Shown here: one piece after another, positions 1 through 64,000 of the stretch
How the letters are laid out: the number at the start of each line of letters is the position of its first letter
Position numbering within the stretch: position 1 is the stretch's first letter
NCBI RefSeq assembly: GCF_900100655.1
Contig: NZ_FNCE01000005.1
Span: forward strand, 1-64,000
Length of the DNA stretch: 64,000 bases
Reading direction: 5' to 3'
From: Limimonas halophila
GTDB lineage: Bacteria; Pseudomonadota; Alphaproteobacteria; Kiloniellales; Rhodovibrionaceae
The notes under the pieces: model-generated
Database searches by the model: none
Told to the model about the DNA's origin: nothing
The model's input: only the letters and a program-made list of their open reading frames with translations
Position numbers and translations under genes: made by a program

Positions 1-215
1 ATACCAGCGGCTGTGGAGGTATATTGATTTTGGTATATGGCCTCATTCTGTCTTTCTCCTGAAAGGAGAAAGGACCAACCCGCCGATGCCGCAGCTTCCT
101 ACGGAGATGAGGCGGCTCAAACTTCACTCTTATGATTCTATCTCCATGTCCACTCGTATCATCCCGGCGCGATGCTGGTCTCCAGAGCCAGATGCGATCG
201 AACCGCCAAAAGTTC

Positions 216-418
216 GTGAGAGACCCATTCGCTTCAGCGAGACGCCGGTGTCGAATGTCAGAGGGGGTTAAACACCCTCGTGTTTACGCCAATCCGAAGC
301 CCGACGCCCGTGCGAGCTTGAGAGACCCATTCACCTCAGCGCGACGCCGGTGTCGAGTGACAGGTGCGATTAACAGCTTCAGCTCGCGCGCCGACGGCGC
401 GCTAACACGCCTGTGTTT
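216..418 (+). repeat. Two copies of a dispersed extragenic repeat
   Basis: Two direct copies (about 216-251 and 319-363) share a TGAGAGACCCATTC start and an ACGCCGGTGTCGA end followed by TGTCAG or TGACAG. The same block recurs at 34.05-34.27, 39.11-39.25 and (inverted) 50.46-50.52 kb. The first copy is followed by a perfect 7-bp hairpin, TAAACAC-N4-GTGTTTA, at 269-286. The second is followed by a weaker AACAC-N4-GTGTT hairpin at 404-417 that touches the leuD stop codon (complement of 417-419). Positions 1-215 show no convincing gene, and the short open frames there lack a ribosome binding site. Confidence 0.8.
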
Positions 419-1022
419 AGAACAGCCACGGGCGGCGCTGCTTGTCCTGCTCCTCGAAGGCCGTGATGGCGGCGTCGTTTTCCAGCGTCAGCGCGATGTC
501 GTCGAGCCCGTTGTAGAGGCAGTGCTTGCGGAAGGGCTCGATCTCGAAACCGTAGGTCCCGACCTCGGGATCGGTGACGGTCTGGGCGTCCAGATCCACG
601 GTGAAGCGGCCCCCGTCGCCGCGTTCGGCGAGGGCGCGCAGGTGGCGCACCTGCTCGACGGGCAGGGTGATGGGCAGGATACCGTTCTTGAAGCAGTTGC
701 CGTAAAAGATGTCGGCGAAGCTTTCGGCGATGATGCAGCGGATGCCGTGGTCCAGCAGCGCCCAGGGGGCGTGCTCGCGCGACGAGCCGCAGCCGAAGTT
801 GTCGCCGGCGATCAGGATCTGCGCGCCCTGGTACTCGGGTCGGTCGAGGACGAAGTCGACCGGATCGCCGTTGTCGTCGAAGCGCAGGTCGTAGAAGAGC
901 CCGCGCGACAGGCCGGTGCGCTTGATCGTCTTCAGGAACTGCTTGGGGATGATCATGTCGGTGTCGACGTTGTCCATCCCCAACGGCACCGCCGTCGCGG
1001 TCAGACGCGTGAAGGGCTCCAT
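417..1022 (-). CDS. leuD: 3-isopropylmalate dehydratase small subunit
   Basis: This is the swivel subunit of isopropylmalate isomerase, which works with LeuC in leucine biosynthesis in the cytoplasm. The 201-residue product has the normal family length and carries [16 protein letters not shown] at residues 73-88, the substrate-recognition loop of LeuD. The ATG at 1022 is chosen because GGAGG lies just upstream (complement of 1032-1036) and it gives the classic N-terminus [14 protein letters not shown]; the open frame runs further upstream without similarity. leuC is not adjacent: it ends about 11 kb away at 12128, on the same strand. The stop codon lies in a small hairpin of the dispersed repeat. 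Confidence 0.96.
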
Positions 1023-1096
1023 GATGCCGGACCTCCGCTGATGACTGGCGGCAGGGATGTAACCATCCACGGCCGCCGCGGCAAGCATCGCCGCTT

Positions 1097-2134
1097 TTAC
1101 GGGCAGGGGTAGGTGTAGACGCGGTGGATGTCCTCCAGCTCGGCCAGCAGCTCCTCGGACAGCGTGACGTCGTGGGCGTCGATGTCGGCCTTGAGCTGGG
1201 ACATCTTGGTGGCGCCGATGATGGCGGCGGTGGTGAAGGGCCGCGAGACGACGTAGCGGATCGCCATCTGCGCCGGGTCGAGGCCGTGGCGGCGCGCGGC
1301 GTCGACGTAGGCTTCCGTGGCCTTCAGGCCCTGCGGCTTGCGGTAGCGCGAGTTCTGCGGGTAGAGCGTCAGCCGCGCGTCCGGCGGCTCCGCGCCGTGC
1401 AGGTACTTGCCGGTGAGCATCCCGGCGGCCAGCGGCGCGTAGGCCAGCAGGCCGCAGTCCTCGCGGATGGCGATCTCGGCGTTGCCGGCCTCGAAGCTGC
1501 GGTTCAGCAGGCTGTAGGGGTTCTGGATGCTGGCGATGCGCGGTCCGCCGCCCTGTTCGGCGAGGGCCAGGTAGCGCATCACGCCCCACGGCGTTTCGTT
1601 GGACACGCCGACGTGCTTGATCTTGCCGCTGCGCTGGATCGCGTCCAGCGCTTCCAGGGTGTCTTCCAGCGGCGTCCACTGGCCGTCGGCGGTGAAGTCG
1701 AAGCCCAGCTTGCCGAAGTAGTTGGACGGCCGCTCGGGCCAGTGCAGCTGGTAGAGGTCGATGGCGTCCGTGCCCAACCGGCGCAGGCTGGCGTCCACGG
1801 CGTTTTCCAGGTTTTCGCGCGTGAAGCGCGGGCCGCCGCGGACGTGGGCGAAGCGCTGGCCGGGGCCGAGCGCCTTGGAGGCGAGCACGATCTTGTCGCG
1901 CGTGCCGCGCGCCTTCAGCCACGCGCCGATGATTTCCTCGGTGCGGCCGTGCAGCTCGTCCTGGTAGGGCGTGGGATACATCTCCGCCGTGTCGACAAAG
2001 TTGATCCCGCGCTCCAGGGCGTAGTCCATCTGCTCGAAGGCCTCGTCGCGCGTGTTCTGCGTGCCCCAGGTCATCGTGCCCAGGCACAGCGCGCTCACGC
2101 GCAGCCCGGTGCGGCCGAGCGGGCGGTACTCCAT
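1097..2134 (-). CDS. Aldo/keto reductase, Tas-like
   Basis: This is an NADPH-dependent aldo/keto reductase of 345 residues, the length of E. coli Tas. The catalytic tetrad is visible: Asp48 and Tyr53 in NFVDTAEMY, Lys87 in LASKALG and His131 in LYQLHWP. The extended segment after the His ([12 protein letters not shown]) resembles Tas rather than short reductases. The ATG at 2134 is chosen because GGGGAG precedes it and [14 protein letters not shown] is the standard start; the longer frame to 2266 is arginine-rich and unlikely. The physiological substrate cannot be told from sequence. It lies 74 bp upstream of leuD in the same direction and may be cotranscribed with it. Confidence 0.9.
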
Positions 2135-2399
2135 CGGCTGCTCCCCTTTGCTGTTGCGCGCGGAGGCTTGCACATGCGCGGGCGGGCGCAAAGCCCGCCA
2201 AAGCCGCGTCACGGGCGCGCGCCGCGCCGCTGGCGGACATCGACACAACCGGGTACCGTGTGGCAATTCCTTGAATCAAACCGTTTGCGCTTGAACTCCG
2301 GCGTTGGAGCGCGAATATTTGATGGCAGAGGTTCTCAGCGCGGGCCGGTGTGCCGGACGCGTGCGTGAATCACCGCTGACCGGAAGGGAACGGACAAAC

Positions 2400-3125
2400 A
2401 TGGCAGAGAGCCCTGATCGCCGCACGATGACGCGCGCGCAGGCGGAGGCCGCACAGGTCGACGTCGGGCTGCGCAACTACATGCTGCGCGTCTACAACTA
2501 CATGGCGCTGGGCGTGGCGTTCACGGGCGCGGTCTCGCTCCTGACGCTGTCGAGCCCGGCCATCTTCCAGACCGTCGCCAGCCTGATGCTGCTGTGGTTC
2601 ATCGGCATCCTGGGGCTGAGCTTCTTCGGCCCGCGCATCATCGCCAGCAAGTCGGTGGGCGCGGCGCAGATCTGCTTCTGGACCTACGCCGGGCTTTGGG
2701 GGCTCTTCCTCGCGCCCGTGCTGATGCAGTACCTCTCGATGGATCCGTGGCTGGTGCCCCGGGCGTTCTTCATCACGACCGGCGCCTTCGCGGGGCTGAG
2801 CCTGTTCGGCTACACCACGAAGAAGGATCTGGGCCCGGTCGGCACCTTCTGCGCCATGGCGCTGATGGGGATGATCGTGGTGATGATCGTCAGCTTCTTC
2901 TTCACCACGGGCTCGCTGTTCTCGCTCCTGTTCTCCGGCGCCGTCGTGCTGATCATGGCCGGCATGACCGCGTATCAGACGCAGGAGGTGAAGAACCGCT
3001 ACGACGCCGGCGATTCGGGCGACGTGGCGGCCAGCAAGTCCATCTTCGGCGCCTTCGAGCTGTACACGACCTTCATGGTCATGTTCATCAACGTCCTGCA
3101 GATCCTGGGCATCATGCAGGAATGA
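2400..3125 (+). CDS. Bax inhibitor-1/YccA family membrane protein
   Basis: This 241-residue protein is almost entirely hydrophobic after residue 30, with about seven predicted membrane segments, as in the BI-1 (TMBIM/YbhL/YccA) family. The N-terminus (VDVGLRNYMLRVYNYMALG) is the typical amphipathic entry of alphaproteobacterial members, and the end (FELYTTFMVMFINVLQILG) matches the last helix. Family members are pH-sensitive calcium leak channels or modulators of FtsH proteolysis; the role here is not determined. The ATG at 2400 follows GGAAGGGA and matches the family start. It diverges from the aldo/keto reductase. Confidence 0.92.
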   Translation: MAESPDRRTMTRAQAEAAQVDVGLRNYMLRVYNYMALGVAFTGAVSLLTLSSPAIFQTVASLMLLWFIGILGLSFFGPRIIASKSVGAAQICFWTYAGLWGLFLAPVLMQYLSMDPWLVPRAFFITTGAFAGLSLFGYTTKKDLGPVGTFCAMALMGMIVVMIVSFFFTTGSLFSLLFSGAVVLIMAGMTAYQTQEVKNRYDAGDSGDVAASKSIFGAFELYTTFMVMFINVLQILGIMQE

Positions 3126-3156
3126 CGCCGGCGCCCACGCGGCGCGGTCGGACCCG

Positions 3157-3192
3157 ACGGCCCGGACGGCTCGCGCCGCCCGGGCCGTTTGC
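3157..3192 (+). terminator. Probable terminator after the BI-1 gene
   Basis: A GC-rich inverted repeat, ACGGCCCGG (3157-3165) and CCGGGCCGT (3180-3188), followed by TTGCTGTT lies 31 bp after the BI-1 stop. The T run is short, so termination may be partial. Confidence 0.5.
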
Positions 3193-3374
3193 TGTTCGGG
3201 GCCATCCCCGGGCCGCCGCCATCGCTGCGCTGCGGCACTTCCTCTAAAAAGCCAAGTTTTACCAAAAATCACGGAAATTTGAGCCGCCGGCCACCTTGCC
3301 GGAACACCGGTTTATGCGCTGTGGTGGAGACTGCCACCATGTTTCGCAACTGTTGTGCAGCCGTGTGAGGCTCC

Positions 3375-5243
3375 ATGCCGGCGTTCCGGCACCTGTTGAC
3401 CCGCTTGAGCGCATCCCTGCGCTGCCGGCTGTGCTGGCGCGTCGCCGCCGTGGTGTTCCTCAGCATCCTGCTGGTCGAAGCCGTCATCCTGGTACCGTCC
3501 TACTTCGACTACCGCTCGGATCTCGTGGCCCGGGCGCGGCACGGCGGGCAGGCGGCGCTCACCGCGTTGCTGTCGCCCGTCGCCGACGGGCGAAGCGAGC
3601 CGCACGTGCACAGCGTGCTGCAAGCGGGCAAGCGGCTGCCCGGCGCGACGCCGGTGCAGGGCGGGCGGCTGCTCACGCCCGAGGGCGCGGAACTGGGCCG
3701 CTTCGGCGACGCGCCGAAGACCCTGCCGGACGCGCTGCGCGACGGCCCGGCGTGGACGGACGGGGGGCGCTCCCTGCTGGTCTACTACCCGCCGGAAGAG
3801 CTCAACGTCACCGGGTACGGCGTCGTCGCGCGGCTGCAAGCGGGCTGGATCGAGACCGAGCTGCACGCCTTCGTCTGGCGCATCGCCGGGTTGGTGTTGC
3901 TCATCTCGCTGACGGTGTGCGCCGCCACGATGGCCGTGGTCGGGCGCACGGCATTGGCTCCCATGCTGCGGCTGCGCGACCGGCTTCAGCGCGCAATGGC
4001 CGATCCCGAGCACGCCGATTCGCTCCGCGTCGAGGCCGGCAACGACGAATGGCGCGACGTCGGGCGTGCGGTGCGCGACCTGCTGCGCCACGTCGCGCGC
4101 ACGCACCGAGAGGATCTGGCGTTCATGCACGCGCTGGCCGACCAGACCAGCGACGCCATCGTCGCCTACGACGCCCACGACCGGCCGGTGTACGCCAACG
4201 CCGCGGCGCGCAGCTTCGTCGGCGCGGACAGCTTCGACGCCATGGCCGCCGACGGCCTGCCACGCGCTCGCCTGCCCGAGGAGGAGACGCTGCGCAGCCT
4301 GGGCGAGCTGGTGCGCGAGGGTGTGGGCGAGGGCGAGGTCGTCGCCGAGGACGCGGACGGCGCGCCGCGGCCGATGCTGCTCAAGATCGCGGACCTCGGG
4401 GAGCGCACGAGCGGCGCGGTGTGCCGTTACGCTTCGCTGACGGACATCTCCGAGCTGCGCGCGACGCAGGAGCGCCTGGAGCGCCAGAACATGGAGCTGG
4501 AGGCGGCCAACCGCGCCAAGAGCGAGTTCCTGGCCAACGTCAGTCACGAACTGCGGACACCGCTCAACGCCATCATCGGTTTCTCCGAACTGTTGCGCGA
4601 TCAAGCTTTTCCGGACGAAAGCAGCGCCCAGTTCCGCGAGTACTGCGAGGACATCCATGTCAGCGGCCAACACCTCCTGGCGCTGATCAACGACATCTTG
4701 GACATCTCCAAGGTCGAGGCCGGGCGCTACACGCTGCAGGAAACGGAGCTGGCGCCGTCGGATCTGCTGCACGCCTCGCTGCGGCTGGTGCGCGGGCGGC
4801 AGGAAGCGCGCACCGTGGACCTGGAGGTGGACGCGCCGGCGGGGCTGCCCCGGGTCTGGGCCGATCACCGGGCGATCAAGCAGATCCTGGTCAATCTGCT
4901 CGCCAACGCGCTCAAGTTCACGCCGGAGGGCGAGCGTGTCACCGCCTACGCCACGCGAAGCAGGGACGGGGGCGTGGAGATCGGCGTGCGCGACACCGGG
5001 CCGGGTATGTCGCGCGACCAGATCGCCCGCGCCTTCCGGCCCTTCGAGCAGGTCAATGCGGATCGCCATCGCCGCAAGGCCGAGGGCACGGGGCTGGGGC
5101 TGACGCTGGTGAAGGAGCTGGCGGAGCTGCACGACGGGTCGGTGAGCGTGGACAGCACGCCGGGCGAGGGCACGACGGTGCGCATCCACCTGCCGCCGTC
5201 GCGCGTCGTGGGCGTGCGGGACACCGTCGAGGCCGCGTCCTGA
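3375..5243 (+). CDS. Membrane-bound PAS sensor histidine kinase (orphan)
   Basis: This 622-residue hybrid-less sensor kinase has a first membrane helix at about residues 24-46, a periplasmic sensor of about 130 residues, and a second helix near 180-205. A PAS-like domain follows at about 245-360. The HisKA dimerisation helix carries the phospho-acceptor His391 in NVSHELRTPLNAIIGFSEL, and a HATPase_c domain has the N box (QILVNLLANALKFTPEG), G1 (VRDTGPGMS), F box (FRPFEQ) and G2 (GTGLGLTLVKEL). No response regulator is adjacent, so its partner and signal are unknown. The ATG at 3375 follows GAGG. Confidence 0.93.
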   Translation: MPAFRHLLTRLSASLRCRLCWRVAAVVFLSILLVEAVILVPSYFDYRSDLVARARHGGQAALTALLSPVADGRSEPHVHSVLQAGKRLPGATPVQGGRLLTPEGAELGRFGDAPKTLPDALRDGPAWTDGGRSLLVYYPPEELNVTGYGVVARLQAGWIETELHAFVWRIAGLVLLISLTVCAATMAVVGRTALAPMLRLRDRLQRAMADPEHADSLRVEAGNDEWRDVGRAVRDLLRHVARTHREDLAFMHALADQTSDAIVAYDAHDRPVYANAAARSFVGADSFDAMAADGLPRARLPEEETLRSLGELVREGVGEGEVVAEDADGAPRPMLLKIADLGERTSGAVCRYASLTDISELRATQERLERQNMELEAANRAKSEFLANVSHELRTPLNAIIGFSELLRDQAFPDESSAQFREYCEDIHVSGQHLLALINDILDISKVEAGRYTLQETELAPSDLLHASLRLVRGRQEARTVDLEVDAPAGLPRVWADHRAIKQILVNLLANALKFTPEGERVTAYATRSRDGGVEIGVRDTGPGMSRDQIARAFRPFEQVNADRHRRKAEGTGLGLTLVKELAELHDGSVSVDSTPGEGTTVRIHLPPSRVVGVRDTVEAAS

Positions 5244-5272
5244 CGGCATGCCCGGCCGGCCGCCGCGACGGG

Positions 5273-5476
5273 TCAGGCGGGAACCCGGCTCAGGCCGGCG
5301 AGGAGCAGCAGGATCCCGCACAGCACGAGAAGCCCGCCGGTCACGCAGACGATGCCGCCCAGCGCGCGGTGGGCGATCCCGGCATGCTCCGTCACCATCG
5401 GCGCCGTGACGGCGCACATGAAGGCGCCGAGCGGCGTGAGAACCAGGAAATAGCCGATGCAGTCCAGCGCGGACAT
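5273..5476 (-). CDS. Small two-helix membrane protein, unknown function
   Basis: The 67-residue product has two hydrophobic segments (about residues 8-25 and 38-62) separated by a short polar loop with MVTEHAGIAHR. The loop and second helix resemble small uncharacterised alphaproteobacterial inner-membrane proteins. There is no strong ribosome binding site before the ATG at 5476, and the gene is convergent with the histidine kinase, so expression is not certain. The longer frame reaching 7048 is antisense to queCE and is not real. Confidence 0.55.
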   Translation of the reverse strand: MSALDCIGYFLVLTPLGAFMCAVTAPMVTEHAGIAHRALGGIVCVTGGLLVLCGILLLLAGLSRVPA

Positions 5477-5598
5477 GAGAGCGACCGTGGTGTGTGGTTT
5501 CCCGATGGCGGCTGAGACCAGTCTGCCCAAGCGGACGGGTGGCACAATGGCGCTCACGGGAATATGACCGGGACGGGGCGAGCGAACGGGAGGCCCGG

Positions 5599-6315
5599 AT
5601 GCGCGATGACGCGGCGCTGCTGCTGTTTTCCGGCGGCCAGGACAGTGCCACCTGCCTGGCGTGGGCCCTGACGCGGTTTGCGCACGTGGAAACGGTCGGC
5701 TTCGCCTACGGCCAGCGCCACGACGTGGAAATGCGCTGCCGCGAGGATGTCCGAGCGGCGGTGCCGGCGAGCCTCGACGCCGATGCCGGGACCCTTGGTG
5801 AAGACCACCTCGTGGAGGCATCCGGGCTGGCGCAGGTCGCTGAGAGCGCGCTGACCAGCGAGCGCGCCATCGAGATGGCGGACGACGGCCTGCCCAGCAC
5901 CTTCGTGCCGGGGCGCAACTTGATCTTCCTGACCTACGCGGCGGCCCTGGGCTACCGGCGCGGGCTGCGCCACCTCGTCGGCGGCATGTGCGAGACGGAC
6001 TACTCCGGCTACCCGGACTGCCGCGACGACACCGTGAAGGCCATGCAGGTGGCGCTGAACCTGGGCATGGCGGCGCGCTTCGTGCTGCACACCCCGCTGA
6101 TGTGGCGCGACAAGGCCGCCACCTGGGCGCTGGCGGAGCAGCTCGGCGGCGGCGAGCTGGTGGAGACGATCCGCGTGCGCACGCACACCTGCTACCGCGG
6201 CGACCGCTCCGTGGAACATGCCTGGGGCTACGGCTGCGGCACCTGCCCGGCGTGCGAGCTGCGCGCCGAGGGCTGGCGGCGCTACCGCGCGGGCGAGGCG
6301 ACGGATGGCGTATAG
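5599..6315 (+). CDS. queC: 7-cyano-7-deazaguanine synthase
   Basis: QueC makes preQ0 from 7-carboxy-7-deazaguanine using ATP and ammonia, in the queuosine tRNA-modification pathway. The 238-residue product has the PP-loop ATP-binding motif [15 protein letters not shown] near the N-terminus and the C-terminal zinc-binding cysteines HTCYRG...[11 protein letters not shown]. The ATG at 5599 follows GGGAGG by a good distance. It overlaps queE by 11 nt, which argues for translational coupling. QueD and QueF are not in this window. Confidence 0.96.
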
Positions 6316-6937
6316 CGCCAAGGAAATCTTCTACACCCTGCAGGGCGAGGGCGCGCACGCCGGCCGGCCGGCAGTGTTCTGCCGATTCGCGGGCTGCAAC
6401 TTGTGGTCCGGGCTGGAGCGTGACCGCGCGCACGCCGTCTGCCAGTTCTGCGACACCGACTTCGTGGGCACGGACGGCCCCGGCGGCGGCAAGTTCCGCG
6501 ACGCCGACGCGCTGGCGGAGGCGGTGGCCGACAAATGGCCGAACGAGCAGGGCGCGCCCTTTGTCGTCTGCACGGGCGGAGAGCCGCTGCTGCAACTGGA
6601 CGCGGCGGCGGTGGCCGCGTTCCACGCGCGCGGCTTCGCCGTGGCGATCGAGACCAACGGCACGCGCGTCCCGCCCGCCGGGGTGGACTGGGTGTGCATG
6701 AGCCCCAAGGCGGGCGCGCCGCTGACCTTGACCGAAGGCGACGAACTGAAGCTGATCTACCCGCAGCACGGGGCACCGCCCGAGGCGTACGCCGACCTCG
6801 CTTTCCGGTACTTCTACCTGCAGCCCATGGACGGGCCCGAGCTTCAGGCCAACACCGAGGCCGCCGTGGCCTACTGCATGGCCAACCCGCAGTGGCGGCT
6901 CAGCCTGCAAACGCACAAGATGCTGGGGATCCGTTGA
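6305..6937 (+). CDS. queE: 7-carboxy-7-deazaguanine synthase (radical SAM)
   Basis: QueE is the radical-SAM ring-contraction enzyme that converts 6-carboxytetrahydropterin to CDG. The 210-residue protein begins [20 protein letters not shown], the QueE hallmark. It carries the non-canonical cluster motif C-X14-C-X2-C (from GCNLW to CQFCDTDF) known from Burkholderia QueE, instead of CX3CX2[13 protein letters not shown] and IETNGT are further family motifs. The start codon lies inside queC (overlap 6305-6315), so the two enzymes, consecutive in the pathway, are probably coupled. Confidence 0.96.
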
Positions 6938-6947
6938 GCGGGCGCGG

Positions 6948-9293
6948 TCAGCTCTCGCCCTCGCCCGGATAGGCGACGGCGGCCGGGCGCGAACGCCTCG
7001 GCTGGGCCGCGCGCGCTTCCGGCGCCTCGCCCGTGCTTTCCCCCTCAAGGCGCACGCGGGCGGGCGCGGCCTTGCCTTCGTGATCCTGGGTGAAGGCGAG
7101 GGTGCGGTGGGGCACGCCCAGCGTGATGCCCGCGGCGTCGAAGCGCGCCTTGGCGCGGCGCAGGATCTCCCGCCGCACGGCCCAGTGCATCAAGGGCCGG
7201 GTCTTCATGCGCACGCGCACCTCCATCCCGGCCTCGGTCATGCGCTCCAGCCCGAAGATCTCCATGGGCCCCAGGATCAGCGGTCCCCACTCGGCGTCGG
7301 TGCGCAGCTCCTCCCCGATGTCCTCCAGGATGGCGGTGACGGCGTTGACGTCCTCCCGGTAGCCCACGGGGAGGTCGGCCAGCGCGTAGCCGTGGTCGCG
7401 CGTCATGTTCAGCACGCTCGTGACCTCGTTGAAGGGCACGACGTGGACGTAGCCGTTGAGATCCCGCAACGAGACCGTGCGGATCGTGAGCGCCTGCACC
7501 TCGCCGCTGTGGCCGCCGATTTCCACCCAGTCGCCCACGGCCAGGCTGTTCTCCGCCAGGATGAAGACGCCCGTGATGACGTCCTTCACCAGCGTCTGCG
7601 CGCCGAAGCCGATGGCCACGCCGATCACGCCCGCGCCGGCCAGCAACGGGCCGATGTTCAGGCCCAGCTCCGGCAGTACCAGGATCGCCGCCACGAGGAT
7701 GACGACGCCGCGGATGACGTTGCGCGCCAGCGGCAGCAGCGTCTCCATGCGGGCGCGCTGGCGCGGGTCGTCGCGTTCGCGGCTGCGCGCCAGCCGCCGG
7801 GCGATGACGGCGTCGATTCCCTCCCACACCGCGAACGCCGCGGTCGCCGTGAGGACCACCGCCAGGACGGTGAGGATGACCTCTCGGCCCAGGCTCGACG
7901 TCAGCCAGTCCAGCGTCCCTGCACCCCAGACGTGAAGGATGACGAGGACCGCGGCGATGTTGACCAGCCACCCGAGGACCCGCCGCAGCGCGGGGAGGAA
8001 GCGGTTCGCCGCCGGCTCCAGGCTGGGGCGGGCGCGGCGCATCTCCTCGCCGATGTGCAGGCAGCGTTTGAGGCCGCGGTCGAGGCCGATCTGAAGGACG
8101 CGCACGGCGATCAGGGTGATGATCGTGAGCGTCCCCGCCTCGGCCAGGAAGCGGAAGCCGCCCGGAATTTCCAGCGCCCACACCGCGTAGACGGCGACGA
8201 TGAAGACCGCTGCCACCAGGTGCCAGACCTCCGCCAGCGCGCGCATGCCCGGCGACCGCACGCGCGGCTCGTGCGCGGGACCGCGCAGCCAGCGCGCGAC
8301 GTGGGTGCGCATCTGCGTGAAGAAGACGATCAGCGCCACCGCCAGGCCGAGCGCCAGCAGGCGCTGGAGCACGTGGTACGCGCTCGTCGCCAGCCCCAGT
8401 TGGTCCAGGGCCTCCAGTCCCATGAAGCCGATGATCGCTGTGCCGCCCAGCCGCCGCAGCCAGCGCGTCAGGTGGCCGGCCATGGCGTCGCTCAACGGCA
8501 GGGGGCGCAGTTCCGGCGTCTGCGGGGCGAGGACGAAGCGCCCCACGATCATCAGTCCGCGCGCCGCCATCCACGCCTGGATCAGGAGCAACGCGACCAT
8601 CTCGGCCACGATTCCGAACCGCAGCAGCTGCACCACGCTCAGCGCCACCATCCCGAACGCGGCCACGGGCGCCGCGCGCATGAGCATGCGCAGGAAGGCC
8701 ATGGCGGTGCGGGCGCCGGCCGTGGGGCGCACGTGGGCGCGCAGACGCTCGCACTGCGGCCGCAGCAGCCAGGCGACGACGGCTTCGATGGCGAATCCCG
8801 CCAGCAGCACGATTGCCAGCCGCCCGGCCAGGCGCAGCCACGTGTTGCGGGCGGCCGGGTTCGCCATACCGGCCTGAAAGCGGTCGATCGCGGCCGGGAT
8901 GCGGCCGATCTCGGCGGCGAACTCGCTCAACGCCGTGCCGGCGGCGTTCAGGCGGTCGTTGAGCGTCTCGCGGGCCGAGGCCACGAGGCTTCTGGCCGCG
9001 CGCTTGGCGACCGGCTCTTCCTCGTCGCCGCCCGTCTCCTGCTGGGCGGCGAGGAGGGTGTCCAGCCGCCGCAGGAAGCGTTCCCGCGCCGCCGGATCGC
9101 GCAGCGTCTCCGCCAGCGCTTCCAGGTCTTTGCGGCTGACGGTCTCCTGCGCGCTGCCGGTTTGCTCGCTTTCCCGGCCGGCGTCGGCCACGAAGTCGGG
9201 CAGCTGCGGCGTCTGCGCGGTGACCGGGAGCGCGGTCGCGAGGGTGAGCAGGACAATGAGCGCGGGGATGGACCGCCGCAACAGCGTGCGCAC
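6948..9293 (-). CDS. Large MscS-family mechanosensitive channel, copy 1
   Basis: This inner-membrane channel opens on membrane tension to release solutes on osmotic downshock. From the GTG at 9293 it is 781 residues: a signal peptide (RRSIPALIVLLTLATALPVTAQ), a periplasmic helical region, many membrane helices, then the MscS pore and beta domain with LLAGAGVIGVAIGFGAQTLV and SLAVGDWVEIGGHSGEV. I chose the GTG because GGGGAG lies just upstream and the signal peptide starts at once; an ATG about 80 nt further upstream adds a polar, unconvincing extension. A paralogue of the same build lies at 18029-20260. It faces queE tail-to-tail with an 10-bp gap. Confidence 0.92.
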   Translation of the reverse strand: MRTLLRRSIPALIVLLTLATALPVTAQTPQLPDFVADAGRESEQTGSAQETVSRKDLEALAETLRDPAARERFLRRLDTLLAAQQETGGDEEEPVAKRAARSLVASARETLNDRLNAAGTALSEFAAEIGRIPAAIDRFQAGMANPAARNTWLRLAGRLAIVLLAGFAIEAVVAWLLRPQCERLRAHVRPTAGARTAMAFLRMLMRAAPVAAFGMVALSVVQLLRFGIVAEMVALLLIQAWMAARGLMIVGRFVLAPQTPELRPLPLSDAMAGHLTRWLRRLGGTAIIGFMGLEALDQLGLATSAYHVLQRLLALGLAVALIVFFTQMRTHVARWLRGPAHEPRVRSPGMRALAEVWHLVAAVFIVAVYAVWALEIPGGFRFLAEAGTLTIITLIAVRVLQIGLDRGLKRCLHIGEEMRRARPSLEPAANRFLPALRRVLGWLVNIAAVLVILHVWGAGTLDWLTSSLGREVILTVLAVVLTATAAFAVWEGIDAVIARRLARSRERDDPRQRARMETLLPLARNVIRGVVILVAAILVLPELGLNIGPLLAGAGVIGVAIGFGAQTLVKDVITGVFILAENSLAVGDWVEIGGHSGEVQALTIRTVSLRDLNGYVHVVPFNEVTSVLNMTRDHGYALADLPVGYREDVNAVTAILEDIGEELRTDAEWGPLILGPMEIFGLERMTEAGMEVRVRMKTRPLMHWAVRREILRRAKARFDAAGITLGVPHRTLAFTQDHEGKAAPARVRLEGESTGEAPEARAAQPRRSRPAAVAYPGEGES

Positions 9294-9391
9294 GAAGGCT
9301 CTCCCCAAAGGTTTCGTGTCGGCAGGGCATAGCGGCTTGCGGGCATCCCCGGCAAGCGGCGACCCCGTGCGCATCGTGTGGCGGGCGTGTG

Positions 9392-10279
9392 TTACGCCTG
9401 TTGGCCCATCACCTCGGGGTGCAGGTGCGCGGCGAGGTGTTCGGCCGAGTCCGCCAGGCGCGGGCCGGGGCGGCTGAACAGGGCGTTGGCGTCCACGGCG
9501 TGCACGCGCCCCGTGCGCACGGCGCGCAGCCGGGTCCACCACGGCTGATGGGTCAGGGCCGCCAGCTCCGCGTCCACGCGCTCGCGGGCGAAGCCGCAGG
9601 GCATGGCGACGATGACGTCGGGATCGGCCGCCGCCAGGTCGTCGGGCGAGATGAAGAAGGCGGGCGCGCCCGGGGTGTTGAAGACGTCCGTGCCGCCGGC
9701 CGCCGCGATCAGCTCCGGCACCCAGTGGCCGCCGGCCATGAGCGGGTCCAGCCACTCCAGCGCCGCCACGCGCGGGCGCGGGCGGCCGGCCGTGGCCATG
9801 CGCACCGCCTCGACCCGCCGGGCCAGGGCCTGCGCCAGTTCCGCGCCCGCCGCCGGGACGCCGATCGCCTCGGCGACGCGCTCAACGTCGCGCCAGACGT
9901 CCGCCAGCCGCGCCGGGGCCAGGGAGAGCAGCCGCGCCCCGCCGGTCAGCTCGGCCACGGCCGCTTCCACGTCCGCCAGCGACACCGCGCAGACGTCACA
10001 CCGGTCCTGCGTCAGCACGAGGTCCGGCCGCAGGTCCGCCAGCAGCCCCCGGTCCAGGTCGTAGAGGCTGAGGGCGTCGCCCAGGGTTCGTTTCACCTGC
10101 GCATCGATTTCGGCGCTGGCCGCGCTGCTGTCGATGCGGGCGCTGGTGACGGCGGGCAGCCCGGCCACGTGTGGGGGATGGTCGCATTCGTGCGACCGCC
10201 CCACGAGCCGGTCGCCGCAGCCCAGCGCCGCCACGATTTCCGTGGCGTTGGGCACCAGGCTGACGATTCGCCGGGGCAT
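9392..10279 (-). CDS. Cobalamin-binding-protein (BtuF-like) homologue
   Basis: The 295-residue protein has the type III periplasmic-binding-protein fold of BtuF and similar proteins. It starts RIVSLVPNATEIVAALGCGDRLVGRSHECD and includes VLTQDRCDVCAVSL, features of the 'cobalamin-binding protein' family. There is no signal peptide, so it is probably cytoplasmic, unlike true BtuF; such leaderless members are common and their role is unsettled. cobT and cbiB elsewhere in the window show that the organism handles corrinoids. No permease or ATPase is adjacent. The start at 10279 gives the expected N-terminus. Confidence 0.8.
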   Translation of the reverse strand: MPRRIVSLVPNATEIVAALGCGDRLVGRSHECDHPPHVAGLPAVTSARIDSSAASAEIDAQVKRTLGDALSLYDLDRGLLADLRPDLVLTQDRCDVCAVSLADVEAAVAELTGGARLLSLAPARLADVWRDVERVAEAIGVPAAGAELAQALARRVEAVRMATAGRPRPRVAALEWLDPLMAGGHWVPELIAAAGGTDVFNTPGAPAFFISPDDLAAADPDVIVAMPCGFARERVDAELAALTHQPWWTRLRAVRTGRVHAVDANALFSRPGPRLADSAEHLAAHLHPEVMGQQA

Positions 10280-10306
10280 GCCTGCGGGCCGGTTTGTGCG
10301 GGTGCG

Positions 10307-10819
10307 TCAGGCGTCGGCGGGCATGCGCCCGCGCACGTGCTCCTGCACGTCCAGGCGGTGGGGCGTGAAGGCCTCGCGCAGCACCTCGACCGCCCGCTCG
10401 GGCTCACTGTCGCCGCACATGAAGACGTCCAGCGCCGCGTAGCCGCGTTCCGGCCAGCTGTGGATGGAGATGTGCGACTCCGCCAGCACGGCCACGCCGG
10501 TCACGCCGCCGTTGGGCGTGAAGTGGTGGAAGTGCGTGTGCAAGAGCGTGGCGCCGGCCTCGCGCGCGGCGCGTTCGAGGGTGGTCCGCACGTGGTCCAC
10601 GTCGTCGATGCCGTGGGCGTCCCACACATCGATGATGAGGTGGCGGCCAGCGAAGCACTCGCCGTTTTGAACAACGAAATGATCGGGGCTGTCCGCACGC
10701 AGCTCGCCCGCATCGGGCCCCGTGCGCTCGGCCTGCGGAAGGGTGGAAACCGTCGCCTGGGCGTCGCTCGGAAAAGCTTCCGAGTCCATCCCCAGTGTGA
10801 GGGTGTCGTCCGTGTGCAT
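10307..10819 (-). CDS. speD: S-adenosylmethionine decarboxylase proenzyme
   Basis: SpeD supplies decarboxylated SAM for spermidine synthesis. It is a pyruvoyl enzyme made by self-cleavage. The 170-residue product contains the cleavage motif AESHISIHSWPE: Ser115 would become the pyruvoyl group, with His120 and Cys135 (DVFMCG) at the spacings seen in the Thermotoga enzyme (63/68/83). The core of about 115 residues is preceded by about 55 extra polar residues, longer than typical. The ATG at 10819 is kept because an AGGGGGG ribosome binding site precedes it. speE is not in the window. Confidence 0.92.
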   Translation of the reverse strand: MHTDDTLTLGMDSEAFPSDAQATVSTLPQAERTGPDAGELRADSPDHFVVQNGECFAGRHLIIDVWDAHGIDDVDHVRTTLERAAREAGATLLHTHFHHFTPNGGVTGVAVLAESHISIHSWPERGYAALDVFMCGDSEPERAVEVLREAFTPHRLDVQEHVRGRMPADA

Positions 10820-10916
10820 CGTGCACCCCCCTGGACCAGCAGATGAACCAGAAGTCCGGGCCGCATGGACCCGGGGCTCGTGTTGTGCCGCGCCCCCGAG
10901 GGCAGGTTTGCGGAAC

Positions 10917-10964
10917 AAAAAAACGGACGCCGCGTGCGCGGGCTGTTCCCGCGCCGAACGTCCG
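10917..10964 (-). terminator. Intrinsic terminator, minus strand, upstream of speD
   Basis: A two-part stem reads CGGACG (10924-10929) with CGTCCG (10959-10964), and inside it GCGCGGG (10936-10942) with CCCGCGC (10948-10954). On the minus strand it is followed by seven T (complement of 10917-10923). It lies about 250 nt after the RES remnant and about 100 nt before the speD start. It either ends the antitoxin transcript or acts as an attenuator in a speD leader. The rest of 10820-11214 holds no gene I can support. Confidence 0.75.
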
Positions 10965-11214
10965 CTCGTCGACGCCTCAGGTCGCCGCTTGCGTGGAAAA
11001 TCCTGCTGCCGTCCGCCGCCAGCGCGTCGCTGCTTTGGCCGGCGTTGCGGCGACGGACCGTGTCCGGCCCCTACGTCGTGTGCCGGAATGTGGCGCGTGC
11101 CAGTCCGCCGGTCAAGCGTGATCGGTCCGCGTGGTCGCGGTCCAGTCACGGGGCGCGCGCGTTTGGAGCGCCGGGTGGTGGGGGCTGTGCAAGCGTCAGG
11201 AGCGGCTCGCGGCG

Positions 11215-11395
11215 TCACCCGAACAGGCGTGGATCGAAGCTGAAGGGGCGCGTCGCGGGTTCCTCAAGGACGCCGGCCGCCGGATGGCGCGGATTCAGCA
11301 AGAGGTTCGAGGCCTCTTCGACCAGCCGGGAGCGAACGCGGAGTATCGGCGTGCTTCGCCCGCGCCAGCCGCCACCCGCTTGTCGGCAGGGTCAT
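11215..11395 (-). pseudogene. Internally deleted RES-domain toxin remnant
   Basis: Just after the antitoxin, an ATG overlaps its stop as ATGA. It opens a frame reading MTLPTSGWRLARAKHADTP, the usual beginning of RES toxins (WR(I/L)AR-KHAD). The frame then loses similarity and stops. In another frame the next codons read RLVEEASNLLLNPRHPAA and end PFSFDPRLFG-stop (TGA at 11217-11215), the typical RES C-terminus (NxLLNPxHP...PFxFDPRLF). About 30 codons of C-terminus are joined directly to about 18 codons of N-terminus, out of frame. The middle of the domain, including the NAD-binding site, is gone. A functional toxin is not possible. Confidence 0.85.
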
Positions 11396-11826
11396 GCCGC
11401 GAGGCCGTGATCGATCCGGTTCAGCAGGTCTTCGACCAGGCGCACGCCCTCGTCGGTGTCGAAGAGGTTCACCGGGCGCTGCTCGCCGAGCGCGCGCGAG
11501 GGGCGCGTCATCCAGGTGTGGGCGCGGGTGCTGTCGCCGAAGGTGCCGACGGCGTGCTGAAACACCCGGAAAAAGCGTGTGACGCGGTCGGACTGCGCCG
11601 GGCTCAAACGGCCCGTACGCTTGCTGTGTGCCGCCGTGCGCGGCGCCAGGATGCCCAGGTGCGTCAATGCCTTGAAGGACAGCCCGAGCCGCTCGGCGGT
11701 TTCTTCGACCAGGGCGATGGGAAGGCCCTCGCGCACGGATGCGATGACGGCCAAATGGCGGGTCGGCTCCGCCGCGCGCTGGGCTTCCAGGTAGGTTTCG
11801 GGCGTCAGGCTCACGGGCTCGGTCAT
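11392..11826 (-). CDS. MbcA/ParS/Xre-type antitoxin (DUF2384)
   Basis: The 144-residue protein has an N-terminal helical DNA-binding-like region (residues about 20-75, VVEETAERLGLSFKALTHLGI). Its C-terminal MbcA/ParS toxin-binding domain has FRVFQHAVGTFGDSTRAHTWMTRPSRALGEQRPVNLFDTDEGVRLVEDLLNRI, shown here only as a family-defining stretch around residues 85-140. The start at 11826 is chosen because GAGGA lies six bases upstream; a TTG five codons earlier is the alternative. It normally neutralises a RES NAD+-degrading toxin encoded immediately downstream, but here that gene is a remnant, leaving an orphan antitoxin. Confidence 0.88.
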   Translation of the reverse strand: MTEPVSLTPETYLEAQRAAEPTRHLAVIASVREGLPIALVEETAERLGLSFKALTHLGILAPRTAAHSKRTGRLSPAQSDRVTRFFRVFQHAVGTFGDSTRAHTWMTRPSRALGEQRPVNLFDTDEGVRLVEDLLNRIDHGLAA

Positions 11827-11915
11827 GGCATCCTCGTGCAAGCTGCCGTCAGTCTAGGGGCAGGTTGCACGGGTGCGCAAAGGGGACCGGCGTAGGCCGG
11901 TGTCGGCGGGGGCCG

Positions 11916-12147
11916 GGCACCTTTCCCAAGACGGACGCAAACATCTCGTTTGGAAGGCGTCCGGTCGACTGACTGACGGGGTCAAACTGCCAGTCAGTTT
12001 GGCGGATTGCCGCTTGCGCGGCTAATCCGCCCTACTAGTCTAATCGGCCCTACCAGTCGTGGCACCGTCCCCAAGATTGACGCAAACGGCGAATTTTCTC
12101 GGGCGTCCACCTGCCTGACTGGTGCGATCAAACAAGCTTTGTTTGCT
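11916..12147. repeat. Direct repeat pair with strong hairpins at the leuC 3' end
   Basis: Two related copies (about 11916-12000 and 12061-12147) each read GGCACC-N-CCCAAGA, then GACGCAAAC, GGCGTCC, a CTGACTG motif and a CAAAC/GTTTG hairpin. Between them a long stem, GGCGGATTGCCGC (12001-12013) with GCGGC-T-AATCCGCC (12018-12031), forms a near-perfect hairpin. The second copy ends in CAAACAAGCTTTGTTTG, which starts inside the leuC stop region (complement of 12128-12130). The CCCCAAGATTGACGC block recurs inverted at 50.53-50.58 kb and, diverged, at 39.04-39.10 kb. Confidence 0.75.
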
Positions 12148-13561
12148 CAGCTTCTTGGACCATCTCGCGCACATCGGTGATGTGGCCGGTGATGGCGGCG
12201 GCGGCGGCCATGGCGGGGGACATGAGGTGGGTGCGTCCGCCGCGGCCCTGGCGGCCCTCGAAGTTGCGGTTCGAGGTGGAGGCGCAGCGCTCGCCGGGCT
12301 CCAGGCGGTCGGAGTTCATGGCCAGGCACATGGAGCAGCCGGGCTCGCGCCACTCGAAGCCGGCCTCGGTGAAGATGCGGTCCAGGCCCTCTTCCTCGGC
12401 CTGCTCGCGCACGAGGCCGGAGCCGGGAACGATCATGGCGTGCACGCCGTCGGCGACCGTGCGGCCCTTGGCGACCTTGGCGACCTCGCGCAGATCCTCG
12501 ATGCGGGCGTTGGTGCAGGAGCCGATGAAGACCTTGTCCAGCTTCAGGTCCTGCATGGGCGTGCCCGGCGTGATGCCCATGTAGTCCAGCGAGCGCGCGA
12601 TCGAGCGCCGGCGGCTTTCGTCGGGCGCGTCGGCCGGGTCCGGCACGGCGCCCGTGACCGGCACGACGTCCTGCGGCGAGGTGCCCCAGGAGACCTGCGG
12701 CGCGATCTCGTCGGCGTGCAGGACGACCTCGGTGTCGTATTCGGCGCCGGGGTCGGAGGGCAGGGAGCGCCAGTACTGCACGGCCTGCTCCCACTGCCCG
12801 GCCTTGGGGGCGTAGGGGCGGCCCTTGATGTACTCGAAGGTGGTCTCGTCGGGCGCGATCATGCCGGCGCGGGCGCCCGCCTCGATGGACATGTTGCAGA
12901 TGGTCATGCGCCCGGCCATGGAGAGCTCGCGCACGGCCTCGCCGGCATACTCGATGACGTGCCCGGTGCCACCGGCGGTGCCGATCTTGGCGATGATGGC
13001 CAGGATCAGGTCCTTGGCGGTGGTGCCCTCGGGGCGCTTGCCGTCCACGGTGATGCGCATGTTCTTGGCCGGCTTCATCAGCAGCGTCTGCGTGGCGAGC
13101 ACGTGCTCGACCTCGCTGGTGCCGATGCCGAAGGCCAGGGCGCCGAACGCGCCGTGCGTGGCGGTGTGGGAGTCGCCGCAGACGATGGTCATGCCCGGCT
13201 GGGTCATGCCCTGCTCGGGGCCGATGATGTGGACGATGCCCTGGCGCGGGTCGTCCATGCCGTACATCTCGACGCCGAAGTCGCGGCAGTTCTGCTCCAG
13301 CGTCTCCACCTGGACGCGGCTGTCTTCCTCCGCGATGCCCTGGGCGCGGTTATAGGTGGGGACGTTGTGGTCGCACACCGCCAGGGTCGCGTCGGGGCGG
13401 CGGACGGCGCGGTTGTTGAGCCGGAGCCCCTCGAACGCCTGCGGACTCGTGACCTCGTGGACGAGGTGGCGGTCGATGTAGAGCAGGCAGGTGCCGTCGT
13501 CCTTCCGCTCGACCACGTGCTCGTCCCAGATCTTGTCGAACAGCGTCCGGGGCTTGCTCAT
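12128..13561 (-). CDS. leuC: 3-isopropylmalate dehydratase large subunit
   Basis: LeuC is the [4Fe-4S] aconitase-type subunit that isomerises 2- to 3-isopropylmalate together with LeuD. The 477-residue protein has full family length. Visible motifs are [34 protein letters not shown] and [10 protein letters not shown], which supply the cluster cysteines. The ATG at 13561 follows AAGGAG and gives [17 protein letters not shown]. It lies downstream of rplS, the usual alphaproteobacterial place, but leuD does not follow. Its last codons and stop fall in a hairpin-bearing repeat. Confidence 0.97.
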
Positions 13562-13732
13562 CGAAAGGCTCCTTTTCACCGCCGCGCCGGTCCCAGGGGT
13601 ATCACACGATCTGGGATCGGCGCGCGCCCGAACAACACCCGCGCGCGGCGGGTGGACATGCGCGAACGCCGGCCGGGTGTTTCACCGGCCGGCGCCAACC
13701 ACGCACGCATCGCGCACGCCCAGAGGTGGGGG

Positions 13733-14184
13733 TCAGCCCTGGTTCTGGGCCGGGGTCTTGCGCTTCTTGTTGCTGCGCCGGCCCTTGGCGCTGGTGCTCG
13801 CGGCCGCGCGCTGCTTGGCGACGTCGCCCGTGACCTTTTCGGGGATGCGGGCCGACTTCCCCTTGCGGTTGCGCAGGTAGTACAGCTTCGCCCGGCGGAC
13901 GTCGCCGCGCTTGAGCACCTGGATGGAGTCGATGTTCGGCGAGTACAGCGGGAAGACGCGCTCGACGCCCTCGCCGAAGCTGTACTTGCGCACGCGGAAG
14001 GAGGAGTTGATCCCGCGCTGCTTGAACGCCAGCACGGTGCCGTCGAACGCCTGGACGCGCTCGCGGTTCCCCTCAACGACGCGCACGTTCACGCGCACGG
14101 TATCGCCAGCCCCGAAGCTGGGGATGTCCTTGTTCTGGGTCTGGCGCTCGCGCTCTTCGGCTTCGAGCTCCTGGATGATCGGTT

Positions 14185-14188
<4 letters not shown>
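13733..14188 (-). CDS. rplS: 50S ribosomal protein L19 (bL19)
   Basis: bL19 sits at the 30S-50S interface of the ribosome. The 151-residue protein has the core [18 protein letters not shown] and the [12 protein letters not shown] motif, then a basic Ala/Lys/Arg tail of about 35 residues that is typical of alphaproteobacteria. The start at 14188 overlaps the trmD stop as ATGA (14185-14188), so the gene is coupled to trmD in the order rpsP-rimM-trmD-rplS. Confidence 0.97.
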
Positions 14189-14919
<731 letters not shown>

Positions 14920-14953
14920 CCACGCTCCGTCCGCCGGGGGGGGTCGGCCCCGG

Positions 14954-15517
14954 TCACGCCGTCTCTTCGTCCTCGGCCGTGTCCGCGCCGCCGGGGCTTT
15001 CGGTTTCCACCGGCGGGTCGGCGACGATGCGCCCGCCCGCGATGTCCACCGTGGGCACGACGTCCCGGGTGAAGGGCAGGAGGCGGGCGGCGCCGTCCGG
15101 CCCCGCGATCTCCAGGATGTCGCCGGCGCCGTGGTCGTGGACCGCGGCGACGGTGCCCAGCGATCGGCCGGCCGTGTCTTCCACCGGCAGCCCGATGAGG
15201 TCCGCGTGGTAGAAGGTATCGTCCTCCGCCGGCTCCGGCAGCTTGGCGCGGTCCACGTAGAGCCGCGTGCCCTTGAGGGCGAGCGCGGCGTCGCGGTCCC
15301 GCACCCCGGCGATTCCCGCGAGCACCGTGCCCTTGTGCGTGCCGTGGACGGTCAGCTCGTAGCGGTGCCGCCCCGATTCGTCCGTGACGGGCCCGTAGGC
15401 GCCGACGGCTTCGGGCTCGCCGGTGAAGGGCTTGATGCGGACGCTGCCGCGCACGCCGTGCGCGCCCACGACCACGCCCAGGCAGACCCGCTGGTCTGTG
15501 TTGGGCTCATCGGGCAT
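14954..15517 (-). CDS. rimM: Ribosome maturation factor RimM
   Basis: RimM helps mature the 30S head by binding uS19. The 187-residue protein has the N-terminal barrel ([20 protein letters not shown]) and the C-terminal PRC barrel ([24 protein letters not shown]), followed by an acidic tail. The start at 15517 follows GAGGTGA; the longer frame would run into the tandem repeats. It is 34 bp ahead of trmD but separated from rpsP by about 300 bp of 96-bp repeats, which is unusual for this operon. Confidence 0.95.
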
Positions 15518-15554
15518 GGCGTCACCTCGTCGGGCCACCGCTACGCCGGCATCG

Positions 15555-15818
15555 CGTGGGAGCGACACCACCCGGCCGCGACCGACGCCGGTGCCGGCAG
15601 ACGGGCGCCGGTAGCTTCCAAGCTACCCACGCCGGAGTCCGCAAACACCGCGTGGGAGCGACACCACCCGGCCGCGACCGACGCCGGTGTCGGCAGACGG
15701 GCGCCGGTAGCTTCGAAGCCTCTCGCGCCGGGGTCCGAAAACACCGCGCGGGAGCGACACCACCCGGTCGCGACCGACGCCGGTGTCGGCAGACAGACGC
15801 CGGTAGCTTCCAAGCTAC
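15555..15818. repeat. Three tandem 96-bp repeats in the rpsP-rimM gap
   Basis: Copies begin at 15555, 15651 and 15747 (period 96 bp) with CGTGGGAGCGACACCACCC or a close variant. Each holds GACCGACGCCGGTGTCGGC and a palindrome GTAGCTT-CC-AAGCTAC (intact in copies 1 and 3, mutated in copy 2). The third copy runs into rpsP, and its palindrome (15803-15818) contains the rpsP stop codon (complement of 15815-15817). The CGCCGGTGTCG core is shared with the other dispersed repeats. The gap has an open frame of 32-residue repeats but no ribosome binding site. Confidence 0.9.
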
Positions 15819-16162
15819 GCGCGGCTGCCGCTGCGACCGGTGCCGCGGCCCTTGCGCGGGCGCTCGGCCTTGGGGATGTGGTTGCGCGTCTGCTGCGGGA
15901 TGGAGCGCGGGGTGATCAGCTCCTCCTTCTCCAGCAGGCGGTGCACACGGTCCGTCGGCTTGGCGCCGTTGTTGAGCCACTGCGTCGCGCGCTCGCTGTG
16001 GATCTTGTAGCGCTCGGGGTGATCCGGCGGGACCATCGGGTTGTAGAAGCCGATCTGGTCCACGAAGCGCCCGTCGCGGGGGGCGTCCTTCTCGGCCACC
16101 ACGATGCGGTAGAAGGGCCGCTTCTTGGCGCCCTTGCGCATCAGGCGAATCGCCAGCGCCAT
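15815..16162 (-). CDS. rpsP: 30S ribosomal protein S16 (bS16)
   Basis: bS16 is an early 30S assembly protein. The 115-residue product starts [21 protein letters not shown], has [16 protein letters not shown], and ends in a basic tail ([15 protein letters not shown]) that extends the conserved core of about 80 residues. Expected neighbours ffh and rimM flank it. The stop codon lies in the stem of a repeat palindrome, so the repeat may have replaced the original 3' end of the reading frame. Confidence 0.97.
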
Positions 16163-16236
16163 GTGTGTTTCTCCCTTGCTCGCTGGGTCGTCGTCGAAGA
16201 GGCGTCGTCTCGTGATTGCGTGGTGTGGGAAGCGGG

Positions 16237-17748
16237 TCAGCGCTTGCGCCCACGCCCGCGCCCCGGCTTGCCGGTGCCGGGCAGGCCGCTGGGCATGCCG
16301 CCGCCGGTTCCGGGCAGCCCGCCGCCGGGCATGCCGCCCCCACCGGGGAGGCCGCCCCCGCCGGGCATGCCGCCGCCAGCGCCCGGCATGCCACCGGGCA
16401 TGTCGCTCATGTCGGGCATGCCGCCCTTCGCGCCTTTTTTGCTCTGCTTGCTGGCGCGCTTCATCATCTTCTGGGCTTCCTGGTGCTGCTTGAGCAGCTT
16501 GTTCACGTCCTGGACGGTCATGCCGGAGCCGGCGGCAATGCGGCGTTTGCGCGAGGCCTTGATGATCTCGGGCCGCTTGCGCTCCTGCTCGGTCATGGAC
16601 TGGATCATGGCGATCTGCCGGTTGACCGACTTCTCGTCGACCATGCTTTCCAGGTTCTTCATCTGCTTGCCCAGCTGGCCCATGCCGGGAAGCATCTTCA
16701 TGAGCGCCTGCATGCCGCCCATCTTCTGGAGCTGGCGGTACTGCTGGGCGAGGTCGTCCAGGTCGAACTTGCCCTTCTGAACCTTCTTGCGGAGCTTTTC
16801 GGCCTGCTCCTCCTCGACCGTCTCCTGGGCCTTTTCCACGAGCGAGACGACGTCGCCCATGCCCAGGATGCGGTTGGCGATGCGCTCGGGGTGGAAGGGC
16901 TCCAGCGCGTCCACCTTTTCGCCCGTGCCCATCATCTTGATGGGCTGGCCGGTGACCGCGCGCATGGACAGGGCCGCGCCGCCGCGCGCATCACCGTCCA
17001 CGCGGGTGAGGACGATGCCGGTGACGCCCACGCCCTCGTGGAACTTCTGGGCGGTGGTGACGGCGTCCTGACCGGTCATGGAATCGGCGACGAGCAGCGT
17101 CTCGGCGGGCTCGGCGGCGTCGCGCACCTCGACGATCTCGTTCATCAGCTCGTCGTCGATGGCGAGCCGGCCGGCGGTGTCCAGCAGGACGATGTCGTAG
17201 CCCTGGAGCGTGGCCTCGCGCTTGGCGCGCTTGGCGATGGCCTTGGGCGGCTCGCCCTGGACGTTTTCCAGCACGGTGACGCCGATCTGCGCGCCCAGCG
17301 TGCGCAGCTGGTCCTGGGCGGCGGGCCGGCGCACGTCCAGCGAGGCCATCAGGACCTTCTTGCGCTGCTTGTCCTGGAAGTACTTGGCGAGCTTGGCCGT
17401 GGAGGTCGTCTTGCCCGAGCCCTGGAGGCCGACGAGCATGATGGGCGTCGGCGGCTCGGTGGTGAGCTCGATCTCGGCGTGTTCGCCGCCCAGCATCTCG
17501 GTCAGGCGGTCGTGGACGATCTTCACGACCTGCTGGCCCGGCGTGACCGACTTCGTCACCTCCTGCCCGACGGCGCGCTCGCGCACGTCGGCGACGAACT
17601 GCTTGACCACGGGCAGGGCGACGTCGGCCTCCAGCAGCGCCAGACGCACCTCGCGCAGCGCCTGGTCCACGTCCTTCTCGGACAGTGCGCCGCGGCCCTT
17701 GAGGCCCTCGAAGACTGTGCCCAGCCGCTCTTGCAGGCTGTCGAACAT
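16237..17748 (-). CDS. ffh: Signal recognition particle protein Ffh
   Basis: Ffh binds 4.5S RNA and signal sequences and targets membrane proteins to FtsY and SecYEG. The 503-residue protein has the N helix bundle, the GTPase domain ([37 protein letters not shown]) and a methionine-rich M domain (residues about 300-440). It ends in a long Gly/Met/Pro low-complexity tail (about 445-495, repeated PGGGGMPG units) before a basic end. The ATG at 17748 follows AAAGGA. Upstream 17749-18028 holds no gene; it is the divergent promoter space with the second MscS gene. Confidence 0.97.
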
Positions 17749-18028
17749 CGCCGCGATCCTTTCCGGCCGTCCGGCCGCGGTCCCGTCCCACCGGCCGGCC
17801 GGGTCCAATGATGCAGTCAGCACCAAACGCGCCAGTGCGCGACCCCTCGCGGACTGGCGGAGCTCCCCGCAGGCTGATGCGACCGGGAGCTGGACGACAC
17901 CGGGACGGTGGCTATGGACTGAGCGTGTCTACGCCCGCGCGAGGCGGCTCGTCAAGGCACGTGCTTTACATGTCGAAACCGAGCCCGTATCGACACCTTC
18001 GTTCAACCACAATGTCCGTACGAGCCCC

Positions 18029-20260
18029 ATGATGCTGCGCGTTTGCCGCCTGACCGCCCTGCTGGCCGTGCTGCTTGCCGGCCTGACTGCCGCCCTTCCC
18101 GCGACGGCGCAAGCGCAAGCCGCCGAGGATCCGGTGGATCGCCAGGCCGTCGAGCGCCTGATCCAGAAGCTGGACGATCCCGAGGCGCGGGCGGAGCTGA
18201 AGGCGGAGCTGCAAGCCCTGATCCAGGCCGAGCGCGCGGCCGAGCCCGAAGCGGAACCGCAGCCGCAGGGCCTGGGCGGCCGCCTGCTGGCGGGCGTGAA
18301 CGCGCGCATGGGCGTCGTCGCCGAGCAGCTCGACAGCGCCGCCGCCACGGCCGCGGCGGTTCCCGGCGCCGTGGCGGGGCTCGCGGCGAAGGCGAGCGAC
18401 CCGGCGGTGCTGCGGCAGTGGGCGGAAATGCTGGTGCGCCTGGTCGTTACGCTGGCGGCCGGGGCCTTGGCGTCGTGGATCGCCGCCCGCCTGCTGCGCC
18501 GGCCGCGCCACGCGCTCGCGGACCGGCTGGCCGCCGGGCTGGGGCTGCGCGCGCTCTACCTGCTGGGACGGACGCTGCTGGATCTCGTGCCCATCGCCGC
18601 CTTTGCGGGCGTGGCCTACGCCGTGCTGCCCGCGCTCGGCCCCGGTCCCGGAACGCGACTCGTGGCGCTGACGCTGGTGAACGCGCACGTGCTGGTGGCG
18701 CTGGTGCTGGTGGCGGCGCGCTTCCTGCTGGTGCCGCACGCGCCGGCGCTGCGGCTGGTGCCGCTCAGCGACGAGGGGGCACACAGCCTCTACCGCTGGG
18801 CGCGGGGCTTCGTGCAGCTCGCGGTCTACGGCTTCTTCCTGCTGGAAGCGGCGCTGCTGCTCGGGCTGCCGGCGCCGGCTCAGGGCGTGTTGATGAAGCT
18901 GCTGGGGCTGGGCCTGACCGTGATCGCGGTGCGCTTCGTGCTGCGCCACCGGGGCGAGGTTGCCGCCGTCCTGCGCCGCGAGCCCGGGGAATCGGGCGAG
19001 CGCCGCCGCCTGCCGCGCGTGCGCGTGCCGCAGGCCGTGGGCATGGTGCGCGCGCGCCTCGCCGACGTCTGGCACCTGCTCGCCAGCCTGGTGGTCGTGG
19101 CGCTCTACCTGACCTGGGCGCTGGAGGTGCCGGGCGGTTTCGCCTTCCTCGCCCGGGCGCTGGCGCTGACGCTGCTCGTGGTGGTGGGCGCGCAGCTCGC
19201 CGTGCGCGGGGGTGCGGCGCTGATCGTGCGGCTGTTCCGCAGCACCGAGCGCTTCGCGGACCGGGTGCCCGGCCTGCCGCAACGCGCCGCGCGCTATGAG
19301 GGGCCGGTGCGCCGGCTGATCACGGGCGTGATCGCCGTGCTCGCGGTGCTTGCGGTGCTGCACGCCTGGGGGTTGGGCTCGCTGGCGTGGCTGACCTCGG
19401 ACCACGGCAGCGCGCTGGTGGCGAACCTGGTCAGCATCGCGTTGATCGTGGCCGGCACCTTCGTCGCCTGGGAGGTCGCCTCGATCCTGATCGAGCGCTC
19501 GCTGTCACGCGAGAGCGAAACGGGGGCGAGCACGCGCAAGCAGACCCTGTTGCCGCTCGTGCACAACGTGGTGCGCATCGCGCTGACGGTGATCGCGGCG
19601 ATGATCGTGCTGTCGCAGATCGGTCTCGACATCGGCCCGCTGCTGGCCGGCGCCGGCGTCATCGGCCTCGCCGTCGGCTTCGGCGCGCAGGCGCTGGTGA
19701 AGGACGTCATCACGGGCGGCTTCCTGCTGATGGAGAACGCCCTCTCGGTGGGCGACTGGATCGAGGCGGGCGGCCACGCCGGCGAGGTCGAGCGGCTGAC
19801 CATCCGCACGGTCACGCTGCGCGACCTCGCGGGCACGGTGCACGTCCTGCCCTTCAGCGACGTGACCTCGGTGACGAACTACAACCGGGGCTACGGCTAC
19901 GCGCTGATCGACGCCGGGGTGGCCTACCGCGAGCGCACCGAGGAGGTGGTGCGCCTGCTGCATCGGGTGGCGGACGAGCTGCGCAACGACCCCGAGTGGT
20001 CGCCCTTCATCCTGGGCGAACTGGAGGTCTTCGGGCTCAACAACCTGGGCGATTCGGCCGTGGAGATCCGCGTGCGGATGAAGACGCGTCCGCTCAAGCA
20101 GTTCGCCGTCAAGCGCGCCTTCCTGGAGCGCATGAAGCGCGTCTTCGACGAGAACGGCGTGGAGATCCCCTTCCCCCACCGAACGCTCTACTTCGGCGTG
20201 GAGAAGGACGGCAGCGCGCCGCCGGTCCACGTGGCGCAGGAAAGCCCCGCGACCGCCTGA
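18029..20260 (+). CDS. Large MscS-family mechanosensitive channel, copy 2
   Basis: This 743-residue paralogue has the same architecture as 6948-9293: signal peptide (LLAVLLAGLTAALPATAQAQA), a periplasmic coiled stretch (VERLIQKLDDPEARAELKAEL), about ten membrane helices, and the MscS domain (LLAGAGVIGLAVGFGAQALV, GDWIEAGGHAGEVERLTIRT). There are two adjacent ATG codons at 18029 and 18032 and no strong ribosome binding site, so the start may be off by one codon. Such large channels (YbdG/YnaI-like or MscK-like) usually respond to milder tension than MscS. Confidence 0.92.
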   Translation: MMLRVCRLTALLAVLLAGLTAALPATAQAQAAEDPVDRQAVERLIQKLDDPEARAELKAELQALIQAERAAEPEAEPQPQGLGGRLLAGVNARMGVVAEQLDSAAATAAAVPGAVAGLAAKASDPAVLRQWAEMLVRLVVTLAAGALASWIAARLLRRPRHALADRLAAGLGLRALYLLGRTLLDLVPIAAFAGVAYAVLPALGPGPGTRLVALTLVNAHVLVALVLVAARFLLVPHAPALRLVPLSDEGAHSLYRWARGFVQLAVYGFFLLEAALLLGLPAPAQGVLMKLLGLGLTVIAVRFVLRHRGEVAAVLRREPGESGERRRLPRVRVPQAVGMVRARLADVWHLLASLVVVALYLTWALEVPGGFAFLARALALTLLVVVGAQLAVRGGAALIVRLFRSTERFADRVPGLPQRAARYEGPVRRLITGVIAVLAVLAVLHAWGLGSLAWLTSDHGSALVANLVSIALIVAGTFVAWEVASILIERSLSRESETGASTRKQTLLPLVHNVVRIALTVIAAMIVLSQIGLDIGPLLAGAGVIGLAVGFGAQALVKDVITGGFLLMENALSVGDWIEAGGHAGEVERLTIRTVTLRDLAGTVHVLPFSDVTSVTNYNRGYGYALIDAGVAYRERTEEVVRLLHRVADELRNDPEWSPFILGELEVFGLNNLGDSAVEIRVRMKTRPLKQFAVKRAFLERMKRVFDENGVEIPFPHRTLYFGVEKDGSAPPVHVAQESPATA

Positions 20261-20284
20261 CGGGCGCGGGGCCGGTTCCCATGC

Positions 20285-20551
20285 CTAGTCGGCCGTGGCG
20301 GTTTCGGTGTCGGCGGACCGAGGTGCCTCCGCCGTTTGCGGGGCGTCGGCCGGCGAAACCTTGGCTGGCTCGGCCTCGGCGCGCTGTTCGGCGCGTTCCT
20401 CGGCCCGCTCCGAGGCGTAATGGTTGCCGGCCACGTACCCGGCCCCAGCGCCCGCGGCGCCCAGCAAAACGGCGCCGCACCCGGCTTGCGAGAGTCCGAG
20501 CGCGACCAAGAGCGCGTAGGCGCCCAGGCGGCGCGTGCGACGGTCAGCCAT
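20285..20551 (-). CDS. Small lipoprotein with glycine-rich segment
   Basis: The 88-residue product has a signal peptide with a lipobox-like LSQAGC at about residues 17-22. A short Gly/Ala-rich stretch (VLLGAAGAGAGYVAG) and an acidic Ala/Glu/Pro tail follow. GGAGGTGG stands before the ATG at 20551, so the start is well supported. The function is unknown; small Gly-zipper envelope lipoproteins look like this. It is convergent with the MscS gene. Confidence 0.7.
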   Translation of the reverse strand: MADRRTRRLGAYALLVALGLSQAGCGAVLLGAAGAGAGYVAGNHYASERAEERAEQRAEAEPAKVSPADAPQTAEAPRSADTETATAD

Positions 20552-20584
20552 GATTCCACCTCCGGGATCGGTGCCACGCGGCAA

Positions 20585-20976
20585 CGCCTGGGCGGCGCTC
20601 CGCGATCGCGTCGCCGGATGGTAGCAGCGTGACGCCGCGTTGCTCGTGCGCTATTGGGAAGTAAATCCGAAACGGGACGGGGCTCCCCGCGTGGCAGGGG
20701 AAGTCTTACTCGGAGTCGTCGCAGCCATCGTCAGTTTCGTCGCTGTTTCAGCCGCCGTTCTCGTTCACCGCGTCGGCGGCAGGAATTTTTCAGATCCTGG
20801 TAAACTTTACGTCCAGAGCGATGATACCTTGACCGGATTGACCCTTGCCCGGTTCCGGCGCGCCCGGCGATCAGAAGGGTGCCCGCACGATGAGCGGCGG
20901 CGCGCGCGGCCACGGCGGCAATGACGCACCCCTTGCGGGTGGCCGTGATGGCGGAACGGCTGGTCAGCGTGTCCGG
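20585..20976. other. Intergenic region, no supported gene
   Basis: This 392-bp gap is noticeably less GC-rich than its surroundings. A plus-strand open frame from 20640 has one hydrophobic stretch (LLGVVAAIVSFVAVSAAVLV) but only a TTG/GTG start and no ribosome binding site. An imperfect hairpin (GGGGCTCCCC...) lies near 20680. I see no clear promoter or RNA gene. Confidence 0.4.
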
Positions 20977-21633
20977 TCAGGTGGGGGCGATCGGGAGCGC
21001 CAGCACGGCCCGCGCCACGTCCTCGGCGGCGGCGTCCACGCTGTCGCGCTGGATCACGCCCGAGAGGACCGGCGCGTCGGCCAACGCGATGATGGGCGTG
21101 CCGAATTGGCGGCAGTAGGCCACTTCCGAGGTGGTGCCGTGGCCGCCGCCCACGGCGATCGCGGCCAGCCCGGCGCGCGTGATGACGGCGTTCCGCGCCA
21201 CGCCCAGGCCGGTGGCGATGGGGATGGTGACGTGCGGGTTCGCGGTGGCCCAGTCGCCTTCCGGCAGGAGCCCCACGCTGGTGCCGCCGGCCGCGGCGAC
21301 GCCCTGGCACACCGCGTCCATCACTCCGGCCAGGCCGCCGCAGACGACCGTGAGGCCCATGCCCGCCAGGGTTTCGCCCACGGCCACGGCGGTCGTGTGC
21401 TGCTGGGGCGTGGGGTCGCGCGTGCCCAACACCGCGACGGGCACGCGGCAGGGGTGACCGCTTTCGCGCTGAAGCCAGGTCACGGCCTCGCGCGGCGTTA
21501 CGGGCTCGCCGCCGTCCGCCGGCTCGCGCATCGCCGACCAGGTCCGCAGCGCGGGATCGAACACACGGCCGCCGTGGCTCAGGCGGTTCGTCGCGCGGTC
21601 CAGGCGCAGCCCCCCATCCCCGGCCGCGCTCAC
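20977..21633 (-). CDS. LOG/TIGR00725-like Rossmann-fold protein
   Basis: The 218-residue protein has a Rossmann core: VAVLGTRDPTPQQH, VVCGGLAGVMDAVCQGVAAAGG and AIAVGGGHGTTSEVAYC. The last is a variant of the PGGxGTxxE phosphoribohydrolase motif of LOG (cytokinin-activating) enzymes, placing it in the TIGR00725/DprA-like group. An N-terminal extension of about 60 residues precedes the core. Its start at 21633 overlaps the PP2C stop as ATGA (21630-21633), so the two are translationally coupled. The substrate is unknown. Confidence 0.8.
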   Translation of the reverse strand: MSAAGDGGLRLDRATNRLSHGGRVFDPALRTWSAMREPADGGEPVTPREAVTWLQRESGHPCRVPVAVLGTRDPTPQQHTTAVAVGETLAGMGLTVVCGGLAGVMDAVCQGVAAAGGTSVGLLPEGDWATANPHVTIPIATGLGVARNAVITRAGLAAIAVGGGHGTTSEVAYCRQFGTPIIALADAPVLSGVIQRDSVDAAAEDVARAVLALPIAPT

Positions 21634-22388
21634 GCCTGCACCTCCACCAGGACGATGGAGATGTTGTCCTTGCCGCCTTCATTCATGGCGTCGCGGAAGA
21701 GCGCTTCCACGGCCGCCGCGCCGTCCAGGCCCGCCAGGCGCGCGCCGATGGTGTCGGGGCTGACGAGATCGGTGAGCCCGTCGCTGGCGAGCAGGTAGCG
21801 GTCGCCGGCTTGCGGCGTGTCGGTGTCGGCGTGCGCCGCCACCTCGACGTAGCCGCTCTGCCCGCCCAGGGACTGCGTCAACATGGGGCTCGTGTGGGCG
21901 GCCGTGCGGCCGTCGGCGAGCTTGGGGCCGGGCGTGTCGTCGGTGCTGAGCTGCACCAGCTCGCCGGCGCGCCAGCGGTACGCGCGGCTGTCCCCGACGT
22001 TGGCGAGGATGGCCTCGTCCGGGCGCAGCACCAGCGCCACGACGGTCGTGCCCATGCCGGGCGCGCCGTCGCCCGTCTCCATCATCTCGTAGAGGTGGCG
22101 GTTGGCTTCCTGCAGAAGCTGCGCCGCCTGGTCCGGACGCGCGATCTGGCCCATGCGCTTGGCGAGGTAGCGCGTCGCGCCCTCGCTGGCGACGTCGCCG
22201 CTGGCGTGGCCGCCCATGCCGTCGGCGACGATGGCCGTCACCGGGCCGGGCAGCTGGGGATGCAGCGTTTTGGGCCGCTCCAGGTCGTTGACGGCCACCC
22301 AGTCGCCCACCGCCAGGCTGTCCTCGTTGTGGGCGCGCATGCCGCCTGTGTGGGTCAGCGCGTGGACGGTGACACGCTCGATCGACAC
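21630..22388 (-). CDS. PP2C-type serine/threonine protein phosphatase
   Basis: This 252-residue cytoplasmic phosphatase carries the metal-binding motifs of the PPM family: GGMRAHNEDSLAVG, AIVADGMGGHASGDVAS, LANVGDSRAYRWR, LLASDGLTDLV and GGKDNISIVLVEV. All aspartates for the two-metal centre are present. It lies 18 bp downstream of cobT and is coupled to the LOG-like gene. No serine/threonine kinase is adjacent. Confidence 0.92.
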   Translation of the reverse strand: MSIERVTVHALTHTGGMRAHNEDSLAVGDWVAVNDLERPKTLHPQLPGPVTAIVADGMGGHASGDVASEGATRYLAKRMGQIARPDQAAQLLQEANRHLYEMMETGDGAPGMGTTVVALVLRPDEAILANVGDSRAYRWRAGELVQLSTDDTPGPKLADGRTAAHTSPMLTQSLGGQSGYVEVAAHADTDTPQAGDRYLLASDGLTDLVSPDTIGARLAGLDGAAAVEALFRDAMNEGGKDNISIVLVEVQA

Positions 22389-22406
22389 GGCTGCCTCGCT
22401 CCCGTC

Positions 22407-23429
22407 TCAACTCAATGGGGTCACACCGGCGGCGTCGAGCGTGGTCATGCCGGTGTGACAGGCGCAAGCGCTCTGAATCAGGGGAATCGCCAGTGCGGCG
22501 CCCGTGGCCTCGCCCAGGCGCATGTCCAGATCCTGCAGCGCCCGCATGCCGAGCGCGTCCAGCAGGCGGCGATGGCCCGGCTCGGCGGAGACGTGCGCGA
22601 CGACGCAGTGATCCAGCATCCCCGGCGCGAGCGTGGTGAGCGTGGCCGCGGCGGCGGTGGCGGCGTAGCCGTCCAGGACCACGGGCACGCGCGCCAGCCG
22701 GCAAGCCAGCACCGCGCCCGCGACGGCCGCAAGCTCCAGCCCGCCCACGCGGCGCAGGATCTCCAGGCCGTCGGTGAAGCCGTCGGCGTGCAGGCGCAGG
22801 GCGGTGGCGACGACCTCGGCCTTGTGGGCGACACCCGCCTCGTCCAGGCCGCTGCCGGGGCCGACCCAGTCGCGCGCCGGGCCGCCGAAGACGGCGGCGG
22901 AGAGCGCGGCGGCGGCGGTGGTGTTGGCGATGCCCATCTCGCCCAGCGCCATGAGGTCCATCTCGCCGTCCACGGCCATCATGCCGTAGGCCATGGCGCG
23001 CGCGGCCTCGTCCTCCGTCATCGCGGGCTCGCGCGTGAAGTCGCGCGTGGGCTCGTCCAGCGCCATCTCGTAGACGCGCAGGTCCACGTCCATCAGCCCG
23101 CAGATGCGGTTGATGGCGCCGCCGCCGTCGATGAAGGTGCGAACCATCGCCTGCGTGGCGCTTTGCGGGTAGGCGGAAACGCCCTGCGCCGCGACGCCGT
23201 GGTTGCCGGCGAAGAGCGCGATGTGGGGGCGTGTGGCCGTGGGCGGGTGCTTGCCCTGCCAGGCGGCGAGCCAGCCCGCCAGCGCCTCCAGCCGGCCCAG
23301 CGAGCCGGGCGGCTTGGCCAGGCCCCGCTGCTGCTCGGCGGCGCGGGCGCGGGCGTCCTCGTCCGCCGCCGGCAGTTCGTGCGCCAGACGGCGTATTTCG
23401 CTGAAGTCGGCGGCGTCGGATGCGGCCAT
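22407..23429 (-). CDS. cobT: Nicotinate-nucleotide:DMB phosphoribosyltransferase
   Basis: CobT activates the lower ligand 5,6-dimethylbenzimidazole to alpha-ribazole phosphate for cobalamin assembly. The 340-residue product has KPPGSLGRLEALAGWLA, FAGNHGVAAQGVSAYP, GEMGIANTTAAAALSA and the catalytic-glutamate region VSAEPGHRRLLDALG. The length is normal. It is divergent from motA, and cbiB is 1.1 kb away on the other side of motA. I see no B12 riboswitch in the 208-bp upstream gap. Confidence 0.95.
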   Translation of the reverse strand: MAASDAADFSEIRRLAHELPAADEDARARAAEQQRGLAKPPGSLGRLEALAGWLAAWQGKHPPTATRPHIALFAGNHGVAAQGVSAYPQSATQAMVRTFIDGGGAINRICGLMDVDLRVYEMALDEPTRDFTREPAMTEDEAARAMAYGMMAVDGEMDLMALGEMGIANTTAAAALSAAVFGGPARDWVGPGSGLDEAGVAHKAEVVATALRLHADGFTDGLEILRRVGGLELAAVAGAVLACRLARVPVVLDGYAATAAAATLTTLAPGMLDHCVVAHVSAEPGHRRLLDALGMRALQDLDMRLGEATGAALAIPLIQSACACHTGMTTLDAAGVTPLS

Positions 23430-23637
23430 GCGGTCCTTCCCGGCGGGGTCCAGGTGCCGTCACACCGCCGTATACGCGCTGTGCGGGGCCGTCGCCACCC
23501 CGCAGCGGCGGCGGGATTTCCCGCCGGCCGTGTCGGGACGGCGATACGTACCCAAAAAGTTTTTACGATTTGTTGAGCCTGTCGAGGCTATCCCGCCGGC
23601 TGCGTGGCTGAATCTGGGCGAGGCGCGAGGAGCTGAC

Positions 23638-24510
23638 ATGCTGCCGCTCGTTGGTATCGGCGTGGTCCTGGTTTGCGTGTTCGGCGGCTACATCATGGCC
23701 GGCGGCAAGATCCAGGTGGTGCTGGAGGCGCTGCCATTTGAGTTCATGATCATCGGCGGCGCCGCGACGGGCGCGCTCATCACCGGCAACTCGCTGCCCG
23801 TGGCGAAGCGGGCGGCCGGCGGCTTCTTGAAAGTGGTGCGGGGCGCCAAGTGGGGCAAGAAGGACTATACCAACCTGCTGTGTCTGCTGTTTCAGCTCGC
23901 CCGCCTGCAGAAGCAGAAGGGCAACCTCGCCATCGAGGGTCACGTCGAGCAGCCCAGCGAGAGTTCCATCTTCACCAACTATCCCCGCGTCATGAAGGAT
24001 GAGGAAGCGGTAACCCTGACCGCGGACACGCTGCGCATGCTGACGCTCGACATGGACAATCCCCACCATGTCGAGGACTACATCGATGCGCGCCTGGAAA
24101 AGCAGCACAAGGAACACCTGCAGCCGGCGCATTCCCTCGCGCTGATCGCGGACGCCCTGCCCGCGCTGGGGATCGTCGCGGCCGTGCTGGGCGTCATCAA
24201 GACGATGGCCAGCATCGATCAGCCGCCCGAAGTGCTGGGCCATCTGATCGCCAGCGCGCTTGTGGGCACTTTCCTGGGCGTCTTCCTGTCCTACGGAATC
24301 GTCGGCCCGATCGCGAACCGGCTGAAGCAGATCTACGAGGAAGAACATAAATTCTACCACGTCATCCGCGACGTGATCATCAACATGGCCAACGGCTACG
24401 CGCCCCAGGTCGCGGTCGAGGTCGGGCGCGGCAACATCCCCGGCCATCTCCAGCCGAGCTTCCACGAGGTCGACGAGGCCGTGAACGAGCTGCCGCGCGA
24501 GACCAGCTGA
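23638..24510 (+). CDS. motA: Flagellar motor stator protein MotA
   Basis: MotA is the proton-channel stator subunit of the flagellar motor. The 290-residue protein has four membrane segments and the features GGKIQVVLEALPFEFMIIGGAA, the cytoplasmic loop with its charged residues (TNYPRVMKDEEAV) and PALGIVAAVLGVIKTM with the TM3 proline. The ATG at 23638 follows GAGGAG. motB is not adjacent; the next gene, cbiB, is on the opposite strand. MotB must be elsewhere or the gene has been separated from it. Confidence 0.93.
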   Translation: MLPLVGIGVVLVCVFGGYIMAGGKIQVVLEALPFEFMIIGGAATGALITGNSLPVAKRAAGGFLKVVRGAKWGKKDYTNLLCLLFQLARLQKQKGNLAIEGHVEQPSESSIFTNYPRVMKDEEAVTLTADTLRMLTLDMDNPHHVEDYIDARLEKQHKEHLQPAHSLALIADALPALGIVAAVLGVIKTMASIDQPPEVLGHLIASALVGTFLGVFLSYGIVGPIANRLKQIYEEEHKFYHVIRDVIINMANGYAPQVAVEVGRGNIPGHLQPSFHEVDEAVNELPRETS

Positions 24511-24529
24511 TCCGGCTTTCGGGCGGCGC

Positions 24530-25534
24530 TCACAGCCCGTGGTAAAGCACGGTGATGAGCGCCACCAGCCCAACGTCGAGCACGCACGCCACGGTGTAGA
24601 TCGCCAGCGCGCGGCCCACCTCGTGGCCGCTGGGGGCGCCCGCCGGCGAGAGCACGCGGTCCCGCCGCGCCGGCAGGTTCAGCGCCCCGCCGAGCGCGCC
24701 GATGGACCACCATGGCGCTTTCTTCAGCCGCCGCAGCGCCGTTTGCGGTTTCATCGTGGGCACGAAGGCGGCGGCCAGGATGATGAGCAGCCCGGCGATC
24801 TTGTCGGGAATCCACTCCAGCGCGGTGTTCAGGCGCACGGCGGCGAAGGCGAAGTCGCCCTCGCGCGCCGGGTCGTAGCCGCCGCCGCCGGGCCGGTTGC
24901 CCGTCGCGACCACGGCGGCGACCACGCGCACCCCCTGTTGCAGGAAGACCCCCGGCAGGCCGAGAATGATATACCAGAAGATCGGGGCCACCACCGCGCT
25001 GGCGTAGCGTTCCGCCAGCCCCCCGATGGCCGCGATGGCGATGCCGCGCGCGTCCAGCTTGTCCAGCCGTTGCGGGTCCAGAACGTCCCCGGCGAGGACA
25101 CGGGCGTGCTCGCGCGCATCCGCCACCCGCCCGGTGTCGAGCGCGGCGCTCAGCCGGCCCGCCGTGCGCCCCGTGGCGCGCTGGCCGATCAGCGGCACCA
25201 GAAGGATGACCTCGAGGATCCAGGCGAACTGGAAGTGGCGGGTGAACAGCTCGATCCCGGCGCCCGAGGCCAGCGCCGCGATCCCCAGGCCGACCGCCAC
25301 GGCCGCGCCGCGCACGATGAGCGCGTTGCGCCCGCGCTGGGGCCGGTTCAGGCGGCGTTCGAGGTCGGCGGCGGCGCGCGCCATCACCCCGCGCGGGTGC
25401 GGTAGCCACGGCAGACGCGCGACGAAGTCCCCGGCGTAGGCTTCCAGGGCCAGCGCGGCGAGGAGGATGAAGAGCGGGTCGGAGGCGCCGAACGCCCCGG
25501 GGGCAGGAAAGAAGTCCATGATGCCCGCCATCAT
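24530..25534 (-). CDS. cbiB: Adenosylcobinamide-phosphate synthase, CbiB/CobD family
   Basis: CbiB attaches aminopropanol phosphate to adenosylcobyric acid in cobalamin synthesis. It is an integral membrane protein of about 330 residues with PWLPHPRGVMARAAADLERRLN near the N-terminus, RDDxRLD-like and LAGDVLDPQRLDKLD motifs, and NTALEWIPDKIAGLLIILAA near the C-terminus. Some conserved positions (the usual HPV and RDT) are altered, so it is a diverged member. Two ATGs stand at the start (25534, 25531). It is convergent with motA and divergent from the CDF gene. Confidence 0.85.
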   Translation of the reverse strand: MMAGIMDFFPAPGAFGASDPLFILLAALALEAYAGDFVARLPWLPHPRGVMARAAADLERRLNRPQRGRNALIVRGAAVAVGLGIAALASGAGIELFTRHFQFAWILEVILLVPLIGQRATGRTAGRLSAALDTGRVADAREHARVLAGDVLDPQRLDKLDARGIAIAAIGGLAERYASAVVAPIFWYIILGLPGVFLQQGVRVVAAVVATGNRPGGGGYDPAREGDFAFAAVRLNTALEWIPDKIAGLLIILAAAFVPTMKPQTALRRLKKAPWWSIGALGGALNLPARRDRVLSPAGAPSGHEVGRALAIYTVACVLDVGLVALITVLYHGL

Positions 25535-25630
25535 CCCGGTGCAACCGGCTGACGGTCAACGCCCGGCCGCGCCCACGACCGCGGCGGCGTGAGCGTGTAG
25601 GCTGGACGCGCGGCAAGGAGGTTTTCGCAC

Positions 25631-26254
25631 GTGAGTTGTTCGTGTGACGAGACGGTCGCTTCGGCGGGCGCGCGGCCCGGCTTCCGGCGCGCGCTGGTGG
25701 CCGTCATCGCCATCAATGGGGTCATGTTCGTCGTGGAGATGACGGCGGGAAGCTTGGGCGATTCCCAGGCATTGAAGGCGGACGCCCTGGATTTCCTGGG
25801 CGACAGCCTGACCTACGCCATGAGCCTCGCCGTGGCGGGCATGGCGCTGCGCTGGCGCTCGCGCGCGGCGCTGGTGAAGGGCGTCACCCTGGGCGCGCTC
25901 GGCGTCTGGGTGCTGGCGGCGACGGCCTACCAAACCCTGGTGCTCGGCGTACCCGACGCGGGCGTGATGGGTGGCGTGGGCGTGCTCGCCTGTCTCGCCA
26001 ACCTGGCGAGCGTGCTGATCCTGCTGAAGCACCGCGAGGGCGACGCCAATGTGCGCTCGGTGTGGCTGTGCTCGCGCAACGACGCGCTCGGCAACGTGGC
26101 GGTGGTGCTGGCCGCCAGCGGCGTCTGGGCGTCGTCGAGTCCCTGGCCGGACCTGGCCGTGGCCGCCGGGCTCGCGGGCCTGTTCGTGTGGTCCGCGGTC
26201 GCCATCGTCCGCCGCGCGCTCGGCGAGATGCGGATGACGGCGCCGGCCGAATGA
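25631..26254 (+). CDS. Short CDF-family cation transporter
   Basis: The 207-residue protein has about six membrane helices and the CDF fold but no C-terminal cytoplasmic domain. The TM2 metal site is written D-x3-D (ADALDFLGDS) where zinc exporters have H-x3-D. TM5 shows RNDALGNV in place of the usual H/D-x3-D pair. The N-terminus MSCSCDE offers two cysteines. The start is GTG at 25631, strongly supported by AAGGAGG. The metal specificity is uncertain. Confidence 0.82.
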   Translation: MSCSCDETVASAGARPGFRRALVAVIAINGVMFVVEMTAGSLGDSQALKADALDFLGDSLTYAMSLAVAGMALRWRSRAALVKGVTLGALGVWVLAATAYQTLVLGVPDAGVMGGVGVLACLANLASVLILLKHREGDANVRSVWLCSRNDALGNVAVVLAASGVWASSSPWPDLAVAAGLAGLFVWSAVAIVRRALGEMRMTAPAE

Positions 26255-26270
26255 CCGTTTTACAGCCCCG

Positions 26271-26302
26271 AAAAAAGAGCCCCGGCCGGGTGGCCGGGGC
26301 TC
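26271..26302 (-). terminator. Intrinsic terminator, minus strand
   Basis: A perfect 11-bp stem, GAGCCCCGGCC (26277-26287) with GGCCGGGGCTC (26292-26302), is followed on the minus strand by six T (complement of 26271-26276). It would end the transcript of the binding-protein operon that stops at 26488. It could also fold at the end of the CDF mRNA, but lacks a T run in that direction. Confidence 0.85.
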
Positions 26303-26316
26303 CAGGCAGATCGCTC

Positions 26317-26364
26317 GAGTGCGATGAGATGACGCAGAATCAGTCTGCGAGCCTCATCGCACTC
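26317..26364. repeat. Long two-part hairpin in the 3' UTR
   Basis: A perfect 12-bp inverted repeat, GAGTGCGATGAG (26317-26328) with CTCATCGCACTC (26353-26364), encloses an inner 6-bp stem, CGCAGA/TCTGCG. It lies between the end of the betaine-type binding protein gene and the terminator at 26271. It could be an mRNA-stabilising element, a protein-binding site or a small RNA. No T run follows on either strand. Confidence 0.6.
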
Positions 26365-26487
26365 TAATCTCTTTCGGTTGCGGGCATGATTCAGAGCCCG
26401 GATCGTTTGCGGGCCTGCGGCGCGCGCTGGCCTTTTGGCCTGGCCGATCCGATCTCATCATGCCCTAAACACCGGAAGGGGAGCGGG

Positions 26488-27477
26488 TTACTCCTTCACC
26501 GCCTTGGCGATGATCGGCTTCGCGGCCTTCTCGCCGTTCAGGGTGGTGATGCCGCCGGTCTGGTAGATGCCGCTGCGGTCGAACCAGCGGTCCAGCATCT
26601 CCGGGTTCTCGCGGATCATGCGCTTGCCGGCCGCGAGGGCTTCCATCTCCTGGTTCTGCACGTATTCCATGGCCAGGCTCTGCTCATCGACGGTCCAGTC
26701 GTAGTTGTCGAGGAACTGGCCGACGTTCGGGCACGCCCAGGCATAGCCCTCGCGCGTGACCGTTTGCACGATGACCTCGCCCTTGTTGGGGCCCCAGTAC
26801 TCGGCCGCGCCTTCGAGATACTTGATGTCGTGGTTGATGTTCATGGGATGCGGCGCCCAGGCGAGGTGGACGATCCACTCCTCGTCCTGGGTGTGGTTGG
26901 CCAGCGCGGAGAGCATGCCCGCCTCGCTGGAGGGGGTGAGCTCCCAGTCGCCGAGCCCCGCGTAGTCGTCCTTGATCAGAGACTTGACGGTGTCGTTCCC
27001 GGTACTGCCGTGATCGATCCCATAAATCTGGCCGCCGAAGCGGTCTTTATATTCGTCCAAATCTTCAATGCTTTTAACACCGGCTTCATAAACGTAGTCC
27101 GGAACCGCGAGGGTGTAGGTGCCGCCGGTCAGGTTGGGGGAAACGATGTCCAACTTGCCCTGAATGCCGAAGGGCCGGAACATGCTGCGCGCCGAGGGGA
27201 ACCACTGGGAAAGCATGGTGTCCACGTCGTCCCCGGCCATCGCCTTGTAGCTGACGGCGAGCGACGCCGTGGTGTTCTCCACCTCGTAGCCCAGTTTTTT
27301 CAGCATCCAGGCGGCGGTTTCCGTCTTGATGGAAACCCCCGTCCACGGCGGCTGGGCGAAGCGAACGGTGTCGCACTTGAAATCCTTGGCGAGCTCTTCC
27401 GCGTCCTGGGCGCTGGCCGTGGCGGACACCGAGACGGTCGCCGCCATCGTAACGGCAAACAAAATACCACGTTTCAT
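26488..27477 (-). CDS. Glycine betaine/proline-type ABC substrate-binding protein
   Basis: This 329-residue periplasmic protein of the OpuAC/ProX family binds quaternary ammonium or related osmolytes. It has a Sec signal peptide (FAVTMAATVSVSATASAQ). Aromatic residues for cation-pi binding fit FAQPPWTGVSIKTE, SQWFPSARSM and VHLAWAPHPMN. There is no adjacent permease or ATPase gene. It is third in a minus-strand cluster behind a HIBADH-family dehydrogenase and an aldehyde dehydrogenase, which suggests uptake of a compound those enzymes degrade. The ligand is not known; betaine, choline or carnitine-like compounds are possible. Confidence 0.88.
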   Translation of the reverse strand: MKRGILFAVTMAATVSVSATASAQDAEELAKDFKCDTVRFAQPPWTGVSIKTETAAWMLKKLGYEVENTTASLAVSYKAMAGDDVDTMLSQWFPSARSMFRPFGIQGKLDIVSPNLTGGTYTLAVPDYVYEAGVKSIEDLDEYKDRFGGQIYGIDHGSTGNDTVKSLIKDDYAGLGDWELTPSSEAGMLSALANHTQDEEWIVHLAWAPHPMNINHDIKYLEGAAEYWGPNKGEVIVQTVTREGYAWACPNVGQFLDNYDWTVDEQSLAMEYVQNQEMEALAAGKRMIRENPEMLDRWFDRSGIYQTGGITTLNGEKAAKPIIAKAVKE

Positions 27478-27630
27478 GGTCGCACCTCCAAGCTGCGAGC
27501 TTCGTGGGTGCCCCGGGCCGCCGGGTACGGGCGGCCGTTTGTCCTCGGTCGTTTTGAAAACGGATTTGAAAAGACGGACAAACGGCCCGGCGACGGCCCG
27601 CGAGCAAACGGGGGGCGGACGACCCGCCCC

Positions 27631-29151
27631 CTACACCTGCACCCAGGCGGATTTGCTCTGGGTGTATTCGAGCATGCTTTCGAAGCACTTGTCCCGCGAA
27701 TTGCCGGACTGCTTCCAGCCGCCGAAGGGCTGGGTCATGTCCCCGTCGTCGAAGGTGTTGACCCAGATCGTCCCGGCTTCGAGATCGCGCACGCAGCGGT
27801 GCGCGGTGCTCAGGTTGCTGGTCCAGATCCCGGCGGCGAGGCCGTAGATGGAATCGTTGGCGATGCGGATCGCCTCGTCCTCGTCGGCGAAGGGGATCAT
27901 CGCCGTCACGGGGCCGAAAATCTCCTCCTGCGCGATCGTCATGTCCGGGCGCACGTCCGCGTAGGCCGTGGGCGCGACATAGGCGCCGGCGCTCAATTCG
28001 GGCCGCAGCGTCTCCTCGAACAGCTTGCGGGCGCCCTCGCGCTCGGCGCACAGCTTGTAGCCCTGCACGCGGTCCTGCGCCGCGTACTCAACCAGCGGAC
28101 CGCAGGTGACGTTGGGGTCGAGCGGATCGCCCGGCACGTAGCGGCCCGGCGCGCGCTCGGCGAAGCGCTGCTGGACCTTGTCGTAAATCGACTTCTGCAC
28201 CAGCAGGCGCGAGCCGGCGTTACACACCTCGCCCATGTTGGCGAAGATGCCGTCGATGGCGGCGTCCACGGCGCGGTCCAGGTCGGGCAGGTCGGCGAAC
28301 AGCAGCTGCGGGCTCTTGCCGCCGCACTCCAGCGCCACCTGCTTGAGGTTGGACGCGCCCGCGGCCTTCATCAGCTCCTTGCCCACGGCGGCGGAGCCGG
28401 TGAAAGTCACCTTGTCCACCTGCATGTGCAGGCCGAGCGCCGCGCCGGCTTCCTCGCCCAGGCCGGGCACGACGGCGAAGGCGTCCGCCGGGCCGCCGGC
28501 CTCGACGAAGAGGTCGCCCATGCGCAGCGAGCTGAGCGCGGCCTGCTCGGCGGGCTTGAGGATGACGCTGTTGCCCGCGGCCAGCGCCGGGGCGACCTTC
28601 CAGATCGCCATCAGCAGCGGGTAGTTCCACGGCGAGATCGCGCCCACCACACCGAGCGGCTGGTGCAGCGTGTAGTGCAGCACGTCGCTGGCGGTGGCGG
28701 TGGTCGTGCCCGTGATCTTGTCGACGGATTCCGCGAAGAAGCGGATCGTCTTCAGCGCCTCGGGCATGTCCACGTGGACCATGTCGGCGATGGGCCGGCC
28801 CATCTCGACGGTGTCGAGCGCGCAGAACTCGGCGGCGTGGCGCTCGATCAGCGCGGCCCAGCGGAAGAGCACGGCCGCGCGGTCGCGCGGGGCCATGCGC
28901 GACCACGCGCCGGCGCGGTGCGCCGAGACCCCGGCGGCGACGGCGCGGTCGATGTCGCGGCTGCGCGCGCGGGCGATGTGGCCCACCACCGCGCCCGTGG
29001 CCGGGTTGATGGTTTCCACGGTTTCGCCGTCGGCGGCGTCGACGCGGTCGCCGCCGCACAGCATGCGGCCGTCGATGGGCAGCTTGGCGGCGTACTGCTG
29101 CCAGTCCCGGTGCGTCCATTCGGCGATGGCGTCGAGCGAGATGTCGGTCAT
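27631..29151 (-). CDS. NAD(P)+-dependent aldehyde dehydrogenase
   Basis: This 506-residue class of cytoplasmic ALDH has SPWNYPLLMAIWKVAPALAAGNSVILKP (quoted as the region near residues 155-185), the Rossmann glycine site FTGSAAVGKELM, the general base in ALECGGKSPQL and the catalytic cysteine in GEVCNAGSRLLVQ. It is closest in feel to PuuC/AldH-type enzymes acting on amino-aldehydes, but betaine aldehyde or semialdehydes are also possible. It lies 16 bp after the HIBADH-family gene, so the two are very likely cotranscribed. Confidence 0.92.
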   Translation of the reverse strand: MTDISLDAIAEWTHRDWQQYAAKLPIDGRMLCGGDRVDAADGETVETINPATGAVVGHIARARSRDIDRAVAAGVSAHRAGAWSRMAPRDRAAVLFRWAALIERHAAEFCALDTVEMGRPIADMVHVDMPEALKTIRFFAESVDKITGTTTATASDVLHYTLHQPLGVVGAISPWNYPLLMAIWKVAPALAAGNSVILKPAEQAALSSLRMGDLFVEAGGPADAFAVVPGLGEEAGAALGLHMQVDKVTFTGSAAVGKELMKAAGASNLKQVALECGGKSPQLLFADLPDLDRAVDAAIDGIFANMGEVCNAGSRLLVQKSIYDKVQQRFAERAPGRYVPGDPLDPNVTCGPLVEYAAQDRVQGYKLCAEREGARKLFEETLRPELSAGAYVAPTAYADVRPDMTIAQEEIFGPVTAMIPFADEDEAIRIANDSIYGLAAGIWTSNLSTAHRCVRDLEAGTIWVNTFDDGDMTQPFGGWKQSGNSRDKCFESMLEYTQSKSAWVQV

Positions 29152-29167
29152 CGTGTCGCGTCCTTCG

Positions 29168-30136
29168 TTAGCTGGCGTGTTGCAGGCGGCTCGGCCCGAT
29201 TTCCACGCCGGGCTCTTCGACTTCGTCGTCCACGAGTTCCGCGGGGAAGCCCGCCGCGCGGATTTGCACCCCGCAGGCGTCCTCCAGGCGCTTGGCCACC
29301 TTGGGCGACCAGGCGCGGTCGCCGTAGCGGGCCTGGGTGTCGTGGAACACGCGCTCGACCGTGTCGGCGACGTCCTTGGGCACCTGGTTGCGCTCGGCCA
29401 GCTCGCGGAACAGGCCCAGGTCCTTGCGCACGAGGTCGAGGGTGAAGTTGATGTTGTAGCTGCCGTTGAGGATGACCTGGCTTTCCGTCTCGTGGACGAA
29501 GGAATTGCCGGAGGAGGCTTTGATCGCTTCGTAGGTCGTGGCCATGTCCATGCCGGCCTTGGCGGCGACGGCCCAAGCTTCCGCCAGCGCGGCGAGGTTC
29601 ACCGAGGCCACGTAGTTCGTCAGCACCTTCAGCACCGAAGCGCTGCCGACGGGGCCGGTGTGCAGGATGCGCCGGCCCATGACCCGCAGCGCCGGGAAGG
29701 CCTTGTCGAAGGCCGAGCGCTCGCCGCCGACGAAGATCGAGATGTTGCCGGTGGCGGCGCGGTGGCAGCCGCCGGACACCGGGGAATCCAGGGGCTGCGC
29801 GCCGGTTTCGCTGACGCGCGCGCCCAGGCGGCGCACCTCGGATTCCAGGGTCGTGCTCATCTCCAGCCACAGCTTGCCGGGCGCCAGGCCCGCGAGCACC
29901 CCGTCGGGCGCTTCCATGACGGTCGCGCTGACCTCGGGGCTGGGAAGGCAGGTAATGACCAAATCCACGGACTCCGCCAGCTCCTTGGCGCTGTCCGCCC
30001 AATGCGCGCCCTGCTTCAAAAGATCTTCAGCCAGCGACGGGTCCAGATCGCGGACCGTCACGTCGAATCCATTTCGAACCAAACTTCCGGCGAGCTTGCC
30101 GCCGACGTTGCCCAGCCCGATGAAACCGATTTTCAC
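29168..30136 (-). CDS. HIBADH-family NAD(P)-dependent dehydrogenase
   Basis: The 322-residue protein belongs to the beta-hydroxyacid dehydrogenases (3-hydroxyisobutyrate or tartronate-semialdehyde type). It begins with the nucleotide-binding loop IGFIGLGNVGGKLAGSLV, has the substrate motif DSPVSGGCHRAATG and the catalytic lysine region SVLKVLTNYVASVNLAALAEA. The C-terminal half is the all-helical domain. It leads an operon with an aldehyde dehydrogenase and a betaine-type binding protein. A near-perfect palindrome 126 bp upstream may be its operator. The true hydroxyacid is not known. Confidence 0.9.
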   Translation of the reverse strand: MKIGFIGLGNVGGKLAGSLVRNGFDVTVRDLDPSLAEDLLKQGAHWADSAKELAESVDLVITCLPSPEVSATVMEAPDGVLAGLAPGKLWLEMSTTLESEVRRLGARVSETGAQPLDSPVSGGCHRAATGNISIFVGGERSAFDKAFPALRVMGRRILHTGPVGSASVLKVLTNYVASVNLAALAEAWAVAAKAGMDMATTYEAIKASSGNSFVHETESQVILNGSYNINFTLDLVRKDLGLFRELAERNQVPKDVADTVERVFHDTQARYGDRAWSPKVAKRLEDACGVQIRAAGFPAELVDDEVEEPGVEIGPSRLQHAS

Positions 30137-30261
30137 GAAGTCCCCCTTTTTTGAACGCGGTCTTCGACAGGGAGCGTTGTCTTGAACGCTCGCACGACCG
30201 AGGGCGGCGCTTTGCGATCACGTGCCGACCCATTTTCCGGCGGAAAGGCTGTCACCGGCCG

Positions 30262-30285
30262 CTGATGATTGTCAACAATCATCAG
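30262..30285. promoter_or_regulatory. GntR/FadR-like operator palindrome
   Basis: CTGATGATTGT-CA-ACAATCATCAG is a 24-bp palindrome with 11-bp arms. Its centre, TTGTCAACAA, fits the TNGT-N-ACNA pattern recognised by FadR-subfamily GntR repressors. It lies 126 bp upstream of the HIBADH-family gene, the first of a catabolic operon, and is AT-rich against its surroundings. No GntR gene is in this window. The other flank (SHOCT gene at 30431) is the alternative target. Confidence 0.65.
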
Positions 30286-30430
30286 TCAGCAAGAGCGCGG
30301 CCCGGCCCCCGTCTGCCGCGCGGACGGCGCCGTGGCGCCTCGGCCGCGCGATCGGCCAGGATGGCATTGGCGCCTTGACCGGCCCCCGCTGGAAGGCGTG
30401 AGCCTGACGGCAGCAACAGGAGGGTTCGCG

Positions 30431-30778
30431 ATGCGGTTTGCACGCACGATGGCGGCGGTGGCCGCCCTGGGCGCGAGTGCGCCGGCGCTGGCGGTGGCAC
30501 AGGAAGGCGGGCGCTATTACGGCCCGCAGCACATGATGGGCCCCGGCGGCTGGGGCTGGATCATGGGCCCGCTGATGATGATCGTCTTCCTGGCGGTCGC
30601 GGTGACCGTCGTGGTCCTGATCGTGCGCTGGCTGGGCGGCCATACGAACCACCCCCACCAGCCGCCCGCGTCCGGCCGCACCGGCGAGAGCCCGCTGGAA
30701 ATCCTGGAAAAGCGCTTCGCCCGCGGCGAGATCGACCGCGAGGAGTTCGAGGAACGCCGCAAGATGCTGGAGCGGTGA
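30431..30778 (+). CDS. Exported SHOCT-domain protein
   Basis: The 115-residue product has a signal peptide (ARTMAAVAALGASAPALAVAQ) and a Gly/Met-rich stretch. One membrane helix (MMIVFLAVAVTVVVLIVRWL) and a C-terminal SHOCT motif (LEILEKRFARGEIDREEFEERRKML) follow; SHOCT is a short oligomerisation domain. AGGAGGG precedes the ATG at 30431. Similar small proteins often accompany heavy-metal or envelope-stress genes, but nothing here fixes the role. Confidence 0.82.
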   Translation: MRFARTMAAVAALGASAPALAVAQEGGRYYGPQHMMGPGGWGWIMGPLMMIVFLAVAVTVVVLIVRWLGGHTNHPHQPPASGRTGESPLEILEKRFARGEIDREEFEERRKMLER

Positions 30779-30860
30779 GCGCCCAGCGCCTTGACGCGCG
30801 CGGCCGCGTGGGCGATCTGCGGCGACGGAATCGCCCACCCGACCGCGGAGTCAGCGCGAG

Positions 30861-31583
30861 ATGAGCGACACCCCGGCCGCGCCCGAGCCGCCCATCGCGG
30901 ACGCCAGCCTCGTCGGCCAGCTCAAGGCCGCGTGCGCCGACGACTGGTCGGCCTACACCGGGCACAGCTTCGTGCGCCAGCTCGCCAAGGGGACGCTGCC
31001 GGAGGCGAGCTTTCGGCACTACCTGATTCAGGACTACCTCTTCCTCATCCACTTCGCGCGCGCCTACGCGCTGGCCGTCTACAAGGCGGACGACCTGGAC
31101 GAGATGCGCGAGTCGGCGGGGGCCGTGGAGGCGCTGCTCAACACCGAGATGCGGCTCCACGTGCAGTACTGCGAGCGCTGGGGCCTGTCGGAAGCGGACA
31201 TGCGCGCCACGCCGGAAGCGCGCGCGACCATGGCCTACACGCGCTACGTGCTGGAGGCCGGGCACGCGGGCGACCTGCTCGACCTCCTGGTGGCGCTGGC
31301 GCCGTGCGCCTGCGGCTACGGCGAGATCGGGGCGCACCTGCTGGCCGACCCGGCGACGCGGCTGGACGGCAACCCCTACCGCGACTGGATCGAGCTGTAC
31401 GGCGGCCCGGACTTCCAGCAGGTCTCGCGCAAGGCCGTGGCCCAGATCGACCGCGTGGCCGCCAAGCGCGCCGGCCGCGAACCCGCCCGGACCGACCGCT
31501 GGCCCGCGCTGTGCCGCCTCTTCCGCGACGCCACGCGCCTGGAAGCCGACTTCTGGCAGATGGGCCTGGATCGGAGCGGGTAG
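30861..31583 (+). CDS. tenA: TenA-type aminopyrimidine aminohydrolase
   Basis: TenA hydrolyses thiamin degradation products (aminopyrimidines) to salvage HMP for thiamin synthesis. The 240-residue protein is all helical, with HSFVRQLAKGTLPEASFRHYLIQDYLFLIHFARAYALAVYKA covering the N-terminal core (residues about 35-75) and the active-site cysteine in LAPCACGYGEIG. The length is normal. No thi genes are adjacent and I see no TPP riboswitch in the 82-bp upstream gap. It is convergent with the small DUF6338-linked gene. Confidence 0.9.
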   Translation: MSDTPAAPEPPIADASLVGQLKAACADDWSAYTGHSFVRQLAKGTLPEASFRHYLIQDYLFLIHFARAYALAVYKADDLDEMRESAGAVEALLNTEMRLHVQYCERWGLSEADMRATPEARATMAYTRYVLEAGHAGDLLDLLVALAPCACGYGEIGAHLLADPATRLDGNPYRDWIELYGGPDFQQVSRKAVAQIDRVAAKRAGREPARTDRWPALCRLFRDATRLEADFWQMGLDRSG

Positions 31584-31607
31584 GGTCCGGACGCGCGCCT
31601 CGCGAGC

Positions 31608-31823
31608 CTATGTGTTGTCGCTGCTGGAATTGGACCCGTTCTCCGGGCGGCTGGATGCGGTCCCGCCGGACGCGGCTGGCGGGCGCTGCACGCTGCTGCC
31701 GCCCACCGGCGGCGTGTAATCCGTCGGCTTCGCGTGAGATTGCGGCCGATAGCCCTTTTCAAGCGGCTGATAGCCCTCCTCCAGCCGGCCCTTGGAAGCT
31801 TTCGCAGTCTCATCCTTTGCCAT
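31608..31823 (-). CDS. Small Tyr/Pro-rich protein linked to DUF6338
   Basis: The 71-residue product is hydrophilic and low in complexity: KGRLEEGYQPLEKGYRPQ contains two GYxP units, then KPTDYTPPVGGSSVQRPP and a Ser/Asn-rich end. Its start at 31823 overlaps the DUF6338 gene by 14 nt, and its ribosome binding site (GGGAGGAAA) lies inside that gene, so translation is coupled. Small GYQP-type proteins next to DUF6338 genes are, as far as I recall, a recurrent pair, but no function is established. The start five codons and more upstream (31853) is less likely. Confidence 0.7.
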   Translation of the reverse strand: MAKDETAKASKGRLEEGYQPLEKGYRPQSHAKPTDYTPPVGGSSVQRPPAASGGTASSRPENGSNSSSDNT

Positions 31824-32442
31824 CGTCGTTTCCTCCCACGCCGATAAACTCAATATATGCGATGTCTTGGTCTTTGATCAAGATTCCTTTCCCTTCCGGC
31901 CCCATTTGCCACGTCCTATCGTCTTCTATATGAAATATTTGCTCAATATAGAGATCGCGCTCACTGGGATCTGAAGAGGCAAACGATTTTGGCCCAAAAA
32001 AGCCGCCAACAAAACTCCCATCATGGAACGTTATCAGAACCCAATTTGCCGTGCTGATCCGCGGGAAGACATAGTCCCACGCAGCCGGCACTGGATGCAC
32101 CGGATGAAGTCCCATTTTTCGAAAAGCTCGTTCGGACCAACCGTGCTGTGTGTCATAGCTGGCGAGGATACCGAGCGCGATCGGGGATAAAAACACCACG
32201 ACGAACCAGATCAGCACGGACAACCACGTATTGGTGTTCGCGTCCTCGAACGCGGACCAGATGACGATCAGCCACGACCATACTGCGAAATTAACCGCCC
32301 CGAGCGCGATTAGCTCGATCAAAATTCGATTTGCACGTTCCATTCGACCTGTTGTAAATTTTGACCTAATATAATATATTATAAAGCCTGGAATGATAAA
32401 TGATACAATAAGAAAAAGGTTGGATTGTAGAGTTGGTAACAT
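31810..32442 (-). CDS. DUF6338 family membrane protein
   Basis: The 210-residue protein has three hydrophobic segments: LFLIVSFIIPGFIIYYI near the N-terminus, LGAVNFAVWSWLIVIW, and LSVLIWFVVVFLSPIALGIL. A cytosolic part follows with AWDYVFPRISTANWVLI, TFHDGSFVGGFFGPKSFAS, YIEQIFHIEDD and KGILIKDQDIAYIEFIG, the pattern of DUF6338 proteins. The gene is visibly AT-richer than its neighbours, suggesting transfer. It starts 18 bp after the Xre gene and overlaps the small GYQP gene, giving a three-gene operon. The function is unknown. Confidence 0.8.
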   Translation of the reverse strand: MLPTLQSNLFLIVSFIIPGFIIYYIRSKFTTGRMERANRILIELIALGAVNFAVWSWLIVIWSAFEDANTNTWLSVLIWFVVVFLSPIALGILASYDTQHGWSERAFRKMGLHPVHPVPAAWDYVFPRISTANWVLITFHDGSFVGGFFGPKSFASSDPSERDLYIEQIFHIEDDRTWQMGPEGKGILIKDQDIAYIEFIGVGGNDDGKG

Positions 32443-32460
32443 TCAGAAAAACTCGCTTGT

Positions 32461-32718
32461 TTAAAAGGGCACCTGTTTCGCGCCCTTGCGCAACCGAACC
32501 CCCGGTTCCTCGCCGTCGAGGAAGGTGACGCCCGCGTTTTCCAGGGCGGCGCGGATGGCTTCGGCGCTGAGGCGGCGGGGCTGGGTTTTGCCGCGTTCCA
32601 GGCCGCGCACCGTGACCGTGCCGACGTGCGCGGCGTCGGCCAATTCCTGCTGGCTCCAATCCAAGAGCCCGCGCGCGGCGCGGCACTGTTCCGCCGTGAT
32701 GATCGGGACGTGAGCCAT
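32461..32718 (-). CDS. Xre-family HTH transcriptional regulator
   Basis: The 85-residue protein is one helix-turn-helix domain: ITAEQCRAARGLLDWSQQELADAAHVGTVTVRGLERGKTQPR (residues about 6-48). The end (SAEAIRAALENAGVTFLDGEEPGVRLRKG) is typical of short alphaproteobacterial XRE regulators. The ATG at 32718 begins the conserved part; there is no clear ribosome binding site, and a GTG 14 codons upstream is possible. It heads the operon with DUF6338 and probably represses it. Its base composition looks native, unlike the DUF6338 gene. Confidence 0.85.
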   Translation of the reverse strand: MAHVPIITAEQCRAARGLLDWSQQELADAAHVGTVTVRGLERGKTQPRRLSAEAIRAALENAGVTFLDGEEPGVRLRKGAKQVPF

Positions 32719-32839
32719 CGCTTTTCGACGCTGCCGTTCGTTTGCCACGCCCCTAGGCGGTTGACGGCGCGCTGTCCAATCGGCCATGCTCAAACCCGTC
32801 GATCAACGACGGATTCTATGTTCAGCAGCGGGTTTGGTG

Positions 32840-33124
32840 ATGGCGGATGCGGCGTGTGCGCGGGACGGCGCGGGCGAGGACTCGGGCGGCGGCGACTCGG
32901 GCGCCGGGCGGACGCCGGAGGCCACCATCCGCGCGATGGACGACGCCGTCAGCGAGGCCCTGGCGGCGCTGGAGGCCGTGGAGGTGCTGGCGGACCGCGT
33001 GGACGCGGCCGCCGCGCGCGCCGGCGCGACGGGCGTGCCGAGCCTGGGCCTGCTCGCGGCCGTGCGCTGCCTGCGCGCCCATCTGGACACCGTGGATGCC
33101 CGGCTCACGGCCGACGGTGGTTGA
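32840..33124 (+). CDS. Hypothetical protein
   Basis: The product of 94 residues has an acidic, Gly-rich start followed by a helical region (ATIRAMDDAVSEALAALEAVEVLADRV...). The heptad-like spacing suggests a coiled coil. I do not recognise a family. The ATG at 32840 is a guess; an in-frame ATG at 32786 would add 18 residues. It is convergent with the MoeB-like gene, 15 bp away, and divergent from the Xre gene. Confidence 0.45.
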   Translation: MADAACARDGAGEDSGGGDSGAGRTPEATIRAMDDAVSEALAALEAVEVLADRVDAAAARAGATGVPSLGLLAAVRCLRAHLDTVDARLTADGG

Positions 33125-33139
33125 TACGGCTGTCCGCCG

Positions 33140-33946
33140 TCACCCCGCGCGCACGCCGCCGTCGGGTGTCGCGGTCAGGTCGCGGATCGTGGCGTCGGGG
33201 CCGCAGAGGGGGCAGGCGGGGTCGGGCTTGGTGGTGATCGTGCGGAAGGTGGTGTGCAGGCCGTCGTAGAGCAGCAGGCGGCCGGTCAGGCCCTCGCCCA
33301 CGCCAAGCAGCTCCTTCGCCACCTCGGTGGCCTGGAGCGAGCCCATGACGCCCGGCAGCATCGCCAGCACGCCCACGTCGGCGCAGGACTGCTTGGGGTC
33401 GGCCTCGGGCTGCGGGCCGAAGACGCAGCGGTAGCACGGCCCCCGCTCGAACGCGCGGAAGGTGGCGAGCTGGCCGTCGAAGCGGTGGATGGCGGCGGAG
33501 ACGAGCGGCCGCGCCGCGAGAAAACAGGCGTCGTTGACCAGATAGCGCGTGGCGAAGTTGTCGCTGCCGTCGGCGACGAGGTCGTGGCGCCGGATCAGGT
33601 CGATCAGCCCGTCGGCCGATAGGCGCTCGGGCACCGTCTCGACCGCGATCTCGGGGTTGATGGCGCGGATGCGCTCGCGCGCGCTCTCCACCTTGGGGCG
33701 GCCGACATCAGCCGTGGCGTGGATGACCTGACGCTGCAGGTTGGCGAGGTCGACGACGTCGTCGTCCACGACCGTCAGATGCCCGACGCCCGCCGACGCG
33801 AGATACATCAAGAGCGGCGAGCCCAGGCCGCCCGCGCCGACCACCAGCACCGAACTGTTCAGCAGGCGTTCTTGCCCGTCCTCGCGGATTTCCGGCAGCA
33901 CGAGGTGGCGGGCGTAGCGCTCGATCTGCTCGTCGTTGAGGTCCAT
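33140..33946 (-). CDS. moeB: MoeB/ThiF-family E1-like adenylyltransferase
   Basis: The 268-residue protein adenylates the C-terminal glycine of a ubiquitin-like sulfur carrier (MoaD or ThiS). It shows ERYARHLVLPEIREDGQ at the N-terminus, the ATP-binding VLVVGAGGLGSPLLMYLASAGVG, the catalytic-aspartate region VADGSDNFATRYLVND and two zinc CXXC pairs (CYRC and CPLC). No rhodanese domain follows, so it is the short MoeB/HesA form. Whether it serves molybdopterin, thiamin or cysteine synthesis is open; cysK lies next to it beyond a repeat block. The start at 33946 is the family start. Confidence 0.9.
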   Translation of the reverse strand: MDLNDEQIERYARHLVLPEIREDGQERLLNSSVLVVGAGGLGSPLLMYLASAGVGHLTVVDDDVVDLANLQRQVIHATADVGRPKVESARERIRAINPEIAVETVPERLSADGLIDLIRRHDLVADGSDNFATRYLVNDACFLAARPLVSAAIHRFDGQLATFRAFERGPCYRCVFGPQPEADPKQSCADVGVLAMLPGVMGSLQATEVAKELLGVGEGLTGRLLLYDGLHTTFRTITTKPDPACPLCGPDATIRDLTATPDGGVRAG

Positions 33947-34044
33947 GACCCGGTTCCGTGGCAGCAGCTTCGACCGCTCAGATGGCCCCGGCCGCCCGCC
34001 GCGCGCAAGGCCGTCGGCCGTTGCCACACAACACGTTTTCAGCC

Positions 34045-34288
34045 GGCATCTTTGGTCGTGAGAGACCCGTACGTCAGCCGCGCGACGCCGGTGTCGCGTG
34101 ACAGAGGGCTCCAAGGATCATCCTTGGTCCAAAGATCATCCTTGGTCGTGAGGAACCCATTCGTCGCCGCGAGACGCCGGTGTCAAATGACAGATGTTTC
34201 CAAAGATCATCTTTGGTCGTGAGAGACCCGTACGTCAGCCGCGCGACGCCGGTGTCGCGTGACAGACGGTTCCAAGGATCATCCTTGG
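34045..34288 (+). repeat. Three tandem copies of the palindromic dispersed repeat
   Basis: Copies at about 34045-34104, 34129-34193 and 34198-34265, plus a final palindrome at 34272-34288. The unit is a 17-nt palindrome (CCAAAGATCATCTTTGG or CCAAGGATCATCCTTGG), TCGTGAGAGACCC, about 20 variable bases, ACGCCGGTGTCG and a TGACAGA end. The last palindrome directly abuts the cysK stop codon (complement of 34289-34291). The gap 33947-34044 shows nothing else. Confidence 0.9.
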
Positions 34289-35269
<981 letters not shown>

Positions 35270-35391
35270 GGCGAGCGCCTTTTTCGCGGTGTGCGGCTTC
35301 CAGGGACGGGATTTAGGCCCGCGCGCGGGCCGGGCGCAAGACCGCTGACGGTGTTGTCGCGTGCTGGTGCGCGCTGGTTCGCTCAAGAACT

Positions 35392-35475
35392 CGCGTACAG
35401 CTGTGCGCCGCTTTGTTCAGGGTGTCGCGTACAGCTGTGCGCCGCTTTGTTCAGGGTGTCGCGTACAGCTGTGCG
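35392..35475. repeat. 34-bp tandem repeats at the 3' end of the NTF2-like gene
   Basis: CGCGTACAGCTGTGCG begins units at 35392, 35426 and 35460 (period 34 bp); the third is partial. The last unit lies inside the C-terminal codons of the NTF2-like gene, and its stop (complement of 35451-35453) is in the repeat. So the gene end has been duplicated outward twice. The period is not a multiple of three, so the extra copies cannot simply extend the protein. Confidence 0.85.
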
Positions 35476-35849
35476 CGCAGGCTCTCAATGTCGCCGACGA
35501 CCCAGATCTCGCTCAGCCGGCCGCGCGCGGCGGTGAAGAAGCCGGCGCCGGACCAGGTGACCTGTCGGCCGGTGGGCGGCGCGCCGAGCAGCGTGCCCAC
35601 GTGAGTGCCGGTGAAGGTCAGGCGCGCGGCGGCGCGCGGTTCCTCGACGACGAGGTCGTCGATGATGCAGCGGAAGCCCGTCAGCACGGCGCGCGTGCCG
35701 CGCATGTAGCGCAACACGCTCTCCGGGCCCTCGCTCGCCTCGCTCAGCGTGCCCTTGAAGCGCACCGAGGGCGAGAGGATCGCGCGGGCGGCCGATTCGT
35801 CGGCGCGGTTCCAGGCGTCTTCGTAGAAGCGGACCGTGAGCGTTCTCAC
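35451..35849 (-). CDS. SnoaL-like/NTF2-fold protein
   Basis: The 132-residue product has the SnoaL-like pattern: LTVRFYEDAWNRADESAARAILSPSVRFKG at the start, then beta strands (RCIIDDLVVEEPRAAARLTFTGTHVG) and a final WSGAGFFTAARGRLSEIWVVGDI. Such proteins are polyketide-cyclase-like or carry ligand-binding or isomerase roles; none is indicated here. The GTG at 35849 gives the conserved start; the open frame to 36050 is arginine-rich and overlaps the Rrf2 end, so I leave it out. Its own ribosome binding site is weak. Confidence 0.72.
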   Translation of the reverse strand: MRTLTVRFYEDAWNRADESAARAILSPSVRFKGTLSEASEGPESVLRYMRGTRAVLTGFRCIIDDLVVEEPRAAARLTFTGTHVGTLLGAPPTGRQVTWSGAGFFTAARGRLSEIWVVGDIESLRAQLYATP

Positions 35850-35983
35850 GTCCGATCGCAGCGGCGTGCGGGCGATCGCGGCACCTCGCGGGGAACGGGT
35901 GGTTCCATCGGCGGCCGCGATTGTCGGTGCAACCCGGGGGATGGGGCAAGCGCCGCCAACCAGCTGCGGGCGCGGGCGCGCCG

Positions 35984-36439
35984 TCAGATGGAGAAGTCGG
36001 GCATCTGCGCGGCTTCGGAGACGATGCCCTGCTTGCGCGCGCGGTCGCACAGATCCTCGACGGTCATCTTGTCGAAGCGGGCCATCATCTCGTCCTGCAT
36101 GTCGCGCCAGATGGGGCGGATGACGGTGCGCCCGATCTCCGAGCCCTCGTTGTCGTCGGTGGGGTCGGTGCTGCCCTCCAGCTGGCGGACGATGCGGATG
36201 ATCTCGCCCACGGTGATGCGGCGGCGCTCGCGGGCCAGGCGGTAGCCGCCGCGCGGGCCGCGCTGGCCGGCGAGGACGCCGTGGTGGACCAGCTGCTGCA
36301 GCACCTGTTCCAGGTAGCGCCGGGGGATGCCCTGGCGGCGCGAGATCTCGGTCGAGCGCACGGGCTGGGCGCCCGCGTTGTAGGCGATGTCGACCACCGC
36401 CTCGATGGCGAACAGCAGCTTCTTCGACAGGCGGAGCAT
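35984..36439 (-). CDS. Rrf2-family transcriptional regulator
   Basis: The 151-residue protein has the winged helix of the family: LSKKLLFAIEAVVDIAYNAG, ISRRQGIPRRYLEQVLQQLV and GVLAGQRGPRGGYRLAR. The [2Fe-2S] cysteine triplet of IscR and NsrR is absent, and only one cysteine remains (EDLCDRARK). That fits the CymR-like group, which acts through CysK in Firmicutes. Its nearness to cysK supports a role in cysteine or sulfur regulation, but this is inference. Confidence 0.9.
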   Translation of the reverse strand: MLRLSKKLLFAIEAVVDIAYNAGAQPVRSTEISRRQGIPRRYLEQVLQQLVHHGVLAGQRGPRGGYRLARERRRITVGEIIRIVRQLEGSTDPTDDNEGSEIGRTVIRPIWRDMQDEMMARFDKMTVEDLCDRARKQGIVSEAAQMPDFSI

Positions 36440-36480
36440 GGTGCCTCGTCAGATCGCGTTCGAATTGGGCAGGGGGCGCG

Positions 36481-36933
36481 TCAGTCGGTGGAGCCGAAGC
36501 CGCCGTCGCCCCGGTCGGTCGCGGCGGCGCCGGACACCTCGGCCACGGGCCACCAAACCGCGTTGAGTACGGGCGCGAACACCAGCTGGGCGATGCGGTC
36601 GCCGCGCGCCACGGTGTGGGGCTGCGGCCCCAGGTTCACGAGCAGCACGCCGATTTCCCCGCGGTAGTCGCTGTCGATCGTGCCGGGGGCGTTGAGGACG
36701 GTGACGCCGTGCTTGGCCGCAAGGCCCGAGCGCGGGCGCACCTGGGCCTCGTAGCCGGCCGGCAGGGCGATGGCGATGCCGGTGGGGATGTGGGCGTGCG
36801 TGCCCGGGTGGATGGTCGTGTCCGCCGTCAGGGCCGCGTGCAGGTCCATGCCGGCGCTGCCCGGCGTGGCGTAGGCCGGCAGCGTCATGTCGCTGGCGTG
36901 CGGCATCTGGGCGACGGGGATGGTGAGGCTCAC
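36481..36933 (-). CDS. dut: dUTP diphosphatase
   Basis: Trimeric dUTPase cleaves dUTP to dUMP, keeping uracil out of DNA. The 150-residue protein has all five motifs: [10 protein letters not shown] (I), [11 protein letters not shown] (II), [16 protein letters not shown] (III), RGDRIAQLV (IV) and GDGGFGSTD (V). The GTG at 36933 overlaps the coaBC stop as GTGA, so it is coupled to it. The order coaBC-dut is common in alphaproteobacteria. Confidence 0.96.
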
Positions 36934-38165
36934 GACCCTTCTCCGAGACTGTCGGCGATGCGCGCGGCCAGGCGCTCGGCCACGTCCGTCTTGGCGAGGC
37001 GCGGCCACGCCTCCGGCTCCGCGTCGTCGCCGGTGATGAGGTGGACGGTGTTGTGCGCGCCGCCGAAGGTGCCGGTGCCGGGGGCGACGTCGTTGGCGAC
37101 GATCCAGTCGCAGCCCTTGCGGGCGCGCTTGGCACGGGCGTTGGCGACCACCGCGTCCGTTTCGGCGGCGAAACCGACGACCAGGGGCGGCCGGTTCGCC
37201 CCCGGCTGGCTGAGGCGGGCCAGGATGTCCGGGTTCTGCACCAGCTCCAGCGCCCAGGCGTCGCGGCCCTCGCGCTTGCACTTGTGCGCGGCTTCCTCGG
37301 CCGCGCGCCAGTCGCCCACGGCGGCGGCGCAGACGGCGACGTCCACGGGCAGCGCGGCCTCGCACGCGGTCAGCATCTCGCGCGCGCTTTCCACGTGGCG
37401 GACGGTGACGCCCGCCGGATCGGGCTCGGCCGTGGGCCCGGTGACGAGCGTGGTGTCGGCGCCCAGCCGGGCGAGGGCGGCGGCGACGGCGTGGCCCTGG
37501 CGGCCCGAGGCGCGGTTGGCGATGTAGCGCACGGGGTCGATGGGCTCGTGCGTGGGCCCGCTGGTGACGAGCGCGCGCCGGCCGGCCAGGGGCGCGTCCG
37601 CCCCGAAATGGGCCTCGACGGCGTCGCGGATGGCCTCGGGCTCGGCCATGCGCCCCGGCCCGTGCTCGCCGCAAGCCATGTCGCCGGCGTCGGGGCCGAC
37701 GACGCGCACGCCGCGTCGGCGCAGGGTTTCGACGTTCGCCTGCGTGGCCGGATGCTGCCACATGCGCACGTTCATCGCGGGCGCGGCGAGCACCTCGGTG
37801 TCCGTAGCCAGCAGCAGCGTGCTCGCCAGATCGTCCGCCAGCCCGCTCGCCTGCTTCGCCAGGAGGTCGGCGCTGGCCGGCGCGATCACCACCAGGTCGG
37901 CCTCGCGGCTGAGTTGGATGTGGCCCATGCCGGACTCCGCCGTCAGCGCCCAGAGGTCGCGGTAGACGACGTCCTCGCTCACCGCCTCCAGCGCCAGGGG
38001 CGTGACGAAGCGCGCGCCCGCCTCGGTGAGGACGCAGCGCACGGCCGCGCCGCGCTCGCGCAGGCGGCGCACCAGCTCCGGCGTCTTGTAGGCGGCGATG
38101 CCGCCCGAGACGACGAGCAGGATACGTTTCCCGGCGAGGGGTTTTCCGGCGGGGGCGGGTGGCAT
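36930..38165 (-). CDS. coaBC: Bifunctional CoaBC (phosphopantothenoylcysteine synthase/decarboxylase)
   Basis: CoaBC makes 4'-phosphopantetheine, a coenzyme A precursor, using CTP and FMN. The 411-residue protein has the decarboxylase half ([28 protein letters not shown], and the active-site cysteine in [16 protein letters not shown]) and the synthase half ([24 protein letters not shown]). The ATG at 38165 is chosen; a GTG at 38171 adds two residues. It follows ubiE by 66 bp; the ubiB gene often found between them is absent. Confidence 0.95.
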
Positions 38166-38231
38166 CGGCACATTCCACGGTGGCGAGCTGTGATTAAGCT
38201 AGCGCCGCGGGGCCGTGCAGGCAAGCCGGGA

Positions 38232-38957
38232 TCAGAGCCGGCGGGCGCTGTGCAGGGCGACGATGCCGCCGGAGAAGTTGCGCCAGCCCACGCGCGCCAG
38301 GCCCGCCTCGCGCATGCGCTCCGCCAGGGTGGGCTGATCGGGGAAGCGGCGGATGGAATCCACGAGGTACTGGTAGCTCTCGCGGTCGCCCGCGACGGCC
38401 TCGCCGAGGCGCGGCAGGACGGCGTGCGAATAGGCGTCGTAGAGTTGCTGCAGGCTGGGCCAGACGACGCGCGAGAACTCCAGGCACAGCAACCGGCCGC
38501 CGGGGCGCAGCACGCGCGCAGCCTCCGCCAGCGCCGCGTCGACGTCGGTGACGTTCCGCAGCCCGAAGGCGATGGTGTAGGCGTCCACCGACGCCGAGCC
38601 CACGGGCAGGCGCTGGGCGTCGCCGCACACCCACGACAGCCCCGTGAGCCGGCCTCCGTCGATGGCGCGGTCGCGGCCGACCTCGACCATCGAAGCGGTG
38701 AGGTCGCAGACGACCACGTTCCCCTGGCCGCGCATGCGGTCGTGGATGCGGAAGGCGATGTCGCCCGTGCCGCCGGCGACGTCCAGCACCGTCTCGCCGG
38801 GGCGTGGGTCGAGCTGGCGCACCATGCGGTCCTTCCAGCAGCGGTGCACGCCGCCGGACATGAGATCGTTCATCAAGTCGTAGCGCCGCGCGACCGAGGT
38901 GAAGACCCCGCGGACGAAGCCGTCCGAGGCGCGCCGATCGGGAAACTGCTCGCTCAT
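38232..38957 (-). CDS. ubiE: Demethylmenaquinone/ubiquinone methyltransferase UbiE
   Basis: UbiE C-methylates ubiquinone and menaquinone precursors. The 241-residue protein has [26 protein letters not shown], the SAM-binding [49 protein letters not shown] and [21 protein letters not shown]. The ATG at 38957 gives the family start. It diverges from mutM across a 317-bp gap filled with dispersed repeats. Confidence 0.96.
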
Positions 38958-39040
38958 GGCCGCGAGCCTACGTGGGCGGCGGCGCGTGTTCCATCCCGTT
39001 TGGCAACCACCGTGTGTTTGGGGCATGCGCTCGGGGCTTG

Positions 39041-39271
39041 GCGCTGCCCCAGCCGAGATTGACGCGTTCGGCCGAAGGTGTAGGTCTCGGCCAGCCGACG
39101 GTATGGATGGTCCAAGGACCATCCTTGGTCGTGAGAGACCCGAACGCCCGCCATGCAACGCCGGTGTCGAGTGACAGGCGTTTCCAAAGATCATCTTTGG
39201 TCGTGAGAGACCCGAACGCCCGCCACGCAACGCCGGTGTCGAGTGACAGATGTGATGAAACACACGGTGTT
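39041..39271 (+). repeat. Composite dispersed repeat upstream of mutM
   Basis: It starts with a diverged copy of the second family (GCCCCAGCCGAGATTGACGC, 39045-39064). Two palindrome-core units then follow (about 39111-39178 and 39182-39250), with CCAAGGACCATCCTTGG and CCAAAGATCATCTTTGG. Each is followed by TCGTGAGAGACCCGAACGCC and ends CGCCGGTGTCGAGTGACAG. A GAAACAC/GTGTTTC hairpin (about 39257-39273) follows, just before the mutM start. The block would be in the mutM leader. Confidence 0.9.
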
Positions 39272-39274
39272 TCC

Positions 39275-40117
39275 ATGCCTGAACTGCCGGAAGTCGAGAC
39301 GGTATGCCGCGGCTTGCGGCCGGTGCTTGCGGGCCGGCGGCTGGCGCGGGTGGTGCAGCGCAGCCCGGCGCTGCGCTGGCCCATGCCGGAGGGGCTGGAA
39401 GCACGGCTGACGGGCCGCACGGTGACGGCCGTGGCCCGGCGGGCGAAGTACATCCAGCTGCATCTGGATAACGGCGGCGTGCTGCTGGCGCATCTGGGGA
39501 TGTCGGGGCGCATGGTGGTGGCCGAGGACCCCGAGGCGCCGTTCGAGCCGCACGACCATCTGGTGCTGGTGACGGACGCGGGCGCGCAGATCCGCTTCAA
39601 CGATCCCCGGCGCTTCGGCATCGTGGAGATGACCAGCGACAACGCGCTCGCCGAGCACCGCCTGCTGCGCCACCTGGGGCCGGAGCCGTTGGACCCGGCG
39701 TTCGACGGCCCGGCGCTGGCGGCACGGCTGGACGGCCGGCGCACCCCCATCAAGGCGGCGCTGCTGGACCAGACGACCGTGGCGGGGCTGGGGAACATCT
39801 ACGTCTGCGAGGCGTTGTTCTTTGCCGGGATCTCGCCGCGCCGGCAGGCGCGCGCGGTGCAGGGCAAGCGGGCGGCGGACCTGGCGGCGGCGATCCGGCG
39901 GGTTTTGGAACGCGCCGTGGAGGCCGGCGGCTCCTCGCTGCGCGACTACCGCCAGTCCAGCGGGGAGCTGGGCATGTTCCAGCACGCCTGGGCCGTCTAC
40001 GGGCGCGAGGGCGAGGCGTGCCCGGGCTGCACCTGCGAGCCGGCGCAAACGGGCGGCATCCGGCGCATCGTGCAGAGCGGCCGCTCCACCTTTTATTGCC
40101 CGCGCCGGCAGCGTTAA
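39275..40117 (+). CDS. mutM: Formamidopyrimidine-DNA glycosylase
   Basis: MutM excises 8-oxoguanine and other oxidised bases. The 280-residue protein keeps the catalytic Pro2 and Glu3 ([10 protein letters not shown]), Lys58-region ([14 protein letters not shown]), NDPRRFG and the helix-two-turn-helix [18 protein letters not shown]. The C-terminal zinc finger is degenerate: C249, C252 and an extra C254, then C275, but the usual fourth cysteine (YCPxCQR) is Arg278 (YCPRRQR). There are about six extra residues in the loop. The start at 39275 is forced by the N-terminal proline. Confidence 0.94.
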
Positions 40118-40298
40118 GGGCGGTTCGTCGAGGAATTTGCCCCCTCGTATGCCCGCTTCCACGGCCCGTTCAGCGCGCCACAATCGCAGACCATCCACCT
40201 GCTTCCGGTGGGCGATGGAGCCGGGGTGCGTTGCGGATTGACGTGGTCGTTCGCCCACGGTAGATAGACCGATCTGTATAAATGGGAGGTTCGAACGC

Positions 40299-41444
40299 AT
40301 GACGACCGCACCCGATCCCACCACCTTCGATCTGCGAATCCGGAAGTCGCCGTATTTCCCCGCGACGCAACGCTGGGGCGCGCAGGCCTATTCGGTGTAC
40401 AACCACATGTACATTCCGCGCAGCTTCGGCGACCCGGTGCAGAACTTCTGGAACCTGACCGAACGCGCCATCCTCTGCGACGTCGCCGTCGAGCGCCAGG
40501 TCGAGATCACCGGCCCGGACGCGGCCGAGTTCACGCAACTGCTCACGCCGCGCAACCTGTCGAAGCTGAACGTCGGCCAGTGCAAGTACGTCTTCCTGAC
40601 CAATCAGTACGGCGGCGTCATCAACGACCCGATTCTGCTGCGGCTCGACGAGAACCACTTCTGGCTGTCGCTGGCGGACAGCGACGTGCTGCTGTGGGCG
40701 CAGGGCCTGGCCGCGTACGCGGGCCTGGACGTCTCGGTGGGCGAGCCGGACGTCTCGCCGCTCCAGCTTCAGGGCCCGAAGTCCCTGGAGATCATGAAGG
40801 ACCTCTTCGGCGAGGACATCGAGGAGCTGCGCTACTTCTGGCTGCGCGAGACGGAGCTGGACGGCATCCCGCTCGTGGTTTCGCGCACCGGCTGGTCCAG
40901 CGAGCGCGGCTACGAGATCTATCTGCGCGACGGCAGCCGCGGCGAGGAGCTGTGGGAGCGCATCATGGCGGCCGGCAAGCCCTACGGCCTGGCGCCGGGC
41001 CACACCTGCACCATCCGGCGCCTGGAAGGCGCGATGCTCTCCTACCAGGCCGACATGGACCTGGGCACCAACCCCTACGAGCTGGGCATGGACCGCCTGG
41101 TGGACCTGGAGATGGACGCCGACTTCGTCGGCAAGGCGGCGCTCAAGCGCATCCGCGAGGAGGGCGTGTCGCGCAAGCTGGTCGGCCTCGACGTTGGCGG
41201 GCCCGCGCTGACCTCGCCGAACACCGAGCCCTGGCCCGTGTTCGACGGTGAGCGGCGCGTCGGCTGCATCACCTCGGCGGTGCACAGCCCGCGCCTGGGG
41301 CAGAACATCGCCCTGGCGCTGGTGGCGACCGAGCTGAGCGAGGAGGGCACGCCGCTCGCCACGACGGACGGCACGCACCACCGGCCGGCCAAGGTGGTGC
41401 CCAAGCCCTTCTTCGACCCCAAGAAGACGCGGGCGATGGCGTAA
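40299..41444 (+). CDS. DmdA/GcvT-like aminomethyltransferase-fold protein
   Basis: This 381-residue protein is a GcvT-fold tetrahydrofolate enzyme, and the closest family I know is DmdA, the DMSP demethylase. It shares AYSVYNHMYIPRSF, CDVAVERQVEITGPDA, LTPRNLSKLNVGQCKY, VINDPILLRLDENHFWLSLADSDV and SRTGWSSERGYEIYL with DmdA-type proteins. There is no signal peptide. dmdB, dmdC or DMSP transport genes are not nearby, so DMSP use is not shown; a homologue with another methyl donor is equally possible. GGGAGG precedes the ATG, with a terminator at 41456. Confidence 0.75.
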   Translation: MTTAPDPTTFDLRIRKSPYFPATQRWGAQAYSVYNHMYIPRSFGDPVQNFWNLTERAILCDVAVERQVEITGPDAAEFTQLLTPRNLSKLNVGQCKYVFLTNQYGGVINDPILLRLDENHFWLSLADSDVLLWAQGLAAYAGLDVSVGEPDVSPLQLQGPKSLEIMKDLFGEDIEELRYFWLRETELDGIPLVVSRTGWSSERGYEIYLRDGSRGEELWERIMAAGKPYGLAPGHTCTIRRLEGAMLSYQADMDLGTNPYELGMDRLVDLEMDADFVGKAALKRIREEGVSRKLVGLDVGGPALTSPNTEPWPVFDGERRVGCITSAVHSPRLGQNIALALVATELSEEGTPLATTDGTHHRPAKVVPKPFFDPKKTRAMA

Positions 41445-41455
41445 GCGCCAGCGTC

Positions 41456-41509
41456 GGGAGGCCCGTGCCTCGGTCGGGTCGGCTCGGGCCTCCCTCCCGA
41501 CCCGCTTTT
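41456..41509 (+). terminator. Intrinsic terminator after the DmdA-like gene
   Basis: A 10-bp stem, GGGAGGCCCG (41456-41465) with CGGGCCTCCC (41485-41494), lies 12 bp after the stop; CCCGACCCG and then four T (41506-41509) follow. It ends the monocistronic transcript and also lies just after the end of the convergent lipoprotein gene. Confidence 0.75.
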
Positions 41510-41541
41510 GGATGCCGCGACCCCGTGAGGGTGCGCGCGGC

Positions 41542-41925
41542 CTACTCGCCCGCGGCCTCGGTGACGGTGTAGCCCTTGCGCTGCATGCAGTCTGCGATCA
41601 GACGGTTGAGGCGCTGCTCGTAGCCGAAATCTTCCATGCGCTGGCGCAGCTCGACTGTCTGGCCCGATGCCGAGGTGGTGCCGGTCGTGCCGAGCTCGGT
41701 GCTCCGGTCGATGCGCTGGTCGCGCGCGATCTGGGCGCGCGCGCTGTCCACGCAGGCTTCCAGGTCGGCCTGTCGGGCTTCGTCGTCGACGCCCGCCTGC
41801 TCGAAGCGCTCGGTTTCCGGCTCGCCCGCCTCGGACCAGGGGAACTGGATGTCGAAGGCGTCCGTGCCGCAGCCGGCCAGCAACAGCCCCGCGACGCCCA
41901 GCGCCGCTGCGCGCATTCCGCGCAT
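41542..41925 (-). CDS. Small lipoprotein, unknown function
   Basis: The 127-residue product has a lipoprotein signal peptide with the lipobox LLLAGC (residues about 15-20). A hydrophilic helical part with two further cysteines (LEACVDSA and IADCMQRKGY) that may pair in the periplasm follows. AAGGAGGAG precedes the ATG at 41925, a strong site. I do not recognise a named family. Confidence 0.75.
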   Translation of the reverse strand: MRGMRAAALGVAGLLLAGCGTDAFDIQFPWSEAGEPETERFEQAGVDDEARQADLEACVDSARAQIARDQRIDRSTELGTTGTTSASGQTVELRQRMEDFGYEQRLNRLIADCMQRKGYTVTEAAGE

Positions 41926-42158
41926 CGTCGTCTCCTCCTTGCCAAGCTGTCCCGACGGTGGGCGGTCGGGGCGCGGTGTGCAATCCTGCGCGCGGTTCCG
42001 CCCCACCACCCGAATGCACGATGGCGTGAGGCGCTTCGCCGCGCCCGGATGCCGCGCCGCGCGGGCCGGCGCGCCGGCCCGGGGTTGCAAACCCGGCCCC
42101 GACCGCATTGAATTGAGCCACCGCCCGATCCCCCGAAACCACAGCCTGTCGAAGTTCG

Positions 42159-42986
42159 ATGGACCAGCCAGAGCAACAGACCGTCGAGGCCAAGGACCGC
42201 CGCCGCGTCACACTCCACGGCCCGGAGGCGTTCGCGGGCATGCGCCGCGCGGGCCAGCTCGCCGCGCAGGTGCTCGACTATATCGCGCCCTACGTTCGCC
42301 CCGGCGTGACCACGGGTGAGCTGGACCGGCTGTGCCACCAGTTCATCCTGGACCACGGCGCCACGCCGGCGCCGCTGAACTACAAGGGCTTTCCCAAGGC
42401 CACCTGCATCTCGGTGAACCGGGTCGTCTGCCACGGCATCCCGAACGACGAGAAGAAGCTGCGCGACGGCGACGTCCTCAACATCGACATCACCGTCATC
42501 CTGGACGGCTGGCATGGCGACACCAGCCGCATGTTCTGGGCCGGCCGGCCCGGCGTGAAGGCGCGCAAGCTGTGCGACGTCACGCACGAGGCGATGATGC
42601 GGGGGATCGAGCAGGTGAAGCCCGGCAACACCCTGGGCGACGTGGGCCACGCCATCCAGCATTACGCCGAGCGCAACCGCTTTTCCGTGGTGCGCGATTT
42701 CTGCGGCCACGGGCTCGGGCAGGTGTTCCACGACGCGCCCACGGTCCTGCACTACGGCGATCCGGGCACGGGCCTGGAACTGCAGCCGGGGATGCTCTTC
42801 ACGATCGAGCCCATGATCAACGCCGGCAAGCCCGACGTGAAGATCCTGGAGGACGGCTGGACCGCCGTGACGCGCGACAAGGCGCTTTCGGCGCAGTTCG
42901 AGCATTCCGTCGGCGTGACGGAGGACGGCGTCGAGGTCTTCACCTATTCGCCCAAGGGCCTGCACAAGCCGCCCTACGACGGCTGA
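42159..42986 (+). CDS. map: Type I methionine aminopeptidase
   Basis: MAP removes the N-terminal methionine from nascent proteins. The 275-residue protein has the metal-binding residues of the family: CHGIPNDEKKLRDGDVLNIDIT, LDGWHGDTSRMF, the catalytic histidine in RDFCGHGLGQVFHD, FTIEPMINAG and the final glutamate in FEHSVGVTEDGVEV. The N-terminus is slightly longer than E. coli Map. It is convergent with the DUF4396 gene. Confidence 0.96.
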   Translation: MDQPEQQTVEAKDRRRVTLHGPEAFAGMRRAGQLAAQVLDYIAPYVRPGVTTGELDRLCHQFILDHGATPAPLNYKGFPKATCISVNRVVCHGIPNDEKKLRDGDVLNIDITVILDGWHGDTSRMFWAGRPGVKARKLCDVTHEAMMRGIEQVKPGNTLGDVGHAIQHYAERNRFSVVRDFCGHGLGQVFHDAPTVLHYGDPGTGLELQPGMLFTIEPMINAGKPDVKILEDGWTAVTRDKALSAQFEHSVGVTEDGVEVFTYSPKGLHKPPYDG

Positions 42987-42999
42987 CGCGCGGTCCGCG

Positions 43000-43638
43000 T
43001 CACGCGGCGGCGTGGGCGCGGGGGTCGTGCATGCCTTCCTTCACGCCCAGGCGGATCAGCACGACGTTGACCGGGTAGGCCGCCGCCAGACCCACGGTCA
43101 GCGAGACGATCAGCGAGCCCCAGAACAGCGGTTCGGCCAGCCCGGCGCCGCCCGCGAGCGTCAGATCGACGCCGATCGCCACGGTCTCCATGACGGCGAT
43201 GCTGGCGGTTTCGCTGGTCACGGTGTCGACGAAGGCCGTGGCCACGCGCTCGCCGCCCTGGATCAAGGGGCCCATCGTCAGCGCGAAGCCCATGATGTAG
43301 GCGCAGGCGAAGGTCAGCCCCGCCGTCCACACGGTGCTGAGCCCGAGCAGTCCCACCGCCACCAGCAGGCCGACGATCTCGCCCAGGCCGCAGCCGGAAT
43401 AGCAGTGCGACACCGAGCGGAAAGCGCGCCGCCAGATGTCGTCGCGCTGGATCTGCTTGCGGCCGGCATAGTGGTAGATCGCCAGCCCCAGCGGCCCCGA
43501 ATAGGCCACGGTCAGCACCCACACGACCTTCATCAGGCCGTGGATTTCCGGGTTGTTGCGCGCCAGATCGCGCATCAGCGCGGCCAGCGACGCGGCCACC
43601 ACCGCGATCCAGCCCGCGAGCAGCAGCCATCCCGTCAT
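43000..43638 (-). CDS. DUF4396 membrane protein
   Basis: The 212-residue protein has about six membrane helices and a Cys/His motif, SVSHCYSGCGLGEI, which is a hallmark of DUF4396 and a likely metal or thiol site. GGGAGGGG precedes the ATG at 43638. It is the last gene of a minus-strand run, prx, persulfide dioxygenase, sulP, DUF4396 (88-bp gap after sulP). The role is unknown; the operon suggests transport or handling of sulfur or copper. Confidence 0.82.
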   Translation of the reverse strand: MTGWLLLAGWIAVVAASLAALMRDLARNNPEIHGLMKVVWVLTVAYSGPLGLAIYHYAGRKQIQRDDIWRRAFRSVSHCYSGCGLGEIVGLLVAVGLLGLSTVWTAGLTFACAYIMGFALTMGPLIQGGERVATAFVDTVTSETASIAVMETVAIGVDLTLAGGAGLAEPLFWGSLIVSLTVGLAAAYPVNVVLIRLGVKEGMHDPRAHAAA

Positions 43639-43726
43639 CGCCCCTCCCGAAGGCCCGCGTGCCCGCATCACGGCCTGCGGGCGCACGGAGCCAACACCGC
43701 CGGACGGGATCGGGTTCCCGGAGTCC

Positions 43727-45499
43727 CTACACGGCGTGCAACTCCCGCTCCAGGCGACGGCCCTCGGCGCGGGCGACCGTGTCGGGGTCCAGCTCCGCCA
43801 TCGCCTGTCGCTGGCTGAGGAAGACCTTGCCGGTCAGCTCCTCCAGGAAGTGGGCGCGCTGCAGGCGGTCCATGACCGGGCCCTTCACCTCGGAGAGGTG
43901 GAACTGGACGCCGGCGGTGTGCAGGCGCTCGTTGATCGCCTCCAGGCTCTCCAGCGCGCTGGCGTCGATCAGGTTCACGGCCGAGCACTGCAGCACGACG
44001 TGCTTCAGCTCCGGCCGCTCGGCGATCATGTCGTAGATCTTGTCTTCCAGGTAGCGCGCGTTGGCGAAGTAGAGGCTTTCGTCCACGCGGATGGAAAGCA
44101 CCTCCTCGCTCGTCACCACGCTGTGGCGGTCGACGTTGCGGAAGTGCTCCGTGCCCGGCACCTGGCCGACGATCGCCATGTGCGGGCGGCTGGTGCGCCA
44201 CAGGTAGAGCGCCACCGACAGCCCGACGCCGGAAACCACGCCGGCCTCCACGCCCACGCCGAGCACGATCAGGATGGTCGCCGCCATCGCGGCGAAGTCG
44301 GGCTTGGAGTAGACGAAGGTGCGCTTGATCGCGCCCAGGTCCACCAGCGACAGCACGGCCACGATGATGGTCGCCGCCAGCGTCGCCTTGGGCAGGTAGA
44401 AGAACAGCGGCGTCAGGAACACCGCCGTCGCCGCGATGCCCACGGCCGTGAGCACGCCCGCCATGGGCGTCTCCGCCCCGGCGTCGAAGTTCACCACCGA
44501 GCGCGAGAACCCGCCCGTCACGGGGAAGCCGCCGGAGAAGGCGGCGGCCAGGTTGGCCGCGCCCAGGCCCTTCAGTTCGTGGTTGGCGTCCACGCGCTGG
44601 CGCTTCTTGGCCGCCAGCGTCTGCGCCACCGAGATGGATTCCACGAAGCCGATCACGCTGATCAGCAGCGCCGAGGTCGCCAGGCTGCCCCAGAGGTCGA
44701 GGTCCAGCGGCGGCGCGGTCACGGGCGGCAGGCCCTCGGGAATGCTGCCCACGATGTCCACGCCGCGCGCGCCCAGGTCGAAGATCGCCACCGCCGAGGT
44801 GGTGACGACCACCGCCGCCACCGGCCCGGCCTTGGCGAGCAGGTCCGCGGCGAAGGGCGAGATGCCCAGCCGGTCGCGCAGCAGGGGCTTGAGGTTCGTG
44901 CGCACCCAGAAGAGGAAGGTGGTCGCCCCCGCGCCGATCGCCAGGGTGTAGGGGTTCGTCTCCCCGATGTGCGCGGCCAGCGCGGTCACGATCGCGACGA
45001 GCGTGTGGCCCCCGGCGTCGATCCCCAGGACGTGCTGAAGCTGGCTGGCGGCGATGAGGATGCCGGAGGCGGTGATGAAGCCCGAGATCACGGGGTGGCT
45101 GAGCAGGTTCGCCAGGAAACCCAGCCGCGCCAGGCCCATCGCCACCAGCATCAGGCCCGACAGCATCGCCAGCGCGATCGCCGCGCCGACGTACTCGGGC
45201 GAGCCCGGCTCGGCGACGCGCGACGCGGCCGCCGCCGTCATCAGCGACACCACCGCCACAGGCCCCACGGCCAGCGCCCGGCTGGAGCCGAAGATGGCGT
45301 AGGCGATCAGCGGCAGGATGCTGGCGTACAGCCCCACCTCGGCCGGCAGGCCGGCCAGCATGGCGTAGGCCAGGCTCTGCGGGATCAGCATGATGGTGAC
45401 GATCACCGCCGCCACCAGATCGGCCGAGAGGTCCCGGCCGCGATAGCTTTTCAGCCAGGCGGCGGCGGGGATCGCGCTGTCGAGCCGGGGGAGGCGCAT
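43727..45499 (-). CDS. SulP-family inorganic anion transporter
   Basis: The 590-residue protein has the SulP transport core of 12-14 helices (VTIMLIPQSLAYAMLAGLP at the N-terminus, a Sulfate_transp signature around SHPVISGFITASGILIAASQL, and SGGFPVTGGFSRSVVNFDAGAETP). A C-terminal STAS domain follows (VLSIRVDESLYFANARYLEDKIYD, QCSAVNLIDASALESLEAI). It probably moves sulfate or another anion such as bicarbonate. It starts 12 bp after the persulfide dioxygenase gene, so the two are cotranscribed. Confidence 0.93.
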   Translation of the reverse strand: MRLPRLDSAIPAAAWLKSYRGRDLSADLVAAVIVTIMLIPQSLAYAMLAGLPAEVGLYASILPLIAYAIFGSSRALAVGPVAVVSLMTAAAASRVAEPGSPEYVGAAIALAMLSGLMLVAMGLARLGFLANLLSHPVISGFITASGILIAASQLQHVLGIDAGGHTLVAIVTALAAHIGETNPYTLAIGAGATTFLFWVRTNLKPLLRDRLGISPFAADLLAKAGPVAAVVVTTSAVAIFDLGARGVDIVGSIPEGLPPVTAPPLDLDLWGSLATSALLISVIGFVESISVAQTLAAKKRQRVDANHELKGLGAANLAAAFSGGFPVTGGFSRSVVNFDAGAETPMAGVLTAVGIAATAVFLTPLFFYLPKATLAATIIVAVLSLVDLGAIKRTFVYSKPDFAAMAATILIVLGVGVEAGVVSGVGLSVALYLWRTSRPHMAIVGQVPGTEHFRNVDRHSVVTSEEVLSIRVDESLYFANARYLEDKIYDMIAERPELKHVVLQCSAVNLIDASALESLEAINERLHTAGVQFHLSEVKGPVMDRLQRAHFLEELTGKVFLSQRQAMAELDPDTVARAEGRRLERELHAV

Positions 45500-45511
45500 G
45501 GTCGCTCGGGC

Positions 45512-46384
45512 TCAGAACTGGTTGAGCGGGATCTTGAGGTAGGCGACGCCGTTGTCCTCCGGCGCCGGCAGCCGGCCCGCGTTGGTGTTCACCTGCAGGG
45601 CGTGCAGGATCAGCACCGGCAGCGGCAGCTCCGCGTCGCGCGCGTGGCGCATCCTGACGAATTCGGCCTCGCTGACGCCGTCGTGCACCATCGGGTTCTC
45701 GGCGCGCTGCTCGGCCACGGTGGACTCCCACTGCGGCGCGCGGCCGCCGGGCATGTAGTCGTGCCCGGTGAACAGCCGCGTCTCGCCGGGCAGCTCGTCC
45801 AGGATGCGGCGGATCGAGCGGTAGAGCGTCTGCGCGCTGCCGCCGGGGAAGTCGGCCCGCGCGGCGCCGAAGTCCGGCTGGAAGAGGGTGTCGTGCACGA
45901 AGGCGGCGTCGCCGATCACGTAGGTGACCGAGGCGAGCGTGTGGCCGGGAGAATGCATCACCCGCGCCGGGAGCTCACCCACCTGAAAGGTGTCGCCCTC
46001 GGCGAAGAGGCGGTCCCACTGGCGGCCGTCGGTCGGCGTGTCCTCGGGCCAGTTGTAGATCTTCTTCCAGAGCTGCTGGACGTCCTTCACGTGCTCGCCG
46101 ATGGCGATGGGCGCGCCCGTCTGCTCCTTGAGGTAGCTGGCCGCGGAGAAGTGATCGGCGTGGGGATGGGTGTCCAGGATCCACTGGACGGTCAGCCCGT
46201 TCTCGCGGACGTGCTGGAGGATGGTGTCCGCGTGCTCGGTGCTGGTGCGGCCCGCCTTCTCGTCATAGTTCAGCACGGGGTCGATGATGGCGCACTGCTT
46301 CGTCGCCGGGTCGGCGGCCACGTACTGCACGCTGAAGGTTTTGTAATCGAAGAAGCCGGTGACCTCGGGGCCTTGTGTGCTCAT
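45512..46384 (-). CDS. Persulfide dioxygenase-type MBL-fold protein
   Basis: The 290-residue protein belongs to the ETHE1/BlH group of iron-containing MBL hydrolase-fold enzymes that oxidise glutathione persulfide to sulfite. It has ILDTHPHADHFSAASYL (metal site), MHSPGHTLASVTYVIGD, FVHDTLFQPDFGAARADFPGG and FTGHDYMPGG. No rhodanese domain is fused. It sits between prx and sulP, so sulfite or sulfate produced could be exported by SulP. The exact substrate is inferred. Confidence 0.88.
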   Translation of the reverse strand: MSTQGPEVTGFFDYKTFSVQYVAADPATKQCAIIDPVLNYDEKAGRTSTEHADTILQHVRENGLTVQWILDTHPHADHFSAASYLKEQTGAPIAIGEHVKDVQQLWKKIYNWPEDTPTDGRQWDRLFAEGDTFQVGELPARVMHSPGHTLASVTYVIGDAAFVHDTLFQPDFGAARADFPGGSAQTLYRSIRRILDELPGETRLFTGHDYMPGGRAPQWESTVAEQRAENPMVHDGVSEAEFVRMRHARDAELPLPVLILHALQVNTNAGRLPAPEDNGVAYLKIPLNQF

Positions 46385-46462
46385 GGCGCGTCTCTCGCTT
46401 GTGATGGTCCAGCCGGGCGGGCAGGGACGCCCGGCGGACCGGGCGTCCCGCGGAATCGGGCC

Positions 46463-47107
46463 TTACAGCTCCTTGGTGCAGAAGTACCAATCCGTGTAAT
46501 TGTAGCCCGCGTTCGCGCGCTGCTCGGCCTCCGCCTGGGTCTGCGGCGGCGGCACGATGACGCACTGACCGGGGGTCCACGCCTCGGGCGTGGCGACGCC
46601 GTACGCGTCCGCCGTCTGTAGGCTCTGCACGAGGCGGACGACCTCCTCGATGTCGCGGCCGACCGGCATGGGATAGTAGATCATCGCGCGCAGCACACCC
46701 TCAGGGTCGATGACGAAGGTGGCGCGCACGGCGGAGGTGTCGCTGGCGCCCGGCTGGATCATGCCGTAGGCGGTCGCGACCTTCATGGAGACATCGTCGA
46801 TGATCGGGAATTGGACGTCGACGCCGAAGTTCTCCTTGATGCTGCGCACCCAGGCGATGTGGGCGTGCTTGCTGTCGATCGACAGGCCGAGCAGGTCGCA
46901 GTTCATCTCCTGAAAGCGCTCGTGGTTCTTGGCGAAGCCGACGAATTCCGTCGTGCAGACGGGCGTGAAGTCGGCGGGGTGGGAGAAGAGGACCAGCCAC
47001 CGGCCCGTGTAGTCGGACAGCGAGCGCTGGCCCTGGGTCGTGGGCGCGCAGAAGTCCGGGGCCGGCTCGTTCAGGCGGGGCAGGGTGGGCTGCTGCTCGG
47101 TCGTCAT
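46463..47107 (-). CDS. 1-Cys (PrxVI-type) peroxiredoxin
   Basis: The 214-residue cytoplasmic peroxiredoxin has the peroxidatic cysteine Cys51 in HPADFTPVCTTEFVGFAK. It has the long C-terminal domain of the archaeal/PrxVI type (YPMPVGRDIEEVVRLVQSLQTAD) and ends NYTDWYFCTKEL with another cysteine at about 210; Cys189 is in TPGQCVIVPP. AAAGGAGC precedes the ATG at 47107. It is divergent from oxyR, the classic arrangement for an OxyR-controlled peroxide-scavenging gene. Confidence 0.94.
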   Translation of the reverse strand: MTTEQQPTLPRLNEPAPDFCAPTTQGQRSLSDYTGRWLVLFSHPADFTPVCTTEFVGFAKNHERFQEMNCDLLGLSIDSKHAHIAWVRSIKENFGVDVQFPIIDDVSMKVATAYGMIQPGASDTSAVRATFVIDPEGVLRAMIYYPMPVGRDIEEVVRLVQSLQTADAYGVATPEAWTPGQCVIVPPPQTQAEAEQRANAGYNYTDWYFCTKEL

Positions 47108-47166
47108 GGCGCAAGCTCCTTTTGCAAAGCCGTTCGTGACACCGCGCAAGCTGGTCGCCTTGCTCC

Positions 47167-47214
47167 GTTCGGTGAAATGAATAATTTTGCGGAGTGTGAT
47201 CGATTGAACCGAAC
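47167..47214. promoter_or_regulatory. Inverted repeat in the prx-oxyR divergent promoter
   Basis: GTTCGGT (47167-47173) and ACCGAAC (47208-47214) form an inverted pair about 41 bp apart, centre to centre, in the 131-bp gap between the two divergent genes. The spacing would suit an OxyR tetramer covering several turns, but the sequence does not match the E. coli OxyR consensus well. It is AT-rich between the arms, consistent with a promoter. Confidence 0.4.
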
Positions 47215-47238
47215 AGAGTCCGCTGCGGAGGGTCCACC

Positions 47239-48213
47239 ATGCTGCCCAGCCTGCGCCAGCTTCGCTTCCTGGTCGCGCTCGCCGACGAGCGCCACGTCGG
47301 CCGCGCCGCCGAGGCCTGCCACGTCAGCCAGTCCACGCTGAGCGCGGGGCTGAAGGAGCTGGAGGCCACGCTCGGGGTCGGGGTGGCCGAGCGCACCAAG
47401 CGCTCGGTGACGATGACGCCGGTGGGCGAACAGCTCGCCGAACGGGCGCGCGGCGTCCTCACGGCCACGCACGACCTGGTGGACCTCGCCAGTCGGCAGG
47501 CCGGAACCCTGCGCGGCGACTTGCGGCTGGGCACCATCCCCACGATCGGCCCCTACCTCATCCCGCACGCCATGCCGGCGCTGCGGCGCGACCATCCCGA
47601 CCTGCGGCTCTACCTGCGCGAGGAACTCACCGAGAGCCTCATCGAGGGCCTCGCCGCCGGCCGGCTGGACGCCATCCTGATCGCCCTGCCGTACGAGACG
47701 GGCGACCTGGCGACCGCGACGCTGTTCGAGGACAGCTACACCCTGGCGGCGCCGCGCGCGCACCCGCTCGCCGGGCGCGAGCAGGTGAGCGGCGCCGACC
47801 TGCGCGAGCATTCGTTGCTGTTGCTGGAGCGCGGCCACTGCCTGCACCGCCACGCGCTCTCCGCCTTCCCGGAGGTGCTGCCGCGCGAGGACGACAGCTT
47901 CGCCGCCACCAGCCTGTCCACGCTGCTGGCGATGGTGGAGATGGGGCTGGGGCTGACGCTGCTGCCGCAGCTGGCGCACGACGCCGGGGCGGCGCGCTCG
48001 CACGAAATCGCGCTGGTGCCGCTCCGGGGCGCGTGCCCGCGCCGCGTGGTGCTGGCGTGGCGCCGCACCTCCCCCCGCCAGCCCGAGTTCGAAGCCCTGG
48101 CCGAGGTCTTCCGGGCCGCGCGGGCGCGGCTGGCAGCGGACGCGGACCGGCCGGCGGATGCCGGCGACGCGGGCGAGGATGCACACGCGTGTGTGCCCGC
48201 GGCCGCGCGCTGA
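47239..48213 (+). CDS. oxyR: OxyR-like LysR-family regulator
   Basis: The 324-residue protein has an N-terminal winged HTH (LRQLRFLVALADERHVGRAAEACHVSQSTLSAGLKELEATLG, quoted as the family region at residues 4-46) and a LysR effector domain. The redox cysteine of OxyR is present as Cys201 in LERGHCLHRHAL. The second, resolving cysteine, nine residues later in E. coli (C199/C208), is Phe210 here. So a C199-C208 disulfide is not possible; sulfenic acid, persulfide or another partner would have to signal. It diverges from the peroxiredoxin operon. Confidence 0.88.
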   Translation: MLPSLRQLRFLVALADERHVGRAAEACHVSQSTLSAGLKELEATLGVGVAERTKRSVTMTPVGEQLAERARGVLTATHDLVDLASRQAGTLRGDLRLGTIPTIGPYLIPHAMPALRRDHPDLRLYLREELTESLIEGLAAGRLDAILIALPYETGDLATATLFEDSYTLAAPRAHPLAGREQVSGADLREHSLLLLERGHCLHRHALSAFPEVLPREDDSFAATSLSTLLAMVEMGLGLTLLPQLAHDAGAARSHEIALVPLRGACPRRVVLAWRRTSPRQPEFEALAEVFRAARARLAADADRPADAGDAGEDAHACVPAAAR

Positions 48214-48305
48214 GCTTGCAAACGCGGGCGGGACAGCCTTGAATTGCGCGCAGCGCGCCGCCGCCGGGCGGCGCACACACCGGCATGCCGGACCGCGGAG
48301 GCGCG

Positions 48306-49022
48306 ATGGCGGACAATGGGGCGCGCTCGGGTGACGGAAAGGACGGCGGGCGTCCCCACTACACGGGCCATCGCCAGCGTCTGCGCCAGCGCGTGCTCGA
48401 TGCCGGCGGGCAGGCGCTGCAGGACTACGAGATCCTGGAGGTGCTGCTCTTCGCCGCCCACCCGCGCGGGGACGTGAAACCGCTGGCCAAGCGGCTGTTG
48501 CAGCGCTTCGGCTCGCTGGCCGCCGTGCTCGCCGCCGATCCCGGCGACCTCGCCGGCGTGAAGGGCATGGGCGACGCCGCCGCCGCCACGCTCAAGGTGA
48601 CCCAGGAGGCCGCCGAGCGCGCGGGCCGCGAACGCGCCCAGCAGCGCACCGTGCTGTCCGACTGGGAGAAGGTGCTGCGCTACTGCCGCGTCGCCATGGC
48701 CGAGGACAAGGTGGAGCAGGTCCGCGTCCTCTTCCTCAACCGCAAGAACCAGCTCATCGCCGACGAGCAGCTCGCGCGCGGCACCGTGGACCACACGCCG
48801 GCCTCCCCGCGCGAGATCATCAAGCGCGCCCTGGCGCTGGAAGCCAGCGCGATCATCCTCGTCCACAACCACCCCTCGGGCGATCCCACGCCCTCCAAGG
48901 CGGACGTGGAAATGACGCGCGAGATCGCGGACGCCGGCAAGAAGCTCTCCGTCAACGTCCACGACCACGTCATCATCACCCGCACCGGCCACGCCTCCTT
49001 CAAGCGGAAGGGGTTGTTGTAG
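48306..49022 (+). CDS. radC: RadC-family JAB/MPN protein
   Basis: The 238-residue protein has the RadC build: an N-terminal helix-hairpin-helix-like region (HRQRLRQRVLDAGGQALQDYEILEVLLFAA, LAGVKGMGDAAAATL) and a C-terminal JAB/MPN metal site, ILVHNHPSGDPTPSKADVEMT, which fits H-x-H-x(n)-S-x-x-D. Despite the name it is not clearly a repair enzyme. The ATG at 48306 follows GGAGG (48297-48301); an ATG at 48285 lacks one. In many alphaproteobacteria radC lies next to map; here the sulfur operon separates them. Confidence 0.93.
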   Translation: MADNGARSGDGKDGGRPHYTGHRQRLRQRVLDAGGQALQDYEILEVLLFAAHPRGDVKPLAKRLLQRFGSLAAVLAADPGDLAGVKGMGDAAAATLKVTQEAAERAGRERAQQRTVLSDWEKVLRYCRVAMAEDKVEQVRVLFLNRKNQLIADEQLARGTVDHTPASPREIIKRALALEASAIILVHNHPSGDPTPSKADVEMTREIADAGKKLSVNVHDHVIITRTGHASFKRKGLL

Positions 49023-49141
49023 CGCCGGAGCTTTCGCCCGAGCTCGGTTCGCCGTGACCGAACGGTTTCTGCGGCGTTGACAGCGCCCACCCGTCGCGGC
49101 CTATCTCCGCCCGTCCCACGGCGAGTCGGAGGATGCCCGCC

Positions 49142-50426
<1,285 letters not shown>

Positions 50427-50446
<20 letters not shown>

Positions 50447-50584
50447 TCGCTTCTTTCACTCGACACCGGCGTTGCGCGGAGATGAATGGGTCCATCACGA
50501 CCAAAGATGATCTTTGGAAACTTGTGTCAGACCGACGGACGCCCGAGTGCATTCGCCGTTTGCGTCAATCTTGGGGAAGGTGCC
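50427..50584 (-). repeat. Inverted full-length copy of the composite repeat
   Basis: Read on the minus strand this holds every part of the element in order. First is the CCCCAAGATTGACGCAAACG block (about 50584-50528), then the CCAAAGATCATCTTTGG palindrome (50501-50517 region), TCGTGATGGACCCATTC and the core end CGCCGGTGTCGAGTG. The terminal hairpin TTAAACAC-GAGC-GTGTTTAA (50427-50446) comes last. It overlaps the end of purB, whose stop is in the hairpin. The rest of 50585-50696 shows nothing apart from the gfa ribosome binding site. Confidence 0.9.
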
Positions 50585-50696
50585 GGTCCGAAACCGGTGC
50601 CGAAGCGCGTCGGGGCTGCCCGCTCGTGGACCTGTTCGCAAGTGCGCCGGGGTGGCACGCTTCCATGCCGGAAATCACGCCATCGCGGGGAGCGCC

Positions 50697-51176
50697 ATGC
50701 ACCTGGACGGCTCGTGCCATTGCGGCGCCGTGGCCTTTTCGGTCGAGGCCTACGCGCCCGTGCCCTACAACCGCTGCTACTGCTCGATCTGCCGCAAGAC
50801 GGCGGGCGGGGGCGGCTACGCCGTCAACCTGGGCGCCGACGCGAACACCCTCAGCGTGCGCGGGCGCGCGGCGATCACCGTCTTCCACGCCCGGGTGGAC
50901 GGCGAGCAAAGCCCGGGGGAGCGGCGCTTTTGTTCGCACTGCGGCACCGCGCTGTGGGTCTTCGATCCAGCGTATCCCGAGCTGGTCCACCCCTTCGCCA
51001 GCGCCATCGACACGCCGCTGCCCGAGCCGCCGGAGGTCGTGCACATCCTGCTGGACTCCAAGGCCAATTGGGTGCGCATCGACGCCCGGCCGGGCGAGGA
51101 GCAGCACGCCGGCTACCCGCCGGAATCCCTGGAAGCCTGGCACCGCCGCCACGGCCTGCTGGACGGCGGGCGCTGA
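50697..51176 (+). CDS. GFA/CENP-V family zinc protein
   Basis: The 159-residue protein has the three zinc-binding groups of the glutathione-dependent formaldehyde-activating (GFA) fold: GSCHCGAVAF, NRCYCSICRKTAGGGG and RRFCSHCGTALWVFD. GGGGAG precedes the ATG at 50697. Most family members have no proven formaldehyde activity. The upstream open frame to 50514 runs through the repeat and is not coding. Confidence 0.9.
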   Translation: MHLDGSCHCGAVAFSVEAYAPVPYNRCYCSICRKTAGGGGYAVNLGADANTLSVRGRAAITVFHARVDGEQSPGERRFCSHCGTALWVFDPAYPELVHPFASAIDTPLPEPPEVVHILLDSKANWVRIDARPGEEQHAGYPPESLEAWHRRHGLLDGGR

Positions 51177-51193
51177 GGGACGACGCTAGGCGG

Positions 51194-51661
51194 TCAGTAA
51201 ATGCCCATGTCCAGCCCGGTCGCGACGAGCGTGCCCAGCTCCTCGCACTGGCCGACGAAGGCTTCTTGCCACTCGCCGTGCAGGATCATGGGCTCCTGGA
51301 TGGGGCGCCAGCGCAGGCCCGTGGTGATGGATCGGATGGCGTTGTAGGTGCCGGTGCCGTCCTTGCCGGCGCGGATGTAGGCGGCGTAGGGCAGGGCCTC
51401 TGTGTCCTCGCCCACGGCGTAGAAGATGCGGTCGAAAAAATCCTTCAGCGCGCCGCTCATGTAGCCGAGGTTTTCCGGCGTGCCCAGGATGACGGCGTCG
51501 GCGGCGCGCACGTCCTCGGCGTCGGCGTCGAAGGGCCGCTTGGCGACCACCTCCACGCTTTCGATGTCCGCGCTTTGCGCCCCGCGCACCACCGCGTCCA
51601 GCAGGCGCTGCGTGTTGGGCGAGGGCGCGTGCGCGACGATCAGCAGCCGTTTCGCGGGCAT
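51194..51661 (-). CDS. Flavodoxin-fold NAD(P)H-dependent oxidoreductase
   Basis: The 155-residue protein has the flavodoxin-like FMN-binding pattern: LLIVAHAPSPNTQRLLDAVVRGAQ for the phosphate loop, AVILGTPENLGYMSGALKDFFDRIFY for the second loop. The length fits the small FMN-dependent reductases. GGGAGA precedes the ATG at 51661. It is convergent with the GFA gene. Confidence 0.85.
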   Translation of the reverse strand: MPAKRLLIVAHAPSPNTQRLLDAVVRGAQSADIESVEVVAKRPFDADAEDVRAADAVILGTPENLGYMSGALKDFFDRIFYAVGEDTEALPYAAYIRAGKDGTGTYNAIRSITTGLRWRPIQEPMILHGEWQEAFVGQCEELGTLVATGLDMGIY

Positions 51662-51861
51662 GTGGCATCTCCCGGTGGCCTGCACCGACGATGCGGGGCG
51701 CGAAGTCCCGCCATCCAACCCTTCTCCTTCAGGAGAAGGGAGGGGCCCAGCTCGCCGTGTTCGCCGGCGCGCTGGGAGGGATGAGGCTCGCCACCCGCCG
51801 TGCCGGATGGCCCCATTCTGTGGTCATCGATGGGCTGGAAAAAGAATCCGCACCGGGCCGG

Positions 51862-52938
51862 TCAAACCCCCGCCGCGCCCACGCCCGGCGCGCGCACGCG
51901 TGACAGCGCCCAGATGGTCAGCGACAGCACGACGATGGCGCCCGCCTGGTGCGCCGCGCCCAACCACACCGGCACCACGGCCAGCAGCGTCACCACGCCC
52001 AGCACCAGCTGCCCCAGCGAGCCCAGCGCCAGCCACGCCAGCGCCCGCCGCGCTTCCTCGCTCAGCCGGGCGAAGCACCCCCACACCCACAGCGCCAGCC
52101 CGGCCACGACGGTCAGGTGCGCCAGCAGGCGGTGGTTGAACTGCACGGCGGCGACGTTCTCGAACCAGTTCAGCCACCAGGGCGCGTGCACGCCGTAGTT
52201 CGCCGGCACCACCTCGCCCGCCATCAGGGGATAGGTGTTGTAGGACATGCCGGCGTTCAGCCCCGCGACCAGCGCCCCGGCGACGATCGTGACCGCGACC
52301 AGCCCGGCGAAGGCCCACAACCCGCGCCGCACCCCGGCGGCGTCGGCACTGGCGGGCGCGCTCGGCCAGCGCAGCCGGATCGCCAGCGCCAGGGCGTAGG
52401 CGTAGATCGCCAGGGCGAAGCCGAGGTGCAGGGTGAGGCGGTACTGGCTGACGTCGGTGCGCTCGGCGAAGCCGCTGGCGACCATGAACCAGCCGAGCGC
52501 GCCCTGCAGCCCGCCGAGGACGAAGAGCGCGATCAGGTGCGGCGTCAGCCCGCGGCGCAGCTTGCCGCGCAGCAGCAGCCACAGGAACCCGGCCAGGAAG
52601 ACCGCGCCGATCAGCCGGCCCCACAGGCGGTGCACCCACTCCCACCAGAAGATCGTCTTGAACTCCGCCAGCGACATGCCGGCGTTGAGCTCGCGGTACT
52701 CGGCCGTCTGCTTGTAGAGCGCGAAGATGCGCTCCCACTCCGCCTGCGACATGGGCGGCAGCACGCCGCTGACGGGGGCCCATTCCATGATGGACAGCCC
52801 GCTTTCCGTCAGGCGCGTGATCGCCCCGATCACGGCCATGGCGAAGATCATCCCGCACACCGCCAGCAGCCACGCGCCGACCGCGCGGTCGTCGGCGCGG
52901 CGCGCGGCGCTCTGTCCGGCAAACGTCAGCGTGCTCAT
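51862..52938 (-). CDS. ctaA: Heme A synthase (COX15 type)
   Basis: CtaA oxidises the C8 methyl of heme O to make heme A for cytochrome c oxidase. The 358-residue membrane protein has eight helices and the haem histidines in IFWWEWVHRLWGRLIGAVF, YRLTLHLGFALAIYA, VQFNHRLLAHLTVVAG and WLGAAHQAGAIVVLS. The type with ITRLTESGLSIMEWAPVSGVLPP is that of alphaproteobacteria and mitochondria. ctaB and the oxidase genes are not adjacent. Confidence 0.95.
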   Translation of the reverse strand: MSTLTFAGQSAARRADDRAVGAWLLAVCGMIFAMAVIGAITRLTESGLSIMEWAPVSGVLPPMSQAEWERIFALYKQTAEYRELNAGMSLAEFKTIFWWEWVHRLWGRLIGAVFLAGFLWLLLRGKLRRGLTPHLIALFVLGGLQGALGWFMVASGFAERTDVSQYRLTLHLGFALAIYAYALALAIRLRWPSAPASADAAGVRRGLWAFAGLVAVTIVAGALVAGLNAGMSYNTYPLMAGEVVPANYGVHAPWWLNWFENVAAVQFNHRLLAHLTVVAGLALWVWGCFARLSEEARRALAWLALGSLGQLVLGVVTLLAVVPVWLGAAHQAGAIVVLSLTIWALSRVRAPGVGAAGV

Positions 52939-53099
52939 GGCACTCGGCCCTTCCGGCTCTCCCGCGTTGGGGTGAAGCTAGCGACGGGGGTGGACCGCGC
53001 CAAGGCGCGTGCGGCATCGCGTCCCCGCCCGCGGCGGATTGAGCGGCGGCGCACGGCGCGCGTAGGCTTCGGGGCGTGCACGCGAACCGCGAGGATGCC

Positions 53100-56000
53100 G
53101 TGCCGGTCATCCGCAGCCTCACGCTCATCTCCACGCCCGCCGGGAGCACGCAGGCCGCCGGCGGCGAGAACCCCAGCGTCAGCGGCGACGGCCGCCGCGT
53201 CGCTTTCCAGAGCGCGGACCAGGCCTTCGAGCCGGACGCCTTCGACCGAACGCGCGATGTCTTCGTGAAGACGCCCGCCACCGGCGCCGTGCAGCGCGTC
53301 AGCGAGGACCCGGCCGGGCCGGCCAACGACGCCTCGATCAACCCGGTCATCAGCGACGACGGCGGCACGGTCGCCTTCGTGGCCGAGGATCTCACGCCCA
53401 ACGACGGCGAACAGCGCGACGAGGTGTTCGCGCTCGACCTGGATGACGGCGGCGCGGTGCGCGTGCCCGGCGGCGACCTCGACCCACAGGGCGGGGATCC
53501 CGACAACCTGCGCCCGGCGATCAAGGCCGACGGCGGGCTGGTCGCCTTCGCGCGCGGCGGCACGATCACGCTCGCCGACCGCGCGGCCGGCACAGCGGAC
53601 ACGCGCCAGCCCGACCCCGTCCTGGCGGACAGCGGCATCGCGCTCACACCCGACGGACGGCTCTTCGCGGTCACGCAGGCGTTCGACGGTCCCGCGTCGA
53701 GCGACCTCGTCACCGCCACCGCCAACACCGTGCTCACCGACCGCGCCAGCGGCCTCGGCGAACGCCTCGACGGCTTCGGCGGGCTGGACGAGACGGCGAT
53801 TCTGACGCCCACGGACACGAGGGGCGCCGCCGTCTCGGCGGACGGGCGGCACGTCGCCTATGTCCGCGAGCCCGGCGAGGGCGCGGAGATCGTGCTGCAG
53901 GACCGTGCCACGGACCGGATCGAGGTCATCGCGCCCGCCGGGCGGATTGCTGGCGGCGAAACGCCCGCGCTGTCCATCGACGCCGACGGCCGCCGCGTCG
54001 CCTTTTCCAGCGCCAGCGACGACCTCGTGCCCGGCGACGCCAACGGCGTGCGCGACGTCTTCGTCTACGACCGCGTCACCGACGAGATCACGCGCGTCAG
54101 CGAAACGCCCGACGGCGCGGGCGGCGACGGGGCCTCGCGCGATCCCGAGATTTCCGCCGACGGCGAGGTCGTGGTGTTCGAAAGCCGCGCCACGAACCTG
54201 CGCCCCGGCGACGCCGACAGCGCCCTCGACGTCTACCGCGTGCGCCTGGACGAACCCGCGTTCCCGGCCGAGCGCGTCCCCGAGCCCGTGCCCGACCAGG
54301 CCAGGCTGCGCAGCGACCAGTCCCTGACGCTGGATGTGCTCGCCAACGACCGCGATCCCGACGGCGCGGGGCTGGAGATCGCGGAGGCGGCCGTGACCGA
54401 CGGCAAGGTCGATGTCGATGTGACCCCCGGCGACCGCCTGGAAATCGCTCCCGACCGGGATGCGGGCGGCCCCGCCACGATCACCTACACCGTGGAAGAC
54501 GCCGACGGCCTGACCGCCAGCAGCCGCGTGGCCGTGGATATCGAGCCCGAGGACGGCGTCAGCGTGCGCGGAGTCGCGGACACGGGCGTCGATGCCGGCA
54601 CGATCGGCGACGTGGCCGTGGGCGAGGACGGCGAGGTGATCGCGTTTTCCGCCACCGCCTCGGACCTCGTTCCCGAGGACGCCAACAATGCCCGCGACGC
54701 CTTCGTGCTCGACACCGCCGACGGCTCGGTTCAGCGGGTGAGCGAAACCGACGACGGCGCCGCGCCGGAGACCGGCATCGGCGCGTTCGACCTCAGCCCC
54801 GACGGCGAGGCGCTCGCCTTCACCTCGACGGCCGGCAACCTCGTCGAGGGCGACACGAACGGCCTCGCGGACGTCTTCCTCAAGGATCTGGGCACGGGCG
54901 ACCTGGAGCGGGCCAGCGTCGGGCCGGATGGCGCGCAGGCCGGCGCGCCCGCGCGCGCCCCGGCGGTGGCGGACGGCGGCGCGGCCGTGGCCTTCGTCAG
55001 CGCGGCCGACAATCTCGTGCCCGGCGACGCCAACGGCGAGGCCGACATCTTCGTCCGCGACACGGGCGACGGCACGCTCACCCGCATCAGCGAGGGCATC
55101 GGCGATCCGCTCGCGCCGGATCGCGTGCTCGACATCGGCGCCGACGGGCGCTTCGTCGCCTACCTCGACGGCTCGGGACCCGAGGGGCAGGGCAGCGTGG
55201 TGCTCCACGACCGCGCGGACGGGACGAGCCAGCGGTTCGGCCCGGACGTGCCGGTGAACGGCATCCTACCGCCGAGCCTGAGCCTGTCGCCCGACGCGAG
55301 CACGATCGCGCTCAGCCGCGTCGTCAGCACCACGCTGATCGACGTCGAGACCGGCGAAACCACCGCCATCGCCGCGCGGCCGGACGGCACTGAGGCAAAC
55401 TTCAACACCGGGGGAATCTCGCTTTCCGAGGACGGCGAGCGCGCGGTCTTCACGAGCGAGGCCACGAACCTCGTCGCCGGTGACGGCAATGCGGCCGACG
55501 ACGTCTTCGTGCGCGACTTCGAGAACCCCGACATCGACGCCGTCGCCCCGCCGCCGGGACCGGACGCCCCCGACGCCGGGACCGCCGCCATTTCCGCCGA
55601 CGGCGAAACGGCCGTCTTCACGCGCTCGCCGGAGGCGGGTGGCGGCGACCGGCTGTTCGTCGCCACGCTCGCGGACAGCCGCGACGTGCCCGCGCCCGAT
55701 GCCAACGCCCTGCCGAACGCCACGGACGCGCGCCTGACCGGCGCGCCGGGGGGCACGCTGCGCGCGGATCTCGGCGAGCGCGTCACCGACCCGGACGATG
55801 ACGGCGATGCTCTCGGCTTTGCCATCGGCGAAGCGCCGGCCAACGGCACGGCCACGGTCGGCGCGGACGGCACGCTGACCTACACGCCGGGCGCGGATGC
55901 CGGCGCGGGCGACAGCTTCACCTACACCGTGACCGACCCGGCGGGCGCCAGCGACACGGCCACCGTCCGCGTCGAGCCCGTCGCCGCCGAGCGCAACCTG

Positions 56001-56831
56001 ACCATCCTCGACGGCACGCCGCAGGCGTTGACAGTCCCCTTCCGCGCCGAGGTCCGGGGCACGGCGGCGGGCGAGCGCGTGACGCTGGAAAGCGGCGCGG
56101 ACGTCACCTGGGCGGCCGGGACCGACGACGGCGTGGCGCTGCCGGGGCCGCTCGGCAGCTACGAGGTGGCGCAGACGGGAACCGCGCTCGTGCTCTCCCG
56201 GCCCGAGGACGGCACGCGCGCGACCATCTTCCTCAACGGCGAGGTGGAGATCGGCTTCGCCGACGGCGTCGCCACGGCCGGGCTGGACACGGCGAGTGCG
56301 CCCCCGACGGTCACGCTGGGCGGGGAGGCGGTCGGGGCCGCGTTCGATCCCGACGACGTGACGCTCGGCCCCGGCCAGCCGGGCCGGGTGGTGCCGGGCC
56401 CGGACGTGGTGCCGGAGAACCTGACGGTGCTCGACGGCACCGGACAGCGGCTGGAGATTGCCTACCCCGGCCGCGTCGTCGGCACGGCGGCGGCGGAGAC
56501 GCTGGAGGTCTCGGGCGACGACGGCGCCGTGGCCTTCGCGGCCAACGCGGGCGACCGCGTCGCGCTGCCGGGTGCCCTGGCGGATGCCGAGCTGGACGCC
56601 TCGGGCAACGTGCTGGAGATCGACAGCGCCGGGGCGGAAGCGGAAATCGCGCTCAACGCGGCCGTCGAGGTCGCCTTCGCCGACGGCACGGCCACGGCGC
56701 GCCTAGCCGATGGCGAGATCCGGCTCGGCGGCGAGGTCGTCCAGCCCGGCTTCGACGCCGAGGCCGCCGAGCTGGACGCGACCGACGTTTCCGCCCTCGT
56801 CACGGACGGCGGCAACGACGGGTTCGCTTGA
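53100..56831 (+). CDS. Giant PD40 propeller/cadherin-like extracellular-type protein
   Basis: The 1243-residue acidic protein has no signal peptide, so type I secretion is likely. Residues about 20-370 are TolB-like (PD40) propeller repeats ([55 protein letters not shown]). A cadherin/Big-like domain (about 395-475, [12 protein letters not shown]) and a second propeller (480-880) follow. Next come a second cadherin-like domain ([15 protein letters not shown]), then two repeats of about 120 residues starting [12 protein letters not shown] and [17 protein letters not shown] precedes the GTG at 53100; a GTG at 53076 is possible. No T1SS genes are nearby. Confidence 0.8.
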
Positions 56832-56846
56832 CCGCCGTCCGGGCGA

Positions 56847-57107
56847 TCAGTGCAGCCGCCCCTCCCAGACGACGTTGCGGTAGCCGCCCGCCGCTCCGTC
56901 CGGCGCGGTGCACACGCGCACGGAATGCAGCGCGCCGTCGATGTTGTGGCGCCAGAAGTCGAGGAAGTGCGTCAGCACGGGCAGCTTGGGAATCAGGTCG
57001 TAGTCCTGCCAGACGAAGGTCTGGAGCAGGTCCGGATGGTCGGGCAGGTGGTAGACGATCTCCGCCGTCGTCAGGCGGTAACCGCCGATCGTGCAACGCG
57101 GGGTCAT
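56847..57107 (-). CDS. usg: Usg family protein
   Basis: The 86-residue protein matches the alphaproteobacterial Usg family: [44 protein letters not shown] and LHSVRVCTA (shown in short as the conserved core). Its name comes from a gene upstream of a sec-like gene; the function is not known. The ATG at 57107 is chosen because AGGAGG lies 11 bases upstream; an ATG at 57116 is too close to it. It is convergent with the giant protein gene. Confidence 0.85.
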
Positions 57108-57444
57108 GGCGTCCATCACCTCCTGGACGGTTCGGGCCGGCGTGCCCGTTCGCACAACGAGCTGGCCCGTTCACCCCTCCAGCGTTGCACGCTTGTTCGC
57201 GCCCGGCAAGAAAATCCGGCCATATCAGAGGCTTGGCAGCCGCGCCGCGCGGGTGCTGCCAAAACGCCGCGGCGTTCGCGCGGCGTATCCCGGCCGGAGG
57301 GGTGCGCGCCCCCGACGGGCAATTCCGCCCGCCGCGCGCCCGTGGCACCGTCGCGTTCGCAAAAACCCGTTCGGCCCGTGGCGGCGCGCCGGGAAGAGGG
57401 TTGAACCGGCGCGCGCGCCTCCCCATTTCCTGGGCGCCGCGGCG

Positions 57445-57471
57445 TTGGCGCTCTCGGCGAGAGAGTGCTAA
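57445..57471 (+). promoter_or_regulatory. CIRCE operator (HrcA site) upstream of groESL
   Basis: TTGGCGCTC-N9-GAGTGCTAA matches the CIRCE consensus TTAGCACTC-N9-GAGTGCTAA with the right arm perfect and two changes in the left. It lies 158 bp before groES, so the operon is very likely repressed by HrcA at normal temperature. A possible promoter, TTGGCG with CTAAAA 17 bp later, overlaps it. The rest of the 521-bp gap 57108-57628 has no gene I can support. Confidence 0.92.
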
Positions 57472-57628
57472 AACGCGGCGCGGCCGCCCGCCGGGCGCGG
57501 GCGGTGCACGGCACGCCGTGCGGCCCGCGCCGCAGCCCGGCGGTGGAACATCGGGCACGCGAGCCGAAACAGGACGACCTCGGGAAGCAGACCCAAACGA
57601 CCCGCATCCAACGAGGTGGAGGATCGCC

Positions 57629-57943
57629 ATGACATTCCGTCCGTTGCACGACCGCATCCTGGTCGAGCGCGTTGAGCAGGAGGAGCAGACCTCGGGCGGC
57701 ATCATCATCCCCGACACAGCCAAGGAAAAGCCGATGGAGGCCGAGGTCGTCGCGGTGGGCGCCGGCGCGAAGGACGAGAACGGCAACCGGCTGTCCGTCG
57801 ACGTCGAGGTCGGCCAGCGCGTGCTGATCGGCAAGTACGCGGGCACCGACGTCAAGCTCGACGGCAAGGACTACACCATCCTGCGAGAGAACGACGTCCT
57901 GGGCATCCTCACCAAGGGCGAGGGCGCCCAGAAGGCCGCGTAA
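57629..57943 (+). CDS. groES: Co-chaperonin GroES
   Basis: The 104-residue lid of the GroEL chamber begins [33 protein letters not shown] and has the beta-barrel motifs VVAVGAGA and [30 protein letters not shown] near the end. GGAGG precedes the ATG. It leads groEL by 190 bp, a wider gap than usual. Confidence 0.97.
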
Positions 57944-58070
57944 CGCCCGGTCGGGGCCGCCGCGCCGTCCGGCGCGCGGCCCCCGCCGCCGATGGCGGCG
58001 AACGGGCGTCCCGGTCTTTCGACGGTCCGAGGCCTTCGGACCGTCACCCGAGCGATAAAACAAAAGGTGA

Positions 58071-59759
<1,689 letters not shown>

Positions 59760-59927
59760 CCCGAAGCTCGCCAGCGCGGGTCGGTCGGGCGGCGGGCACC
59801 CGGCACGTTCGCCGCCTGCGTGGGCGCGGGTTGCCGCTCAACACCCCGGTGCCCTACGGTCAATTCACACGCTTCGACACGCTGTCGGGCGTGCCTGTGC
59901 GGGACAGGGCGGGGAGAGGCTGCGCGC

Positions 59928-61064
59928 ATGGGCGGCGAACCGATCGATGTGCCGCTGGATGTGGAAACGCCGGGAACCAGCCGCACGGTTCGCATGGTGC
60001 GGTACGGCGATCCGGACGCACGCCCCAAGGCCTACATCCAGGCCGGGGTGCACGCCGACGAAACCCCGGGCTATCTGGTCGCCCGGCATCTGCTGGCGGA
60101 ACTCGACGCCGCGCAGGAGGCCGGCCGGATCGCCGGGCAGGTCGTCGTGGTGCCGTGCGCCAATCCGCTCGGCCTGGCGCAGCGTGTGACCGGCGCCTCG
60201 CCGGCGCGGCAGGACCTTGCCAGCGGCCAGAACTTCAACCGCGGCTGGCCCGACCTTGCCGCCGCCGCGGCCGGCGCGGGCGACCGGCTCGGCGACGACG
60301 CGCGGGCCAACCTCGCGGAACTGCGTTCGGCCATGCGCGCGGCGCTCGACGCCCAACAGCCCGAACGCGAAATCGACGCCCTGCACCGCGTGCTCGCCCG
60401 CGAAGCCTGCGACGCCGATCTCGCGCTCGATCTGCACTGCGACGACGCGGGGCTGCTGCACCTCTTCATCCTGCCGGAGCTCTGGCCGGCGGCCGCCGAC
60501 CTGGCCGGCGAGCTCGACTGCGCCGCGGTGCTGACGGCCGGGGTGACGGGCGGAAGCACCTTCTCCGAGACGCTGTCGGCAGCCTGGACCCGGCTGGGCG
60601 CGGCGCATCCGGACCTGCCGATCCCGCAGGGGTGCGTGGCCGCCACGGTGGAGCTGCGCGGCTTCGCCGACGTGGACGACGGGCTGGCCAAGCGCGACGC
60701 ACGGGCGCTGGTGCGGGCCCTTCAGCGCCGCGGCCATCTGGCGGGCGACCCGGGCCCCGCGCCGCAACCACGTTGCGAGCCGACCGGCTTGGACGCCTGC
60801 GACATCCTGCGCGCGCCGGCCACGGGCGCCGTGATCTACCGCGCCGAACTCGGGCAGCAGGTTCGCGGCGGCGATCCCATTGCCGAACTGGTCCCGCTCG
60901 ACGCCGGCCCCACCGCGCGGCAGCGAGCGGTTGTCCACGCCCGCACCGACGGCATCGTTCTGACCCGGCGGCTGCACCGCCAGGCTGCGCGCGGCGACGC
61001 GATCGCCAAGATCGCCGGTCGCACGCCGCTGGCGCATCGTCAGGGCTATCTGCTGGAAGACTGA
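59928..61064 (+). CDS. Succinylglutamate desuccinylase/aspartoacylase-family protein
   Basis: The 378-residue protein is an M14-like zinc deacylase: YIQAGVHADETPGYLVARHL provides the first His and Glu ligands, GQNFNRGWPDLA a substrate Arg loop, and DLALDLHCDDAGLLHLF the third ligand. A C-terminal beta domain follows (ILRAPATGAVIYRAELGQQV), like biotinyl/lipoyl-type AspA_AstE extensions. GGGGAGAGG precedes the ATG at 59928. It lies 158 bp before a peptide-type ABC binding protein, so it may deacylate an imported acyl-amino compound. Confidence 0.87.
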   Translation: MGGEPIDVPLDVETPGTSRTVRMVRYGDPDARPKAYIQAGVHADETPGYLVARHLLAELDAAQEAGRIAGQVVVVPCANPLGLAQRVTGASPARQDLASGQNFNRGWPDLAAAAAGAGDRLGDDARANLAELRSAMRAALDAQQPEREIDALHRVLAREACDADLALDLHCDDAGLLHLFILPELWPAAADLAGELDCAAVLTAGVTGGSTFSETLSAAWTRLGAAHPDLPIPQGCVAATVELRGFADVDDGLAKRDARALVRALQRRGHLAGDPGPAPQPRCEPTGLDACDILRAPATGAVIYRAELGQQVRGGDPIAELVPLDAGPTARQRAVVHARTDGIVLTRRLHRQAARGDAIAKIAGRTPLAHRQGYLLED

Positions 61065-61222
61065 CCGCATGCCGCACGTGCGGCCCGTGCCTTGCTCCAC
61101 ACCCCTCCCGGAGTCCACCATCGGCGGGTTAACGGCATCCGGCAACGTCGTGTGCCGGTTTGCGTGCGACACAAAAACGCCGACCCCGCCAGGATGGTGG
61201 GCGGATGCAAGGGAGGACGCGC

Positions 61223-62818
61223 ATGACGGATCATCCACGCCAATCGGATATGCCGGTGAACCGGCGCCGCTTCATGCAGGGCGCCGCCGCGCTCGGCGCC
61301 GGTGTCGTGGCGAACGGCATGCCGCTGTCGCGGGCGGTCTGGGCGGCCGAGGGGAAGGTGCTGGTCGCACGCGCCTATTCGGACATCAACAAGCTCGACC
61401 CCGGCTTCTATCAGAACGCCTACAACGTCGATGTGATGAACTGCATCTACTCGAAGCTGATCGAGTACAAGCCGGGCGACGCGTGGGACTGGCAGCTCCA
61501 GGCGGCGGAGTCCATCGAGCAGGTGGACGACACCCACATCCGCTTCAAGCTGCGCGAAGGTATCATGTTCACCGGCGGCTACGGCGAGATGACCGCCGAG
61601 GACGTGAAGTTCTCCTTCGAACGCATCATCGAGCATGACAGCCCCGTGAAGGACGACTGGGGCCCGCTCGACCGCGTGGACGTGGAAGACAAGTACACCG
61701 GCGTCATCGTGCTCTCCAAGCCGTTCGTGCCGCTGTGGAACATCACCCTGCCCTACGGCTGCGGCCACATCGTCTCGAAAAAGGCGGTGATGGAGGCGAC
61801 GGAGAACGGCGGCGACTTCGGCATGGAGCCGCCGTGTTTCTCGGGGCCCTACGTGCTCGATGAATGGAAGCCCGGCCAGCACGTCAAGCTGACGCGCAAT
61901 CCGGAATGGACCGGCCCGAAGCCCGGCTTCGACGAAATCCGCATCCTGCCGATCGACGACACCAAGTCGGCCGAAACCGCCTATCAGGCCGGCGACCTCG
62001 ACTTTACCCACGTCACGCTGGCCTCGCTGAAGCAGTTGAAGGAAGACCCGCCGGCGAACACGACGATCGAGGAAAACCCGTCCCTGTATTACGTGTACCT
62101 GGGAATGAACCAGGAGCACCCGAAGTTGCAGGACATCAACGTCCGGCGGGCCGTGCAGTGGGCGATCAACGTGCCGGAGGTCCTGAACGCCGCGTACTTC
62201 GGTCAGGCCGAGGTCGCCACCGGCTTCGTCGCCCCCGGTCTGACCGGCCACCGCGACGCGGCGCTGATCCCGCCGGAAGGCGATCCCGACAAGGCGCGCG
62301 AATACCTGAAGAAGGCCGGCGCCGAGGGGATCACGCTGCAGATCGACGCGCTCAATCAGACGAAGTTCAAGACGATGGCGGAGGTCATCCACGCCCAGCT
62401 CGCCCGCGTCGGCATCAACCTGGAGATCGATGTCCAGGACGCCGGGTCGTTCTGGACCATCGGCATGGAGAGCGAGGGCGATCGCTGGAAGAAGATGCAA
62501 CTGATCCTGCAGCGCTTCTCCATGGTCCCGGACCCCTATTACGCCACGACCTTCTTCACCTGCGAGCAGGTCGGCAAATGGAATTGGGAGCGGTTCTGCA
62601 ACAAGCGCTTCGATGAGCTGAACGCGAAGGCCGTGACCGTCCAGGACCCCGAGGAGCGGGCCAAGATGTACCACGAGATGCAGGACCTGCTGGAGAAGTC
62701 GGGCTGTTACCGCTTCCTGACCCACGAGGGCTCGCCGGCGATGTATCGCACGACGGTGACGGACCCCGCGACGCGCCCCGACGGGCGACCGCTCTACCGG
62801 GACTTCAAGCCGGTCTGA
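61223..62818 (+). CDS. Peptide-type ABC substrate-binding protein (Tat exported)
   Basis: The 531-residue protein is an SBP_bac_5 (DppA/OppA-like) binding protein. It has a Tat signal with twin arginine, NRRRFMQGAAALGAGVV, near residues 13-30. The mature part starts ARAYSDINKLDPGFYQNAYN and carries FKLREGIMFTGGYGEMTAEDVKFSFERII. GGGAGG precedes the ATG at 61223. No permease genes follow; the next gene is on the opposite strand. The ligand is unknown, and a pairing with the upstream deacylase is inference. Confidence 0.92.
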   Translation: MTDHPRQSDMPVNRRRFMQGAAALGAGVVANGMPLSRAVWAAEGKVLVARAYSDINKLDPGFYQNAYNVDVMNCIYSKLIEYKPGDAWDWQLQAAESIEQVDDTHIRFKLREGIMFTGGYGEMTAEDVKFSFERIIEHDSPVKDDWGPLDRVDVEDKYTGVIVLSKPFVPLWNITLPYGCGHIVSKKAVMEATENGGDFGMEPPCFSGPYVLDEWKPGQHVKLTRNPEWTGPKPGFDEIRILPIDDTKSAETAYQAGDLDFTHVTLASLKQLKEDPPANTTIEENPSLYYVYLGMNQEHPKLQDINVRRAVQWAINVPEVLNAAYFGQAEVATGFVAPGLTGHRDAALIPPEGDPDKAREYLKKAGAEGITLQIDALNQTKFKTMAEVIHAQLARVGINLEIDVQDAGSFWTIGMESEGDRWKKMQLILQRFSMVPDPYYATTFFTCEQVGKWNWERFCNKRFDELNAKAVTVQDPEERAKMYHEMQDLLEKSGCYRFLTHEGSPAMYRTTVTDPATRPDGRPLYRDFKPV

Positions 62819-62837
62819 CGACCGGCGGCCCCCCGGG

Positions 62838-64000
62838 TTATTCAGCCGCCGCCACGCGCGGCGGCTTCGGGCCGCCCGTCGCCCAGTCCAGCAGCTCGAC
62901 GGTGTGGACGATGGGCGCGTCCAGGGCCGGGTCCAGGTGCGTCTGGCAGCCGACGTTGCCGGTGGCGACCACGTCCGGGGTGGTGCGGGTGATGTTGCCC
63001 GCCTTGCGGTCGCGAAGCTGGTTCGCCAGTTCCGGCTGGAGCAGCGAGTAGGTCCCGGCCGAGCCGCAGCACAGGTGGCCTTCCGGTACGTCCGTCACGG
63101 TATAGCCGGCAGCGCGCAGCAACTGCTTGGGCGTGCGCGTGATTCCCTGGCCGTGCTGGAGCGAGCAGGCGGCGTGGTAGGCCACGCGCAGCCCCGGCGC
63201 GGTGTCCACCTGAAGGTCCAGCTCCGCCAGCACTTCCGTGACGTCGCGGGCGAGGGCGCTGACGCGCTCGGCCCGGTGCTTCCAGGCCTCGTCGTGGCGG
63301 AAGAGGTAGCCGTAGTCCTTGATCGTCGGCCCGCAGCCGGAGGTGTTGGACACGACGGCGTCCAGCCCCTCGCCGTCCAATTCGCGCTCCCAGGCCGCGA
63401 TCGTGCGCCGCGCGTGGCCCTTCGCCGCCTCGTCGCGGCCCAGGTGCTGGACGATGGCGCCGCAGCACCCAGCGTCCTTCGGCACCACCACCTCGACGCC
63501 GTGGCGCGTCAGCAGGCGGATCGTCGCCGCGTGGATGTCGGGGGAGACGACCGGTTGCGCGCACCCGCTCAGCAGCGCCACGCGCATGCGCCGCTCGCCC
63601 TCGGCCGGGTAGACGCCCGGCCGCTCGGCCCACGACGGCGCGGGCAAGCTGGCGGGCGCGGTTGCGGCCAGGTTGCGCAGCCGCCCCGGCAGCCAGCGCG
63701 CCACCGGCCGCGCCGCCTGGGCCCCCAGCAGCGCCGCGCGGAAGCGCCGGCGGTAGGGGATCAGCTCTTCCAGCAGGCGGCGCAGCAGGCGGTCGGGCAG
63801 GGGGCGCGTGTAGGTCCGCTCGATGTGGTGGCGGCCGTGTTCCAGCAGGTGGGCGTAGTTCACCGTCGCCGGGCAGGTCGTCATGCAGGACATACAGGTG
63901 AGGCAGCGGTCCAGGTGGAGCACCGTCCTGTCGTCCGGGGTGCCGCCGTCCTCCAGCATGTTCTTGATCAGGTAGATGCGCCCGCGCGGGCTGTCGTTTT
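62838..64000 (-). CDS. glcF: Glycolate oxidase iron-sulfur subunit GlcF (5' end outside window)
   Basis: GlcF is the [4Fe-4S] subunit of the membrane-linked glycolate oxidase GlcDEF. Visible from the edge are SPRGRIYLIKNMLEDG and HLDRCLTCMSCMTTCPATVNYA (second ferredoxin motif). Two CCG domains follow (SGCAQPVVSPDIHAATI with KDAGCCGAIVQHLG, and AYHAACSLQHGQG with GHLCCGSAGTYSLLQP). The first ferredoxin motif and the start lie beyond 64000, so the gene is cut by the window, not broken. GlcD and GlcE are expected next. Confidence 0.93.
   Translation of the reverse strand, partial: NDSPRGRIYLIKNMLEDGGTPDDRTVLHLDRCLTCMSCMTTCPATVNYAHLLEHGRHHIERTYTRPLPDRLLRRLLEELIPYRRRFRAALLGAQAARPVARWLPGRLRNLAATAPASLPAPSWAERPGVYPAEGERRMRVALLSGCAQPVVSPDIHAATIRLLTRHGVEVVVPKDAGCCGAIVQHLGRDEAAKGHARRTIAAWERELDGEGLDAVVSNTSGCGPTIKDYGYLFRHDEAWKHRAERVSALARDVTEVLAELDLQVDTAPGLRVAYHAACSLQHGQGITRTPKQLLRAAGYTVTDVPEGHLCCGSAGTYSLLQPELANQLRDRKAGNITRTTPDVVATGNVGCQTHLDPALDAPIVHTVELLDWATGGPKPPRVAAAE

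Follow-up and report, generated by a model that had tools for sequence, protein, structure and literature searches.

A membrane protein of the DUF6338 family and a small GYxP protein form a conserved gene pair with a possible role in phage defence

The window, which is the whole stretch of 64,000 nucleotides of Limimonas halophila DNA analysed here, contains a compact cassette of three genes (Table 1). The initial annotation described them as minus-strand genes separated by 18 bp at one junction and overlapping by 14 nt at the other, and the coordinates agree with this description. Both of its domain assignments are borne out by profile searches: the central protein matches PF19865 (DUF6338) with 135.7 bits and an E-value of 2e-39, above the curated cut-off of 26.5 bits, as the sole match of this family in the L. 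halophila genome, and the regulator matches HTH_3 with an E-value of 6.8e-8. The small protein carries the motifs GYQP and GYRP and has a Pro-rich middle part; searches of Pfam, PADLOC, PHROGs and NCBIfam with E-values up to 1 give no family for it. Within the same limit, PADLOC-DB 2.0.0 returns zero families for the DUF6338 protein and the small protein.

Table 1. Genes of the cassette in the window
Feature	Position	Strand	Remarks
XRE/HTH_3 regulator, 85 aa	32461-32718	-	18 bp upstream of the DUF6338 gene
DUF6338 (PF19865) membrane protein, 210 aa	31810-32442	-	predicted three membrane helices and Sm/LSm-like beta-barrel
Small GYxP protein, 71 aa, probably disordered	31608-31823	-	start 14 nt inside the DUF6338 gene

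The base composition of the cassette is uneven. The DUF6338 gene has a G+C content of 47.4%, compared with 70.5% for the whole window and a mean of 70.8% (SD 2.6, lowest 64.1) for the reference ORFs, which are 34 mechanically picked, non-overlapping window ORFs of at least 150 aa, DUF6338 excluded. The earlier remark that this gene is AT-rich relative to its surroundings is thus correct. Since the small gene is slightly low (65.7%) and the XRE gene ordinary and native-looking (69.4%), the DUF6338 gene alone deviates. The two flanking genes scanned are of the TenA/PQQC and ThiF types, and therefore no defence island is seen at the window locus as far as these two flanks extend; a CD-NTase gene, the mark of CBASS, is absent from the cassette and its scanned flanks, six proteins in all. 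In the six relatives searched for an empty site, the ThiF-type gene is present in all six and the TenA-type gene in five, and as the two are located on different contigs or far apart, they provide no clean empty site. A 112-aa plus-strand ORF (32786-33124), with no Pfam family above the cut-off, adjoins the XRE gene, and repeats are located at 34080-34350, downstream of a cysK-like gene, with recurring SLVVRDP-type frames in the ORF translations.

Comparison with other loci of the family defines which of the three genes belong together. The loci (designated L with a number) were collected from the genomes of relatives, plasmid and phage records (ten opened), species genomes (27 loci) and viral contigs (36 loci), and their 79 distinct DUF6338 ORFs were reduced to 69 by clustering at 85% identity. 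Outside the window, a small Pro-rich or GYxP ORF directly follows DUF6338 in 65 of these 69 non-redundant loci, and the same rule is satisfied by one of 364 control ORFs (150 aa or longer) from the same loci. If the GYxP motif itself is required, the values are 54 of 69 and none of 364. The rule, formulated after a first inspection of the same loci, accepts an ORF of 35-130 aa that starts between -90 and +350 nt of the DUF6338 stop codon and either contains the GYxP motif or is Pro-rich and disordered. Excluded before the count were two repeat fetches (L006, L044), the window itself (L001), six loci below the DUF6338 profile used (L038-L042, L045) and two with in-frame stops (L057, L067), although the partner is visible in both of the latter. 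The four misses comprise two loci with a GYxP partner that fails the filter (L028, L053), one with a weak candidate (L031) and one with none (L036). The small ORF of the window follows the same pattern, being Pro-rich, GYxP-bearing and directly downstream of DUF6338.

A second sample, drawn from the phylum, gives a partner in 11 of 15 loci by a similar filter and in 14 of 15 when the frames are read by eye. Duplicates (L126, L146, L147) and a broken frame (L136) were excluded from it; one locus was counted with the C-terminal part of DUF6338 only (L137) and another is doubtful (L133), and this sample is not fully independent, because L128 and L130 are similar to first-sample loci. The spacing within the pair is tight: the first partner begins a median of 3 nt downstream of the DUF6338 stop codon, and within 30 nt in 55 of 61 cases, overlaps counted. 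The number of partner copies varies; under a stricter filter, 48 of 70 loci have one copy, ten have two, three have three and nine have none. The conserved unit is a tightly spaced two-gene unit of DUF6338 and a small GYxP protein, and there is hardly any room for doubt that this pair is real and conserved. The conserved neighbour proposed for DUF6338 genes at the outset was accordingly found, in the form of the small ORF.

The XRE gene behaves differently. Searched with the window XRE protein, an XRE-like ORF occurs at one of 70 DUF6338 loci, with none within 1.5 kb in the 69 others, a query that detects close relatives and would let distant HTH genes escape. Outside this count, an annotated HTH gene lies 320 nt upstream of DUF6338 in L024, beside a RelE-type gene. 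The XRE gene was rejected as a member of the module on the basis of the 1/70 frequency, and the window copy is judged to be an accidental neighbour or a local regulator outside the conserved unit, which may still drive transcription of the cassette. Therefore, of the layout first proposed, consisting of a regulator, a membrane effector and a small partner, the small protein stands as a true companion and the regulator does not.

The small proteins share more than a position. G[YHFW]xP occurs in 67 of 77 of them, with GYQP alone present 84 times, and a PP..K/R tail in 68 of 77; remote members of DUF6338 have poly-Pro variants in the downstream partner position. In an all-against-all BLAST comparison, 54 of the 77 have a match among the partners of other loci at 40% identity and 60% coverage, and 31 of these 54 match a partner whose DUF6338 is less than 45% identical. 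The small protein of the window is 52% identical over 48 aa to the partner of L047, from a Rokuibacteriota MAG (E 3e-4), and a similarity search with it in 37 genomes other than its own gives nothing below an E-value of 0.02. Judged from these sequences, the small proteins are relatives, beyond mere look-alikes. Their similarity follows that of DUF6338, with a correlation of 0.71 that none of 2000 permutations reaches (61 loci). Such correlated divergence is expected for co-inheritance and is also compatible with binding between the two proteins.

A probable example of the pair has already been described in part. In Pseudomonas stutzeri, three Pro-rich peptides of less than 50 aa (SEP1, SEP2 and SEP5) share a predicted operon with a DUF6338 gene, were detected by mass spectrometry and are well expressed, with 44-114 spectra, while no peptide of the DUF6338 protein itself was detected (PMC10433244). 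The peptides are presented there as not conserved beyond the species and possibly de novo; in contrast to the present analysis, no motif, defence context or family is described in the text available (PMC10433244). The present survey suggests that these peptides belong to the GYxP family. In the literature collection searched, there is nothing further on DUF6338 and nothing on PF19865; a search for GYQP lists mostly SARS-CoV-2 work among its matches, and searches on BstA, type IV Thoeris and Sm-like membrane defence give nothing on DUF6338 among the matches listed. A widespread gene pair has been overlooked because one half is a domain of unknown function and the other is short, simple in sequence and often unannotated. 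Provided that the survey holds, the peptides regarded as de novo genes of a single lineage are members of a conserved family with a fixed partner. The claim of an undescribed system gains support, with the module now consisting of DUF6338 and its small partner.

The AlphaFold2 model of DUF6338, built with 51 sequences (pLDDT 87.8, pTM 0.74), contains three long helices (residues 5-29, 37-66 and 72-100), in agreement with the three-helix membrane protein anticipated earlier, followed by a further helix and a presumably cytosolic barrel (about 119-202). In this predicted model, the invariant residues P18, G19 and P87 are placed in the membrane helices, W122 in the pre-barrel helix, and G147 together with an S153-F154-S156 patch in the barrel. 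A helix preceding a small beta-barrel is the order of the Sm fold, which DUF6338 thus presents in the predicted model. The best VIA match, to a Sm protein from archaea, covers 72 residues at an rmsd of 2.0 with a Z of 8.5, just exceeding the background of 7-8. Apart from entries such as 7xm1 and 2rb6, which are not Sm, the Foldseek matches listed are mostly chains of Sm or LSm proteins or of the spliceosome core, with no match at an E-value of 0.001 or less. By sequence, ten DUF6338 C-domains give no LSM or Hfq match at E-values up to 10; the best match to any Sm family is SM-ATX in one of the ten, with an E-value of 0.15 and 12.8 bits against a cut-off of 29.8, and a PDB sequence profile search returns no relative. 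The predicted barrel is therefore taken as a resemblance of fold: DUF6338 would share with Sm/LSm proteins the architecture of residues 119-202, but it is membrane-anchored and reaches no Sm family above the curated cut-off by sequence. In a modelled read-through fusion of DUF6338 into its partner, the GYxP tail has a pLDDT of 55-62 and remains undocked (one chain, thin partner depth); with its tail unordered, that model leaves direct binding unsupported.

The distribution of the DUF6338 family is patchy. With the own genome included, PF19865 matches at E-values up to 0.001 occur in 5 of the 61 genomes from the order, in 19 of 385 sampled across the class and in 26 of 398 sampled across the phylum; above the curated cut-off, the numbers in the same samples are 4, 15 and 20 genomes. 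Among the species-genome loci, the record titles extend to Armatimonadota, Rokuibacteriota, cyanobacteria, Planctomycetota, Binatia, Acidobacteria, Cohnella, Paenibacillus, Rhodothermales and Nitrospirota, and the gene is present in 16 plasmid records and 36 contigs of the viral collection.

Several copies directly adjoin genes of phage defence. A same-strand ORF of at least 75 aa is located within 150 nt upstream of DUF6338 in 26 of 81 loci and is lacking in 55, according to a script that missed L016 and some of whose ORFs look spurious. Type IIG restriction-modification (RM) genes stand directly upstream on the same strand in L050 (with MmeI domains), L052 and L058. Also upstream on the same strand are SEFIR and CAP12-type TIR genes (L064), IetS (L071, E 6e-277), ThiF-JAB (L023) and a reverse transcriptase of uncertain defence type (L027). 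In L060, a caspase preceded by a ThsB-type TIR lies upstream; L062 has a caspase-type ORF that is near-identical to it over the first 60 aa, and since either locus may be a contaminant, the two are counted as one lineage. Their records are titled Planctomycetaceae and Limimaricola, for which a contaminant contig or a very recent transfer is possible. A CBASS cyclase and then an annotated SLATT gene precede DUF6338 in L016, and in L018, behind Tn7-type genes, DUF6338 and its small gene are followed by a TIR gene and an annotated caspase gene. The upstream ORFs of L020 (807 aa), L063, L106 and L108 gave nothing or next to nothing in the scans. The pair can directly adjoin CBASS or TIR-caspase genes (L016, L018, L060), but it differs from such operons in that neither of the two scanned window flanks is of these kinds and in that many copies lack a co-directional neighbour upstream.

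A PADLOC scan (1e-10) of neighbours within 4 kb, covering 188 proteins of 32 plasmid, phage and species-genome loci, gave matches to 60 models with 92 of the proteins and to 161 with the other 96. The control, 102 neighbours from a distance of 5.5 kb or more, matched 35; the comparison is crude, because many models can be matched by a single protein and defence-type genes occur in the distant set too. The bias towards mobile elements and defence islands, whose absence had been named beforehand as speaking against the proposal, is found, as measured against this crude control. The association first suggested for the cassette holds for many copies elsewhere, and no defence island is visible around the window copy.

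Some prophage copies occupy a site of apparently exchangeable cargo. In the E. coli ECONIH2 prophage, the pair is located between a DEAD/DEAH (SNF2-type) helicase gene and a VRR-NUC gene, on the opposite strand. At least 80% of this prophage query is present in 3 of 5426 E. coli genomes and some of it in 72; a second prophage query has no match among the E. coli genomes. Among seven other genomes inspected, the same site contains BstA once and, twice each, a 236-aa protein, a 265-aa protein or Rha/Arc-type genes. The BstA occupant, in one E. coli genome, is recognised by PADLOC with an E-value of 1.4e-115, and the 236-aa and 265-aa proteins have no PADLOC match. BstA is a prophage abortive-infection protein (PMC8585504). 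It shares with the pair the cargo site between the SNF2-type helicase and the VRR-NUC/PDDEXK-type gene in that one genome, but it consists of a single protein, which has a KilA-N-like domain, together with a DNA element for self-immunity (PMC8585504), and no relation to the pair is seen. The same helicase (over at least 458 aa) adjoins DUF6338 in 12 of the 36 viral loci, a group that includes near-duplicates. Among five loci chosen from these 12, the DUF6338 proteins are 49-59% identical in nine of ten pairs and 80% in the tenth, while the helicases are 92-97% identical; divergent DUF6338 inside such conserved flanks suggests the exchange of alleles within a conserved frame. The ECONIH2 prophage with the pair (L109:7417-11886) also has annotated TIR and SIR2 genes.

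Because the two genes are almost always together and often stand beside phage-defence genes, the pair looks like an overlooked anti-phage module. Taken from context alone, a role in defence is likely. The fuller reading, a two-gene module that acts against phages at the membrane and travels in prophages, plasmids and defence operons, is given a probability of about 0.5. How such a module would act is a tentative best guess, namely a gated membrane effector. Sm proteins oligomerise, and DUF6338 may do so through its Sm-like domain. The GYxP proteins would bind DUF6338 as multivalent ligands and hold or gate it until phage infection, sensed alone or via an upstream sensor (TIR, cyclase or RM gene), provides the trigger; the released DUF6338 would then perturb the membrane and the infection would be aborted. 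The most far-reaching form of this idea is rather doubtful: a new class of phage defence in which a membrane-anchored Sm-like ring is gated by tandem disordered GYxP microproteins, self-sufficient in prophages and an interchangeable output of unrelated defence operons. If the survey holds, one membrane module is common to many defence contexts and is directly testable.

Other readings overlap with each other and with this one. The presence of DUF6338 in the plasmid records and viral contigs, together with well-expressed small peptides and no detected peptide of DUF6338 in P. stutzeri (PMC10433244), would suit a toxin-antitoxin or addiction pair, in which a membrane toxin is countered by abundant small antitoxins and the pair is kept on plasmids and prophages for its own maintenance; repeated close linkage to unrelated defence genes and the cargo site shared with BstA fit defence better, and such a pair is considered unlikely. 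The linked genes themselves leave room for a membrane tether or scaffold, which anchors neighbouring defence enzymes or holds phage DNA at the membrane without killing the cell. Type IIG RM and IetS are among the linked enzymes and are not known to need a membrane effector, and a disordered multivalent partner with an Sm-like fold would suit a scaffold. The variety of linked genes is nevertheless too large for a single docking surface, and a co-directional gene upstream is lacking in many copies, which makes this function improbable.

A self-contained prophage cassette at a swapping cargo site is also what superinfection exclusion predicts, with DUF6338 blocking the entry of phage DNA at the inner membrane and the small proteins tuning it. 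This by itself would not explain the copies beside defence genes on contigs of many phyla, and it is regarded as quite unlikely. A housekeeping membrane function, for example in stress or envelope homeostasis with the mobile copies as hitch-hikers, is very unlikely in view of the patchy presence of the family and the allele exchange in prophages, even though L003, the remote L004, L005 and L037 have housekeeping-type genes beside DUF6338 (translations read by eye). The anti-phage module is therefore retained as the best explanation.

Individual copies show some further features. The DUF6338 frame is broken or partial, being split or interrupted by an in-frame stop, in L136/L146, L137/L147, L057 and L067. 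In L004 and L005, from two genomes of the order, a remote DUF6338 relative followed by a small Pro-rich ORF is located between ABC-transporter-ATPase-like and ligase-like genes, according to the translations. In L003 (1182-2708), DUF6338 and two small GxQP-type ORFs lie between nuoK-like and nuoL-like genes, again from the translations, and the final residues of the nuoK-like product are repeated just past the insert, as if the cassette had duplicated the end of its target.
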